39,213 bases of DNA, taken from a virus. A program made the position numbers and the translations under genes. The notes under the pieces are model-generated. The model saw only the letters and a program-made list of their open reading frames with translations. It was not told the DNA's origin and did not search any database. The DNA is taken from the IMG/VR virus record IMGVR_UViG_3300009506_000097, positions 1-39,213 of that record. One strand, given 5' to 3'. Of the stretch, positions 1 to 39,213 are shown one piece after another; the stretch's first letter is position 1, and the number at the start of each line of letters is the position of its first letter.

Positions 1-40
1 CTTTTCTGTATACAAACTTCCTATTGCCATAGAGGCTATG

Positions 41-75
41 CTATATGAAGGGGTCTATATGAAGGGGTCTATATG
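41..75 (+). repeat. 14-bp tandem repeat carrying the terminase leader
   Basis: The unit CTATATGAAGGGGT occurs at 41-54 and 55-68 and is followed by a third CTATATG at 69-75 that contains the start codon of the terminase small subunit. Each unit supplies an AAGGGG ribosome binding site and an ATG. The ATGs at 45 and 59 open five-codon mini-ORFs; the second stops in the TGA at 74-76, overlapping the real start. The same CTATATG word with 14-bp spacing recurs at 39044-39067. Confidence 0.85.
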
Positions 76-654
76 ATTAATTCGGCAAAGCGCAAGCCTT
101 TGGCTCTGCACGTACACGATCCAAAACAGCATCTTACAAAAGAAGCTAAGGAAGCCCGCGCTGATTCGGAGATAACAATGGGTACGCTTAATTTTAGCGT
201 GCCTTCAGACGTTAAAAAAGATAAGCTCGCCCTTAAAAAATGGCATGAGGTAATCAAAATTTATAAAGACGCCGGGCTTACTATCGTGAGTTCTACCGAT
301 ACCGGCGTTATTGCCCGGTACTGCATGCTGTATTCGGAGTATTGGCAGCTATTAGAGACGCGCCGGGCTATCAGTGATATGGATTTCCCCGAGGATGATA
401 TGGTTGAAATGATGGCTCTGAGTGAAGCAGAGTACAGGGCGGCCAGGGCGCGGCGTCTTTGGAGTATAATGGAGTACTTTACCCGGCTTGACGGTCTTTT
501 AAGATTGGATGATAAGATACATAGGAAGTTGAAAACCATACTCGATATAGAGGACCGTATATTTTTAAATCCTGCTTCAAAGGTACGTACTTTGCCGATA
601 CGCCGAAAGCCGGAAGAAAAAGATCACTTAGAGGATCTCGGTTTTAATGTATGA
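73..654 (+). CDS. terS: Terminase small subunit (P27-like)
   Basis: A 193-residue protein directly upstream of the large terminase, with which it overlaps by 4 bases (ATGA). Small subunits form rings that recognise phage DNA and deliver it to the packaging motor. The mostly helical middle (about residues 55-150, with W-x(6)-Y spacing and a run of aromatic residues near 83-92) resembles the P27/Terminase_4 family. The basic tail with RRKP is typical of motor-binding ends. The start is set by AAGGGG at 62-67 with 5-base spacing. The assignment rests on position and weak family resemblance. Confidence 0.72.
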   Translation: MINSAKRKPLALHVHDPKQHLTKEAKEARADSEITMGTLNFSVPSDVKKDKLALKKWHEVIKIYKDAGLTIVSSTDTGVIARYCMLYSEYWQLLETRRAISDMDFPEDDMVEMMALSEAEYRAARARRLWSIMEYFTRLDGLLRLDDKIHRKLKTILDIEDRIFLNPASKVRTLPIRRKPEEKDHLEDLGFNV

Positions 655-2393
655 CACTGAAAACGCTGTTAAAATACGCTCAGGATTGTATTGATAATAA
701 AATAATTTGTTGCGCTAAGCATAAATGGGCTTGCCTCCGCTTTCTTAAAGACTATGACGCCGCTAAAAATAAGCAGTCTAAATTTATATTCAAATGGGAA
801 GCAGTAGAAAAAGTACTGCGGTGGTCTGAGTTATTTAAGCATACAAAAGGTATTTTAACCGGAAAGTCGATCGTTTTAGATATATCTCAGGTTTTTGTGG
901 TTGCTAATATCTACGGGTTTTATTATAGAGATACCGGCTACCGGCGGTTTCAGAAATTTTATTTACAGCTCGGGCGTAAAAACGCAAAGTCTCAGCTTTT
1001 AGCTATTCTGCTTACGTATGAATTAATGGTTTTTACCGGCGGGTTATCCGAAGTATATACCGCCGCCACTAAACGCGAGCAGGCTAGTATAGTATACGCG
1101 GAGATAAAAGCGATATTGAAAAACTGTAAATTATTAAAAGGAAAATGGAAAGAAGCATATCATAAAATTGAGCACTTAAAAACCGGTTCATTTTGCCGGG
1201 CTTTATCCAAAGAGGACCGGAAAACGGGAGACGGATTTAACCCGCAATGTGCTTGTATTGACGAGTATCACGCGCATACCACGACTGAAATATACGATAT
1301 TCTTGATAGCGGTATGGGTGCCCGGCCTGAACCGCTTTTAGGTATAATAACAACGGCGGGCTTTGATCTTAATAATCCGTGTTATACCGTCGAGTATAAA
1401 ATGATTACCCGCGTATTGGACCCAGCCGATGAAACGGATCTTGAAAGCGTTTTTTGTGATGTACACGAATTAGAAATCAATACAACAAGCGAAGATATGG
1501 TTTTAGAAAACGGTAAAAAAATAGCGCCGGGGGATTTGATAGATGATCCGTTTGATGAAAAAAACTGGGTTAAAGCAAATCCCATAATATGCAGCTATCC
1601 CGAGGGCGTAGCCTATCTGCGGAAGAAAGCCGCAGAGGCTAAAGCCGCACCGGATAAGAAAAGAAATTTTTATACAAAACACATGAATATCTGGGTTAAT
1701 CAGAGGGACGCGGGGTACATGCCGTTACTGCGCTGGAACGCTTGCCGGGGGGAAATACCGGATCTTAAGGGCGTCCCCTGCTTTGTAGGGCTCGATTTAT
1801 CATCAAAAATTGACTTGACAAGCGCCGGGCTGGTGTTTCCTTTAAATGGTATTTACGCTGTTTTAGGCCATTCTTTTATGCCGGAAAGCCAATTCCACGC
1901 TAAAATGAAGGGCGATTTAGTGCCGTATGATTTGTGGGAAGCTGAGGGCTGGTTAACTTTGACAAAAGGCGAAGTTGTAAGCTATAAAGAAGTTGTTGAC
2001 TGGGTTAAAAAAACTATATTAAAATTGGATTCTGTTATACAGGAATGGTGTGTAGATCCTTGGGGAGCTATCCAGGTATCTAACGACCTGATTGAAGACG
2101 GTTATGAAGTTGTAAATATTACGCAGGGAATTAAAACGTTATCTGAACCAACAAAGGATTTCAGAGATCAAGTTTATAACAAAAATATCGTACACGATGG
2201 TAACCCGGTTATTGCTTGGGCTATCGGTAACGCTATTGTCGATATCGTAGATCGTAATATGAATATTCTTTTAAATAAAGCTAAGTCTATACAAAGAATT
2301 GACCCTGTAGCTTCTATAATTAATGGCTTTGTGCGGGCTATGATAGCTGACTCTTTAGGTGGTTACAATAACCGTAATATGAGGGGCTTTTAG
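651..2393 (+). CDS. terL: Terminase large subunit
   Basis: A 580-residue packaging ATPase and headful or cos nuclease of the Terminase_1 family. The atypical Walker A is RKNAKS at residues 109-114. Walker B is IDEYH around 203-207 with D204/E205 in place. The C-terminal RNase H-like nuclease begins at GLDLSSKIDL (about 380-389, candidate metal ligand D382), with a later DPWGA. Length is normal for the family. It is translationally coupled to the small subunit upstream, and its stop overlaps the GTG of the portal gene by one base. It would dock on the portal during packaging. Confidence 0.95.
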   Translation: MTLKTLLKYAQDCIDNKIICCAKHKWACLRFLKDYDAAKNKQSKFIFKWEAVEKVLRWSELFKHTKGILTGKSIVLDISQVFVVANIYGFYYRDTGYRRFQKFYLQLGRKNAKSQLLAILLTYELMVFTGGLSEVYTAATKREQASIVYAEIKAILKNCKLLKGKWKEAYHKIEHLKTGSFCRALSKEDRKTGDGFNPQCACIDEYHAHTTTEIYDILDSGMGARPEPLLGIITTAGFDLNNPCYTVEYKMITRVLDPADETDLESVFCDVHELEINTTSEDMVLENGKKIAPGDLIDDPFDEKNWVKANPIICSYPEGVAYLRKKAAEAKAAPDKKRNFYTKHMNIWVNQRDAGYMPLLRWNACRGEIPDLKGVPCFVGLDLSSKIDLTSAGLVFPLNGIYAVLGHSFMPESQFHAKMKGDLVPYDLWEAEGWLTLTKGEVVSYKEVVDWVKKTILKLDSVIQEWCVDPWGAIQVSNDLIEDGYEVVNITQGIKTLSEPTKDFRDQVYNKNIVHDGNPVIAWAIGNAIVDIVDRNMNILLNKAKSIQRIDPVASIINGFVRAMIADSLGGYNNRNMRGF

Positions 2394-3673
2394 TGAACGT
2401 ATTTCAAAGGTTCAGGGCGGTCTTTTCTAAAACCTATTTTCAGCAATACGTGGAGGATTGGTATGCTGGAAACGATTTACCTGATAGCTTAAATGGTTTG
2501 ACTGCTGATGTAGCATTACGATGTAGCGCTTTTTTTGCGTGTAATCGGGTAATAGCAGAAACCTTTGCTTCGGTAGCTATTAATGAATATAAGAAACTGA
2601 AAAATGGTGATCGCGAGCCTACCGACGATACCGGGCTTTATCCTATTTTACATTTTGCGCCTAATGATGAAACGAGCCGTTTTAATTTTCAGGAATGCAT
2701 GATATATCAATTAAATTTAGGCGGTAACTTTGTGGCTGAACGCCTTTTAGATGGCCGAAGGCTCGCAGGGCTGTCTCAAATCCCTTGGCAAAATTATGAT
2801 ATCATAAGAGATTTTAAAGACCGTAAATTAAAATATAGATTGCGCGGTACTACAGAGCAAATAATGTTAGATAGAGATCAGGTTTTACATGTACCCGGCC
2901 CCTCGTTAGATGGCATTGTTGGTATGTCTCTTTTAACTTACGCCGCTTCTGTAATCCGTCTCAGCAATTCTTATGATAGCTTTGGACAGGATTTTTATAA
3001 AAACGGCGCTATTTCTTCCGGCGTTTTTGAAATAGATTCATTTTTAAAAGATGAGGCTTATAACAGACTGAAAAAAGATTTAGCTACCAATTATACCGGC
3101 TTGAAAAATCGCGGTAAGCCTATGCTTTTAGAGGATGGCTTGAAATATAAAACGCTGACCATAAATCCTATTGATGCCGAGCTTTTAGGAAGCCGCAAAT
3201 TTCAGGTTGAAGATATTTGTAGATTTTTCAGGGTACAGCCGCATTTAATACAGCATTTGGAGAAGGCTACTAATAATAATATCGAACATCAAAGTTTAGA
3301 ATTTGTTATGTATACCATGCTACCGCATTTCAAGAGGGTAGAGGATAATATAAATAGTCAGTTATTGACTCCCCGGCAACGGGCTGACGGTTATTACCTT
3401 GAGTATAATATGTCCTCGCTTTTACGCGGTGATCAAAAAAGTATGGCGGAATCGTTTGCTAAGGGTATCCAGTGGGGCTGGTTTTCCGTTAATGACGTGC
3501 GTAGGATGCTTAATCTTAATAGCATTGAAAAAGGCGATATACATTTACAGCCTTTGAACATGGTTCCCATAGGTACCGAGCCGGGGGCTACTGGTAATAA
3601 TAGTATTGATAGCGCAATTCAGGATACCGTAAAAAGGCTTATTGATGAAGCCGTAAACAAGGGGACAGTATGA
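2393..3673 (+). CDS. Portal protein (HK97 family)
   Basis: A 426-residue portal that forms the dodecameric ring at the head vertex for DNA entry and tail attachment. Position between terminase and prohead protease, length, and motifs such as DRDQVLHVPGPSLDGIVGMS and the late FRVQPHLIQHLEKATNNN fit the HK97-type portal family. GTG is the start codon and overlaps the TAG stop of terminase by one base (TAGTG). The end overlaps the next gene by four bases. Confidence 0.93.
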   Translation: MNVFQRFRAVFSKTYFQQYVEDWYAGNDLPDSLNGLTADVALRCSAFFACNRVIAETFASVAINEYKKLKNGDREPTDDTGLYPILHFAPNDETSRFNFQECMIYQLNLGGNFVAERLLDGRRLAGLSQIPWQNYDIIRDFKDRKLKYRLRGTTEQIMLDRDQVLHVPGPSLDGIVGMSLLTYAASVIRLSNSYDSFGQDFYKNGAISSGVFEIDSFLKDEAYNRLKKDLATNYTGLKNRGKPMLLEDGLKYKTLTINPIDAELLGSRKFQVEDICRFFRVQPHLIQHLEKATNNNIEHQSLEFVMYTMLPHFKRVEDNINSQLLTPRQRADGYYLEYNMSSLLRGDQKSMAESFAKGIQWGWFSVNDVRRMLNLNSIEKGDIHLQPLNMVPIGTEPGATGNNSIDSAIQDTVKRLIDEAVNKGTV

Positions 3674-4389
3674 AAAACTGGTTAGAGGTAATCGCGAAAG
3701 CCAATATAGGCGAGGTTTATATCTATGGTGAAATCACTGATTTTAAATGGTTTGATGAGGATATAACTCCTACCGAAATAAAAGAGGAATTAGCAAAGCT
3801 AAAAGACGTAGATGCTATTAATGTGTATGTGAATTCGCCGGGCGGTAATGTTTTTGCCGGGGTAGCGATATATAACGAGCTTAAACGGTTTAATAAACCG
3901 GTTACGTCGTATATTGATGGGCTGGCCGCCTCTATCGCGTCGCTTATTGTCCTGGCGGCTGATAGGGTGGTTATGCCCTTTAATGCTATGATGATGATCC
4001 ATAATCCTTGGATGATAGCTATGGGAGACGCTAACGGGTTTAGAGATCTCGCTGAAAAACTCGATAAGATTACTGATAGTGTATTGATCGAAACATATCA
4101 AGCTAAAACAGGTCTTAAAAAAGAAAAATTAAAAGCTATGCTGGATGAGGAAACCTGGTTAAGCGGCGAGGAAGCCGTAGCGCTGGGCTTTGCCGATGTA
4201 TTAGAGGAAGAACAGAAGGTAGCCGCCTGTTATGTCGGTAACAATATAAAATTCCAGGATGTAGAGGTTAAATTAAACAGGTTTAGGGCTTTCCCTAAAT
4301 CAAAATTTAACGAGCATAAACCAAAAAAATCAACTTCATTCAAACAGCGCCACAGGCATAAGATTAATATGCTCTCGGCACAACTTTAA
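3670..4389 (+). CDS. ClpP-like prohead maturation protease (S14)
   Basis: A 239-residue serine protease that would trim the capsid scaffold region during head maturation. The ClpP fold is clear: NSPGGNVFAG at about 55-64 (oxyanion region), nucleophile in GLAAS (S88), and histidine in MMIHNP (H111), followed by the helical segment that normally carries the acidic residue (for example D132). A basic extension after residue 200 goes beyond the catalytic core. It lies between portal and major capsid protein as in HK97-like heads, and its ATG overlaps the portal stop (ATGA). Confidence 0.92.
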   Translation: MKNWLEVIAKANIGEVYIYGEITDFKWFDEDITPTEIKEELAKLKDVDAINVYVNSPGGNVFAGVAIYNELKRFNKPVTSYIDGLAASIASLIVLAADRVVMPFNAMMMIHNPWMIAMGDANGFRDLAEKLDKITDSVLIETYQAKTGLKKEKLKAMLDEETWLSGEEAVALGFADVLEEEQKVAACYVGNNIKFQDVEVKLNRFRAFPKSKFNEHKPKKSTSFKQRHRHKINMLSAQL

Positions 4390-4403
4390 CAGGAGGGTCT
4401 AGA

Positions 4404-5717
4404 ATGGACTTTGCTAAATTAATGAAAGCTCAGCTCGACATCATGAAAGCGCTGTTCGAGGCTGCGGAAGCCGAGAGCAGGGATCTTACAGAGGATGAGC
4501 AGAAAAAGTACGACGCGGCGGAAAAGGAATTCAACCGCCTTAAAGCTGCGAAAGAAAAGGCGGACGCCCTGGCGGCTATGGAGGGCGCTATTCCCGAGCC
4601 CGAGCCCGAGCCTGAACCGGCACCTCCGGCCCCTAACGCGAACGCTTCGGCGAATAGGGTACAGGCGGGCGACAATAGGGCGATAAATAGGCCATATGAC
4701 AGCATTGGATGTATGCTGTGCGACGTTGCGCGGACACGGAACGGAAGCGGCGAGGCTTTGGATCGTCTCGTAAAAGCCAGTCTCAACACGGAAACCGGCG
4801 CGGACGGTAATTTCTTGGTACCGCCCGATTTTATCGGTACGCTGCTTGAAAGGGCGGTAAGTGAATCTCAGCTTTATTCCAGGGTTACCGAGTTTACGAT
4901 TAACGGTAATACCGCGAATATCCCCGCACCGGATGAAACCAGCCGGGCGGACGGTTCCCGATTCGGTGGTATTGCGGTTTACTGGGTACGCGAGGGCGGC
5001 GACGGTACCTATAAACAGCCTAAATTTCGTAACCTGGATCTCAAGCTTTCCAAGCTTATGGGCCTTGTAAGTATTACCGATGAAATGCTTGAGGATTCCG
5101 CGCTGTTGACTTCCTGGGTGCAAGAGGCTTTCCCGGCGGAAATGGCTTTTACTCTTGATCAGGCTGTTTTTGATGGCGACGGCAACGGAAAACCGTTGGG
5201 TATTATGAATTCCGGCGCTCTCGTAACGGTGGCCAAAGAAGGAGGCCAAACGGCTGATACTATCGTGTATCAGAACATAATAAAAATGTGGGCACGTATG
5301 CCCGCTCGCCGGATGGCACGCGCCGCATGGTATTGTACACAGCAAGCGCTTGAGCAGTTTCCGCTTATGAAGCTTGACGTAGGTACGGGCGGCGGGCCGG
5401 TTTATTTGCCTGCCGGCGGTGCTTCTGAACGGCCTTTTGCTACGCTTCTTGGCCGTCCTGTTGTGCCTATCGAGCAAGCCGCCGCGCTCGGCGATCTGGG
5501 TGATATCGTTTTCGCTGATCTGTCCGATTACATTGCAATTGTGAAAGGCGGTCTGAAAACTGACAGTTCTATTCACGTAGATTTTGATAAGGCTAAAACG
5601 GCTTTCCGTTTTATCCGCCGCGTGAATGGTGCGCCGTATACCCGCTCGAAATTGCAGAGCCGGGCTAGCTCAACATTTTACACCTCACCGTATATCACTT
5701 TAGCGGAAAGGGCATAG
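4404..5717 (+). CDS. Major capsid protein (HK97 fold) with N-terminal scaffold domain
   Basis: A 437-residue protein. Residues 1-60 are a charged coiled coil of the delta-domain type, followed by a Glu-Pro run (EPEPEPEPAPPAP, about 66-78) that would be the flexible linker near the protease cleavage site. From about residue 110 the sequence follows the HK97 capsid family: SLNTETGADGNFLVPPDF, later DGDGNGKPLGIMN, and a C-terminal VDFDKAKTAFRFIRRV. A strong ribosome binding site (CAGGAGGG) precedes the ATG. Codon choice is more GC-rich than in neighbouring genes, as expected for a highly expressed product. Confidence 0.95.
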   Translation: MDFAKLMKAQLDIMKALFEAAEAESRDLTEDEQKKYDAAEKEFNRLKAAKEKADALAAMEGAIPEPEPEPEPAPPAPNANASANRVQAGDNRAINRPYDSIGCMLCDVARTRNGSGEALDRLVKASLNTETGADGNFLVPPDFIGTLLERAVSESQLYSRVTEFTINGNTANIPAPDETSRADGSRFGGIAVYWVREGGDGTYKQPKFRNLDLKLSKLMGLVSITDEMLEDSALLTSWVQEAFPAEMAFTLDQAVFDGDGNGKPLGIMNSGALVTVAKEGGQTADTIVYQNIIKMWARMPARRMARAAWYCTQQALEQFPLMKLDVGTGGGPVYLPAGGASERPFATLLGRPVVPIEQAAALGDLGDIVFADLSDYIAIVKGGLKTDSSIHVDFDKAKTAFRFIRRVNGAPYTRSKLQSRASSTFYTSPYITLAERA

Positions 5718-5732
5718 TATAGGGCACTATTC

Positions 5733-5753
5733 GGCGGCCCTTAGCGGGCCGCC
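5733..5753. terminator. Stable hairpin after the capsid gene
   Basis: GGCGGCCC (5733-5740) pairs with GGGCCGCC (5746-5753) across a five-base loop. There is no good U-run right after it (TTGTGCTG follows), so it may be a weak terminator, an attenuator that lowers expression after the capsid gene, or an mRNA 3'-end stabiliser. Confidence 0.55.
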
Positions 5754-5804
5754 TTGTGCTGAAAAGTTTTAACAAAAAATCAACTTTAAAAAGGAGTAAA
5801 TAAA

Positions 5805-6236
5805 ATGAGAATTCTTTCAGTTATCCCCGAACAGATAAAAACCGCTTCGCGTACTCTTTTTAACGGGCAAGTTACAGGCACCGGAGACGCTAAGGGGGTG
5901 CTTCCGCTGGGAAGTAATGGCATTATTGTTTTATGCCTGATCACTATGGCTAACGCCGCTAATCTGGTGTTATCCATTATTACCGCTGACGATGCTGACG
6001 GCACTACGCCCGTAGCTTTGGCTGGTAATGTGCCTATTTATAAGGATGACGTAAGGCAGACTGACGGAACGTCTTTAACCGTAGCTGACGATAGCGGGTC
6101 TTTTGTTGTCGCTTTCTGCATTCCGCCTATCCTTATTCCTGCAGATAAGTACCTTTGTTTATCCTTTGCGAACAGTAACGACGCTAATATCTTAAGCGCT
6201 ATCGCCCTGGATGATACTTATCACGAAAACGGATAA
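5805..6236 (+). CDS. Possible head decoration or accessory protein
   Basis: A 143-residue protein directly after the major capsid gene with a strong ribosome binding site (AAAAAGGAG) and hairpins on both sides. It is Ala/Asp/Val-rich with alternating hydrophobic residues and little charge in the middle, suggesting an all-beta fold. There are no catalytic motifs. Head decoration or minor head proteins often sit here, so a virion role is inferred from position only. I do not recognise a family. Confidence 0.6.
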   Translation: MRILSVIPEQIKTASRTLFNGQVTGTGDAKGVLPLGSNGIIVLCLITMANAANLVLSIITADDADGTTPVALAGNVPIYKDDVRQTDGTSLTVADDSGSFVVAFCIPPILIPADKYLCLSFANSNDANILSAIALDDTYHENG

Positions 6237-6253
6237 TAATTTTAATTTTTGTA

Positions 6254-6283
6254 ACCCTCTATTCGTTTAGGCGGATAGAGGGT
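6254..6283. terminator. Intergenic hairpin
   Basis: ACCCTCTAT (6254-6262) pairs perfectly with ATAGAGGGT (6275-6283) around a 12-base loop that can partly close further. The downstream ACTTTTG gives only a short U-run. It lies just before the ribosome binding site of the next gene, so partial termination or mRNA processing is likelier than a full stop. Confidence 0.5.
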
Positions 6284-6305
6284 ACTTTTGAAAGGAGTTT
6301 TAACA

Positions 6306-6602
6306 ATGGCTGAAGAACAGAAAGAAGAAAACGGTCAAGACCTTGAAGGGGCAAGACCGGAATCGGGCAAGACCGATAAACCGAAAGCCGGAAAGGCGAA
6401 GGTTAAAAAAGAAAAGGCAGATAAGCCCAAGGGTAAATATGTGGGCAAAGAATTGAAAATAAAATTGCCGGAATCGGGTACGGAAATTGAAGGGCTTTGC
6501 CTTGCCGAACGTAAAATTAATGGCGGTGAGCAGGTATTTTTAAAGGTTAAAGGACAGGGTCAAGCTTCCCGCTTTTTTGATGTTTCAAATATCGTAGAAT
6601 AG
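6306..6602 (+). CDS. Hypothetical protein with Lys-rich N-terminus and intragenic repeat
   Basis: A 98-residue protein of unknown function. The ATG at 6306 is chosen because AAAGGAG (6291-6297) lies 8 bases upstream; the in-frame TTG at 6288 lies upstream of that site and has none of its own. Residues 1-45 are low complexity, dominated by K, E, G and P. The C-terminal half looks like a small beta-barrel (KYVGKELKIKLPESGTEIEG). Residues 9-23 (GQDLEGARPESGKTD) are encoded by a repeat also present in the gene at 20224. It lies between capsid and connector genes. Confidence 0.7.
   Translation: MAEEQKEENGQDLEGARPESGKTDKPKAGKAKVKKEKADKPKGKYVGKELKIKLPESGTEIEGLCLAERKINGGEQVFLKVKGQGQASRFFDVSNIVE
6332..6377 (+). 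repeat. GGGCAAGACCG repeat inside the 98-residue gene
   Basis: Three units near 6333 (GGTCAAGACC), 6349 and 6365. It aligns with 20460-20505 at 37 of 46 bases in the same frame. The two host genes are otherwise unrelated. Confidence 0.8.
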
Positions 6603-6612
6603 GCGGTATAAA

Positions 6613-7179
6613 ATGAGGTTCTATCGACTGAATACAGCGGCGAGCGCGGAGCCGGTAACGGCGGCGGAGGTTAAACTTAATGCGCGTGTCGCTCATTCAG
6701 TCGAGGATACTTTAATAGCTTCCTGGATAAAGGCAGCTCGTAAGCTGGCTGAGGATTATCAGCACAGAAGCTATGTACAACAGGTTTATAGAATGGCATA
6801 TGACTCTTTTCCTGATACTTGTATCGATTTTCCCCGGCCCCCGCTTATAAGCGTAGGCTCGGTTAAATATTATGATACCGACGACGCTGAAACGGTTTTT
6901 TCGTCAAGCAATTATTTTGTAGATACTAATTCAGAAGTAGGAAGGCTATCACTGAATTATGGCATAACATGGCCTACAGTAGTTCTTAGACCGATAAACG
7001 CGGTTATTATAGAGTTTACTGCAGGCTATGGCGCGGACGCTTCGGCGGTCCCTGACAGCGTTAAAAACGCTATCTATTTGTATTGTACGCATATGTACGA
7101 AAACCGGGACGCGGAAAGCGGATCGGTCCCTAAAGAATTTTACGATTTATTGCGGCCTGATAGAATGGCGGTTTATTAA
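6613..7179 (+). CDS. Head-tail connector (gp6 / phiE125 gp8-like)
   Basis: A 188-residue adaptor expected to sit below the portal ring. The N-terminal EPVTAAEVKLNARV, then DTLIASWIKAARKLAEDY, central PRPPLISVGSVKYYD and late FTAGYGADASAVPDSVKNAI follow the head-tail connector family closely, with helices first, a beta insertion, and a final helix bundle. It precedes the head closure gene, as usual for this module. Confidence 0.85.
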   Translation: MRFYRLNTAASAEPVTAAEVKLNARVAHSVEDTLIASWIKAARKLAEDYQHRSYVQQVYRMAYDSFPDTCIDFPRPPLISVGSVKYYDTDDAETVFSSSNYFVDTNSEVGRLSLNYGITWPTVVLRPINAVIIEFTAGYGADASAVPDSVKNAIYLYCTHMYENRDAESGSVPKEFYDLLRPDRMAVY

Positions 7180-7180
7180 G

Positions 7181-7549
7181 GTGTTAAACAGGAATGAAAA
7201 AAAGAAAAGTTTAGCGAGCCGGTGCCGCCATTATGTTGATTTCCAAAATAAAACAGAGACTTCAGACGGTGAGGGCGGCTTTACCGAAAACTGGGCTAAT
7301 ATCTCCGGCGCTACGCAGATACCTACCGAAATAATACCTATCAAAGCCGAGCGGCAAGCTGAAATGCGCTCTTTAAATATTATTGCTACGCACTATCTTA
7401 AAGTACGCTCTAATATACCGGTAGAGGAAGTAGGGCGGGCGGTTTTTGTTACTCCAGCGGGTACCCGGTATTTTTACATAAAGACGTTGGAAGATATTCA
7501 GACAAGGGATATAGAGCAGTTTATGATCGCTGAGGAACGTAGACCATGA
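7181..7549 (+). CDS. Head closure protein (SPP1 gp16 / head-tail joining family)
   Basis: About 122 residues. The pattern RCRHYVDFQNKTETSDGEGG followed by FTENWANI, and later PAGTRYFYIKTLEDIQTRD, is typical of phage head-tail joining proteins that plug the connector. The reading frame is open further upstream (from 7028) but only overlaps the previous gene there. GTG at 7181, two bases after the previous stop, is the most plausible start, although the AAGG next to it is too close to be an ideal ribosome binding site, so coupling is likely. Confidence 0.75.
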   Translation: MLNRNEKKKSLASRCRHYVDFQNKTETSDGEGGFTENWANISGATQIPTEIIPIKAERQAEMRSLNIIATHYLKVRSNIPVEEVGRAVFVTPAGTRYFYIKTLEDIQTRDIEQFMIAEERRP

Positions 7550-7932
7550 GTACTTTAATTAAAAGTAAGTATTCTACTCTTAAGCTTAATACCTCGGAGA
7601 TTTTAAAAGAAATTGACCTTAACGAATTTGAACGCCGCCGGGACGCCGCTAAACACGCCACAAAAGTAATGAAAAAAAACGTAAATAAAAAGGGCGTTTC
7701 TGTCCCTGGCGGCTACCCGGCTAGGCGTACCGGTACTACACGTAGAAAGATCGGTTTTCAGCATGTAAAGTTTGAACGCTCCACTAAGATAGGCAGTAAA
7801 GATTTTAAAGCGCACTTACTTGAATTCGGGCATGGAGACGGCAAAGAGCGTAATAAGCGGCCTTTTATTTTTCCTTCTTTACGCGAAGCCGAGCCGGAGA
7901 TTATAAGAATTATGTCAAGGGAATACTTTTAA
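7546..7932 (+). CDS. Tail completion protein (HK97 gp10-like)
   Basis: A 128-residue protein of the HK97 gp10 family that joins tail to head. Typical parts are the N-terminal helix NEFERRRDAAKHATKVMKKN, the YPARRTGTTRRKIGF region, AHLLEFGHGD, and the C-terminal RPFIFPSLREAEPEI. It overlaps the head closure gene by four bases (ATGA) and the next gene by one (TAATG). Confidence 0.85.
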   Translation: MSTLIKSKYSTLKLNTSEILKEIDLNEFERRRDAAKHATKVMKKNVNKKGVSVPGGYPARRTGTTRRKIGFQHVKFERSTKIGSKDFKAHLLEFGHGDGKERNKRPFIFPSLREAEPEIIRIMSREYF

Positions 7933-8357
7933 TGTTTGAAAAGGCTCTGATAGCGCTTTTAGCTGCTGACGCGGCGTTAGTCGCTAAGTTGGCTGCTTTT
8001 GAGAGTGCTCCGGCGATATTTTCTAATGCTGCGCCGCAAAAAGCAACGTTACCTTATGTGGTATTTGATATTGATAAATCGGCTGTTGAAAATTTTGCCG
8101 CTTCTCAGTTTGACGTGGTTTTTGATATATACCATTATCAGGAATCAGGTAAGGAAATGCGGGAGATAGCCGAGCGTATAGAATTTGTATGTGATCTAAA
8201 TGTTATTAGTACGGACGCGGGCGGGCGCTTTCAGGCTATCCGGTTATTTTATGAGGATGGCAGAGAGGTAGAAAATACTGATGTTAAAATAAGGCACTAT
8301 GTTTTAAGGCTTTATGCCCGCGCTGGCCGTAAAAAATGGGCTGAGGAAACAATATAG
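7932..8357 (+). CDS. Tail terminator protein (DUF3168)
   Basis: A 141-residue protein expected to cap the tail tube at the head-proximal end. The start (MFEKALIALLAADAALVAKL), the LPYVVFDIDKS segment, and the late IRLFYEDGREVENTDVKIRHYVLRLYA pattern fit DUF3168 proteins. The order gp10-like, DUF3168, tail tube is the standard siphovirus order. The start overlaps the previous stop by one base. Confidence 0.83.
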   Translation: MFEKALIALLAADAALVAKLAAFESAPAIFSNAAPQKATLPYVVFDIDKSAVENFAASQFDVVFDIYHYQESGKEMREIAERIEFVCDLNVISTDAGGRFQAIRLFYEDGREVENTDVKIRHYVLRLYARAGRKKWAEETI

Positions 8358-8359
8358 TT

Positions 8360-8923
8360 ATGACGCGGCGACACGGTATAGTTTCTGATACGTATGATAA
8401 GCTTTTGTTGGATTCTGGGGCTATTTATACAAATTTTGTCAGTATCGGAAGCCCCGGAACGCTTTTAGGCGCTACTCGCGGCGGTGCGGTATTTAAAAGA
8501 ATTCCCGAGTATAAAGAAACGCCTTATGAGGGGATACCCGGTCAAGTAATAGGGCAAAAACATTTAACGGGGGTTACTGTTTCTTTAGAAGTGAATATAA
8601 TTTCTTTTGATGAGGATAATTTAGCTTTAGCTATTCCTAATTCTACGGTTTCCGCGCCTTCCGGCGGGTATGTGCAAATAAGCGAAGGCGAATGGAACGC
8701 GGAAACCGTACATGTATTGAATAATATTGCAATATTAGCACAGTTAATCGGTTCAGCTTCGGCGGTAGCTATAGTGCTGGATAACCCTATATGCGAAAAA
8801 GAAATGGATTTAACTTTTAAGGATAAAAGCGAGTCTACAAGTAAATGGAGTTTTACAGCTTTTTATAATGAATCAGCGGGTTTTAGTACCCCGCCCTGGC
8901 GGATATACTGGCCCGTTTCATAA
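8360..8923 (+). CDS. Tail tube protein, paralogue A
   Basis: A 187-residue protein similar along its length to the next gene: both begin M-x-R-x-HGI and share DxGAxYT, PGTLLGAT and an ending P-W-x-IYWP. Position between tail terminator and tail chaperone, and the beta-rich sequence, suggest the tube-forming protein. Compared with paralogue B it differs most in the centre (FDEDNLALAIPNSTVSAPSG). Which copy forms most of the tube cannot be told from sequence. The ribosome binding site is weak (AGGA about 12 bases upstream), unlike that of copy B. Confidence 0.75.
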   Translation: MTRRHGIVSDTYDKLLLDSGAIYTNFVSIGSPGTLLGATRGGAVFKRIPEYKETPYEGIPGQVIGQKHLTGVTVSLEVNIISFDEDNLALAIPNSTVSAPSGGYVQISEGEWNAETVHVLNNIAILAQLIGSASAVAIVLDNPICEKEMDLTFKDKSESTSKWSFTAFYNESAGFSTPPWRIYWPVS

Positions 8924-8950
8924 TTAATAACATTAACCGGAGGTAATAAA

Positions 8951-9523
8951 ATGGCAAGGAAACACGGAATAACCGCTAACACTTATAAGCGGTTTATAAT
9001 TGATGCGGGGGCCGTCTATACTGGCTTTACGGATTTCTCTACTCCAGGTACGCTGTTAGGAGCAACAAAAGGCGGCTCTCAGCTTACCATAGAACAAGAG
9101 ATCAAAGATATGGAAGTAGACGGCGCACGCGGCCCAGTGATTGGAAGCCGCCGTATAACGATGGTTAAAGCTACGCTTACCGTTAATTTTATTGAGCATA
9201 CTTTAGCCAATTTGAAACGCGCTTTAGTGGGCTCTACGTCAGCCGTAGCGTTTGTTAACTGGGACGCGATCACGCGGGATCTCGTTATTGCTGACTCGGA
9301 TTTTCTTACTAATATTGCGATAATAGGAGAAGTATCCGGGGATTCCGACGGTATGGGTATTGTACTGGATAATACCATCGCTGACGGTAATTTTGAGCTT
9401 GCTTTTGCCGATAAAGAGGAAGGCGTAGTAACTATGACTTTTACCGCGCATTTTGATCCTACTGATCTTGGTTCCGGTACGGATACCGAGCCCTGGACAA
9501 TTTATTGGCCTACTGAAGCGTAG
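8951..9523 (+). CDS. Tail tube protein, paralogue B
   Basis: A 190-residue homologue of the preceding gene with a much better ribosome binding site (CGGAGGT, 8 bases before ATG), suggesting higher expression and therefore the role of main tube protein. Shared anchors are HGI near residue 5, DAGAVYTGF, PGTLLGATKGG and PWTIYWPTEA. The middle carries LANLKRALVGSTSAVAF, absent from copy A. Confidence 0.8.
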   Translation: MARKHGITANTYKRFIIDAGAVYTGFTDFSTPGTLLGATKGGSQLTIEQEIKDMEVDGARGPVIGSRRITMVKATLTVNFIEHTLANLKRALVGSTSAVAFVNWDAITRDLVIADSDFLTNIAIIGEVSGDSDGMGIVLDNTIADGNFELAFADKEEGVVTMTFTAHFDPTDLGSGTDTEPWTIYWPTEA

Positions 9524-9562
9524 TAGTAATTAGTAACAAATAAACAAAAAGGACAAGCTATT

Positions 9563-9970
9563 ATGGAAGAAATGCAAGTATCATCAGGGTATCCGCGTGT
9601 ACGCGAGTTAACGCGCTTGGATAGGAAAAGACTATCTGAATTAATAAAAGCTTTCGCCGAACGTTCCGGTAATATTAAAATTACTGAAATGTTACCGGGA
9701 CAAAAAGGCGAGGGAAAAGAAAAGGAAGCTGAAACAAACACCGATCAAGTATACGACCTTATTAAAAGCGTATTACAGGGCTTATTAGAGTGGGTAGAGG
9801 ATGAGGTTACAGTGTGGTTTATGGACCTTATCGGCTTTACTGATAGGGACGCATACGACCGGCTACCTTTTGACATAGAGGTTTATATCATTGAACAGCT
9901 CGTAGGACAAAAAGGCTTTAATAATTTTTTTTCGCAAGCCTCGGCGCTATACAAAAAGATCCGAGGCTAA
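9563..9970 (+). CDS. Tail assembly chaperone, short form (gpG-like)
   Basis: A 135-residue protein between tail tube and tape measure, the invariant position of tail assembly chaperones. It is helical and acidic (QVYDLIKSVLQGLLEWVEDE) with a charged linker GQKGEGKEKEAE. The ribosome binding site is AAAAGGAC. Near the end the mRNA carries eight U residues (9925-9932), and the -1 frame stays open through 10317, so this is the product made when no frameshift occurs. Confidence 0.8.
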   Translation: MEEMQVSSGYPRVRELTRLDRKRLSELIKAFAERSGNIKITEMLPGQKGEGKEKEAETNTDQVYDLIKSVLQGLLEWVEDEVTVWFMDLIGFTDRDAYDRLPFDIEVYIIEQLVGQKGFNNFFSQASALYKKIRG

Positions 9971-10317
9971 ACAGAACTACAAAGGAGATCGAAGACGCCG
10001 TACGCTTTCATGATAAACTTACCGAAATACAGCTTGATCAGAAATTATATACTGAAATTTATTTTAGAGGAAAGTATATATTTGATGAAAGGGCGCGTAT
10101 CGGTAAAGAGCGGCTTGTTGCGGCGTCCTTTTCTGCATGGCAGGGCTTAGCGGCGCATGCTAAGAAGCTTCCTACTTGGCAGAAATATATACGTGAGCTG
10201 GGGCTATCCGACGAGCCTAAACTCACGAAAGCGGATTTAAAACGAGAAGCAGATCAGGCAATGGAAAACGCACAGAGGATAATAGAAAAAGCAAGGCGAA
10301 AAAATGGCGGTCGGTAA
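9563..10317 (+). CDS. Tail assembly chaperone, frameshifted long form (gpGT-like)
   Basis: Translation in frame 0 to the slippery T-TTT-TTT at 9925-9931, then a -1 slip, gives about 251 residues: 123 from frame 0 and 128 from the -1 frame. The -1 frame has no stop from the slip site to TAA at 10315-10317. It encodes a plausible helical chaperone domain containing FSAWQGLAAHAKKLPTWQKY and GLSDEPKLTKADL. It has no ATG near its beginning and would otherwise leave 330 bases uncoded. The long form would bind tape measure protein and tube subunits. It overlaps the tape measure gene by 14 bases. Confidence 0.78.
9925..9931 (+). other. Slippery heptamer for -1 ribosomal frameshift
   Basis: T-TTT-TTT in the frame of the short chaperone (codons AAT TTT TTT TCG), inside an eight-T run (9925-9932). 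It is the classic X-XXY-YYZ form with all T, about 40 bases before the frame-0 stop, with the -1 frame open on the far side. A sequencing indel in the homopolymer is the alternative, but the two-frame design is conserved in tail chaperones. Confidence 0.72.
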
Positions 10318-13072
10318 AGAGCTTTTTAAATTATATGGCCTTATTGGCATGCAGGGCGTTGAAGTTGTTGAAAAAGATTTAAAGAAAATTGATAAGCAGG
10401 CCCGCCGCACGCAAAAAGAGATCGATCGGCTGGGCCGTAAGGTATCTGATGTAGGTAAGGTATTTACTAAGGCTTTTACAATACCGTTAGCTATCGCCGG
10501 GGGTGCTTTAATTAAGTTTGGCGCTGACTTCGATCGCGCAATGACTAGATCTACCGCTATAATGGGTAATCTATCTGAAGATATGAAAAAGCAAATGCGT
10601 ACAGCGGCTATAGACGTGTCTAAAGTTACAAAGGCTAGCGCAAAAGAAGCCGCTGAAGCTTATTTTTTCTTAGCTTCTGCGGGTTTAAACGCTGCCCAGT
10701 CGATCGGCGCTTTGCCTTTGGTGGCAAGGTTTGCGCAAGCTGGCGCATTTGATTTAGCGCGGGCTACGGATTTATTGACTGACGCTCAGAGTGCTTTAGG
10801 ATTATCATCTAAGGATACGGAAACATCTTTAAAAAATATGAATAGAGTTAGCGACGTGCTGGTTAAAGCGAATACATTGGCTAACGCTACTGTCGAGCAG
10901 TTTTCAGAGTCACTTACAAATAAAGCCGGGGCTGCATTACGGATTTTAGGTAAAGATATTGAGGAAGGCGCGGCGGTTTTGGCTGTCTTTGCTGATCAGG
11001 GCTTGAAAGGCGCTGGCGCTGGGGAAGCTTTAAATATAGCATTACGTGATTTACAAAAGTCAAGTATACAAAATAGGGCGGCTTTTAATGCGGCTAAAAT
11101 ATCTGTGTTTGATACTTCCGGTGAAATGCGGAATATGGCGGATATCGTAGGCGAGTTAGAGAGGCATTTAAGCGGTATGTCTGATGAGCAAAAACGAGCC
11201 GCGCTTATGACTTTAGGCTTTCAGGAAAAAAGCATTAATGCAACTATGGCGCTGATTGGTACGTCTAAAGCTATAAGAGATTATGAAAAGAATTTAAGAG
11301 AAGCGGCGGGCACTACTACTGAGGTAGCGGAAAAGCAATTAAAAAATTTCTGGGATCGTTTAGGTCTTATAAAAGATCGTATTATCGCTGTAGGTTTAAC
11401 GCTATGGGATAGTTTTGGATCTGTATTGAATACATCAATAATACCACTATTAGAGAGAATGACAGGTTTACTTGAACGCGCCGCCGATTGGTGGAAAGAT
11501 TTAGACGCGGCTGGCAGGCGTACAGTGGGTGGCTTTGTGTTAATAGCTGCGGCTATCGGTCCTGTAGTTTTTCTAATAGGTAAATTAATAGCACTTAGTA
11601 AAATATTCATACCGCTTTTGGTTGCCTTAAGAACGGGTACACTTAGCTGGTCTGGCGCTATGGGTGCTTTGAGTAAATCGGTTTTGGGTATAACTATTGT
11701 TATTGCCGCACTCGTGGCGCTGGGCTGGTATTGGTATAGCCAATGGGATACGTTAAGCGTACAGCTAAAAGCTTTGTGGGCTAAGATTAAATTATTTTTT
11801 ATCAAGGGTATGAATGGTATTGTACAGAGTCTTACTGACGGCATGTTATCTTTAATGGATCTGGTATTAAAGGTATCTAGCGTAGTGCCGGGGCTGACCG
11901 AAAAAATAACTGCTGCTAAGATCGGAATTCTTAAATTTAAGGCGGCGTTATTGCGTATGGAAGGTGATCAAAGGACGTATACTAATAATTTAAATTCGCA
12001 GGCTGAAGCTAATGAAAGCTTAACTACCACATTGAAAAAAGCCATAGCGGCGGGTAAGGAAGCTATAGGCATAAAAAATAAGAGTACTGCGGCTACTAAA
12101 AAGCAGATTGAAGCCTATAAGGAAGAAATGGACGCGCATGTACGGCTATGGGAAATAGCTAAAGAGATTGGTAAAAAGCGCGTAGCTTTTGACGAAAAAA
12201 TACAGAAACAGTTAGATGAAATGACGCTTTCTAAACAGGCTAAGTTACAACTTGAACGCGAGCAAGCTTTAATAGAAGCTGAAAAATTAGGCGCGGATAA
12301 ATTTAACGTACTCAGGTTATACGCGCTAAAAGAGCAACAGTTAAGAGAGGAAACACGAAAGGCGGAAGCCCAAAAAGATAAAGATGATTTGATACGCCGT
12401 TTACATACGGCTACAAGTCTGGGTAATAAACTTGATAACGTACTTGGCCGCTTTTCCGATAATAAAATAAAACGCTTGGATAATGAGGCACAGAAGCAGA
12501 TCGCGGCTATAAATAATTCACAAATGACGGAAGAAAAGAAGCAGCTTGCAATCCAGAAAATTGAAAGTGAAACCGAAGCCAGAAGGCAAAAACTAGAACG
12601 GCAACGTGCGATCCGTGAGAAAATGGCGGCGCTTTTTAACATAGCTATTAATACTGCGGTAGCGGTAGTAAAAGCCTTACCGAATATCCCGTTATCCGTA
12701 ACAGTGGGCGCTTTGGGTGCTGCTGAAGGCGTAGCGGTAGCTACCTCGCCGATACCTTTTCAAGAGGGTGGGTTAATTAAGGGTAGCGATCAGGGTATTA
12801 ACGCTACGATAGGTGAAAAAAACCAGGATGAGTTAATTTTTCCGCTTGAAAAAGGAATAGGGCTTTTTATAGACGGCTTAATGGACCGCCTAAGCGAAAT
12901 AGAATTTCCGAGCTTTGGCGTGCCCGCGCTGGCTGGGGCCGGTGCTTCCGGGCCTGCATCTGAGGTACATTTACATATAGGTACTTTTATAGGCGATGAG
13001 CGCGGTTTAAAAGAGTTGGAAAGGCGGCTTGATACTATCCGTATTTCTGAGAATCAGCGGAAGGGCTTTTAA
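10304..13072 (+). CDS. Tape measure protein (TP901 family)
   Basis: A 922-residue protein, the longest in the window, that sets tail length and is ejected with the DNA. The N-terminal coiled coil (KDLKKIDKQARRTQKEIDRL) precedes the TP901 core (about 65-350: GADFDRAMTRSTAIMGN, SAKEAAEAYFFLASAGL). Hydrophobic segments lie at about 405-430 and 450-475 (VLGITIVIAALVALGWYWY). A long Lys/Glu/Gln coiled coil spans about 580-780, and the C-terminal part includes FQEGGLIKGSDQGINATIGE. It overlaps the long chaperone by 14 bases and the next gene by 1. Confidence 0.94.
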   Translation: MAVGKELFKLYGLIGMQGVEVVEKDLKKIDKQARRTQKEIDRLGRKVSDVGKVFTKAFTIPLAIAGGALIKFGADFDRAMTRSTAIMGNLSEDMKKQMRTAAIDVSKVTKASAKEAAEAYFFLASAGLNAAQSIGALPLVARFAQAGAFDLARATDLLTDAQSALGLSSKDTETSLKNMNRVSDVLVKANTLANATVEQFSESLTNKAGAALRILGKDIEEGAAVLAVFADQGLKGAGAGEALNIALRDLQKSSIQNRAAFNAAKISVFDTSGEMRNMADIVGELERHLSGMSDEQKRAALMTLGFQEKSINATMALIGTSKAIRDYEKNLREAAGTTTEVAEKQLKNFWDRLGLIKDRIIAVGLTLWDSFGSVLNTSIIPLLERMTGLLERAADWWKDLDAAGRRTVGGFVLIAAAIGPVVFLIGKLIALSKIFIPLLVALRTGTLSWSGAMGALSKSVLGITIVIAALVALGWYWYSQWDTLSVQLKALWAKIKLFFIKGMNGIVQSLTDGMLSLMDLVLKVSSVVPGLTEKITAAKIGILKFKAALLRMEGDQRTYTNNLNSQAEANESLTTTLKKAIAAGKEAIGIKNKSTAATKKQIEAYKEEMDAHVRLWEIAKEIGKKRVAFDEKIQKQLDEMTLSKQAKLQLEREQALIEAEKLGADKFNVLRLYALKEQQLREETRKAEAQKDKDDLIRRLHTATSLGNKLDNVLGRFSDNKIKRLDNEAQKQIAAINNSQMTEEKKQLAIQKIESETEARRQKLERQRAIREKMAALFNIAINTAVAVVKALPNIPLSVTVGALGAAEGVAVATSPIPFQEGGLIKGSDQGINATIGEKNQDELIFPLEKGIGLFIDGLMDRLSEIEFPSFGVPALAGAGASGPASEVHLHIGTFIGDERGLKELERRLDTIRISENQRKGF

Positions 13073-13455
13073 TGGCTATTGAGTGGGATATATATTTAGG
13101 TACTACCGGCGCTACGGGTAAGCTTTCGCCGTTCGGGCGTAGGGTTACCATAAATAAGAAAGAAACTATCAGAGAACAGCGGGCGGCGGATGGTACTTTG
13201 AAACAGGATTGCCTTTATGTTAAGCGTGAATTCGTTCTCGATTATTCGTTTATAACTGAGGAAGCTATAGAAACGCTTGATTACTGGTATGAATATTTTA
13301 AAACTAATAAAGCACCGTTACCGCTATATATGTATACCGGCCCGGCGGCGTATGATGAATATTCCGTTATTCCAAAGCCGGTAGATCGTACGCGGGTAGT
13401 TAAGAGTGCGGATAACTTATATAGCGGTATTAAATTTGTAATGGTTGAAGTATAG
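13072..13455 (+). CDS. Distal tail-like small protein
   Basis: A 127-residue protein that starts within the stop codon of the tape measure gene (TAATG). It is beta-rich with Tyr-rich stretches (LDYWYEYFKTN, PLYMYTGPAAYDEY). Position right after the tape measure suggests the tail tip or distal tail ring. No family is recognised with confidence. Confidence 0.62.
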   Translation: MAIEWDIYLGTTGATGKLSPFGRRVTINKKETIREQRAADGTLKQDCLYVKREFVLDYSFITEEAIETLDYWYEYFKTNKAPLPLYMYTGPAAYDEYSVIPKPVDRTRVVKSADNLYSGIKFVMVEV

Positions 13456-13465
13456 CGGGGGTATT

Positions 13466-14686
13466 ATGGCATTTATTCAAACGCAACCTATCATATTAGC
13501 CGATAATACGGCAAACGCTTTTGTAATCCGCGAGGAGCCGGGCGGTGTGAACTACGTTGAAATTGATACGCTTAATGGGTCTGAAGTTATACGACTGAAA
13601 AAGAATATCGCTATAGCCGATGACGGCTATATAGGTAACGTTACGTATCCACAGTTAATACAGCTAACCTCATCTAGTAGCGTTACTGTTGCGGGTAATG
13701 TAGACTGTGAGCGGATCATAGCTACTACAGCCGGTATTTCAAGAATGAAAAGAATATCATCGTCTATAAATGTAGGTGTAAATACCTTAAGTATTCTCGC
13801 TGAATCTACGGGTAATATGCTTTCAGGATTCGGGCCGGGTTTAACGTTTTCTATAAGAGATACGGAGGGCATTGACAGGCAGATTTGTAGAATACTTGGA
13901 CAAAGAGGGTCTACTGATTTATTAGGTAAAATAACTTTTTGGACCGGGGACTCTGGTAATTATCTTAAAATGACGCTTGACGAAGACGGGCAATTAACAT
14001 TACATGGCGGCGGTGATCTAAATATAGATTCTGATACATACGGCTTAGTACTTGGAGACGGTCAGGACGCCAGGTTATGGTATGACGGTACTGCTGTACG
14101 CTTAACGGCTGATCTTGTCGCTGCTTCTGATTTTATAGTGGATTGCGGAACGGCAAAAACTCTTGAACTCGCAGAACCGGTATACGAGGATCTAAACTTT
14201 TCTATTGGTCAATTGCGGTCAGGCGTTACGCGGCCCGGTTTTGTTGATAAAAGGGGTACCGGCATATATCAGGATTCTTTTGCCGTAGGCGAAGAAGTTA
14301 GCGGCTCGGTAGAAATACCGCACGGTACTAAACTATCTTCTGTTATGGTTCCACATATACGTTGGACTGCTGACGGCGGCGATACTACGGGTAATTTTCA
14401 ATTTCAAATTACGTATAAGATTACGTCTTATGATGGTACCGCGTGGTCAACGTCTACAACAGTTATTAATACTGGAGATATAGCTGTTAGCGCGGCTTGG
14501 GAAACTGGCCGCGCCGATTTTATTTCAAATATAAATAATTTATCTGTAATCGAGGCTCAGTTAGAATTAACTATTGAGCGGATCGCCGCCGGGTCTGATG
14601 AATGGGCCGGTGAGATATTTGTATCTACGTGGGGCTTACATCACTTAAGGGATACAATGGGAAGTAGGACTATATCAACTAAATAA
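13466..14686 (+). CDS. Tail tip or fibre protein
   Basis: A 406-residue protein in the tail tip region. ATG at 13466 is chosen because GCGGGGGT lies 6-13 bases upstream; an in-frame ATG at 13445 would overlap the previous gene without a ribosome site. Repeating beta-strand segments (YGLVLGDGQDARLWYDGTAV, VTVAGNVDCERI) are like those of phage tail fibres that expose short hydrophobic strands separated by Gly and Asp. The last third (SVEIPHGTKLSSVMVPHIRW) resembles beta-sandwich tip domains. The function is inferred from composition and position. Confidence 0.65.
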   Translation: MAFIQTQPIILADNTANAFVIREEPGGVNYVEIDTLNGSEVIRLKKNIAIADDGYIGNVTYPQLIQLTSSSSVTVAGNVDCERIIATTAGISRMKRISSSINVGVNTLSILAESTGNMLSGFGPGLTFSIRDTEGIDRQICRILGQRGSTDLLGKITFWTGDSGNYLKMTLDEDGQLTLHGGGDLNIDSDTYGLVLGDGQDARLWYDGTAVRLTADLVAASDFIVDCGTAKTLELAEPVYEDLNFSIGQLRSGVTRPGFVDKRGTGIYQDSFAVGEEVSGSVEIPHGTKLSSVMVPHIRWTADGGDTTGNFQFQITYKITSYDGTAWSTSTTVINTGDIAVSAAWETGRADFISNINNLSVIEAQLELTIERIAAGSDEWAGEIFVSTWGLHHLRDTMGSRTISTK

Positions 14687-14699
14687 CTAAGGGGTTATC

Positions 14700-14978
14700 A
14701 TGGCAGACAAAGTATTAAATATTAACCCGGCTAACATGCCGGTAGATCACCGCGCTATTTTACAGGAATGGCTTTTTGAAACTAGCCCGGTGCCTTTAAC
14801 AAAAGTAGTAGGCGAGGAAACAGTACCCATAGAGTCACCCTCTGAAGTTACGGCGGCGCATGTTGAAGGCTATTTAGAGCGGCATATTAAAACCGAGGTT
14901 AGGACTTATCGCAGACAAAAAAATATTAAGGACTATGAAAGCAGCTATGCCGATATAGAGCTTGAAAGTAATCCGTAA
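14700..14978 (+). CDS. Hypothetical small tail-region protein
   Basis: A 92-residue protein with a good ribosome binding site (AAGGGG, 7 bases before ATG). It is hydrophilic, probably helical toward the C-terminus (AAHVEGYLERHIKTEVRTYRRQKN), and acidic at the end. No domain recognised. It lies between two tail proteins on the same strand, so it is probably virion-related or an assembly factor. Confidence 0.6.
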   Translation: MADKVLNINPANMPVDHRAILQEWLFETSPVPLTKVVGEETVPIESPSEVTAAHVEGYLERHIKTEVRTYRRQKNIKDYESSYADIELESNP

Positions 14979-15016
14979 AATTAACCTATAACAATTAAAC
15001 AAAAAGGACAAAAAAA

Positions 15017-15481
15017 ATGAATACGTATAAAAGAAAACTGCATTTAGGCGAAGTTGTTGAACTCGCCGGGTTATTGAAAGACAATCTTAATGTATCCGGT
15101 ACTGATCGGGTTATCATTTCTAAAATGAAAAATAAGCTTGCTGAAAAGTTTGCTAAGGAGCAAGCCGGATTTAACGAGCGGTTACAAGAGGTTACGGAAA
15201 ATATAAAACCCGGTCAAACTATCGCCGTAGAATTTAATGAGGCTGAAAGAAAGAAAAAAGAGCTGGAATTTACCGGGGCTGAATTGTCCGCGCTGGGCCG
15301 GGTCTTTGTAAGCATTATTAATGATAAAGAAAAAGGTACACAGGAAACGGTAGCTGCAATTATGCGGCTATCTTCAAACGCCTGCTTTATGTTTGAGCAG
15401 TATATCAGCGATAATTTTAATGAGGAAGAAACGGAATTAATCCCACAAAAGGAAGATCATAATTTAATTCCGGAGGCATAA
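15017..15481 (+). CDS. Hypothetical protein, helical, tail module
   Basis: A 154-residue protein preceded by AAAAAGGAC, the same ribosome site type as the tail chaperone gene. It is rich in K, E and L with amphipathic helices (RVIISKMKNKLAEKFAKEQ, EAERKKKELEFTGAELSAL). The tail is acidic (FNEEETELIPQKEDHN). It may be a chaperone for the long repeat fibre encoded next, but that is only positional inference. Confidence 0.6.
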   Translation: MNTYKRKLHLGEVVELAGLLKDNLNVSGTDRVIISKMKNKLAEKFAKEQAGFNERLQEVTENIKPGQTIAVEFNEAERKKKELEFTGAELSALGRVFVSIINDKEKGTQETVAAIMRLSSNACFMFEQYISDNFNEEETELIPQKEDHNLIPEA

Positions 15482-15497
15482 ACAAAAGGAATAAGCT

Positions 15498-17291
15498 ATG
15501 CGTACAGGCGGTATAAATAAGAGAGGTTCAAACCTCGTAACCCATTTTTCAGCGGCTAATTCTGCGGGTACCGGTTTGACCGGTTTGACCGTGAAGTTTT
15601 CAATTTATGATTACGCAAGCGGTTTTTACTGGGATAATGCGTCAGGTGATTTTGATTCTGGTACTGAAGTACTTAATACCGGTTCGGAAATAGGCTATGG
15701 GTTATATGAGTATGCTTTAACCGGCGGCTACGCACTTGGAGGTAACGAATTTCGCATACACGTTGAAGCTACGCAAACAGTTACCGGCGATATTTATGAT
15801 ACTGCGGAAGTATATCAAACGCTGGGAGACGCAAATTTAGTATCTATAGACGGCGCGGCTACTTCCGGGTATAATGCTGTATTGAAATTAAAGCAATTAG
15901 ATATTCAAAATAATACCGGATCTGCGATTATAGCTAAATCTACCGGCGGTAATGGTCAGGGTATTGATATAGCCGGTAACGGTGCTGGTAATGGCATTAA
16001 TGTTGCTGCTGGGGCAACAGGTAACGGCTTAAATTTGCGAGGTGGGGTTACTTCTGGTAATGGCTTTGATAGCCGGGCGCTCGGTAGTAACGGTAATGGT
16101 ATTCAGGCTGTAGGAAAGACAAACGGCGAAGGGGCGTATTTCTTAGGCGGTGAAACCGGCGGCACCGGGTTAATTTGTGCCGCTCAAGCGGGTAACGGGC
16201 GGGGTGCGTATTTTACCGGGGCCGGGGGCGGGGCTGGTTTAATATGTATTGGCGGTCCTTCTAATGGTAATGGCGCGTCTTTTTGCGCTGATGCCTATGC
16301 TGACGTTGCGAGTTCAGCGGGTATATATTGTCAAGCGCGGGAAAACGGGAGTGGTTTGTATCTTATTGGTTATGGTTCCGGGGCCGGGCTCTCGGCTAAC
16401 GGTGGAGCTACCGGGCCGGGGGCTGATTTCCAGGGCGGCGGCACTTCCGGTAACGGTATAAACGTTGAGGCTAATAGTGGAGATAGCGACGGTATGTCTA
16501 TAACTGGACAGGGCGCGGGCTACGGGCTTAATATTGTTGCTGGGTCTACTGGTGAAGGGCTTTATGTTTCTGCTGCGGGTGGAAACGGCGCGGTTTTTTC
16601 TGGCGGTAACGGTCACGGAATAACGGCTTATTCTGTAGGCGGAAATGGAGACGGCCTTAATGTTACTGGTAATGGTTCAGGAGTAGGGCTTTCCGCCAGT
16701 GGCGGATCTTCCGGGGCCGGGGCTGAATTTGAAGGCGGTAGCGGTGATACTGACGGTGTTATTATCACAGGTAAAGGCGCGGGCTACGGGCTTAACGTGG
16801 TCGCTGGGCCTACTGGCCAGGGTATTTACGTTTCGGCTGTTGGCGGTACTGCGGTGTATTTAACCAGCGGAAACGGTAGCGGTATTTACGCCATATCCAG
16901 CGGCGGAAATGGCGACGGCATAACGGCTGCCGGTAATGGTTCCGGGGCCGGGCTCTCGGCTAATGGTGGAGCTACCGGTAAAGATATAGACGCTGATGAG
17001 ATACCGCATTCTATAAAAAAGAATACTGCTATTGCTAAATTTAAATTTGTTATGATAGATGCTACTACCGGGAATCCCGCGTCTGGTTTTACGGTTACTG
17101 CGGCTAAAAAACTAGATGCTGATGCTACCTGGACAGCTATGACCGGTTCAGGTACGATAGTAGATAATGGCAGCGGCGTTTATTCTATTGACGTTTCTGC
17201 TGCGGATACTAACGGTAATACCGGCGTATGGAGATTTACCGCGCCGGGTGCCGAGGTTACTTTAATAACCTTCGTAACTGAATTAACTTAA
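15498..17291 (+). CDS. Gly-rich repeat tail fibre or adhesin
   Basis: A 597-residue protein in three parts. Residues 1-130 are a beta-sandwich-like attachment domain (LTVKFSIYDYASGFYW). Residues about 145-495 consist of some 30 short repeats of about 11-13 residues with the pattern G-N/S-G-hydrophobic-x-hydrophobic-x-x-x-G, as in NGNGIQAV, GAGYGLNIVAG and GSGAGLSANGG. The final 100 residues form another beta domain (FKFVMIDATTGNPASGF). Such periodic Gly-rich arrays in phage fibres form solenoid or polyglycine-helix tips that bind receptors. Longer DNA repeats inside the gene show recent internal duplication. Confidence 0.8.
   Translation: MRTGGINKRGSNLVTHFSAANSAGTGLTGLTVKFSIYDYASGFYWDNASGDFDSGTEVLNTGSEIGYGLYEYALTGGYALGGNEFRIHVEATQTVTGDIYDTAEVYQTLGDANLVSIDGAATSGYNAVLKLKQLDIQNNTGSAIIAKSTGGNGQGIDIAGNGAGNGINVAAGATGNGLNLRGGVTSGNGFDSRALGSNGNGIQAVGKTNGEGAYFLGGETGGTGLICAAQAGNGRGAYFTGAGGGAGLICIGGPSNGNGASFCADAYADVASSAGIYCQARENGSGLYLIGYGSGAGLSANGGATGPGADFQGGGTSGNGINVEANSGDSDGMSITGQGAGYGLNIVAGSTGEGLYVSAAGGNGAVFSGGNGHGITAYSVGGNGDGLNVTGNGSGVGLSASGGSSGAGAEFEGGSGDTDGVIITGKGAGYGLNVVAGPTGQGIYVSAVGGTAVYLTSGNGSGIYAISSGGNGDGITAAGNGSGAGLSANGGATGKDIDADEIPHSIKKNTAIAKFKFVMIDATTGNPASGFTVTAAKKLDADATWTAMTGSGTIVDNGSGVYSIDVSAADTNGNTGVWRFTAPGAEVTLITFVTELT
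16372..16414 (+). repeat. Internal 43-bp repeat of the fibre gene, copy 1
   Basis: This segment matches 16936-16978 at all but one base (C/T in the Ala-Asn codons). The copies are 564 bases apart, exactly 188 codons, so unequal exchange between them would keep the frame and change fibre length. Confidence 0.85.
16936..16978 (+). repeat. Internal 43-bp repeat of the fibre gene, copy 2
   Basis: Second copy of the 43-base segment at 16372-16414, encoding GSGAGLSANGGATG in both places. Shorter near-repeats are nearby: the GGCGCGGGCTACGGGCTTAA word occurs around 16511 and around 16776. Confidence 0.85.
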
Positions 17292-19319
17292 ATGCTTTTA
17301 AAATGGCTGTCATCTAAATATAGAAATATCGTATTCCAGCAATACGGCGGGGTACGTATTTATGGCGGTCAAGCGGAAGTAACCCCCGGAAGGTTTACCG
17401 ATGATTTTATATATGCGGCTACGTCTGATTTCCGCTGTCCTAAAGCCATGGTTGAAGTAACTTGGGCTAATTCTGATGTAGATCAAAATAAAGCCATATC
17501 TTCAAACGATATAAACCGCATAGATCGTACCGGTCAGTTATTTAATGGTAAAACAGATAGCGGCCAAAAATGGGCCTATATACATACCGGGTTAATAGCT
17601 GATGGCAGTTTTCACGCTATGCCGGAATTAGATACCGAGCCGCAGGCGGGCTGGTATGGTTCTAGCCTTATATCTGATGGATCGGGCAATTTTTCTACAC
17701 CACCGTATTTACAGGTAACACATACTGCCCGGTCTTATACTAGTATTCTTATAGCCGGAGATAGCGAGTATGATGAATATCCGGTAGATTTTACAATCAC
17801 TTATACTCATACCGGCGGCCCTACTTCGCAGATAATAACAGGCAATACAGAGCGTGTTTATTCTAATACTTTCGCGGCTATTAAAGATGTTACCGCATTA
17901 AAAATTGAAATATCTAAATGGAGCGCACCAAATAAAATAGTAAAATTGACTCAGCTTTCCGGCGCTTTAATCGAGCTTTATAAATCGGATGAAATAATAG
18001 AGCTTGACATATTAGAAGAAACTAATAGCGATACCGGCGTAGTACCTATAGGTAACGTATCCTCTAACGAGCTGGATTTAGCTTTACTTAATACAGACAG
18101 GCGTTTTAGCTATGGCAATACGGACAGCATTTATAATACCTCGCTGCGTTCCGGGCGTAAGATCCGCGTATGGCTCGGCTTTATTTTGCCTGTAGGCTCT
18201 TTAGATCAAACCGGCGACGTAGAGGGCTATATAATTGAAACTGTAGGCGGTGAAAAAATCGGCTATATGCCTTATGGTACATATTGGTCTAAAGATTGGA
18301 TAAGCAATTATAAAAGCCAATTGACTACGACAACGGCGTATGATATAGTTTATTTATTAAGCCAAAAAGACTTTTTAAAATCCGCTAATTATACCGGTAC
18401 TGTTGAAAGTATAGTAGATGCTATATTGACAGAAGCCCTAACCGATATACCGGATCTAAAATGGCTGGTGAGCGCGGATACCGGGGCTATAGCTTGGAGC
18501 GGTGTTTCTTTCGAGCCTGATAATTACTTGGAAATATTAAAAGATATAGCCGAGGCTACGCTATCCTATACATACGTTGATCGTAACGGGTTTTTAAGAG
18601 TTGGCTCACGTTTAGGCGTTGAAACACCTGTAGAAACATGGCAAGAAATTGATCTTTCTACGTATTATAATTATGAAAGCGATCCTAAACTGGATGAGCT
18701 AATTAACTCTATAAGAGTAGGCTATACCGAATACGCCGCCGGTACGTCTCAAAATATATATTCTGCTGATACTGTTTTCACCATACCGGCGGCGGGTGTT
18801 TTAAATATCCGCATTTCATGGAGTACGGCCCCGGTAAATACAGGTACGGTAACCGTAACCTTAACGGATATTGTAGGCGTAGTACCTACCATAACCGATT
18901 TAGACGTTTACGCATACGGCGCGGATATAGAGGTAACCGGGCCTGTAGGTAGCCAATTTAAAATTTCAGCTACGGGTACGCCTTACGAGCTTAAAGAAAA
19001 CAATGAGACTACAGCCGAGGACGCGGCCAGTGTGAAAATATACGGCGTTCGGGAATTCGCTTTAACCGGTAATATTCTTATAACGTCGGTAACCCAAGCG
19101 CAAAGTTTAGCGGATTCTTTGTTAAGTTTTTACGGTAATTTAAGACAGGATGGCGTTATCGAATGGCCGGTAAGCACGCTGTTATCTGTAGGTGATACCC
19201 TGGAAGTAACCGAGTTTAAAAGTGACACGGTAGAGACAAAAGATTATTTTCTAATAAAAAGGCAAAATACTAAATTTGATGGTTCTATGCAGGGACAAAC
19301 AGAATTAAGGCGGGGTTAA
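17292..19319 (+). CDS. Large baseplate or tail-associated protein
   Basis: A 675-residue protein starting directly after the fibre stop. It is mostly beta with an early segment of fibre character (residues 1-230). The middle region around 255-345 (SSNELDLALLNTDRRFSYGN, RSGRKIRVWLGFIL) resembles phage baseplate hub or tail-associated proteins that take ring positions at the tube end. The late segment DNYLEILKDIAEATLSYTYV and VSTLLSVGDTLEVTEF also fits that group. No peptidase or lysozyme motif is seen. A receptor-binding platform role is likely but the exact family is uncertain. Confidence 0.65.
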   Translation: MLLKWLSSKYRNIVFQQYGGVRIYGGQAEVTPGRFTDDFIYAATSDFRCPKAMVEVTWANSDVDQNKAISSNDINRIDRTGQLFNGKTDSGQKWAYIHTGLIADGSFHAMPELDTEPQAGWYGSSLISDGSGNFSTPPYLQVTHTARSYTSILIAGDSEYDEYPVDFTITYTHTGGPTSQIITGNTERVYSNTFAAIKDVTALKIEISKWSAPNKIVKLTQLSGALIELYKSDEIIELDILEETNSDTGVVPIGNVSSNELDLALLNTDRRFSYGNTDSIYNTSLRSGRKIRVWLGFILPVGSLDQTGDVEGYIIETVGGEKIGYMPYGTYWSKDWISNYKSQLTTTTAYDIVYLLSQKDFLKSANYTGTVESIVDAILTEALTDIPDLKWLVSADTGAIAWSGVSFEPDNYLEILKDIAEATLSYTYVDRNGFLRVGSRLGVETPVETWQEIDLSTYYNYESDPKLDELINSIRVGYTEYAAGTSQNIYSADTVFTIPAAGVLNIRISWSTAPVNTGTVTVTLTDIVGVVPTITDLDVYAYGADIEVTGPVGSQFKISATGTPYELKENNETTAEDAASVKIYGVREFALTGNILITSVTQAQSLADSLLSFYGNLRQDGVIEWPVSTLLSVGDTLEVTEFKSDTVETKDYFLIKRQNTKFDGSMQGQTELRRG

Positions 19320-19320
19320 T

Positions 19321-20223
19321 ATGACTTGGATTACACCAAAAACCAATTGGACTACAAGCGACGCTATCGGGTACAGCGATTTAAACCGTATTGAAAGTAA
19401 TATCTTAGGCGTGCGCAATGCTACGGTTAGGAAAGTACAGGGCTTTGGATATCTGATTTATAATAACGTTCCCAGCTATGACGGCATAGTAGCTATACAG
19501 CCGGGATCTTGCTATTCTGCAGGCGGCTTTCCTATCAGGCAGGATACCGAATTTAGGAAAAACTTAAATACCTGGTCACTCGGTAGCGGCAATGATAAGG
19601 GCGGTATGGCTTCGGCTGTTACGCCTGCTGCGTATACCTGGTATTATATCTATGCTTTGCTTAACAGCTCTACCGGCGATATCGATTTTATGTTTGACGA
19701 CGATCCGGGCGGCGTAAATATCCCAGCTGGTACGTATGACCAAAAGCGCTATATAGGCGCGTTTAAAACCTCCGGGGCTGGCGTGGAGAGCAGCTTTTAT
19801 ATACACGAAATGTACGCTATAGGGGATGATACTTTTATTAATCCTAATGATATGTACGCAGATCGTGAAATAGAATATAACAATATAAATAATGACTATG
19901 ATCTTATTACTTTAACCAATGCGCCGCGGGGCTATGCGTTACCGGCAAGGCTGGTTACGGCACAGTTAAATACTTATAGTGACGCTGATATATCTTACGG
20001 TTTTATATCAGCCTATGGGGGTTTTACAGTGCCGAGCAGTTTATATGCGTCTTATCCTGGCGTAGCTGACGCTGAAGTATTTTGCGCTACGCCTAACGGC
20101 TCTTTAGATTTTTCCATAGTTGTACCTACTACTCGACAGATTAACGCCGCTTATTATGATTCCGGCGCAAGCGCTAAAATATGGATCGCCGTTCGCGGTT
20201 TTCATGATGAGAGGCTTATATAA
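19321..20223 (+). CDS. Tail fibre or receptor-binding protein
   Basis: A 300-residue protein. The N-terminus (MTWITPKTNWTTSDAIGYSD, then LNRIESNI) is a common opening of phage tail fibre and tip proteins, in which the segment after 'W-x(5)-IGYSDLNRIE' docks to the baseplate. The rest is beta-rich with many aromatic and Gly residues and no enzymatic motif. It directly follows the baseplate protein and precedes the small membrane protein. Confidence 0.75.
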   Translation: MTWITPKTNWTTSDAIGYSDLNRIESNILGVRNATVRKVQGFGYLIYNNVPSYDGIVAIQPGSCYSAGGFPIRQDTEFRKNLNTWSLGSGNDKGGMASAVTPAAYTWYYIYALLNSSTGDIDFMFDDDPGGVNIPAGTYDQKRYIGAFKTSGAGVESSFYIHEMYAIGDDTFINPNDMYADREIEYNNINNDYDLITLTNAPRGYALPARLVTAQLNTYSDADISYGFISAYGGFTVPSSLYASYPGVADAEVFCATPNGSLDFSIVVPTTRQINAAYYDSGASAKIWIAVRGFHDERLI

Positions 20224-20547
20224 ATGAACTGCTGTTTAGAACACTCAGGGCATGAAAGCCGGATTAAAAACTTAGAGGATGATCAAAAGGTTATTATGAC
20301 TAATACAAACACCGCGCACCGCAGGATAGACGGTGTAAAAAACTGGGTGATAGCTGGAATGACAGCTTTAATAATCCAATTGATAGTCGTTATAATCGGC
20401 TATTTTAAATTTAATAATTTAGCGGAGCTGGAAAAAAAGACTGAAACAAGAAGTGAAATCGGGCAAGACCTAAATCGGGCAAGACCGGAAACGGGCGGGA
20501 CCGAAACAGGGCAAGACCGATTTACATATTTTCGGCAATTTCGCTAA
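20224..20547 (+). CDS. Small coiled-coil membrane protein (XhlA/holin-like)
   Basis: A 107-residue protein at the end of the late operon. Residues 10-40 form a short coiled coil (HESRIKNLEDDQKVIMTNTN), followed by one transmembrane segment (about 44-65, VIAGMTALIIQLIVVIIGYF). This layout matches XhlA-type proteins that assist holins. The tail after residue 78 is encoded by a tandem DNA repeat (GQDLNRARPETGGTETGQD) shared with the gene at 6306 and is not typical of the family. It ends two bases before the convergent HNH gene, with no terminator between. Confidence 0.62.
   Translation: MNCCLEHSGHESRIKNLEDDQKVIMTNTNTAHRRIDGVKNWVIAGMTALIIQLIVVIIGYFKFNNLAELEKKTETRSEIGQDLNRARPETGGTETGQDRFTYFRQFR
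20460..20522 (+). repeat. Tandem GGGCAAGACCG repeat inside the membrane protein gene
   Basis: Four units of the GGGCAAGACCG type start near 20461, 20477, 20494 (GGGACCG variant) and 20509. The first 46 bases align with 6332-6377 in the gene at 6306 at 37 of 46 positions, and in the same reading frame, giving GQDL-x-x-ARPE-x-G in both proteins. Confidence 0.8.
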
Positions 20548-20549
20548 TT

Positions 20550-20984
20550 TTAAAAATCCTCCGTATATTCCAGTACTGCATACCGGTATTTATTAAATCT
20601 TATTTTGTTTACGGCGGCTTTAGAAGCCCTTATAGCTTTTTCGCGTCTCATATCCGGATTTTGATCTAGTATATTATCCCTTTGAGTTCCAAGTGATATA
20701 TTATTTTCTGAAAAATCGTTATAGTTATTATTTTTATGTCTAACTACTACGTTTTGGGCGCATTTTTTTTCACCGTATTTTTGATAAGCGGATAATTGAT
20801 GAGCCCATACGCTTATAATTTTACCGTTAAAGTTAACAGAAAAACGCGGATACGGAATAAAGCCCGGTTCATTTCTTTTTTCTTGAAATAATTTGCGAAT
20901 AGTACCGGTATTTATATTTACTATAGAATTATTAATTACTCTATAACCTTTTTCAAAAGCTATTTTAAGATTTTCAATTTTCAT
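20550..20984 (-). CDS. HNH homing-type endonuclease
   Basis: A 144-residue protein. The C-terminal half carries the HNH fold: VVRHKNNNYNDFSENNISLG with following T-x-R-D-N, matching the 'H-x-N-x(n)-D-x-x-x-NI-x-x-GT' pattern of free-standing HNH homing enzymes. VWAHQLSAYQKYG, just before it, is the usual first strand and helix. The expected first histidine appears in the RHK segment. Its ATG overlaps the helicase stop (ATGA), so it is the last gene of the leftward operon. It probably acts as a selfish nicking or cutting enzyme. Confidence 0.82.
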   Translation of the reverse strand: MKIENLKIAFEKGYRVINNSIVNINTGTIRKLFQEKRNEPGFIPYPRFSVNFNGKIISVWAHQLSAYQKYGEKKCAQNVVVRHKNNNYNDFSENNISLGTQRDNILDQNPDMRREKAIRASKAAVNKIRFNKYRYAVLEYTEDF

Positions 20985-22576
20985 AATTTAACATTTTGCC
21001 GGGCGTCTCTTTTTACGGCTTCTAATAACTGGTTTTGCGTCCAGTCGTATTTTGCTACGCCTTCCATTAATCGTACGTCTGCTCGGCCTTTTGCGATCAA
21101 ATAATAAATGAAAACTTCACGACGCTGGCCGGGACGCCACAGCCTTTTATTTAACTGTTTATTATAATCCAGCCTCCAATTAAGCCCCAGCCATACCAGT
21201 ACCCGGCCAGGGCCGCGCTGTAAATTCAAACCATGGGCCGCGCTGCCAGGGTGCGCAAACATTAGAGGGAGATCCCCGGCGTTCCAAGCGTGTACGGCGT
21301 CACGCCGATCCCTTATGTCTACGCCTTCCGGGTAGCGTTCTTTCAGCCGTATTAATTCATGCCCGAAATTATAGCCTATTAAAATAGGCTCTGTTGCATG
21401 GTCTAAAATAATGTCATCCAGGGCTTTGAATTTTTCATCGTGTACGGTGACCCATTCCTTTTCTATTCCAGTGTATACGGCACCCCCGCAGACTTGTAAA
21501 AGCTTACCAGCTAATACCCCATTATTCGCGGCTGTTATTTCTTCGGTATCAATATTAAGTACTAAATCCCGTTCAAAATCGCTGTATATTTTAGCCGCTT
21601 TCTGAGGTAGTACTATCATGCGTTCTACGTGCGTACAGGGCGGTAAATCGGCTTCGGCCTCTGAGTCTACCGCTATGCAGATATCCCGTATACGGGCGTG
21701 TATTTGAGCCTCAGCGCCGGGCTTTAAATCCCACGAAAAGCCGTTATGCGATTTATTAAAGTATTTGGTCTTATACTGACTATAGGTACGTTCCAGCCTT
21801 TGGCCTCCGTCTAAGGTAAAAATGAGCGGCCAGAGGTCGATTAAGCCTTTATTTGAGGGCGTGCCCGTAAGGTGTACCAGTCGCTTTATCTGGGGGGCCA
21901 GGGCACACAGAGCCCCGAACCGGGTATAACGAGCTACCGGGCTCTCGAAGTGCTTACAGAGCGTTATACAGGTCTTTAATGAGGACCGAACCGGCTTGAA
22001 ATACGTACATGGAAGCACGCAGGAATTATCATAGGTGCCTTTTCGGAATTCTGCGCAAAATTCGGATTCTTGGCAGTTATAGGTTTTTTCATGCTCAAAA
22101 ATAGGGCAGTTTTTAGCATATATGCAAATTGCCTTTTTTTGGGTAGATTTACGGTTACTGCTTTTGAAGCCTTCAGCATCGTCAAATACTACCATATCGT
22201 ACGGCCAATTACGCCAGGTCCGTTCAGCAAGCCATATGAAATTTTCTTGATTTATTATGTGGATCTGCTCTTTGCCTTTAGCTGCGGTTAAGCGTTGATC
22301 TGCGGTCCCGGTGATAACTTTAAAATCTAAATAAGATGTGTGCTGCCAGTCGCGGATCTCATCTGGCCAGGTATCGAGAGCTACCCGCAGAGTAGTGACT
22401 ACTAAAAGTCTGCGGGCTTCTTTTAAGCGGAAAAGCTTTTCTATTGCCGTAGTTATTACGGCGGTTTTGCCAAAGCCCATATTAGAGAAGCAGGCACAAC
22501 AGGGGTTATTTATTATAAATTCAATAACTTCAAGCTGCGAAGCCCGGAGCATATCTTTTGTAAAGGTAGCGGTCAT
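20981..22576 (-). CDS. SNF2-like superfamily 2 helicase with Cys-rich insertion
   Basis: A 531-residue helicase of the phage replication module. Walker A is NMGFGKT (about 32-38), motif II is FDDAE (131-135), motif III is LTGTPSNKG (236-244), and motif VI is QLNKRLWRPGQ near the C-terminus. Between motifs II and III lies an insertion (about 145-222) with eight cysteines at 151, 157, 168, 174, 186, 190, 203 and 207, suggesting a bound metal. This insertion is not part of the core fold. The start overlaps the methyltransferase stop (ATGA). Confidence 0.9.
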   Translation of the reverse strand: MTATFTKDMLRASQLEVIEFIINNPCCACFSNMGFGKTAVITTAIEKLFRLKEARRLLVVTTLRVALDTWPDEIRDWQHTSYLDFKVITGTADQRLTAAKGKEQIHIINQENFIWLAERTWRNWPYDMVVFDDAEGFKSSNRKSTQKKAICIYAKNCPIFEHEKTYNCQESEFCAEFRKGTYDNSCVLPCTYFKPVRSSLKTCITLCKHFESPVARYTRFGALCALAPQIKRLVHLTGTPSNKGLIDLWPLIFTLDGGQRLERTYSQYKTKYFNKSHNGFSWDLKPGAEAQIHARIRDICIAVDSEAEADLPPCTHVERMIVLPQKAAKIYSDFERDLVLNIDTEEITAANNGVLAGKLLQVCGGAVYTGIEKEWVTVHDEKFKALDDIILDHATEPILIGYNFGHELIRLKERYPEGVDIRDRRDAVHAWNAGDLPLMFAHPGSAAHGLNLQRGPGRVLVWLGLNWRLDYNKQLNKRLWRPGQRREVFIYYLIAKGRADVRLMEGVAKYDWTQNQLLEAVKRDARQNVKL

Positions 22577-23502
22577 GATAATAGATAAAGGCCTTTAAGT
22601 ATATGGGCTATCACAGCTACAGTCCAGCCGTTACCTAAAGCTTTATACCGTTGTGCATTGCTTACGCCTTCGGTATAGCCATCAGGTAACGTTTGTAATC
22701 GTTCACATTCTATAGGGGTAAATTTTCGCCAGTGATTTGCATTTGCTATTAATAACTTAGGTACGTTGGCTGCTGTAATGGTACTACTTTTAGTATCGGC
22801 AAAAGATATAGTACCCAGCTCTTGTAAGTTACACCCAGTTTTGTTATATGGGCGTATTCCTCTATCCGTTATGGTTACTCCGAAAATGCGCGTATGTGAG
22901 TGTTGTTTTTTAATGGACTTTGATATTTTAAGCAGCATAGCATTATCCATATTTTTACTTATACTGTATATTAACTTATCGTGATTTATTTTTTCTATAA
23001 CATCTTTTATTAAATAGCCTTTATTTTTCGGCTGGTTAATGCCGGGTATGTTTGTCCAGTATAGCCGTTTTCTATTTTGTGCGGAAACTAAAGCTGAGTT
23101 AATAAGTATAGGTTCAACCCCTAGTGCTTCAGTTATGGTAGTCTGAAATTCTTTTTTCATACAAACATTTTCAAGTAAAAAATACTCTGGTTCGCATTCT
23201 CTTAAAAGGCGTACGTATTCAAAAAATAATTTACTGCGGGGATCATTAAAATTAAGTTGCTTACCGTTAAAACTGAAACCCTGACAGGGTGAACCGCCTA
23301 ATAATAAATCTATCTTAGGTAATTCAAAACCGTACACATTTTTAACATCTCCGATATGTTCTATATCTGGATAATTTTTTTTAGATATCTTGATTGCGTA
23401 TTTATTTATTTCTGAAGCGAAATAGTTACTTACTGGTATACCCGCTTTTTCTAGGGCTACACGTCCACAGGATATCCCATCAAATAAACTCAATACATTC
23501 AT
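22573..23502 (-). CDS. DNA cytosine-5 methyltransferase
   Basis: A 309-residue C5 methyltransferase. Motif I is LFDGISCGR (6-14), motif IV holds the catalytic cysteine in SPCQGFS (C73), motif VI is LENV (110-113), motif VIII is QNRKR (142-146), and motif X is GNGWTV near the end. It lacks a long target-recognition region, so it is compact. No partner restriction enzyme is present, so it is an orphan, probably protecting phage DNA from host restriction. Coupled to the helicase downstream. Confidence 0.93.
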   Translation of the reverse strand: MNVLSLFDGISCGRVALEKAGIPVSNYFASEINKYAIKISKKNYPDIEHIGDVKNVYGFELPKIDLLLGGSPCQGFSFNGKQLNFNDPRSKLFFEYVRLLRECEPEYFLLENVCMKKEFQTTITEALGVEPILINSALVSAQNRKRLYWTNIPGINQPKNKGYLIKDVIEKINHDKLIYSISKNMDNAMLLKISKSIKKQHSHTRIFGVTITDRGIRPYNKTGCNLQELGTISFADTKSSTITAANVPKLLIANANHWRKFTPIECERLQTLPDGYTEGVSNAQRYKALGNGWTVAVIAHILKGLYLLS

Positions 23503-23505
23503 TAA

Positions 23506-23663
23506 TCAAAGCTCGATATATCTTCTAAAGGGAAGCTATTTAAATTTTTTCTAGCTGCGTAGTTAGTCATAGTATCTATAAAATTCAAAGCTCGATATAT
23601 CTTCTAAAGGGAAGCTATTTAAATTTTTTCTAGCTGCGTAGTTAGTCATAGTATCTATAAAAT
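23506..23663. repeat. Perfect 79-bp tandem duplication
   Basis: Copy 1 is 23506-23584 and copy 2 is 23585-23663, identical at all 79 positions. It covers the 3' end of the VRR-NUC gene and the gap before the methyltransferase. Because 79 is not a multiple of three, the nuclease reads out of copy 2 into copy 1 in a new frame. It ends seven residues (EFYRYYD) after SSF instead of at the ancestral SSFD stop still visible next to the methyltransferase start. Confidence 0.95.
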
Positions 23664-23913
23664 CCCGGCTCGCTTGAACAGTATCACAGCATCGGCAAGG
23701 GATACCAGCATCTTTTAAATCTAATGCTGTTGCTAACTGTTGTATTGTAGCTTTCTTACCGGTAGTTTTATACTCTATAGTAAAAGTTATACCGTTTTTA
23801 AAGAATATTCGATCGTGTCTACCCCGGTTACCGGGGCTAGCCCATTTATATACAAGCCATCCGCGTGCGCGGGCATACTTCACGCCGTCAGCTTCTATCA
23901 GGGATTCTTTCAT
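23563..23913 (-). CDS. VRR-NUC domain nuclease
   Basis: A 116-residue single-domain nuclease. SPGNRGRHDR (about 26-35) supplies the metal-binding Asp (D34), FTIEYKTT has the catalytic E-x-K (E47, K49), and a Gln lies shortly after (IQQL), the order expected for VRR-NUC enzymes. Phage forms cut structured DNA such as flaps or Holliday junctions during replication and recombination. The C-terminus was altered by the 79-bp tandem duplication. It overlaps the upstream gene by four bases. Confidence 0.88.
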   Translation of the reverse strand: MKESLIEADGVKYARARGWLVYKWASPGNRGRHDRIFFKNGITFTIEYKTTGKKATIQQLATALDLKDAGIPCRCCDTVQASRDFIDTMTNYAARKNLNSFPLEDISSFEFYRYYD

Positions 23914-24155
23914 AATAATCTTAGTGCGTGTTCTTCAATTTTATCTAAAAAAGCGTCCATTAAAAATATAGCGTCATAAGATTTTTTATAATCATATGAT
24001 ATATGTATACCGGTATCCGTACTATTTGATTCAGGAACGCCCAAACGTTCGGCTAATCTACTTAGCTTAGCCGCTCTAATATTAAAATCATTAAAAGCCA
24101 CTGCTTTTAAGTTACTGGGGTTTTCACCAGTTATTGTTATTGTAGCTGTAGGCAT
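23910..24155 (-). CDS. Hypothetical protein
   Basis: An 81-residue protein with a good ribosome site (AAGGAGACATGTT region) in the replication operon. The N-terminus is beta-like (TATITITGENPSNLKAVAF) and the rest is helical with an acidic C-terminal helix (LMDAFLDKIEEHALRLL). No recognised domain. Its stop overlaps the VRR-NUC start (ATGA), suggesting a linked function. Confidence 0.62.
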   Translation of the reverse strand: MPTATITITGENPSNLKAVAFNDFNIRAAKLSRLAERLGVPESNSTDTGIHISYDYKKSYDAIFLMDAFLDKIEEHALRLL

Positions 24156-24169
24156 AACATGTCTCCTTT

Positions 24170-24718
24170 TTATTGTTTATTTGTCCAGCAAATAAGCATT
24201 GACGGAAATGGCGCGGCCTGCTTTTTGCCGTATTCCATAAATAACGGATTTGGTTTTTCTTTGCCGTTAGCATCTAGTATATATGGTGAGTCCCAGAGGG
24301 AAGCCCAATACTGATTAGAGCCGAATATGAGACGGCCTTTTAAAAAATCTATTATTACGCCCGGCCTGCATGTACCTTTTTTACGGTCCCATATATACGT
24401 ATGGAAAAGACCGGTATCTGTGCGGGCTGGCAATAATCCGATCACGAATTCAACGTTTTGTTTTTTGATTTCACTTACCGCCTTAGCTACCCATAGCTTA
24501 GATTTATTATGCGGCGGATTCATAAATACACGCCCGTGCCAGGGCTCTATTAATCCATCCTGTCCTAAATCATAATAGAAGCCTTGCGGGCATTTACAGT
24601 TATCCAAGGTACAACAAGGGTCTAAAGTGAAATCATACTCTTTATTCCATTTATTAAAATCGGTCTGCGGAGTTTCCCAGTCCTGTTTTATGCTGGATAG
24701 TAACCCGCTGTTAAGCAT
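24170..24718 (-). CDS. Phage N6-adenine methyltransferase (Dam-like)
   Basis: A 182-residue protein of the phage-type Dam family. WETPQTDF near residue 14 is the signature N-terminal motif, LDPCC (about 32-36) binds the cofactor region, and the catalytic motif IV reads NPPH (67-70) instead of the usual NPPY or DPPY. The His at the fourth position is a conservative aromatic-ring change seen in some members. Length is typical. It is an orphan modification enzyme in the same operon as a C5 methyltransferase. Confidence 0.88.
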   Translation of the reverse strand: MLNSGLLSSIKQDWETPQTDFNKWNKEYDFTLDPCCTLDNCKCPQGFYYDLGQDGLIEPWHGRVFMNPPHNKSKLWVAKAVSEIKKQNVEFVIGLLPARTDTGLFHTYIWDRKKGTCRPGVIIDFLKGRLIFGSNQYWASLWDSPYILDANGKEKPNPLFMEYGKKQAAPFPSMLICWTNKQ

Positions 24719-24893
24719 AGCCGCGCTGATGGTACGGGGAAATAAAGCCTTTTTTATTTCTTTTCTTGCGCCGTTTTTTAACGGGTTTTATTTTTTTACT
24801 TTTGCCGTAAAAAGGTACCCCCGATTGTTTTATACAGCCGCCCGCCGTAAAGAAGGTATCAATAGGCGCGGGAAAAAACGGAAAAATTTTCAT
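24711..24893 (-). CDS. Small basic hypothetical protein
   Basis: A 60-residue protein with AGGGGAT as ribosome binding site 6 bases before its ATG. It overlaps the adenine methyltransferase start by 8 bases. The middle is strongly basic (KKIKPVKKRRKKRNKKG), suggesting nucleic acid contact. The N-terminus is Phe/Pro-rich. Unknown family. Confidence 0.55.
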   Translation of the reverse strand: MKIFPFFPAPIDTFFTAGGCIKQSGVPFYGKSKKIKPVKKRRKKRNKKGFISPYHQRGYA

Positions 24894-24904
24894 GATATCC
24901 CCTA

Positions 24905-25072
24905 TTATTTATGGTAGCTATTCGAGCAATTAGCTTTATGCGTTATACCGCCTTGCTCGGTTATTATGTATTGACAGCCGTCTATGTATGCTATTTCATA
25001 ATTGCTGTAGGCTGTATTTTTACTCGTTATACAACTCAAAAAGAAAAGAATTAAAAATAAAATCCATTTCAT
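24905..25072 (-). CDS. Small predicted lipoprotein (DUF4884-like)
   Basis: A 55-residue protein. MKWILFLILFFLSC is a lipoprotein signal peptide with the lipobox cysteine at residue 14. The mature part has YEIAYIDGCQYIITEQGG and THKANC, the short motif of small phage proteins grouped as DUF4884. AGAGGT lies 7 bases before ATG. Once lipidated, such proteins sit on a membrane and could act in superinfection exclusion, but no function is established here. Confidence 0.7.
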   Translation of the reverse strand: MKWILFLILFFLSCITSKNTAYSNYEIAYIDGCQYIITEQGGITHKANCSNSYHK

Positions 25073-25080
25073 TATTACCT

Positions 25081-25419
25081 CTACTTTTTAAAAGTTAATA
25101 TTGAATAAGCCCGGACAGTCAGCCAGTAGATACGAGCTTTAACGCTATTTACACCGTCTAGGCGCATTACCTTATAAAAGTAAGCCGCCTTAAGTTGTTT
25201 TGATATAAGGTTATTCCAGCCGCTTTTACATATAAAGCTATATACTATGGCGGCTCGTAGGCAATACGGGCTATGCCTATATACATACCTAAGAAGCCAG
25301 TTAAGTTTATAAGGCGCTGGTACGCATATTTTTTTAAATGTGATAGGTAAGATAGTACTAAACTGTTTTGTTTTCGGATTTAGTTTTATGTATACTGGTA
25401 CGAATTTACGATCTTTCAT
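25081..25419 (-). CDS. Hypothetical basic protein
   Basis: A 112-residue protein rich in Lys, Tyr and Leu (pI clearly basic), with KLNWLLRYVYRHSPYCLRAA and SKQLKAAYFYKVMRLDG. The ribosome site AAAGGA lies 9-14 bases before ATG. The start overlaps the end of the upstream 55-residue gene by 14 bases. No family recognised. It is part of the polymerase operon. Confidence 0.6.
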   Translation of the reverse strand: MKDRKFVPVYIKLNPKTKQFSTILPITFKKICVPAPYKLNWLLRYVYRHSPYCLRAAIVYSFICKSGWNNLISKQLKAAYFYKVMRLDGVNSVKARIYWLTVRAYSILTFKK

Positions 25420-25573
25420 GGCTGTAGTCCTTTATGTCTTTTATCCAAAGCTCGCTGTTATTTTCTTTAACTCTGTTTTTTATGAATTGCCGCGCCTTTT
25501 CGCGGTCATCATAAGTAACGAGTATGCTACCATATTTATTTACTACTTTGAATTTATGATTTAGATTTATCAT
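25406..25573 (-). CDS. Small hypothetical protein next to DNA polymerase
   Basis: A 55-residue protein whose ATG overlaps the polymerase stop (ATGA), with GAGGT in the last polymerase codons as ribosome site. The sequence starts with a beta-hairpin (HKFKVVNKYGSILVTYDDRE) and continues as a helix (KARQFIKNRVKENN). The layout suggests a small regulator or adaptor. Unknown family. Confidence 0.65.
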   Translation of the reverse strand: MINLNHKFKVVNKYGSILVTYDDREKARQFIKNRVKENNSELWIKDIKDYSHERS

Positions 25574-27555
25574 TTTTTATACCTCTTGGCTTCATAACCA
25601 TTAGCGGCTACCGGCAAGCCTTCGGCCCAAGCGGGTACCTTTTCCATTATCTTATTAAATGATTCTATGGAACCGTGATCAGCCGGTGTATCTGCCACTA
25701 GTTCGTCGTGTACTGTTAAAACCAGCGGGTAACCTGCGGCGTCTATTTCCAGCATTTTATCTGCCATGCAGTCCATTGCCGTAGCTTGGGTTATGTTTTC
25801 TACCAGCTTTCCGCCGTAAGTTTTTTGCTGGGTATATTTTTTAGTAGTAGGATTTACACCCATATATTCTATTTGATATTTATCAAATCTACCCTCTATC
25901 AGCCGGGGCCTATGGTATGCTATGTACCGCCCGCTGGGAAGGATACAAAAGAGAAACGCTGTTTTACCGCTGCCTACCATTTTAAAACCTACATTTCTAA
26001 CGTGTTGAAGCGTGCCGGGCTCAGCTACCGCCTTTACGGCTATCGCTTCGATGTTAGTCCAGTAAGATGTAATTTTTGGGTTTCCTTTGCGCCAGTTACT
26101 TATAAGCTTTTTAGCTTCCTCATCAGGGATAACCACGCCGTATACTTTAGCGAATTCTTGGAAGGCTCCTAAAGCGCCTTGATACCCGCATGCTAATTCT
26201 ATAACCTTTCCTATCTGCCTTTGTTCTTTATTCACGTCGTCATACTTTATTTTAAATGCTGCGGCGGCGTTTATCTTGTATATATCGAGCTTCTTTTTAT
26301 AGGCTTCCAGCTTTTCAATAGCGCCCGCGAGCCATGCTAAGATCCGGCTTTCTATCTGTGAAAAATCGCTTACTATAAGCCGGTTCCCGGGGGAAGCGGT
26401 AATCATTCCCCGGAGGCATAAGCTAATAGCTCTTAGGCAGTCATCAAATAATAGCTCTATTATTTCCGGGTCACGGTATTTTAATAAGTCGATGCATAGA
26501 TCAGGTAAGTCTAAAGATTTACGCGGTAAATTTTGCGGCTGGAATAGATTACCAGACCAGCGGCCAGTACCGGCACCGTGAAAGCGTAATAACCCATATC
26601 CCCGGCTGGTATCATCTATGATATTCATCAGCTTATCATATTTTGCCAATGACGATCGAGTAACTTCGAGGCGTAAATTAATTAAATCTATAGCCGGTAA
26701 TGCTAATAGATCCCCGCCTTCAACGTCTTTTTGCAGCTCTTTAACTTTTCTTTTTAAATATTCTTTTTGGGCGTTTTCTAAAGGTATACCCATATATTCC
26801 ATATACTCTAAAAACTGCGGGCGGCTGCTTATGTTATCCAGCATGCCGCACGTTTGATCAGCTACGTTTTGTATTGCTTTTTCTTTTGCTTTGCCTATGG
26901 TTATAATGGCGTTCTTTACCGACGGCATATCAAAATATACGCCGCGTAAATTTATAGCTCTGTCTAATTCCCATAGCTTGCGGGTGCGCGGCTGTAAATC
27001 CGGTAATAGGTCATCAATTTTCCGTTCAGCTATAACGTCTTTCATACAGTATTTTTTAAAATTCTCGAACAGTTCGGGCTCATCTTTTGGATAGGTGCGT
27101 ATCAGCTCGCCGCGCGTAGCTTTTTTGGTACTGATTTTAGGCTTGGAAAATATCTGTATAAGCTTTTTACCTTCTTTGTCTTTTGCGTCTGCTATGTCAA
27201 GGCCCAGCGCTTCCCCGCAATCGCCTAAGCTGCGGGGAAGCGACAGGGCCGCAGCTTTAGCCGCAGTATCGGCCCAGTATTGCGGCGGCGGTATCGGCCA
27301 TTTCAAAACATTCCTCATTATGCATAGTTCAAAAAAATCATTCCAAGCGCAAATTTGAAAAGGCGGGTTAACGCCGAATTCTAATAACCAGTTTGGCGGT
27401 TTTGTATTCGGTAGCCATATTGTAGGCATATCATTATCAAAGGCCCAAGCCATCATTAAAACTTCTGTGCTTGGGTGTTTTGAATAAGCCCAAGGGCCGA
27501 TTGTTTTAAGATCGGCCTCTGAGTACGTTTCAAAGTCTATATAAAGCTTAGTCAT
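25570..27555 (-). CDS. Family A DNA polymerase with 3'-5' exonuclease
   Basis: A 661-residue phage replicative polymerase. The exonuclease domain carries DFET (7-10) as Exo I and YCMKD (169-173) as Exo III. The polymerase domain has GRWSG (331-335), motif A SDFSQIESR (396-404), motif B RQIGKVIELACGYQG (446-460) and motif C VHDEL (615-619). All catalytic residues are present. There is no 5'-3' exonuclease domain, as usual for phage enzymes. It is co-transcribed with DUF2815 and DUF2800, the usual partners in siphophages. Confidence 0.96.
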   Translation of the reverse strand: MTKLYIDFETYSEADLKTIGPWAYSKHPSTEVLMMAWAFDNDMPTIWLPNTKPPNWLLEFGVNPPFQICAWNDFFELCIMRNVLKWPIPPPQYWADTAAKAAALSLPRSLGDCGEALGLDIADAKDKEGKKLIQIFSKPKISTKKATRGELIRTYPKDEPELFENFKKYCMKDVIAERKIDDLLPDLQPRTRKLWELDRAINLRGVYFDMPSVKNAIITIGKAKEKAIQNVADQTCGMLDNISSRPQFLEYMEYMGIPLENAQKEYLKRKVKELQKDVEGGDLLALPAIDLINLRLEVTRSSLAKYDKLMNIIDDTSRGYGLLRFHGAGTGRWSGNLFQPQNLPRKSLDLPDLCIDLLKYRDPEIIELLFDDCLRAISLCLRGMITASPGNRLIVSDFSQIESRILAWLAGAIEKLEAYKKKLDIYKINAAAAFKIKYDDVNKEQRQIGKVIELACGYQGALGAFQEFAKVYGVVIPDEEAKKLISNWRKGNPKITSYWTNIEAIAVKAVAEPGTLQHVRNVGFKMVGSGKTAFLFCILPSGRYIAYHRPRLIEGRFDKYQIEYMGVNPTTKKYTQQKTYGGKLVENITQATAMDCMADKMLEIDAAGYPLVLTVHDELVADTPADHGSIESFNKIMEKVPAWAEGLPVAANGYEAKRYKK

Positions 27556-27566
27556 TTAGACTGGTA

Positions 27567-28163
27567 TCAGTCTAAAAGGGGATCGCCTGTAGGTGCGTCG
27601 TCGTCGCCTAAAACACCGCCGCTTATGTCTAAATCACCGTCTACGGACTCAAAGCCTTTTATTGCTTCTTCCGGCGATACATACGAGCCATCAAAGCTTT
27701 CAGCTTCTTTAGGTACATACTGTACGGCGATCAGTTTAGCATTGACGCGGCGGCCAAATTTATTAGCCTGTCCCCAAATTTCTATTTTCGCGTTGACATA
27801 ACAGCCGCTGTATATCTGGTTATTCGCTTCAGTCATTATAGTACGGCCATCAGGGAAAAGCACAATAGGTGCGCGGGGGCTATTTGCCTTGATCATTAAG
27901 TTGCCTTCCTTATAATTGAGTTCTTCACGATCCGGCGTTCGTAAACAAAGCTTGTCACCTGTAGGCGGATTCTTTTTAAGCTTCGGCTCATTTGCTATAG
28001 CTGCCCGCATTTCAGCTTTGATTTCCGTTAATACGGCGTCGTGTTTACCGCGTTCAAGTACTAAGGCTATGCCGGGGCCGAAAGTATTGTTATCTCGTAC
28101 CTCAGCGCCGTACAGCCTTGGAAATGAACAGCGAGCCTCTTTTATTATTATATGTTTTCCCAT
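27567..28163 (-). CDS. DUF2815 protein, probable ssDNA-binding protein
   Basis: A 198-residue protein. EARCSFPRLYGAEV at the start and YSGCYVNAKIEIWGQANKFG with following RR-V-x-A-x-L-x-x-VQ in the second half are hallmarks of DUF2815. The last 25 residues are acidic (DGDLDISGGVLGDDDAP), resembling the partner-binding tail of SSB proteins. It probably coats single-stranded DNA for the polymerase directly downstream. Confidence 0.88.
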   Translation of the reverse strand: MGKHIIIKEARCSFPRLYGAEVRDNNTFGPGIALVLERGKHDAVLTEIKAEMRAAIANEPKLKKNPPTGDKLCLRTPDREELNYKEGNLMIKANSPRAPIVLFPDGRTIMTEANNQIYSGCYVNAKIEIWGQANKFGRRVNAKLIAVQYVPKEAESFDGSYVSPEEAIKGFESVDGDLDISGGVLGDDDAPTGDPLLD

Positions 28164-28200
28164 AATTTTTACTCCTTTGTTTTTTGATTTTTGGTATGGG

Positions 28201-29532
28201 TTATTCTAAAAGATCAAATCCCAGATCCTCATTAGAAATATCAAGTGAAATGTTTTCGCTTTTTGCTTCTGCCTTTTTATTATCTTCCACTATTTTATCT
28301 TTACCGGGCGGGCGGTGTACCGCTGTCGCTTCAAGTCTTTTATACCGGCGCTTATGGTCTTTAGGCTTTATTTCTTCCAGCTTTTTTTCTGCTTCCGTAG
28401 GTGATATGATATCGTATTTTAGATAATCTTGTTTCTGTAATCCGGCGGTACGCATTGCTTTTATGGCGTCCTCTTTGCTGCCTTTCCAAGTGCGGTTTTT
28501 TATAGTGGGAATTAGTTTCAGGCCCGGTACGGTTTGACCGGCGTTTATGCGTCTAGCTATTTCTGTATCGAGATCCTCGATAAAGCTTTTAAACAGGCTG
28601 GCGCTACGCCATATGACGGCTAAATCTGCGTTATCTAAAAATGCCGGGTCTTTGATAGTACTATTGTTTACTTCTATATCCGGTAAGCTGTTCTTTTGTT
28701 CTGCGGTTAGATCGTCAAAGCCATCTATAGCGGCGCGGTAGCCTGCATGAGCGTGCGCCTTACAGCGTTTGAGGGTCCGCCCTTGACACCATTTGCAGGC
28801 ATTTTTAGATGGATTAAAATTTCTTGGGTCGAATATATCATCCGATCCGCTGGCGGCTTTTTGGTATAAGTCATACGCTTTTTGGGCCTTTTCTTTTATG
28901 CCGTTTCCCCAGCTCAATAAATCGGCTACCGATGTTTCATACTCGCTGATATTATCCATACGCGGCTGTATTATAGCTATAAGTACTCTTTTAATTTCGC
29001 GTTCAAAAAGAAGCTCTAAAGAGTTCAGCGCTCCAAGGGCGTATAACATGCCCTGGCTATTCTCGAAAGCGTCTACCTTAACGCCCGCGCCGTATTTAAA
29101 ATCGATAATATAAAGCGTGTTTACTTTTTTGCCCGGCGCTACTTTTTCATGCACTTCTAATATTATATCTGCAATGCCAAAGCCGCCCGGCGCTATGTGG
29201 GAATAGTCTACTTTTTCCTCATAAAAGCCTTTTCGGGAAGTAAGGCGGCGCGTGTAATCAATAGCTATTTCTACATTATTGACCATTTCTTGATCTACTG
29301 TTATTATATCGTGTGTAACAGGATCTTGGTAAATTTCTTTTCTTAAAAATTCAGACGGTTCCCTATTAGTTTCTAAACAGAAATTTAAAAGTAAATGCGC
29401 TGCGGTGCCTTCCCGCGTATAGTCATTATCGGCGCTTGGCTCGTCAATCAGTTTTTCAAGGGCCAGAGCGGCGGGACAGTTCAGCCATTTGGCTGAACCG
29501 CTCGCCGATAATACCGCGTGATTTTCAGACAT
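28201..29532 (-). CDS. DUF2800 protein, RecB/Cas4-like nuclease fold
   Basis: A 443-residue protein. The N-terminus LSASGSAKWLNCPAALALE with YTREGTAAHLLL (about 38-49) and IDFKYGAGVKVDA (about 142-154, D and K of the PD-D/E-x-K core) match DUF2800. CKWCQGRTLKRCKAHA supplies cysteines that may hold an iron-sulphur cluster as in Cas4/AddB-type nucleases. It probably processes DNA ends for recombination-dependent replication. It shares a TAATG junction with the upstream gene. Confidence 0.88.
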   Translation of the reverse strand: MSENHAVLSASGSAKWLNCPAALALEKLIDEPSADNDYTREGTAAHLLLNFCLETNREPSEFLRKEIYQDPVTHDIITVDQEMVNNVEIAIDYTRRLTSRKGFYEEKVDYSHIAPGGFGIADIILEVHEKVAPGKKVNTLYIIDFKYGAGVKVDAFENSQGMLYALGALNSLELLFEREIKRVLIAIIQPRMDNISEYETSVADLLSWGNGIKEKAQKAYDLYQKAASGSDDIFDPRNFNPSKNACKWCQGRTLKRCKAHAHAGYRAAIDGFDDLTAEQKNSLPDIEVNNSTIKDPAFLDNADLAVIWRSASLFKSFIEDLDTEIARRINAGQTVPGLKLIPTIKNRTWKGSKEDAIKAMRTAGLQKQDYLKYDIISPTEAEKKLEEIKPKDHKRRYKRLEATAVHRPPGKDKIVEDNKKAEAKSENISLDISNEDLGFDLLE

Positions 29533-30092
29533 TATATTTCTTCGCCCGCTTCTTTGAGTATGGCCGTTACCTTTGTTACGGCTTCAGCAAATTTTTCTTT
29601 TTTGAGTTCGGGCAAGCGTGCTACTCCGAGGTCACCGAGAATTTGCCGGGTAACATCTTTCCCCAGTGTAGGCGAGTTATTTACTTTAAGGAGCAAAGCT
29701 TTCACGTCCTCTAACGTATATTCTTTGTCCTCGCCGCCGTCGCCTAATAGGTCATCGTCGTCGTTTTTCTCGGAAAGCATTTCATCAGCTTTTTTAATGA
29801 AATCCTCGAAAACGGCTACTTCGCTGAGCAGTTTTCCAAAGCTGGTAGCGCCGAAACGGGAAAGCAATTCACTGAGTTTTTCTTTTCCCAGCGCTTTTAA
29901 AACTTCGGCGGCTTTGTTTTTGGCTTCTTTCTTCAGCTCGGCGATTTCTTTTTTAGTCGCTTTACCCGGATCTGATTCGCCGGTAACCGGGTCAGCTTTA
30001 GCGGCTGGCTGGCCGCTTGCAATACCGGTTACGCTGTTAATTAAATTGGTAACGGCTTCTAAAAGGCTTTCAGCCTGTTTCTCTAATGACAT
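29532..30092 (-). CDS. Acidic helical protein, first gene of the leftward operon
   Basis: A 186-residue protein, Lys/Glu/Ala/Leu-rich, predicted to be helical. It contains two similar helical segments: LKALGKEKLSELLSRFG (about 66-82) and QILGDLGVARLPELKKEKF (about 149-167), with an acidic linker (NDDDDLLGDGGEDKE) between. The second resembles the short 'G-V-x-K-L-x-E-L' domain at the end of some phage recombination proteins. It directly follows the promoter and a strong ribosome site (AAAAAGGAG), so it should be made first. A replication accessory role is inferred. Confidence 0.68.
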   Translation of the reverse strand: MSLEKQAESLLEAVTNLINSVTGIASGQPAAKADPVTGESDPGKATKKEIAELKKEAKNKAAEVLKALGKEKLSELLSRFGATSFGKLLSEVAVFEDFIKKADEMLSEKNDDDDLLGDGGEDKEYTLEDVKALLLKVNNSPTLGKDVTRQILGDLGVARLPELKKEKFAEAVTKVTAILKEAGEEI

Positions 30093-30132
30093 AGTTTTTC
30101 TCCTTTTTTATGTGATTTAAATATCAAATCTT

Positions 30133-30161
30133 AATTTACCATCCTTTTTTAAAATTGTCAA
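30133..30161 (-). promoter_or_regulatory. Sigma70-type promoter for the leftward replication operon
   Basis: On the minus strand TTGACA (30161-30156) is followed after exactly 17 bases by TAAATT (30138-30133). The start of transcription would lie about 35 bases before the first gene's ribosome site. It sits in a very AT-rich gap between divergent operons. Confidence 0.78.
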
Positions 30162-30223
30162 GAAAAAAGATTAAAAATATAAAATTAATTATTTGTTGCT
30201 AATTTATCAAAATTATTGTACGT

Positions 30224-30229
30224 TAAAAT
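30224..30229 (+). promoter_or_regulatory. Possible -10 element for the rightward early operon
   Basis: TAAAAT (five of six matches to consensus) lies 28 bases before the first rightward gene. The hexamer 17 bases upstream (AATTTA) is a poor -35, so an activator may be needed. Weak support. Confidence 0.4.
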
Positions 30230-30257
30230 ACGGAATTTAATAAAAAAGGGGGCTTTT

Positions 30258-30563
30258 ATGTTTTTAAGGGAACGGATTCAAAAATTAAATGATGATGCTA
30301 AATCAATTAACGAAAGCCTTAAAGGCCTTAATGTGAGAGCTGCGGGCCTAAACGGCGTAGCTGCGACGATACCCGATTCAGCGCCGCCGCCGGTATCATA
30401 TTTTAAAGGCGATAAAGTTATATTGCATAATGTGAGCTATGACCACAATAAGAAAAGCATAAGCGCGGCAATCGCCATACCATACCGGGAAGAACAGTGC
30501 GATATAAGTAAACATTCGGGCGCTATCTTTCGCGTCAGTATAAATGAAGATTGGTTTAAATAG
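30258..30563 (+). CDS. Hypothetical early protein
   Basis: A 101-residue protein. ATG at 30258 with AAGGGGG 5 bases upstream is chosen over a TTG at 30216, which lies upstream of that site and overlaps the promoter. The N-terminal helix (RERIQKLNDDAKSINESLKG) is followed by a Pro-rich turn and a beta-rich C-terminus (YFKGDKVILHNVSYDHNKKS). It is first in the rightward early operon, a position often taken by host-takeover or regulatory proteins, but none is recognised. Confidence 0.68.
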   Translation: MFLRERIQKLNDDAKSINESLKGLNVRAAGLNGVAATIPDSAPPPVSYFKGDKVILHNVSYDHNKKSISAAIAIPYREEQCDISKHSGAIFRVSINEDWFK

Positions 30564-30943
30564 TGACGAAAAGCATTTATCAGATACAATTTCCATATTA
30601 TATACGCCGGGCCGTATATTTTATAGAGCGGTATTTTATAGTAAAAAAACCCGGTACTTTGCTTAGACAGCTTCGATCAATAAAAACTAAAAAGGGTACC
30701 TTGGAAGAAAGCGATCTTAAATCTTTTTTAAAAAATCATAATTTTAAAGAGACAAAAGAAAAATATTGGATTGATGTATTTTTTAAAAATATGCTGGACA
30801 AGTATACTATAGGCGCTATCTGCGAAGCCTTTCAAAATCTTGATCGCTACTCGGATTTAGACTACCCGGAAAATTTTAAACTCTTGGAAGGGCACGCCGA
30901 TTATTTAGGGACACGTCCAGACGGCTATGAGTTACTACAATAA
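30563..30943 (+). CDS. Hypothetical early protein
   Basis: A 126-residue protein with a GTG start overlapping the previous TAG by one base, so coupled. The N-terminus is basic and aromatic (YYIRRAVYFIERYFIVKKPG), the middle helical (ESDLKSFLKNHNFKETKEKY). No motif or family recognised. Confidence 0.6.
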   Translation: MTKSIYQIQFPYYIRRAVYFIERYFIVKKPGTLLRQLRSIKTKKGTLEESDLKSFLKNHNFKETKEKYWIDVFFKNMLDKYTIGAICEAFQNLDRYSDLDYPENFKLLEGHADYLGTRPDGYELLQ

Positions 30944-30963
30944 TCTTTAACAGGAGAACAACT

Positions 30964-31146
30964 TTGTCAGATAAAATAAGACTGTACGGCGACATATCGC
31001 CCGGCCACGAAAGCAGCTTTCTTTTTATAAAAGGTGTTTACGGTTGTAAAAATAACGGGGAAGCCTTGGAGATAATGATCGACAGGCTAACACCGGAGAT
31101 ACGTAAAGAAGTATCCACAGGTAAAGGCGTAAAACGCCCTGCTTAA
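30964..31146 (+). CDS. Small hypothetical protein, TTG start
   Basis: A 60-residue protein. AGGAGA (30952-30957) lies 6 bases before a TTG at 30964, the only reasonable start. A Gly/Ser-rich first half (DISPGHESSFLFIKGVYGC) is followed by a helix (GEALEIMIDRLTPEIRKEV). Unknown function. Confidence 0.6.
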   Translation: MSDKIRLYGDISPGHESSFLFIKGVYGCKNNGEALEIMIDRLTPEIRKEVSTGKGVKRPA

Positions 31147-31147
31147 T

Positions 31148-31252
31148 ATGCGCTTGCTTATACTGCGTCTTATAAATAAGGCGCTTGCTTTCATAGCTTG
31201 GATTTTGAGGATAGCTTTAAAAATTAAGGAAAAAATTGCAAGTCAATTATAA
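31148..31252 (+). CDS. Possible 34-residue membrane peptide
   Basis: ATG at 31148 opens a 34-codon frame that begins two bases after the previous stop and runs 17 bases into the primase gene. The product is one amphipathic or membrane helix (RLLILRLINKALAFIAWILR) with a basic end. There is no clear ribosome site, so it would depend on re-initiation. It could be a toxin-like or coupling leader peptide, or chance. Confidence 0.35.
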   Translation: MRLLILRLINKALAFIAWILRIALKIKEKIASQL

Positions 31253-33500
31253 AAAGCTTCACGGTCCCGCGCTTGTTAAAGCCCGGTATATGCTGGTACC
31301 GATAAAGACCGGCGAGAAGTACCCAAATAAAAAAGGCTGGCCCCAGCTCAGGGCAACTCTACAGGACGTGGAGCGCTGGGCAACCAGCCGGTATTACGGC
31401 GGCCTTGGCGTACTCGGAGAATTTAACCCCGGCATAGACGTAGACGTACAAGAGGAAGAAATTGTAAATAAGATCGTTAACTGGTGCCGGGAGAATATAG
31501 GGATAACGCCGGTAAGAACGGGGAATAGACCTAGAGTACTCATACCTTGCTCGGCACCGCCGGAAGGCCTAGGCCCGGATAATTCCGCTAAATATGAAGA
31601 TGATTTAGGCGTATCGCACCAAATTGAAATTAAAGCCAAAGGGCAGCAATGGGTAGCATACGGCCTGCACCCGAAAACGGGTGACCCGTATGTATGGGAA
31701 GGCGGCGAGCTGCACGAAACAGACAGCGATTTATTACCGACACTTACCGGCGCAAAAATAGACGCGCTATTTAAATACTTTGAATCGATAGCCCCGGATA
31801 CCTGGTTAAAACTTTCCAAAGGGCGTACGCATGCTAAAAGCGGCGGTTTAACTGTAGACGGCGAATTACAAGGCGCTACTGCATTTGAAAATTACAAGCC
31901 CCCTCTTAATATTGATACGGATCGCATACGCTCTATACTAGCGGCTTTAAGCCCGGATGGCAAAGTAAACGGGCTGGGCTGGCGTTCCGTAGGTATGGCG
32001 CTTTACCATCAGTTTAACGGGAGTGATGAGGGTAAAGAAATATTCCGTGAATGGTCTGAAAACTCCATAGAGTATGATTACCACGAAATAGAACAGCGCT
32101 GGCCATCATGGGAAGCCAATACCTATAGCGGTAATCCGATCACGTTCGCTACGGTCATACAAATGTATAACGAGGTAGTTAAAACTACCGAAGATCCTAC
32201 ACTGATAAAAAAGAGTAAAAAATTATCGGACTGGGAAAAACGCTTTGTGATGGTAGATTTAGCCGATAGCTCGGAAGTACACGACGCGGGCGTACCGATC
32301 CATATGGCGCGGAGGCATACTTTACGCGCTTTTAAAGAACAGAATATAGGTTATGTACACCGCTATATAAACGTGTTGGGTGATGAGGACAGCGAACCAA
32401 TGGTAACGGCTTGGCAGAAATCCCATAACGTGCGGCACTACGCCGGGTATACTTATCAGCCGGGGAAGCCGCGTTTTTGCCGTAGACCGAACAGCTACGA
32501 CGATGACACGCAGTATATAAATACCTTTTATTTTCCGCCGCATATTGAAGAAATACCCGATTACACCGATCGCTTAGGCCCGTTCAATGACCTGGTAAAA
32601 CATCTTTTCCCGGAACCGGAAGAAAAGCGCTGGTTTATGGAATGGCTAGCGCGGCTTATTCAAAATCCGGCGGTACGGTCTTTTGTCACGCCTATTAATA
32701 TTACGCCGGTAACCGGGACCGGGCGCGGCATACTGTTTGATATTCTACGGCTTTTAGTAGGCGGGCATAACACGCATGATGTAAGCCCTGACGATATCGA
32801 AGGGCGGTTTAACGGCTTTTTAGATAAATGCCTGATCGCTGTTATCCAGGAAATAAAAGCCAATACCGGAAGCCGTAAATATCAAGTCTGGGAGCGTATG
32901 AAATCCCTGCTAGCCGATACCGTAGCGAACATACAAGCCAAAGGGCAAGACAGCTACACAGCGCACGTATACGCTAATTTTATAATGTTTTCAAACAACA
33001 TAGACGCGCTTCCGCTGCAGGACGTAAACGAGCGGCGTATATACGCAATGCGCGGAGCCCATAGACCGCTTGACAACAGCGAAATAGATTCTATAGTAAA
33101 TTGGAAAAATGACGAATTAAATATATCAGCGCTGTTTAAATACCTTAAGCTATACCCGGTGAACGAGGGCAATTTTAAACGGGCTCCAAAGACGCTTACT
33201 AAAATACAAATGGTAAATGCTACTATAGGCGTAGGCGGCGCTGATGTAGATAGCTGGTTAAAAGAGGAAGCCCCCGAGGTTTTCGATTACGACTATGCGG
33301 CGGAAGCCCTGGAAGGCTATTCAGAAGATATAGCGGCTGTAGGTATGGCCCGCGATCGTTTCCGCCGTATGCTATTAGATAAAGGCTATCATTCCGTACA
33401 GATCCGCGTAGATAGCAAGCGGCGTAAATATGTATACTTTCATCCTGATAAAACTAAAAACGATTCGTCCATTTTAAGGAAGCTATTCAACCAGTTATAG
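31236..33500 (+). CDS. Primase-polymerase / SF3 helicase fusion
   Basis: A 754-residue replication protein with a TTG start fixed by TAAGGA 5 bases upstream. Residues 1-190 form an AEP-type primase-polymerase domain with the DxD metal motif in GIDVDV (67-70) and the later SHQIEIKAKGQQWVAYG strand. Residues 228-315 are a PriCT-2 domain (ILAALSPDGKVNGLGWRSVG). Residues about 445-640 are a DUF5906-type superfamily 3 helicase. Its P-loop reads GTGRG (494-498), with Arg497 where Lys is expected, and Walker B reads IQE. It would prime and unwind DNA for the polymerase on the other strand. Confidence 0.9.
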   Translation: MQVNYKKLHGPALVKARYMLVPIKTGEKYPNKKGWPQLRATLQDVERWATSRYYGGLGVLGEFNPGIDVDVQEEEIVNKIVNWCRENIGITPVRTGNRPRVLIPCSAPPEGLGPDNSAKYEDDLGVSHQIEIKAKGQQWVAYGLHPKTGDPYVWEGGELHETDSDLLPTLTGAKIDALFKYFESIAPDTWLKLSKGRTHAKSGGLTVDGELQGATAFENYKPPLNIDTDRIRSILAALSPDGKVNGLGWRSVGMALYHQFNGSDEGKEIFREWSENSIEYDYHEIEQRWPSWEANTYSGNPITFATVIQMYNEVVKTTEDPTLIKKSKKLSDWEKRFVMVDLADSSEVHDAGVPIHMARRHTLRAFKEQNIGYVHRYINVLGDEDSEPMVTAWQKSHNVRHYAGYTYQPGKPRFCRRPNSYDDDTQYINTFYFPPHIEEIPDYTDRLGPFNDLVKHLFPEPEEKRWFMEWLARLIQNPAVRSFVTPINITPVTGTGRGILFDILRLLVGGHNTHDVSPDDIEGRFNGFLDKCLIAVIQEIKANTGSRKYQVWERMKSLLADTVANIQAKGQDSYTAHVYANFIMFSNNIDALPLQDVNERRIYAMRGAHRPLDNSEIDSIVNWKNDELNISALFKYLKLYPVNEGNFKRAPKTLTKIQMVNATIGVGGADVDSWLKEEAPEVFDYDYAAEALEGYSEDIAAVGMARDRFRRMLLDKGYHSVQIRVDSKRRKYVYFHPDKTKNDSSILRKLFNQL

Positions 33501-33508
33501 GGGGTACT

Positions 33509-33733
33509 ATGCGAATATTTGAAACAACGATTGCGGCTCTTTGTACAGTGCTGGGAATTTTTGCGGTAGCTATAGCTGTAGACCATAACGATTGGTTCGG
33601 CTGTTTTAGCTTTAGCGTTATAATGCTGGCGGCGCATACCTGGCTACATTGCTGCCTTACAAATAGAATTCTATTTTCCGATATAAGGCGTTATCCAAAT
33701 TTAAAAGAAAAGGATCATAATAATGAATACTGA
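33509..33733 (+). CDS. Small two-helix membrane protein
   Basis: A 74-residue protein with two predicted membrane segments, about 7-25 (TIAALCTVLGIFAVAIAV) and 31-50 (CFSFSVIMLAAHTWLHCCL). The cytoplasmic tail is charged. The ribosome site is AGGGGGT. Function unknown. It overlaps the next gene by 11 bases. Confidence 0.65.
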   Translation: MRIFETTIAALCTVLGIFAVAIAVDHNDWFGCFSFSVIMLAAHTWLHCCLTNRILFSDIRRYPNLKEKDHNNEY

Positions 33734-34067
33734 TAACCTACCATGTAGCGGTAGAGCTACCGGCGACGGTATACCATTATACGCGGTATGCCCGGTAGTT
33801 AAATCCCTGCAAAAAATAAAAACATACCTTTTAAGCGAGGGTATAATTACCTGTATAAGCTGTCTGCATGGCCCCTTTACAAAAGAAAAAGGGTCTTTAT
33901 ACTGTTCCGATTGCAAAGACTTTTTAAAATGGGAGCCGGAAGCGGGCGGCGGCAATAACTGTAATAACTGCGATAATGTCGAGGCTGACGAATTAGGCCC
34001 GGTATGCGGCGAATGTAACGTATTAAACCCGGAAAAGTCAGTATCTAAATGGCAATCAACCAGCTAG
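33723..34067 (+). CDS. Protein with two zinc-ribbon motifs
   Basis: A 114-residue protein. The first ribbon is CISC (44-47) with CSDC (61-64); the second is CNNC (80-83) with CGEC (95-98). AAAGGA lies 9 bases before ATG. Zinc-ribbon proteins of this size in phages often bind nucleic acid or host polymerase, but nothing more specific can be said. Confidence 0.68.
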   Translation: MNTDNLPCSGRATGDGIPLYAVCPVVKSLQKIKTYLLSEGIITCISCLHGPFTKEKGSLYCSDCKDFLKWEPEAGGGNNCNNCDNVEADELGPVCGECNVLNPEKSVSKWQSTS

Positions 34068-34076
34068 GGGGTATGA

Positions 34077-34385
34077 ATGAAAATATATTTAGCAATTCCA
34101 TACGCCGGTACGGAGGAAGAAAGCTTTATTTTAGCAAATAAGATCGCAGCAAAATTAATGCTAGAGGGACATATTGTTTATAGTCCTATTTCGCATAGTC
34201 ACCCTATCGCTAAACAGGAAGGGTTACCGACAGGCTGGGAATTTTGGGAAAAAATAGATGCGTCTTTTATTCAGTGGTGTGATGAAATACGTGTTATAAC
34301 TAAACATAACTGGTATAAATCTAAAGGCGTCAATGCAGAATTAATATTAGCGCGAACAATGGGAAAAACCGTTAGATACATATAG
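34077..34385 (+). CDS. DUF1937 protein, nucleoside deoxyribosyltransferase-like fold
   Basis: A 102-residue protein. The N-terminus MKIYLAIPYAGTEEES and EGHIVYSPISHSHPIA with the later WEKIDASFIQWCDEIRVI and SKGVNAELILARTMGK follow DUF1937, a small relative of nucleoside 2-deoxyribosyltransferases. The usual substrate class would be nucleotides or nucleosides, which suggests a role in phage nucleotide metabolism. Ribosome site is AGGGGGT. Confidence 0.8.
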   Translation: MKIYLAIPYAGTEEESFILANKIAAKLMLEGHIVYSPISHSHPIAKQEGLPTGWEFWEKIDASFIQWCDEIRVITKHNWYKSKGVNAELILARTMGKTVRYI

Positions 34386-34394
34386 GGGGCTAAA

Positions 34395-34601
34395 ATGAAA
34401 ATTGGAACAAGAGTACAGTTTATAAGAAACCTTGTTACTAAAATAGACAGCTTTCTTATACTCGAAATTGGTACTGTAATTGACCGCGAATACGGTAAAC
34501 GCTGCGGTATTGAAGGCGCTTGGTGTAAAGTTGAATTTAATAAAGAAAAATACGCGATGCCATATTGGTGCCTTGAAAAAGAATTGCGGGAGGTAAAGTA
34601 G
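34395..34601 (+). CDS. Small hypothetical protein, SH3-like
   Basis: A 68-residue protein after AGGGGGC. The beta-rich sequence (GTRVQFIRNLV, LEIGTVIDREYG, AWCKVEFN) with a closing YAMPYWCLEKEL looks like a compact SH3-type barrel common in phage accessory genes. Function unknown. Confidence 0.62.
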   Translation: MKIGTRVQFIRNLVTKIDSFLILEIGTVIDREYGKRCGIEGAWCKVEFNKEKYAMPYWCLEKELREVK

Positions 34602-34605
34602 CCAT

Positions 34606-34902
34606 ATGATAACGCTTACCAAAAAACAAGAAACGGATCTGCGATATTTAGTGCATAAATTTGATCTCTATCCGCAGAATATTTCGCGTTATCGGCTTAT
34701 CGAAGTAATGCGAGATATCATAACGGACCCGATATTAACTAAAAAATCGAGGCCACAGCCGTTAAGAAAAAAATACAAATGCATTAATACTAAATGTATA
34801 AAATGCGGCTGTTTCTGCTCGACAAATTGCCGGGTATATAAGCATCAAAGAACGCTACTGGCATGCCCTGATAATCTATTACAGGAATACGCAAATGCAT
34901 AG
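34606..34902 (+). CDS. Small Cys-rich protein
   Basis: A 98-residue protein. Helical first half (KQETDLRYLVHKFDLYPQN), then a dense cysteine cluster (KCINTKCIKCGCFCSTNC) that probably binds zinc. The ribosome site GGGAGGT is 11 bases before ATG. It overlaps the next gene by 8 bases. Confidence 0.65.
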   Translation: MITLTKKQETDLRYLVHKFDLYPQNISRYRLIEVMRDIITDPILTKKSRPQPLRKKYKCINTKCIKCGCFCSTNCRVYKHQRTLLACPDNLLQEYANA

Positions 34903-35158
34903 CTATTGCCGAGGGCATAAAATAATAAGGCGTAAAGATGGCGTATGGATATACGCGGATACTAAAGCACCTTGCTGGGGAGAGAAAGACCGGCGGCCTT
35001 GTAAACGCTGCGGTCGAGAGCCTACACCGGAAGGGCACGACGCCTGCTTAGGCGAGCTGAAAGGTGTAATAGCGGCATGCTGTGGCCACGGTGTTAGAAA
35101 AGGCTGGATAACGAAAAAAGGATTTTATCCGCAAACTATAACAGTAACGCACACTTAA
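34895..35158 (+). CDS. Conserved phage zinc-finger protein
   Basis: An 87-residue protein of a small family common in siphophages. WIYADTKAPC is followed by RPCKRCGREPTPEGHDACLG and GVIAACCGHGVRKGWI. The CxxCG plus C and CCGHG form a metal site. Function unknown. There is no separate ribosome site, as it starts inside the previous gene. Confidence 0.75.
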   Translation: MHSYCRGHKIIRRKDGVWIYADTKAPCWGEKDRRPCKRCGREPTPEGHDACLGELKGVIAACCGHGVRKGWITKKGFYPQTITVTHT

Positions 35159-35173
35159 CAAAGGGGTAAAACT

Positions 35174-35431
35174 ATGATAAAAGAGATTTTTATTTGTAAC
35201 ATAAAACCGCCGTTAAACTGCGATGGGTTTATAGACGGCAAGCTAGCCCATATTAATTTATGCGGCGGTAATTCTGTAAATCCACAGGTTAAAGAATGCT
35301 CTATGCGAAAAAAGATGTTTATTCAATCTACAGAATACTTTACTGATATTGTTCTTGAAATTCCGCCGATAAATTTTCGTTTTGATAATGATGATATTAG
35401 ATCAGGGCGTTTTAATTTTATAAGTAAATAA
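35174..35431 (+). CDS. Hypothetical protein, last gene of the rightward early operon
   Basis: An 85-residue protein with AAGGGGT before ATG. Beta-rich with four cysteines. The C-terminus (PPINFRFDNDDIRSGRFNFI) is aromatic. No family recognised. A strong terminator follows at 35496. Confidence 0.6.
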   Translation: MIKEIFICNIKPPLNCDGFIDGKLAHINLCGGNSVNPQVKECSMRKKMFIQSTEYFTDIVLEIPPINFRFDNDDIRSGRFNFISK

Positions 35432-35495
35432 TCTTGACAATGGCCGGTAGATAACTATTTTATAGCTTTCTTTTTCTCTGCTTTTTTCTAAATGG

Positions 35496-35522
35496 AAAAG
35501 CCCCCTGACTGGGGGCTTTTTT
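35496..35522 (+). terminator. Rho-independent terminator
   Basis: AAAAGCCCCC (35496-35505), loop TGACT, GGGGGCTTTT (35511-35520) followed by TT. A perfect 10-bp stem with a U-run closes the rightward early operon. The A-run on the left gives a shorter U-run in the other direction, so it may also stop the leftward genes that end at 35541. Confidence 0.93.
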
Positions 35523-35540
35523 ATATCTCCTTTTTTAACG

Positions 35541-35810
35541 TTAAAAAAGACCGGGGTCTATTAAAGTAAAAGAGTCCTGATGATTATTTAATAGATTGAT
35601 ATCCTCGGTAATTCTTTTACTGGTATCCTTAGCTAATCGCGTTTGTACGGCCTTCCGTAGAACGCGGCGTACATACTCCGGGCCTACTCTTATACACCAC
35701 GCCTTAAGACTTAAAGGCATTTTCAAACCATAAAACACCGTAGGCTCATAAGGCGAGAGCGGGGGCCGGTGACCCATCTTTTCATCAATTATGGTATGTT
35801 GTACGGCCAT
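35541..35810 (-). CDS. Hypothetical protein, last of the accessory operon
   Basis: An 89-residue protein. ATG at 35810 is chosen because GGAGG lies 7 bases upstream, inside the end of the preceding gene; an in-frame ATG at 35852 has no ribosome site. The centre is basic and helical (VRRVLRKAVQTRLAKDTSKR). Unknown family. Confidence 0.62.
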   Translation of the reverse strand: MAVQHTIIDEKMGHRPPLSPYEPTVFYGLKMPLSLKAWCIRVGPEYVRRVLRKAVQTRLAKDTSKRITEDINLLNNHQDSFTLIDPGLF

Positions 35811-35814
35811 TGGC

Positions 35815-35982
35815 TTACCTCCAAGGTTTAGGATCGGAAACCTGAAAGCCAAAAACGCCGTTAGCCGTACAGTATTCTTTCTTGCGCCCGTATTTCGATT
35901 TGCCGGAAGGATGATCCATTGCTGAACGCTTCCGGTGCTGCTTCGAGGCTTGCGCTGCTTTTCTTCTTTTTCCTTTTGCCAT
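35815..35982 (-). CDS. Small conserved phage protein ending in KPWR
   Basis: A 55-residue protein with AAAAGGAGT before ATG. The N-terminus is very basic (KGKRRKAAQASKQHRKRS). The C-terminus CTANGVFGFQVSDPKPWR belongs to a small phage family that ends in this way (F-G-F-x-V-x-x-PKPW). Function unknown. The ribosome site of the next gene is formed by its last codons. Confidence 0.72.
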   Translation of the reverse strand: MAKGKRRKAAQASKQHRKRSAMDHPSGKSKYGRKKEYCTANGVFGFQVSDPKPWR

Positions 35983-36017
35983 ATGCTTTACTCCTTTTTA
36001 AGTGAATGGTGATTGCT

Positions 36018-36221
36018 TTATTTGGTATAGGTAAATCTAAATACCGTTGTATCTTTCTTTGTTAGTTTTTGCATAGCTACAAATCCGCACGCGCCGTTAA
36101 AACAGAGCTTAACGCCGTCTGGTGCGGTATCTAATTTTTCGCCGCATCGTGGGCACGTAGACGTATGCCATATATTAAATATGTCATCCCGTACGGCTTC
36201 TATTAAGTCTGGGGTAGTCAT
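36018..36221 (-). CDS. Small zinc-ribbon protein
   Basis: A 67-residue protein with TCPRCGEKL and later LCFNGACGFVAM, a classic four-cysteine ribbon (about C23, C26, C40, C45). Its start overlaps the upstream stop (ATGA). Unknown function. Confidence 0.68.
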   Translation of the reverse strand: MTTPDLIEAVRDDIFNIWHTSTCPRCGEKLDTAPDGVKLCFNGACGFVAMQKLTKKDTTVFRFTYTK

Positions 36222-36415
36222 ACTATGCCCGTTTTTTCTTCCGCCATATAATCGGCATGCCCTGTTGTAACTATAGGCTTTCCAGGGCTCGCGTCCATTG
36301 CTTCTATTACCAGATCTATATTTTTATAATAGCCTTCAAGCTTTTTATAAAGATCTTTTTTTGGTATGATTTTCCATTTAGCGCCGGGCGTTCTGACGCG
36401 TCTTAAATACTCCAT
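36218..36415 (-). CDS. Small hypothetical protein
   Basis: A 65-residue protein preceded by AGAGGT at 7 bases. Basic first half (RRVRTPGAKWKIIPKKDL), then a helix (KNIDLVIEAMDASPG) and a histidine-containing end (TTGHADYMAEE). No family recognised. Confidence 0.6.
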   Translation of the reverse strand: MEYLRRVRTPGAKWKIIPKKDLYKKLEGYYKNIDLVIEAMDASPGKPIVTTGHADYMAEEKTGIV

Positions 36416-36419
36416 AATA

Positions 36420-36590
36420 TTACCTCTTTGTTAAATTTAATGGTTGAATGTGTATTATTTCTTTAACTTGATTTTTATGCTTTGAATTCAGCGTTAGATC
36501 CTCGATTGCTTCTTTTTCTTTGCCGATTACAAAGTTAGGCGTTATATGCTCGCGGCCTTGCCAGTCTTTCCAGGTAATTTGATAGCTCAT
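36420..36590 (-). CDS. Small hypothetical protein
   Basis: A 56-residue protein, MSYQITWKDWQGREHITPNF at the start, then a charged helix (GKEKEAIEDLTLNSKHKNQV) and a short strand (KEIIHIQPLN). AAAGG lies about 8 bases upstream. The stop is 4 bases before the next gene's ATG, and its AAGAGG end forms that gene's ribosome site. Confidence 0.6.
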   Translation of the reverse strand: MSYQITWKDWQGREHITPNFVIGKEKEAIEDLTLNSKHKNQVKEIIHIQPLNLTKR

Positions 36591-36633
36591 AATTAAACCT
36601 TTTGCTGATATGATGATTTTTAAATAACGCCTG

Positions 36634-36816
36634 TTAATAATCCCTTAAATATTGAAAATTAAAAATCGCTTTTGCCTTTTCTTCATTATTGCAATTCATA
36701 GTGTCAATCAAGTCATCTACCCACATAGGTAACCTATATCCTGCTTTGCGTTTGTTTTTTTCATACGCTGCCCATGCGGTAGCTTCAATTAATTTGTGTG
36801 CTTTTTTTTTCCACAT
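36634..36816 (-). CDS. Small hypothetical protein downstream of repeat A
   Basis: A 60-residue, mostly helical protein (KKKAHKLIEATAWAAYEKNK) with Trp-rich segment YRLPMWVDDLID. AAAGGAGG lies 5 bases before ATG, directly after repeat A. First gene without a repeat behind it. Unknown function. Confidence 0.63.
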   Translation of the reverse strand: MWKKKAHKLIEATAWAAYEKNKRKAGYRLPMWVDDLIDTMNCNNEEKAKAIFNFQYLRDY

Positions 36817-36834
36817 TTTTACCTCCTTTCGTAT

Positions 36835-36888
36835 GCCCTGGACTTGGGACCGAACAGTGGTTTACAGCCCCGAAGGGCTGCCCTCACC
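36835..36888 (-). repeat. Intergenic double-hairpin repeat, copy A
   Basis: A diverged copy of the 53-bp repeat at 37164 and 37561. In minus-strand sense the first hairpin CAGCCC-TTCG-GGGCTG is intact (loop TTCG instead of TCCG), while the second is weakened by changes. It fills the space between the stop at 36895 and the ribosome site of the gene at 36816. Confidence 0.88.
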
Positions 36889-36894
36889 TATTTG

Positions 36895-37146
36895 TTACGC
36901 ATGCTGAGGCTCGCGATAACCGGCCTCGACAGAAACATATATACCGTCATCACCCTGCTCAACCCATCCCCTCATATAGTAGCCAAAAATCGGCATCTGT
37001 CCGATTATGCGGCAAAATTTGTATGCAGCTTTTTTGCAAACATCAGGTGTGCCAGATGTAAACATATGGTCGTTTTTGTCTTTTATATAGCGCACATTAT
37101 AATCTGTGGCGCATTGAGTGGCAATTGCTGTAAATGTCTGTTTCAT
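36895..37146 (-). CDS. Small hypothetical protein between repeats A and B
   Basis: An 83-residue protein with AGGAGG 6 bases before ATG. The middle (SGTPDVCKKAAYKFC, then RIIGQMPIFGYYMRGW) weakly resembles the middle of the gene at 37616 (NTPAGAKKAVRYAKKW), so the two may be distant relatives. Beta-rich acidic end (VEQGDDGIYVSVEAGY). Unknown function; position suggests an early accessory or anti-defence role. Confidence 0.65.
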   Translation of the reverse strand: MKQTFTAIATQCATDYNVRYIKDKNDHMFTSGTPDVCKKAAYKFCRIIGQMPIFGYYMRGWVEQGDDGIYVSVEAGYREPQHA

Positions 37147-37162
37147 TTTCTCCTCCTGGTTG

Positions 37163-37217
37163 CGCCCGGACTTGGGACCGGGCAGTGGTTTACAGCCCCG
37201 GAGGGCTGCCCTCGCCG
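37163..37217 (-). repeat. Intergenic double-hairpin repeat, copy B
   Basis: Fifty-five bases identical to copy C (37560-37614). In minus-strand sense it has hairpin 1 (CAGCCC-TCCG-GGGCTG), a nine-base linker TAAACCACT, and hairpin 2 (GCCCGG-TCCCAAGT-CCGGGC). It begins one base after the TAA of the gene at 37219 and ends shortly before AGGAGG of the next gene. Confidence 0.93.
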
Positions 37218-37218
37218 A

Positions 37219-37542
37219 TTAATATTCCCGATGCTGATAACGGCCATAATTATAAATGACATATTTCCATCCGCTCTGCGTATAATGATGAGCCTCGATG
37301 TCCCGTATTAAAACAACTGTTTCCTCACTCTGCATGAGTGCTGTTTCCTCCAACGTTGGCACACGAAATCCGGGTAACGCTGCATCATAAATTTTTCCGT
37401 CTCTAACAGATGAAATCAATCTAATTCTCCGTGCCTCCCGCCGCACCGTCTCACGCTCTGATTTTGTCAGACCCGATACCCATTTATACGGATCGCTGCC
37501 CCGACCATGTATAACCGCCGTTTCGCTGATTATTTTTTTCAC
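37219..37542 (-). CDS. Small hypothetical protein between repeats B and C
   Basis: A 107-residue protein. GTG at 37542 is chosen: AGGAGG lies exactly 6 bases before it, as in the neighbouring cassettes, while the ATG at 37548 touches the ribosome site with no spacing. Helical basic region (KSERETVRREARRIRLISSV), then strands (ETVVLIRDIEAHHYTQSGWK) and a Tyr-rich end. No family recognised. Confidence 0.65.
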   Translation of the reverse strand: MKKIISETAVIHGRGSDPYKWVSGLTKSERETVRREARRIRLISSVRDGKIYDAALPGFRVPTLEETALMQSEETVVLIRDIEAHHYTQSGWKYVIYNYGRYQHREY

Positions 37543-37559
37543 TTTCATCCTCCTTGTTT

Positions 37560-37614
37560 CGCCCGGACTTGGGACCGGGCAGTGGTTTACAGCCCCGGAG
37601 GGCTGCCCTCGCCG
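37560..37614 (-). repeat. Intergenic double-hairpin repeat, copy C
   Basis: Identical over 55 bases to copy B. It starts one base after the TAA of the gene at 37616 and ends 5 bases before the AAGGAGG of the following gene, so it occupies essentially all of the intergenic space. Confidence 0.93.
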
Positions 37615-37615
37615 T

Positions 37616-37846
37616 TTAATATGGGTATTCTTTCAATTCTCCTGCGCCATCTGGTGTGGGGTCGATTGTGTACTGTTGCTCACCTATCCAGATGTTAGGT
37701 TTGTTATACCATTTTTTAGCATATCTAACGGCTTTTTTTGCGCCTGCGGGAGTATTGGCGAAATCAGTAATATGCTCTCCAATACCGTAAGGGGCTTGGT
37801 TACCGTTGCCCTTAATTATTATTCTGTCCGTTTTTGTCTGTGTCAT
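37616..37846 (-). CDS. Small hypothetical protein, first of the accessory operon
   Basis: A 76-residue protein. ATG at 37846 has AGGAGG 5 bases upstream like the other cassette genes. An in-frame ATG at 37876 with AGAGG is also possible and would add ten residues. NTPAGAKKAVRYAKKWYNKP followed by NIWIGEQQYTIDP suggests a helix plus strand fold. It is the first leftward gene after the iteron region, next to an AT-rich stretch with TATATT at about 37886-37900. Confidence 0.65.
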   Translation of the reverse strand: MTQTKTDRIIIKGNGNQAPYGIGEHITDFANTPAGAKKAVRYAKKWYNKPNIWIGEQQYTIDPTPDGAGELKEYPY

Positions 37847-38059
37847 TTCATCCTCCTGGTTTGTGTTGTTTGTCATGTTAACCTCTATATATAATATACA
37901 CAATTGTTTAACAAAAGGCTAATCGTTTGTTTCTATCAAGATTTTGATCTTAATAGCTAAAACCTATCATACAGACCCTGCTATATAGCCCTATGCATAT
38001 AGACCCCGCTATATTGCGCTTTTTATAATTTGCTGTTTATTTAATATTTAGGCCTGTTT

Positions 38060-38491
38060 TGTCTTGTTGTCTTTTTTGTCTTACAGAGTGACAAGACAGC
38101 GCAAGTACTATATTTTATTGGAGTTACAAGCGTTTAGGTGTGAGCCTTTGTAAGTACTATATTTTATTGATGTTATAGAATTCTGTCTTGTTGTCTTACT
38201 ACTTTTACTAAGTCACGTGTGAATGGAATCTTAGTTACATACAAAGGCTAAAATAGGGGTATACCATATACTGTGGTCTATTGTTCGATAAGTATGAAAC
38301 TGTTAGTAAATTTTTTATTTTTACGTAAAGGATATAACGCTTTATGCAAGACAAAGAGACATTTTCTTGTAACACTATATAACTATGGTAGTTACAGTGT
38401 CTTGTCACTTTTGACCCTCACAAGACAGCGACAAGACAAATGGTATTAAGCTATTTAAATTCAATTAGTTACGTTTTTTAATGACAAGACA
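38060..38491. repeat. Seven-copy ACAAGACA/TGTCTTGT iteron cluster
   Basis: TGTCTTGT is at 38060-38067, 38184-38191 and 38398-38405. ACAAGACA is at 38091-38098, 38420-38427, 38431-38438 and 38484-38491. Near-copies (CAAGACAAAG at 38347, TTGTCTTAC at 38191 and 38076) add to these. The copies at 38398 and 38420 face each other as an inverted repeat. Confidence 0.9.
38103..38169 (+). repeat. 18-bp direct repeat pair
   Basis: AAGTACTATATTTTATTG occurs at 38103-38120 and 38152-38169, 49 bases apart, between iterons. Very AT-rich, a candidate unwinding element. Confidence 0.9.
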
Positions 38492-38546
38492 AATCCGCTT
38501 TTATTGGCAGTATAGGCTAATTAAAAGTATAATGGAATAAAGGCAG

Positions 38547-38622
38547 TATGACCGGGATGGCTTAACGGTCTGTACTTCTACTCAGTCAGGGCGAAAGTAT
38601 GCGGTATCCGCACTCGGTCATA
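38547..38622. other. tRNA-sized structure closed by an 8-bp stem
   Basis: TATGACCG (38547-38554) pairs perfectly with CGGTCATA (38615-38622). The 7-bp core encloses exactly 74 bases, the size of a tRNA, and a GCGG-TAT-CCGC hairpin sits near the 3' side. There is no T-loop motif and no convincing anticodon stem, so it is not called a tRNA. It lies just before the HNH ribosome site. Confidence 0.5.
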
Positions 38623-38643
38623 TCTGCTCACAGTAAAGGACAA

Positions 38644-39039
38644 ATGCAAAGAGCTAAATCAATATGTAGAGTGGTAGGTTGCGGGGCTCTCATCCCCTCG
38701 CCGGGCTATTGTGATAAACACAAGAGCGTAGCGGATGAACGCTTTAGCAACTTGCGTAAAGCCCCAGACTCACGCGCCTTTTATGGTTCCCGGCGCTGGA
38801 CTCGTACGTCTTTGGCATACCGCAGACAGCACCCGCTATGCGAAGATCACTTAGACCGTGGGCTCGTAGTTAAAGGTGATTTGACTGATCACAAGGTGGA
38901 ACGCTTGGAGCTGGTAGCTCAGGGCTTAAGCCCTTATGACTTCGAGTATTTGCAAACGCTTTGTCATAGTTGTCATAACAGAAAGCTAAGGGCTCGAAAG
39001 AATAAAATGACTGAAGCATATACACCGTCGTGTATGTAA
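38644..39039 (+). CDS. HNH endonuclease next to terminase (packaging-associated)
   Basis: A 131-residue HNH nuclease. ATG at 38644 is set by AAAGGA 3 bases upstream; the longer frame from 38599 lacks a ribosome site and overlaps the hairpin. GDLTDHKVERLELVAQG carries the first His, and LQTLCHSCHNRKLRARKN closes the HNH fold with the CxxC-like zinc pair. An extra Cys cluster is at the N-terminus (CRVVGCG, YCDKH). HNH genes upstream of terminase assist cos cleavage and packaging in HK97-like phages, and here circular order would put it directly before the small terminase. Confidence 0.88.
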   Translation: MQRAKSICRVVGCGALIPSPGYCDKHKSVADERFSNLRKAPDSRAFYGSRRWTRTSLAYRRQHPLCEDHLDRGLVVKGDLTDHKVERLELVAQGLSPYDFEYLQTLCHSCHNRKLRARKNKMTEAYTPSCM

Positions 39040-39043
39040 GGCT

Positions 39044-39067
39044 CTATATGCAATGCGCTATATGCAA
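39044..39067 (+). repeat. CTATATGCAA direct repeat with 14-bp period
   Basis: CTATATGCAA at 39044-39053 and 39058-39067, 14 bases apart, the same word and spacing as the CTATATG repeats at 41-75. GAAGGGGT (39072-39079) is another shared element. Confidence 0.8.
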
Positions 39068-39095
39068 CGTCGAAGGGGTAAGGGGGATCAAATCT

Positions 39096-39213
39096 CTACA
39101 GCTTTTTAACAGAAGACATCATGGCTTTGGCGCCAACGTCGATTCCGATCTCGTCAGTCAGCACCATGGGCCCGACCGGAAAGCCCCAGTCCTTCATAGC
39201 GTTGTCGATTTCC
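39096..39213 (-). pseudogene. 3-hydroxyacyl-CoA dehydrogenase, truncated host fragment
   Basis: The minus strand reads 38 codons ending at TAG (39098-39096). GFPVGPMVLTDEIGIDVG with following AKAM is the conserved helix of the C-terminal dehydrogenase domain of FadB/FadJ-type enzymes of fatty acid beta-oxidation. In those proteins well over 100 residues follow, but here the frame stops after MSSVKKL. The gene enters from outside the window. It looks richer in GC than the phage, so this is probably host DNA cut by phage integration or joined by assembly error. Confidence 0.75.

Follow-up and report, generated by a model that had tools for sequence, protein, structure and literature searches.

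The window analysed here comprises 39,213 bases and is a viral record of IMG/VR. Towards its right-hand end, it carries on the minus strand an array of four small genes set apart by three copies of one element, and this element is, as judged by sequence and alignment, a self-cleaving ribozyme of the type-P5 twister family (Rfam RF02684). Membership in this family, covariation of the helices, placement at gene junctions and recurrence in many phages are established by the analyses described below. The best explanation for these observations, to which we assign a probability of roughly 70%, is that a polycistronic early transcript is split up by the ribozymes into individual mRNAs.

The array is read leftwards, and all of its genes (predicted as open reading frames) and ribozymes are located on the minus strand. 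The first gene (37616..37846) encodes 76 amino acids, or 86 if an upstream ATG is used; it is preceded by a CCAGGAGGATGAA leader and has no ribozyme upstream. It is followed by copy C (37563..37613), the second gene (37219..37548; 109 amino acids), copy B (37166..37216), the third gene (36895..37146; 83 amino acids), the diverged copy A (36838..36888) and finally the fourth gene (36634..36816; 60 amino acids). A preliminary description of this DNA had reported three copies of a repeat, with B and C identical over 55 bases and A diverged, each preceded by a stop codon and followed by an AGGAGG-type ribosome site. All of these statements were confirmed. If the flanks are included in an 80-nt frame, the identity to B is 94% for C and 74% for A (repeat family D1). 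The copies begin 2 nt (C and B) or 6 nt (A) after the preceding stop codon, and a Shine-Dalgarno (SD) site and start codon follow 14-21 nt downstream of each. The neighbouring junction (36591-36633) is without a copy.

Copies A, B and C match RF02684 over the full model (positions 1-58) with 42.3, 47.6 and 47.6 bits, respectively, relative to a gathering threshold of 37.6. Exactly these three are found as gathering-level Rfam matches in the whole window, with E-values of 5e-7 to 1e-5 (5.1e-7 for B and 1.2e-5 for A). Read in the direction of the RNA, each copy consists of the 3' strand of P2 (GGC or GGU), loop L1 (GAGGG), the P1 hairpin and U^AA, followed by the 5' strand of P2 (ACC), L2 (AC...) and P4 with its loop L4 (GUCCCAAGUCC). 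The stems P1, P2 and P4 are found in all three copies, and the two pseudoknots of the window are T1 (L1-L4; GGG/CCC) and T2 (L2-L4; AC/GU). CUGU^AAACC stands opposite GAGGG in 3/3 copies (the U-A cleavage dinucleotide of the L1 loop, located opposite GA). Based on the alignment to RF02684, copy C is expected to be cleaved between 37589 (U) and 37588 (A); the expected positions are between 37192 and 37191 for copy B and between 36864 and 36863 for copy A, again on the minus strand. The window copies therefore share sequence, fold, both pseudoknots, the U^AA site and the P5-permuted order with the Rfam family. Their core is unchanged, but no P5 stem can be made out, and in B and C an A.C mismatch takes the place of the first P2 pair. 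Copy A has a fully paired P2 and a single C.A mismatch in P4. Because of these mismatches in P2 or P4, some of the window copies may cleave slowly.

These assignments replace the earlier view of the element as two hairpins joined by TAAACCACT. What had been described as two separate structures is one pseudoknotted ribozyme, and the presumed linker comprises the expected U^AA site and one strand of P2. The folding energies of the single copies do not carry any signal (z-scores of only -0.5 to -0.9), and the two-hairpin clue was therefore not what mattered. An integron attC-type cassette site was also considered by eye and rejected, since such sites have GTTRRRY / RYYYAAC cores, whereas the GTT of the element reads GTTTACA on the plus strand and not GTTRRRY.

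The family is not restricted to this phage. A first element pattern matched 28 stretches in 22 IMG/VR contigs, and a model search of these whole records together with the window yielded 114 copies in 23 records. Two further patterns added 171 copies in 68 more records. The total of 285 copies in 91 viral records is a lower bound, because the search patterns were strict, and it includes near-duplicate records (G003 and G017 have one array in common) as well as one record, G115, in which a terminal repeat may be counted twice. By our own count, 46 records contain at least two copies and 23 at least five, with a maximum of 20 in one record. No match was obtained in 14 control genomes at the default threshold. 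Among the GTDB species genomes, a loose pattern was found in 24, only one of which, an Oscillospiraceae MAG, harbours true copies; there are two of them, and they show the same layout of stop codon, ribozyme and SD site. A blastn search with one copy against named phages returned only short matches at chance level. One phage (G013) also carries a pistol ribozyme (L075:1479-1542), which precedes a P5 twister by ~660 nt; this fits the view that selection acts on cleavage. The 23 records did not contain any hammerhead-1 match, a result of little weight, as this search matched nowhere, controls included.

The position of the copies relative to the surrounding genes is highly regular, and every copy of a given array lies on one strand. 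In the first set, the median distance from the stop codon to the ribozyme is 0 nt, and it is 6 nt or less for 81% of the copies compared to 7.6% of control positions. An SD site and start codon follow at a median distance of 25 nt, within 40 nt in 85% versus 27% of the controls. A second set of 86 further copies gave very similar values, both for the stop codon (77% versus 7%) and for the SD site and start codon (84% versus 18.5%). According to a simple gene-calling script, 54 of the 90 intervals between neighbouring ribozymes contain one gene, and the remainder contain two to six. Junctions that carry a ribozyme have a median length of 86 nt, whereas those without are tight (median 3 nt); in 29 of 59, the genes abut or overlap. 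Closely linked genes thus form groups, and the ribozymes are found where one group gives way to the next. The preliminary description had proposed to look in other genomes for the element between different small genes, and in dozens of phages it does occupy such a position. The genes of the arrays vary among phages. Those with family matches include helicases, RadC and DUF932, and some of the ribozyme-flanked genes in other phages are large replication or recombination genes. One array protein (alignment A1) has a match to the domain PF20274, whose name refers to the processing of cyclic phosphates.

Covariation was analysed with 105-106 unique copies from the 23 records. Pseudoknot T1 is fully paired in 104 of 106 unique copies, while shuffled L4 triplets gave a mean of 76 and a maximum of 81; the shuffling ignores relatedness, but the variants come from many different records. 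Compensatory changes occur at all three pairs of T1. For T2, where either of two offsets was allowed in data and control alike, pairing was found in 104/105 copies (shuffled mean 67, maximum 81). P2 and P4 also covary (105 copies); pairs 1-3 of P2 hold in 101-105 of 105 copies, and UAA is present at the cleavage position in 102/105. P2, P4 and both pseudoknots thus covary far above the shuffled controls, which argues for a fold under selection. The earlier suggestion was that the element is involved in RNA processing or attenuation. Processing is correct, since the element belongs to a self-cleaving ribozyme family. Attenuation is unsupported, because not one of 114 copies has a TTTT within 20 nt downstream. 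The stable GC-rich stems observed between the cistrons would also suit a transcription attenuator or terminator, or a processing hairpin for an RNase. But a terminator scan of the window region did not return any terminator on the minus strand, and neither type of element needs the covariation observed for both pseudoknots. We therefore give hardly any credence to this reading.

The array proteins themselves provided few clues. Searches of Pfam and PHROG with all four did not yield any match, even at E<=1, so that they still belong to no known family, as stated before; their sizes had to be corrected to 60, 83, 109 and 76 residues. Searching viral contigs with the 76-aa, 109-aa and 83-aa proteins did not reveal any relatives. 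The genes for the 83-aa and the 76-aa protein had been suspected by eye to be paralogous, but a comparison gave no support. For the 109-aa protein, the PDB offered a weak match to Paratox (E 0.22), which was at chance level and was rejected. Structure models based on single sequences were too poor to use (pLDDT of 34 for the 109-aa protein, i.e. low confidence, and 59).

The window also contains repeats of other kinds. A perfect 79-bp tandem duplication (23506-23663), the length of which is not a multiple of three, lies at the 3' end of a gene (23563-23913). A GGGCAAGACC-type repeat (6327-6392 and 20455-20536) is common to two different proteins and encodes GQDL..ARPE-like peptides. A long noncoding stretch in front of the HNH gene (37880-38560) contains GACAAGACA-like direct and inverted repeats, including 44-nt arms at 38087-38130 and 38366-38409. 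Inverted copies of a GGGGTCTATATG-type repeat are found near both ends of the record (40-75 and 37983-38017), with a possible link to packaging or the genome ends.

The window derives from a tailed phage with a large terminase (TerL) ~50% identical to that of Geobacillus phages. In relatives at 73-83% TerL identity, the adjacent replication genes are still present, as is the HNH gene, but there are no ribozymes and no detectable copies of the four array genes. The block of ribozymes and genes is therefore accessory. Its absence from these relatives is in agreement with the earlier suggestion of a modular gain and loss of small accessory, possibly anti-defence, genes by recombination at the repeat. 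So is the fact that blocks of homology in three related array phages often begin at ribozyme edges, although these numbers fit ordinary mosaicism at gene borders equally well. In the strict form of this idea, the ribozymes would mainly act as short homologous joints for shuffling small accessory genes, with cleavage being incidental. The identity of B and C over 55 bases would fit, and for the phages G004, G014 and G015, four of six left ends of homology blocks are located within 13 nt of the 5' edge of a ribozyme. Moreover, G004 and G015 carry unrelated genes in one slot beside a homologous gene of ~358 aa. However, this is a small sample of three related phages, for which mosaicism predicts the same breakpoints. 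Copies within a record are barely more alike than copies from different records (0.61 versus 0.53), and compensatory mutations in the helices preserve structure rather than DNA homology. We regard a primary role as recombination joints as rather unlikely, while cassettes may plausibly be exchanged at the repeat as a by-product.

If the ribozymes serve to cut the transcript, as we favour, the leftward early operon would be transcribed, and each copy would fold and cut its own RNA at U^AA. The polycistronic message would thereby fall into separate mRNAs, every one of which has a ribosome site of its own. Cleavage by twister-class ribozymes leaves a 2',3'-cyclic phosphate at the end of the upstream product and a 5'-OH at the start of the downstream product. 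In the P5-permuted order, the fold is open at a place other than P1 or P4, so that P1 should stay whole on the upstream side and P4 on the downstream side. The upstream mRNA would therefore end in an intact P1 hairpin, and the downstream mRNA would begin with the P4 hairpin. Hairpins at both new ends should resist decay, and the level of each cistron could then be set independently. More speculatively, since the stop codon adjoins P2 and L1, a ribosome halted there would sit on the ribozyme core, and cleavage may have to wait for its departure. We infer cleavage in the cell, the chemistry of the ends and an effect on stability or translation, as well as a benefit to the phage; placement at gene junctions would also be expected of any tolerated intergenic element. 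That the closest relatives manage without the array counts against the explanation.

The products of two adjacent ribozymes would carry the ends, 5'-OH and 2',3'-cyclic phosphate, that are substrates of the RNA ligase RtcB. The excised cistrons could therefore also be joined end to end by such a ligase to give circular mRNAs, and the complementary halves of P2 and T1 could keep the ends together. One array phage (G012) encodes RtcB (C1:50628-51827; L209) on the same strand, ~2.8 kb from a five-copy array, and ligation therefore remains a minority reading. But this is the only one of 23 array records with an RtcB gene, and the window has none. Furthermore, spliced or circular products of tandem hammerhead ribozymes were sought and not detected in the study on prophage hammerheads (PMC3088659). 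We consider circularisation of the cistrons very unlikely. Equally small is the chance of the wider proposal that P5 twister arrays are a general phage device for releasing early cistrons whose ends can be ligated, and that RtcB-type ligases turn some of these RNAs into long-lived circular mRNAs. Such molecules would be the natural counterpart of engineered circles made with twister ribozymes and RtcB.

Cutting of the transcript into separate mRNAs thus remains our preferred reading. A fixed unit (stop codon, ribozyme, ribosome site, start codon) that shows full covariation and recurs as many as 20 times in a phage points to this one role, and the arrays offer a large supply of natural elements for dividing polycistronic messages. 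What twister ribozymes do biologically has been called largely speculative (PMC5408937). We did not find a description of intercistronic P5 arrays in the literature searched, which did not cover the original 2014 twister paper. In bacteria, twister and hammerhead ribozymes are enriched close to Mu-like phage genes and to one another, for a reason given as unknown (PMC10085705). This association resembles the P5 arrays in that twister ribozymes are found in connection with phages, often in more than one copy; the arrays differ in that the position within operons was measured here. The closest parallel is provided by the clustered hammerheads of prophages, which flank single genes or short blocks and for which cutting of a long transcript has been proposed (Perreault et al. 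2011, PMC3088659). In that work, tandem prophage hammerheads cleave in vitro, and one triple set also does so in E. coli. Both systems have several ribozymes on the same strand that flank phage genes or blocks, and for both, transcript cutting is the proposed function. The P5 arrays belong to another ribozyme class and reach up to 20 copies per phage. They sit right at the stop codon, ahead of the ribosome site that follows, whereas the hammerhead clusters are described in the passages considered as flanking genes, with no such placement given. Because transcript cutting had already been proposed for the prophage hammerheads, the P5 arrays are best viewed as a variant of a known arrangement.
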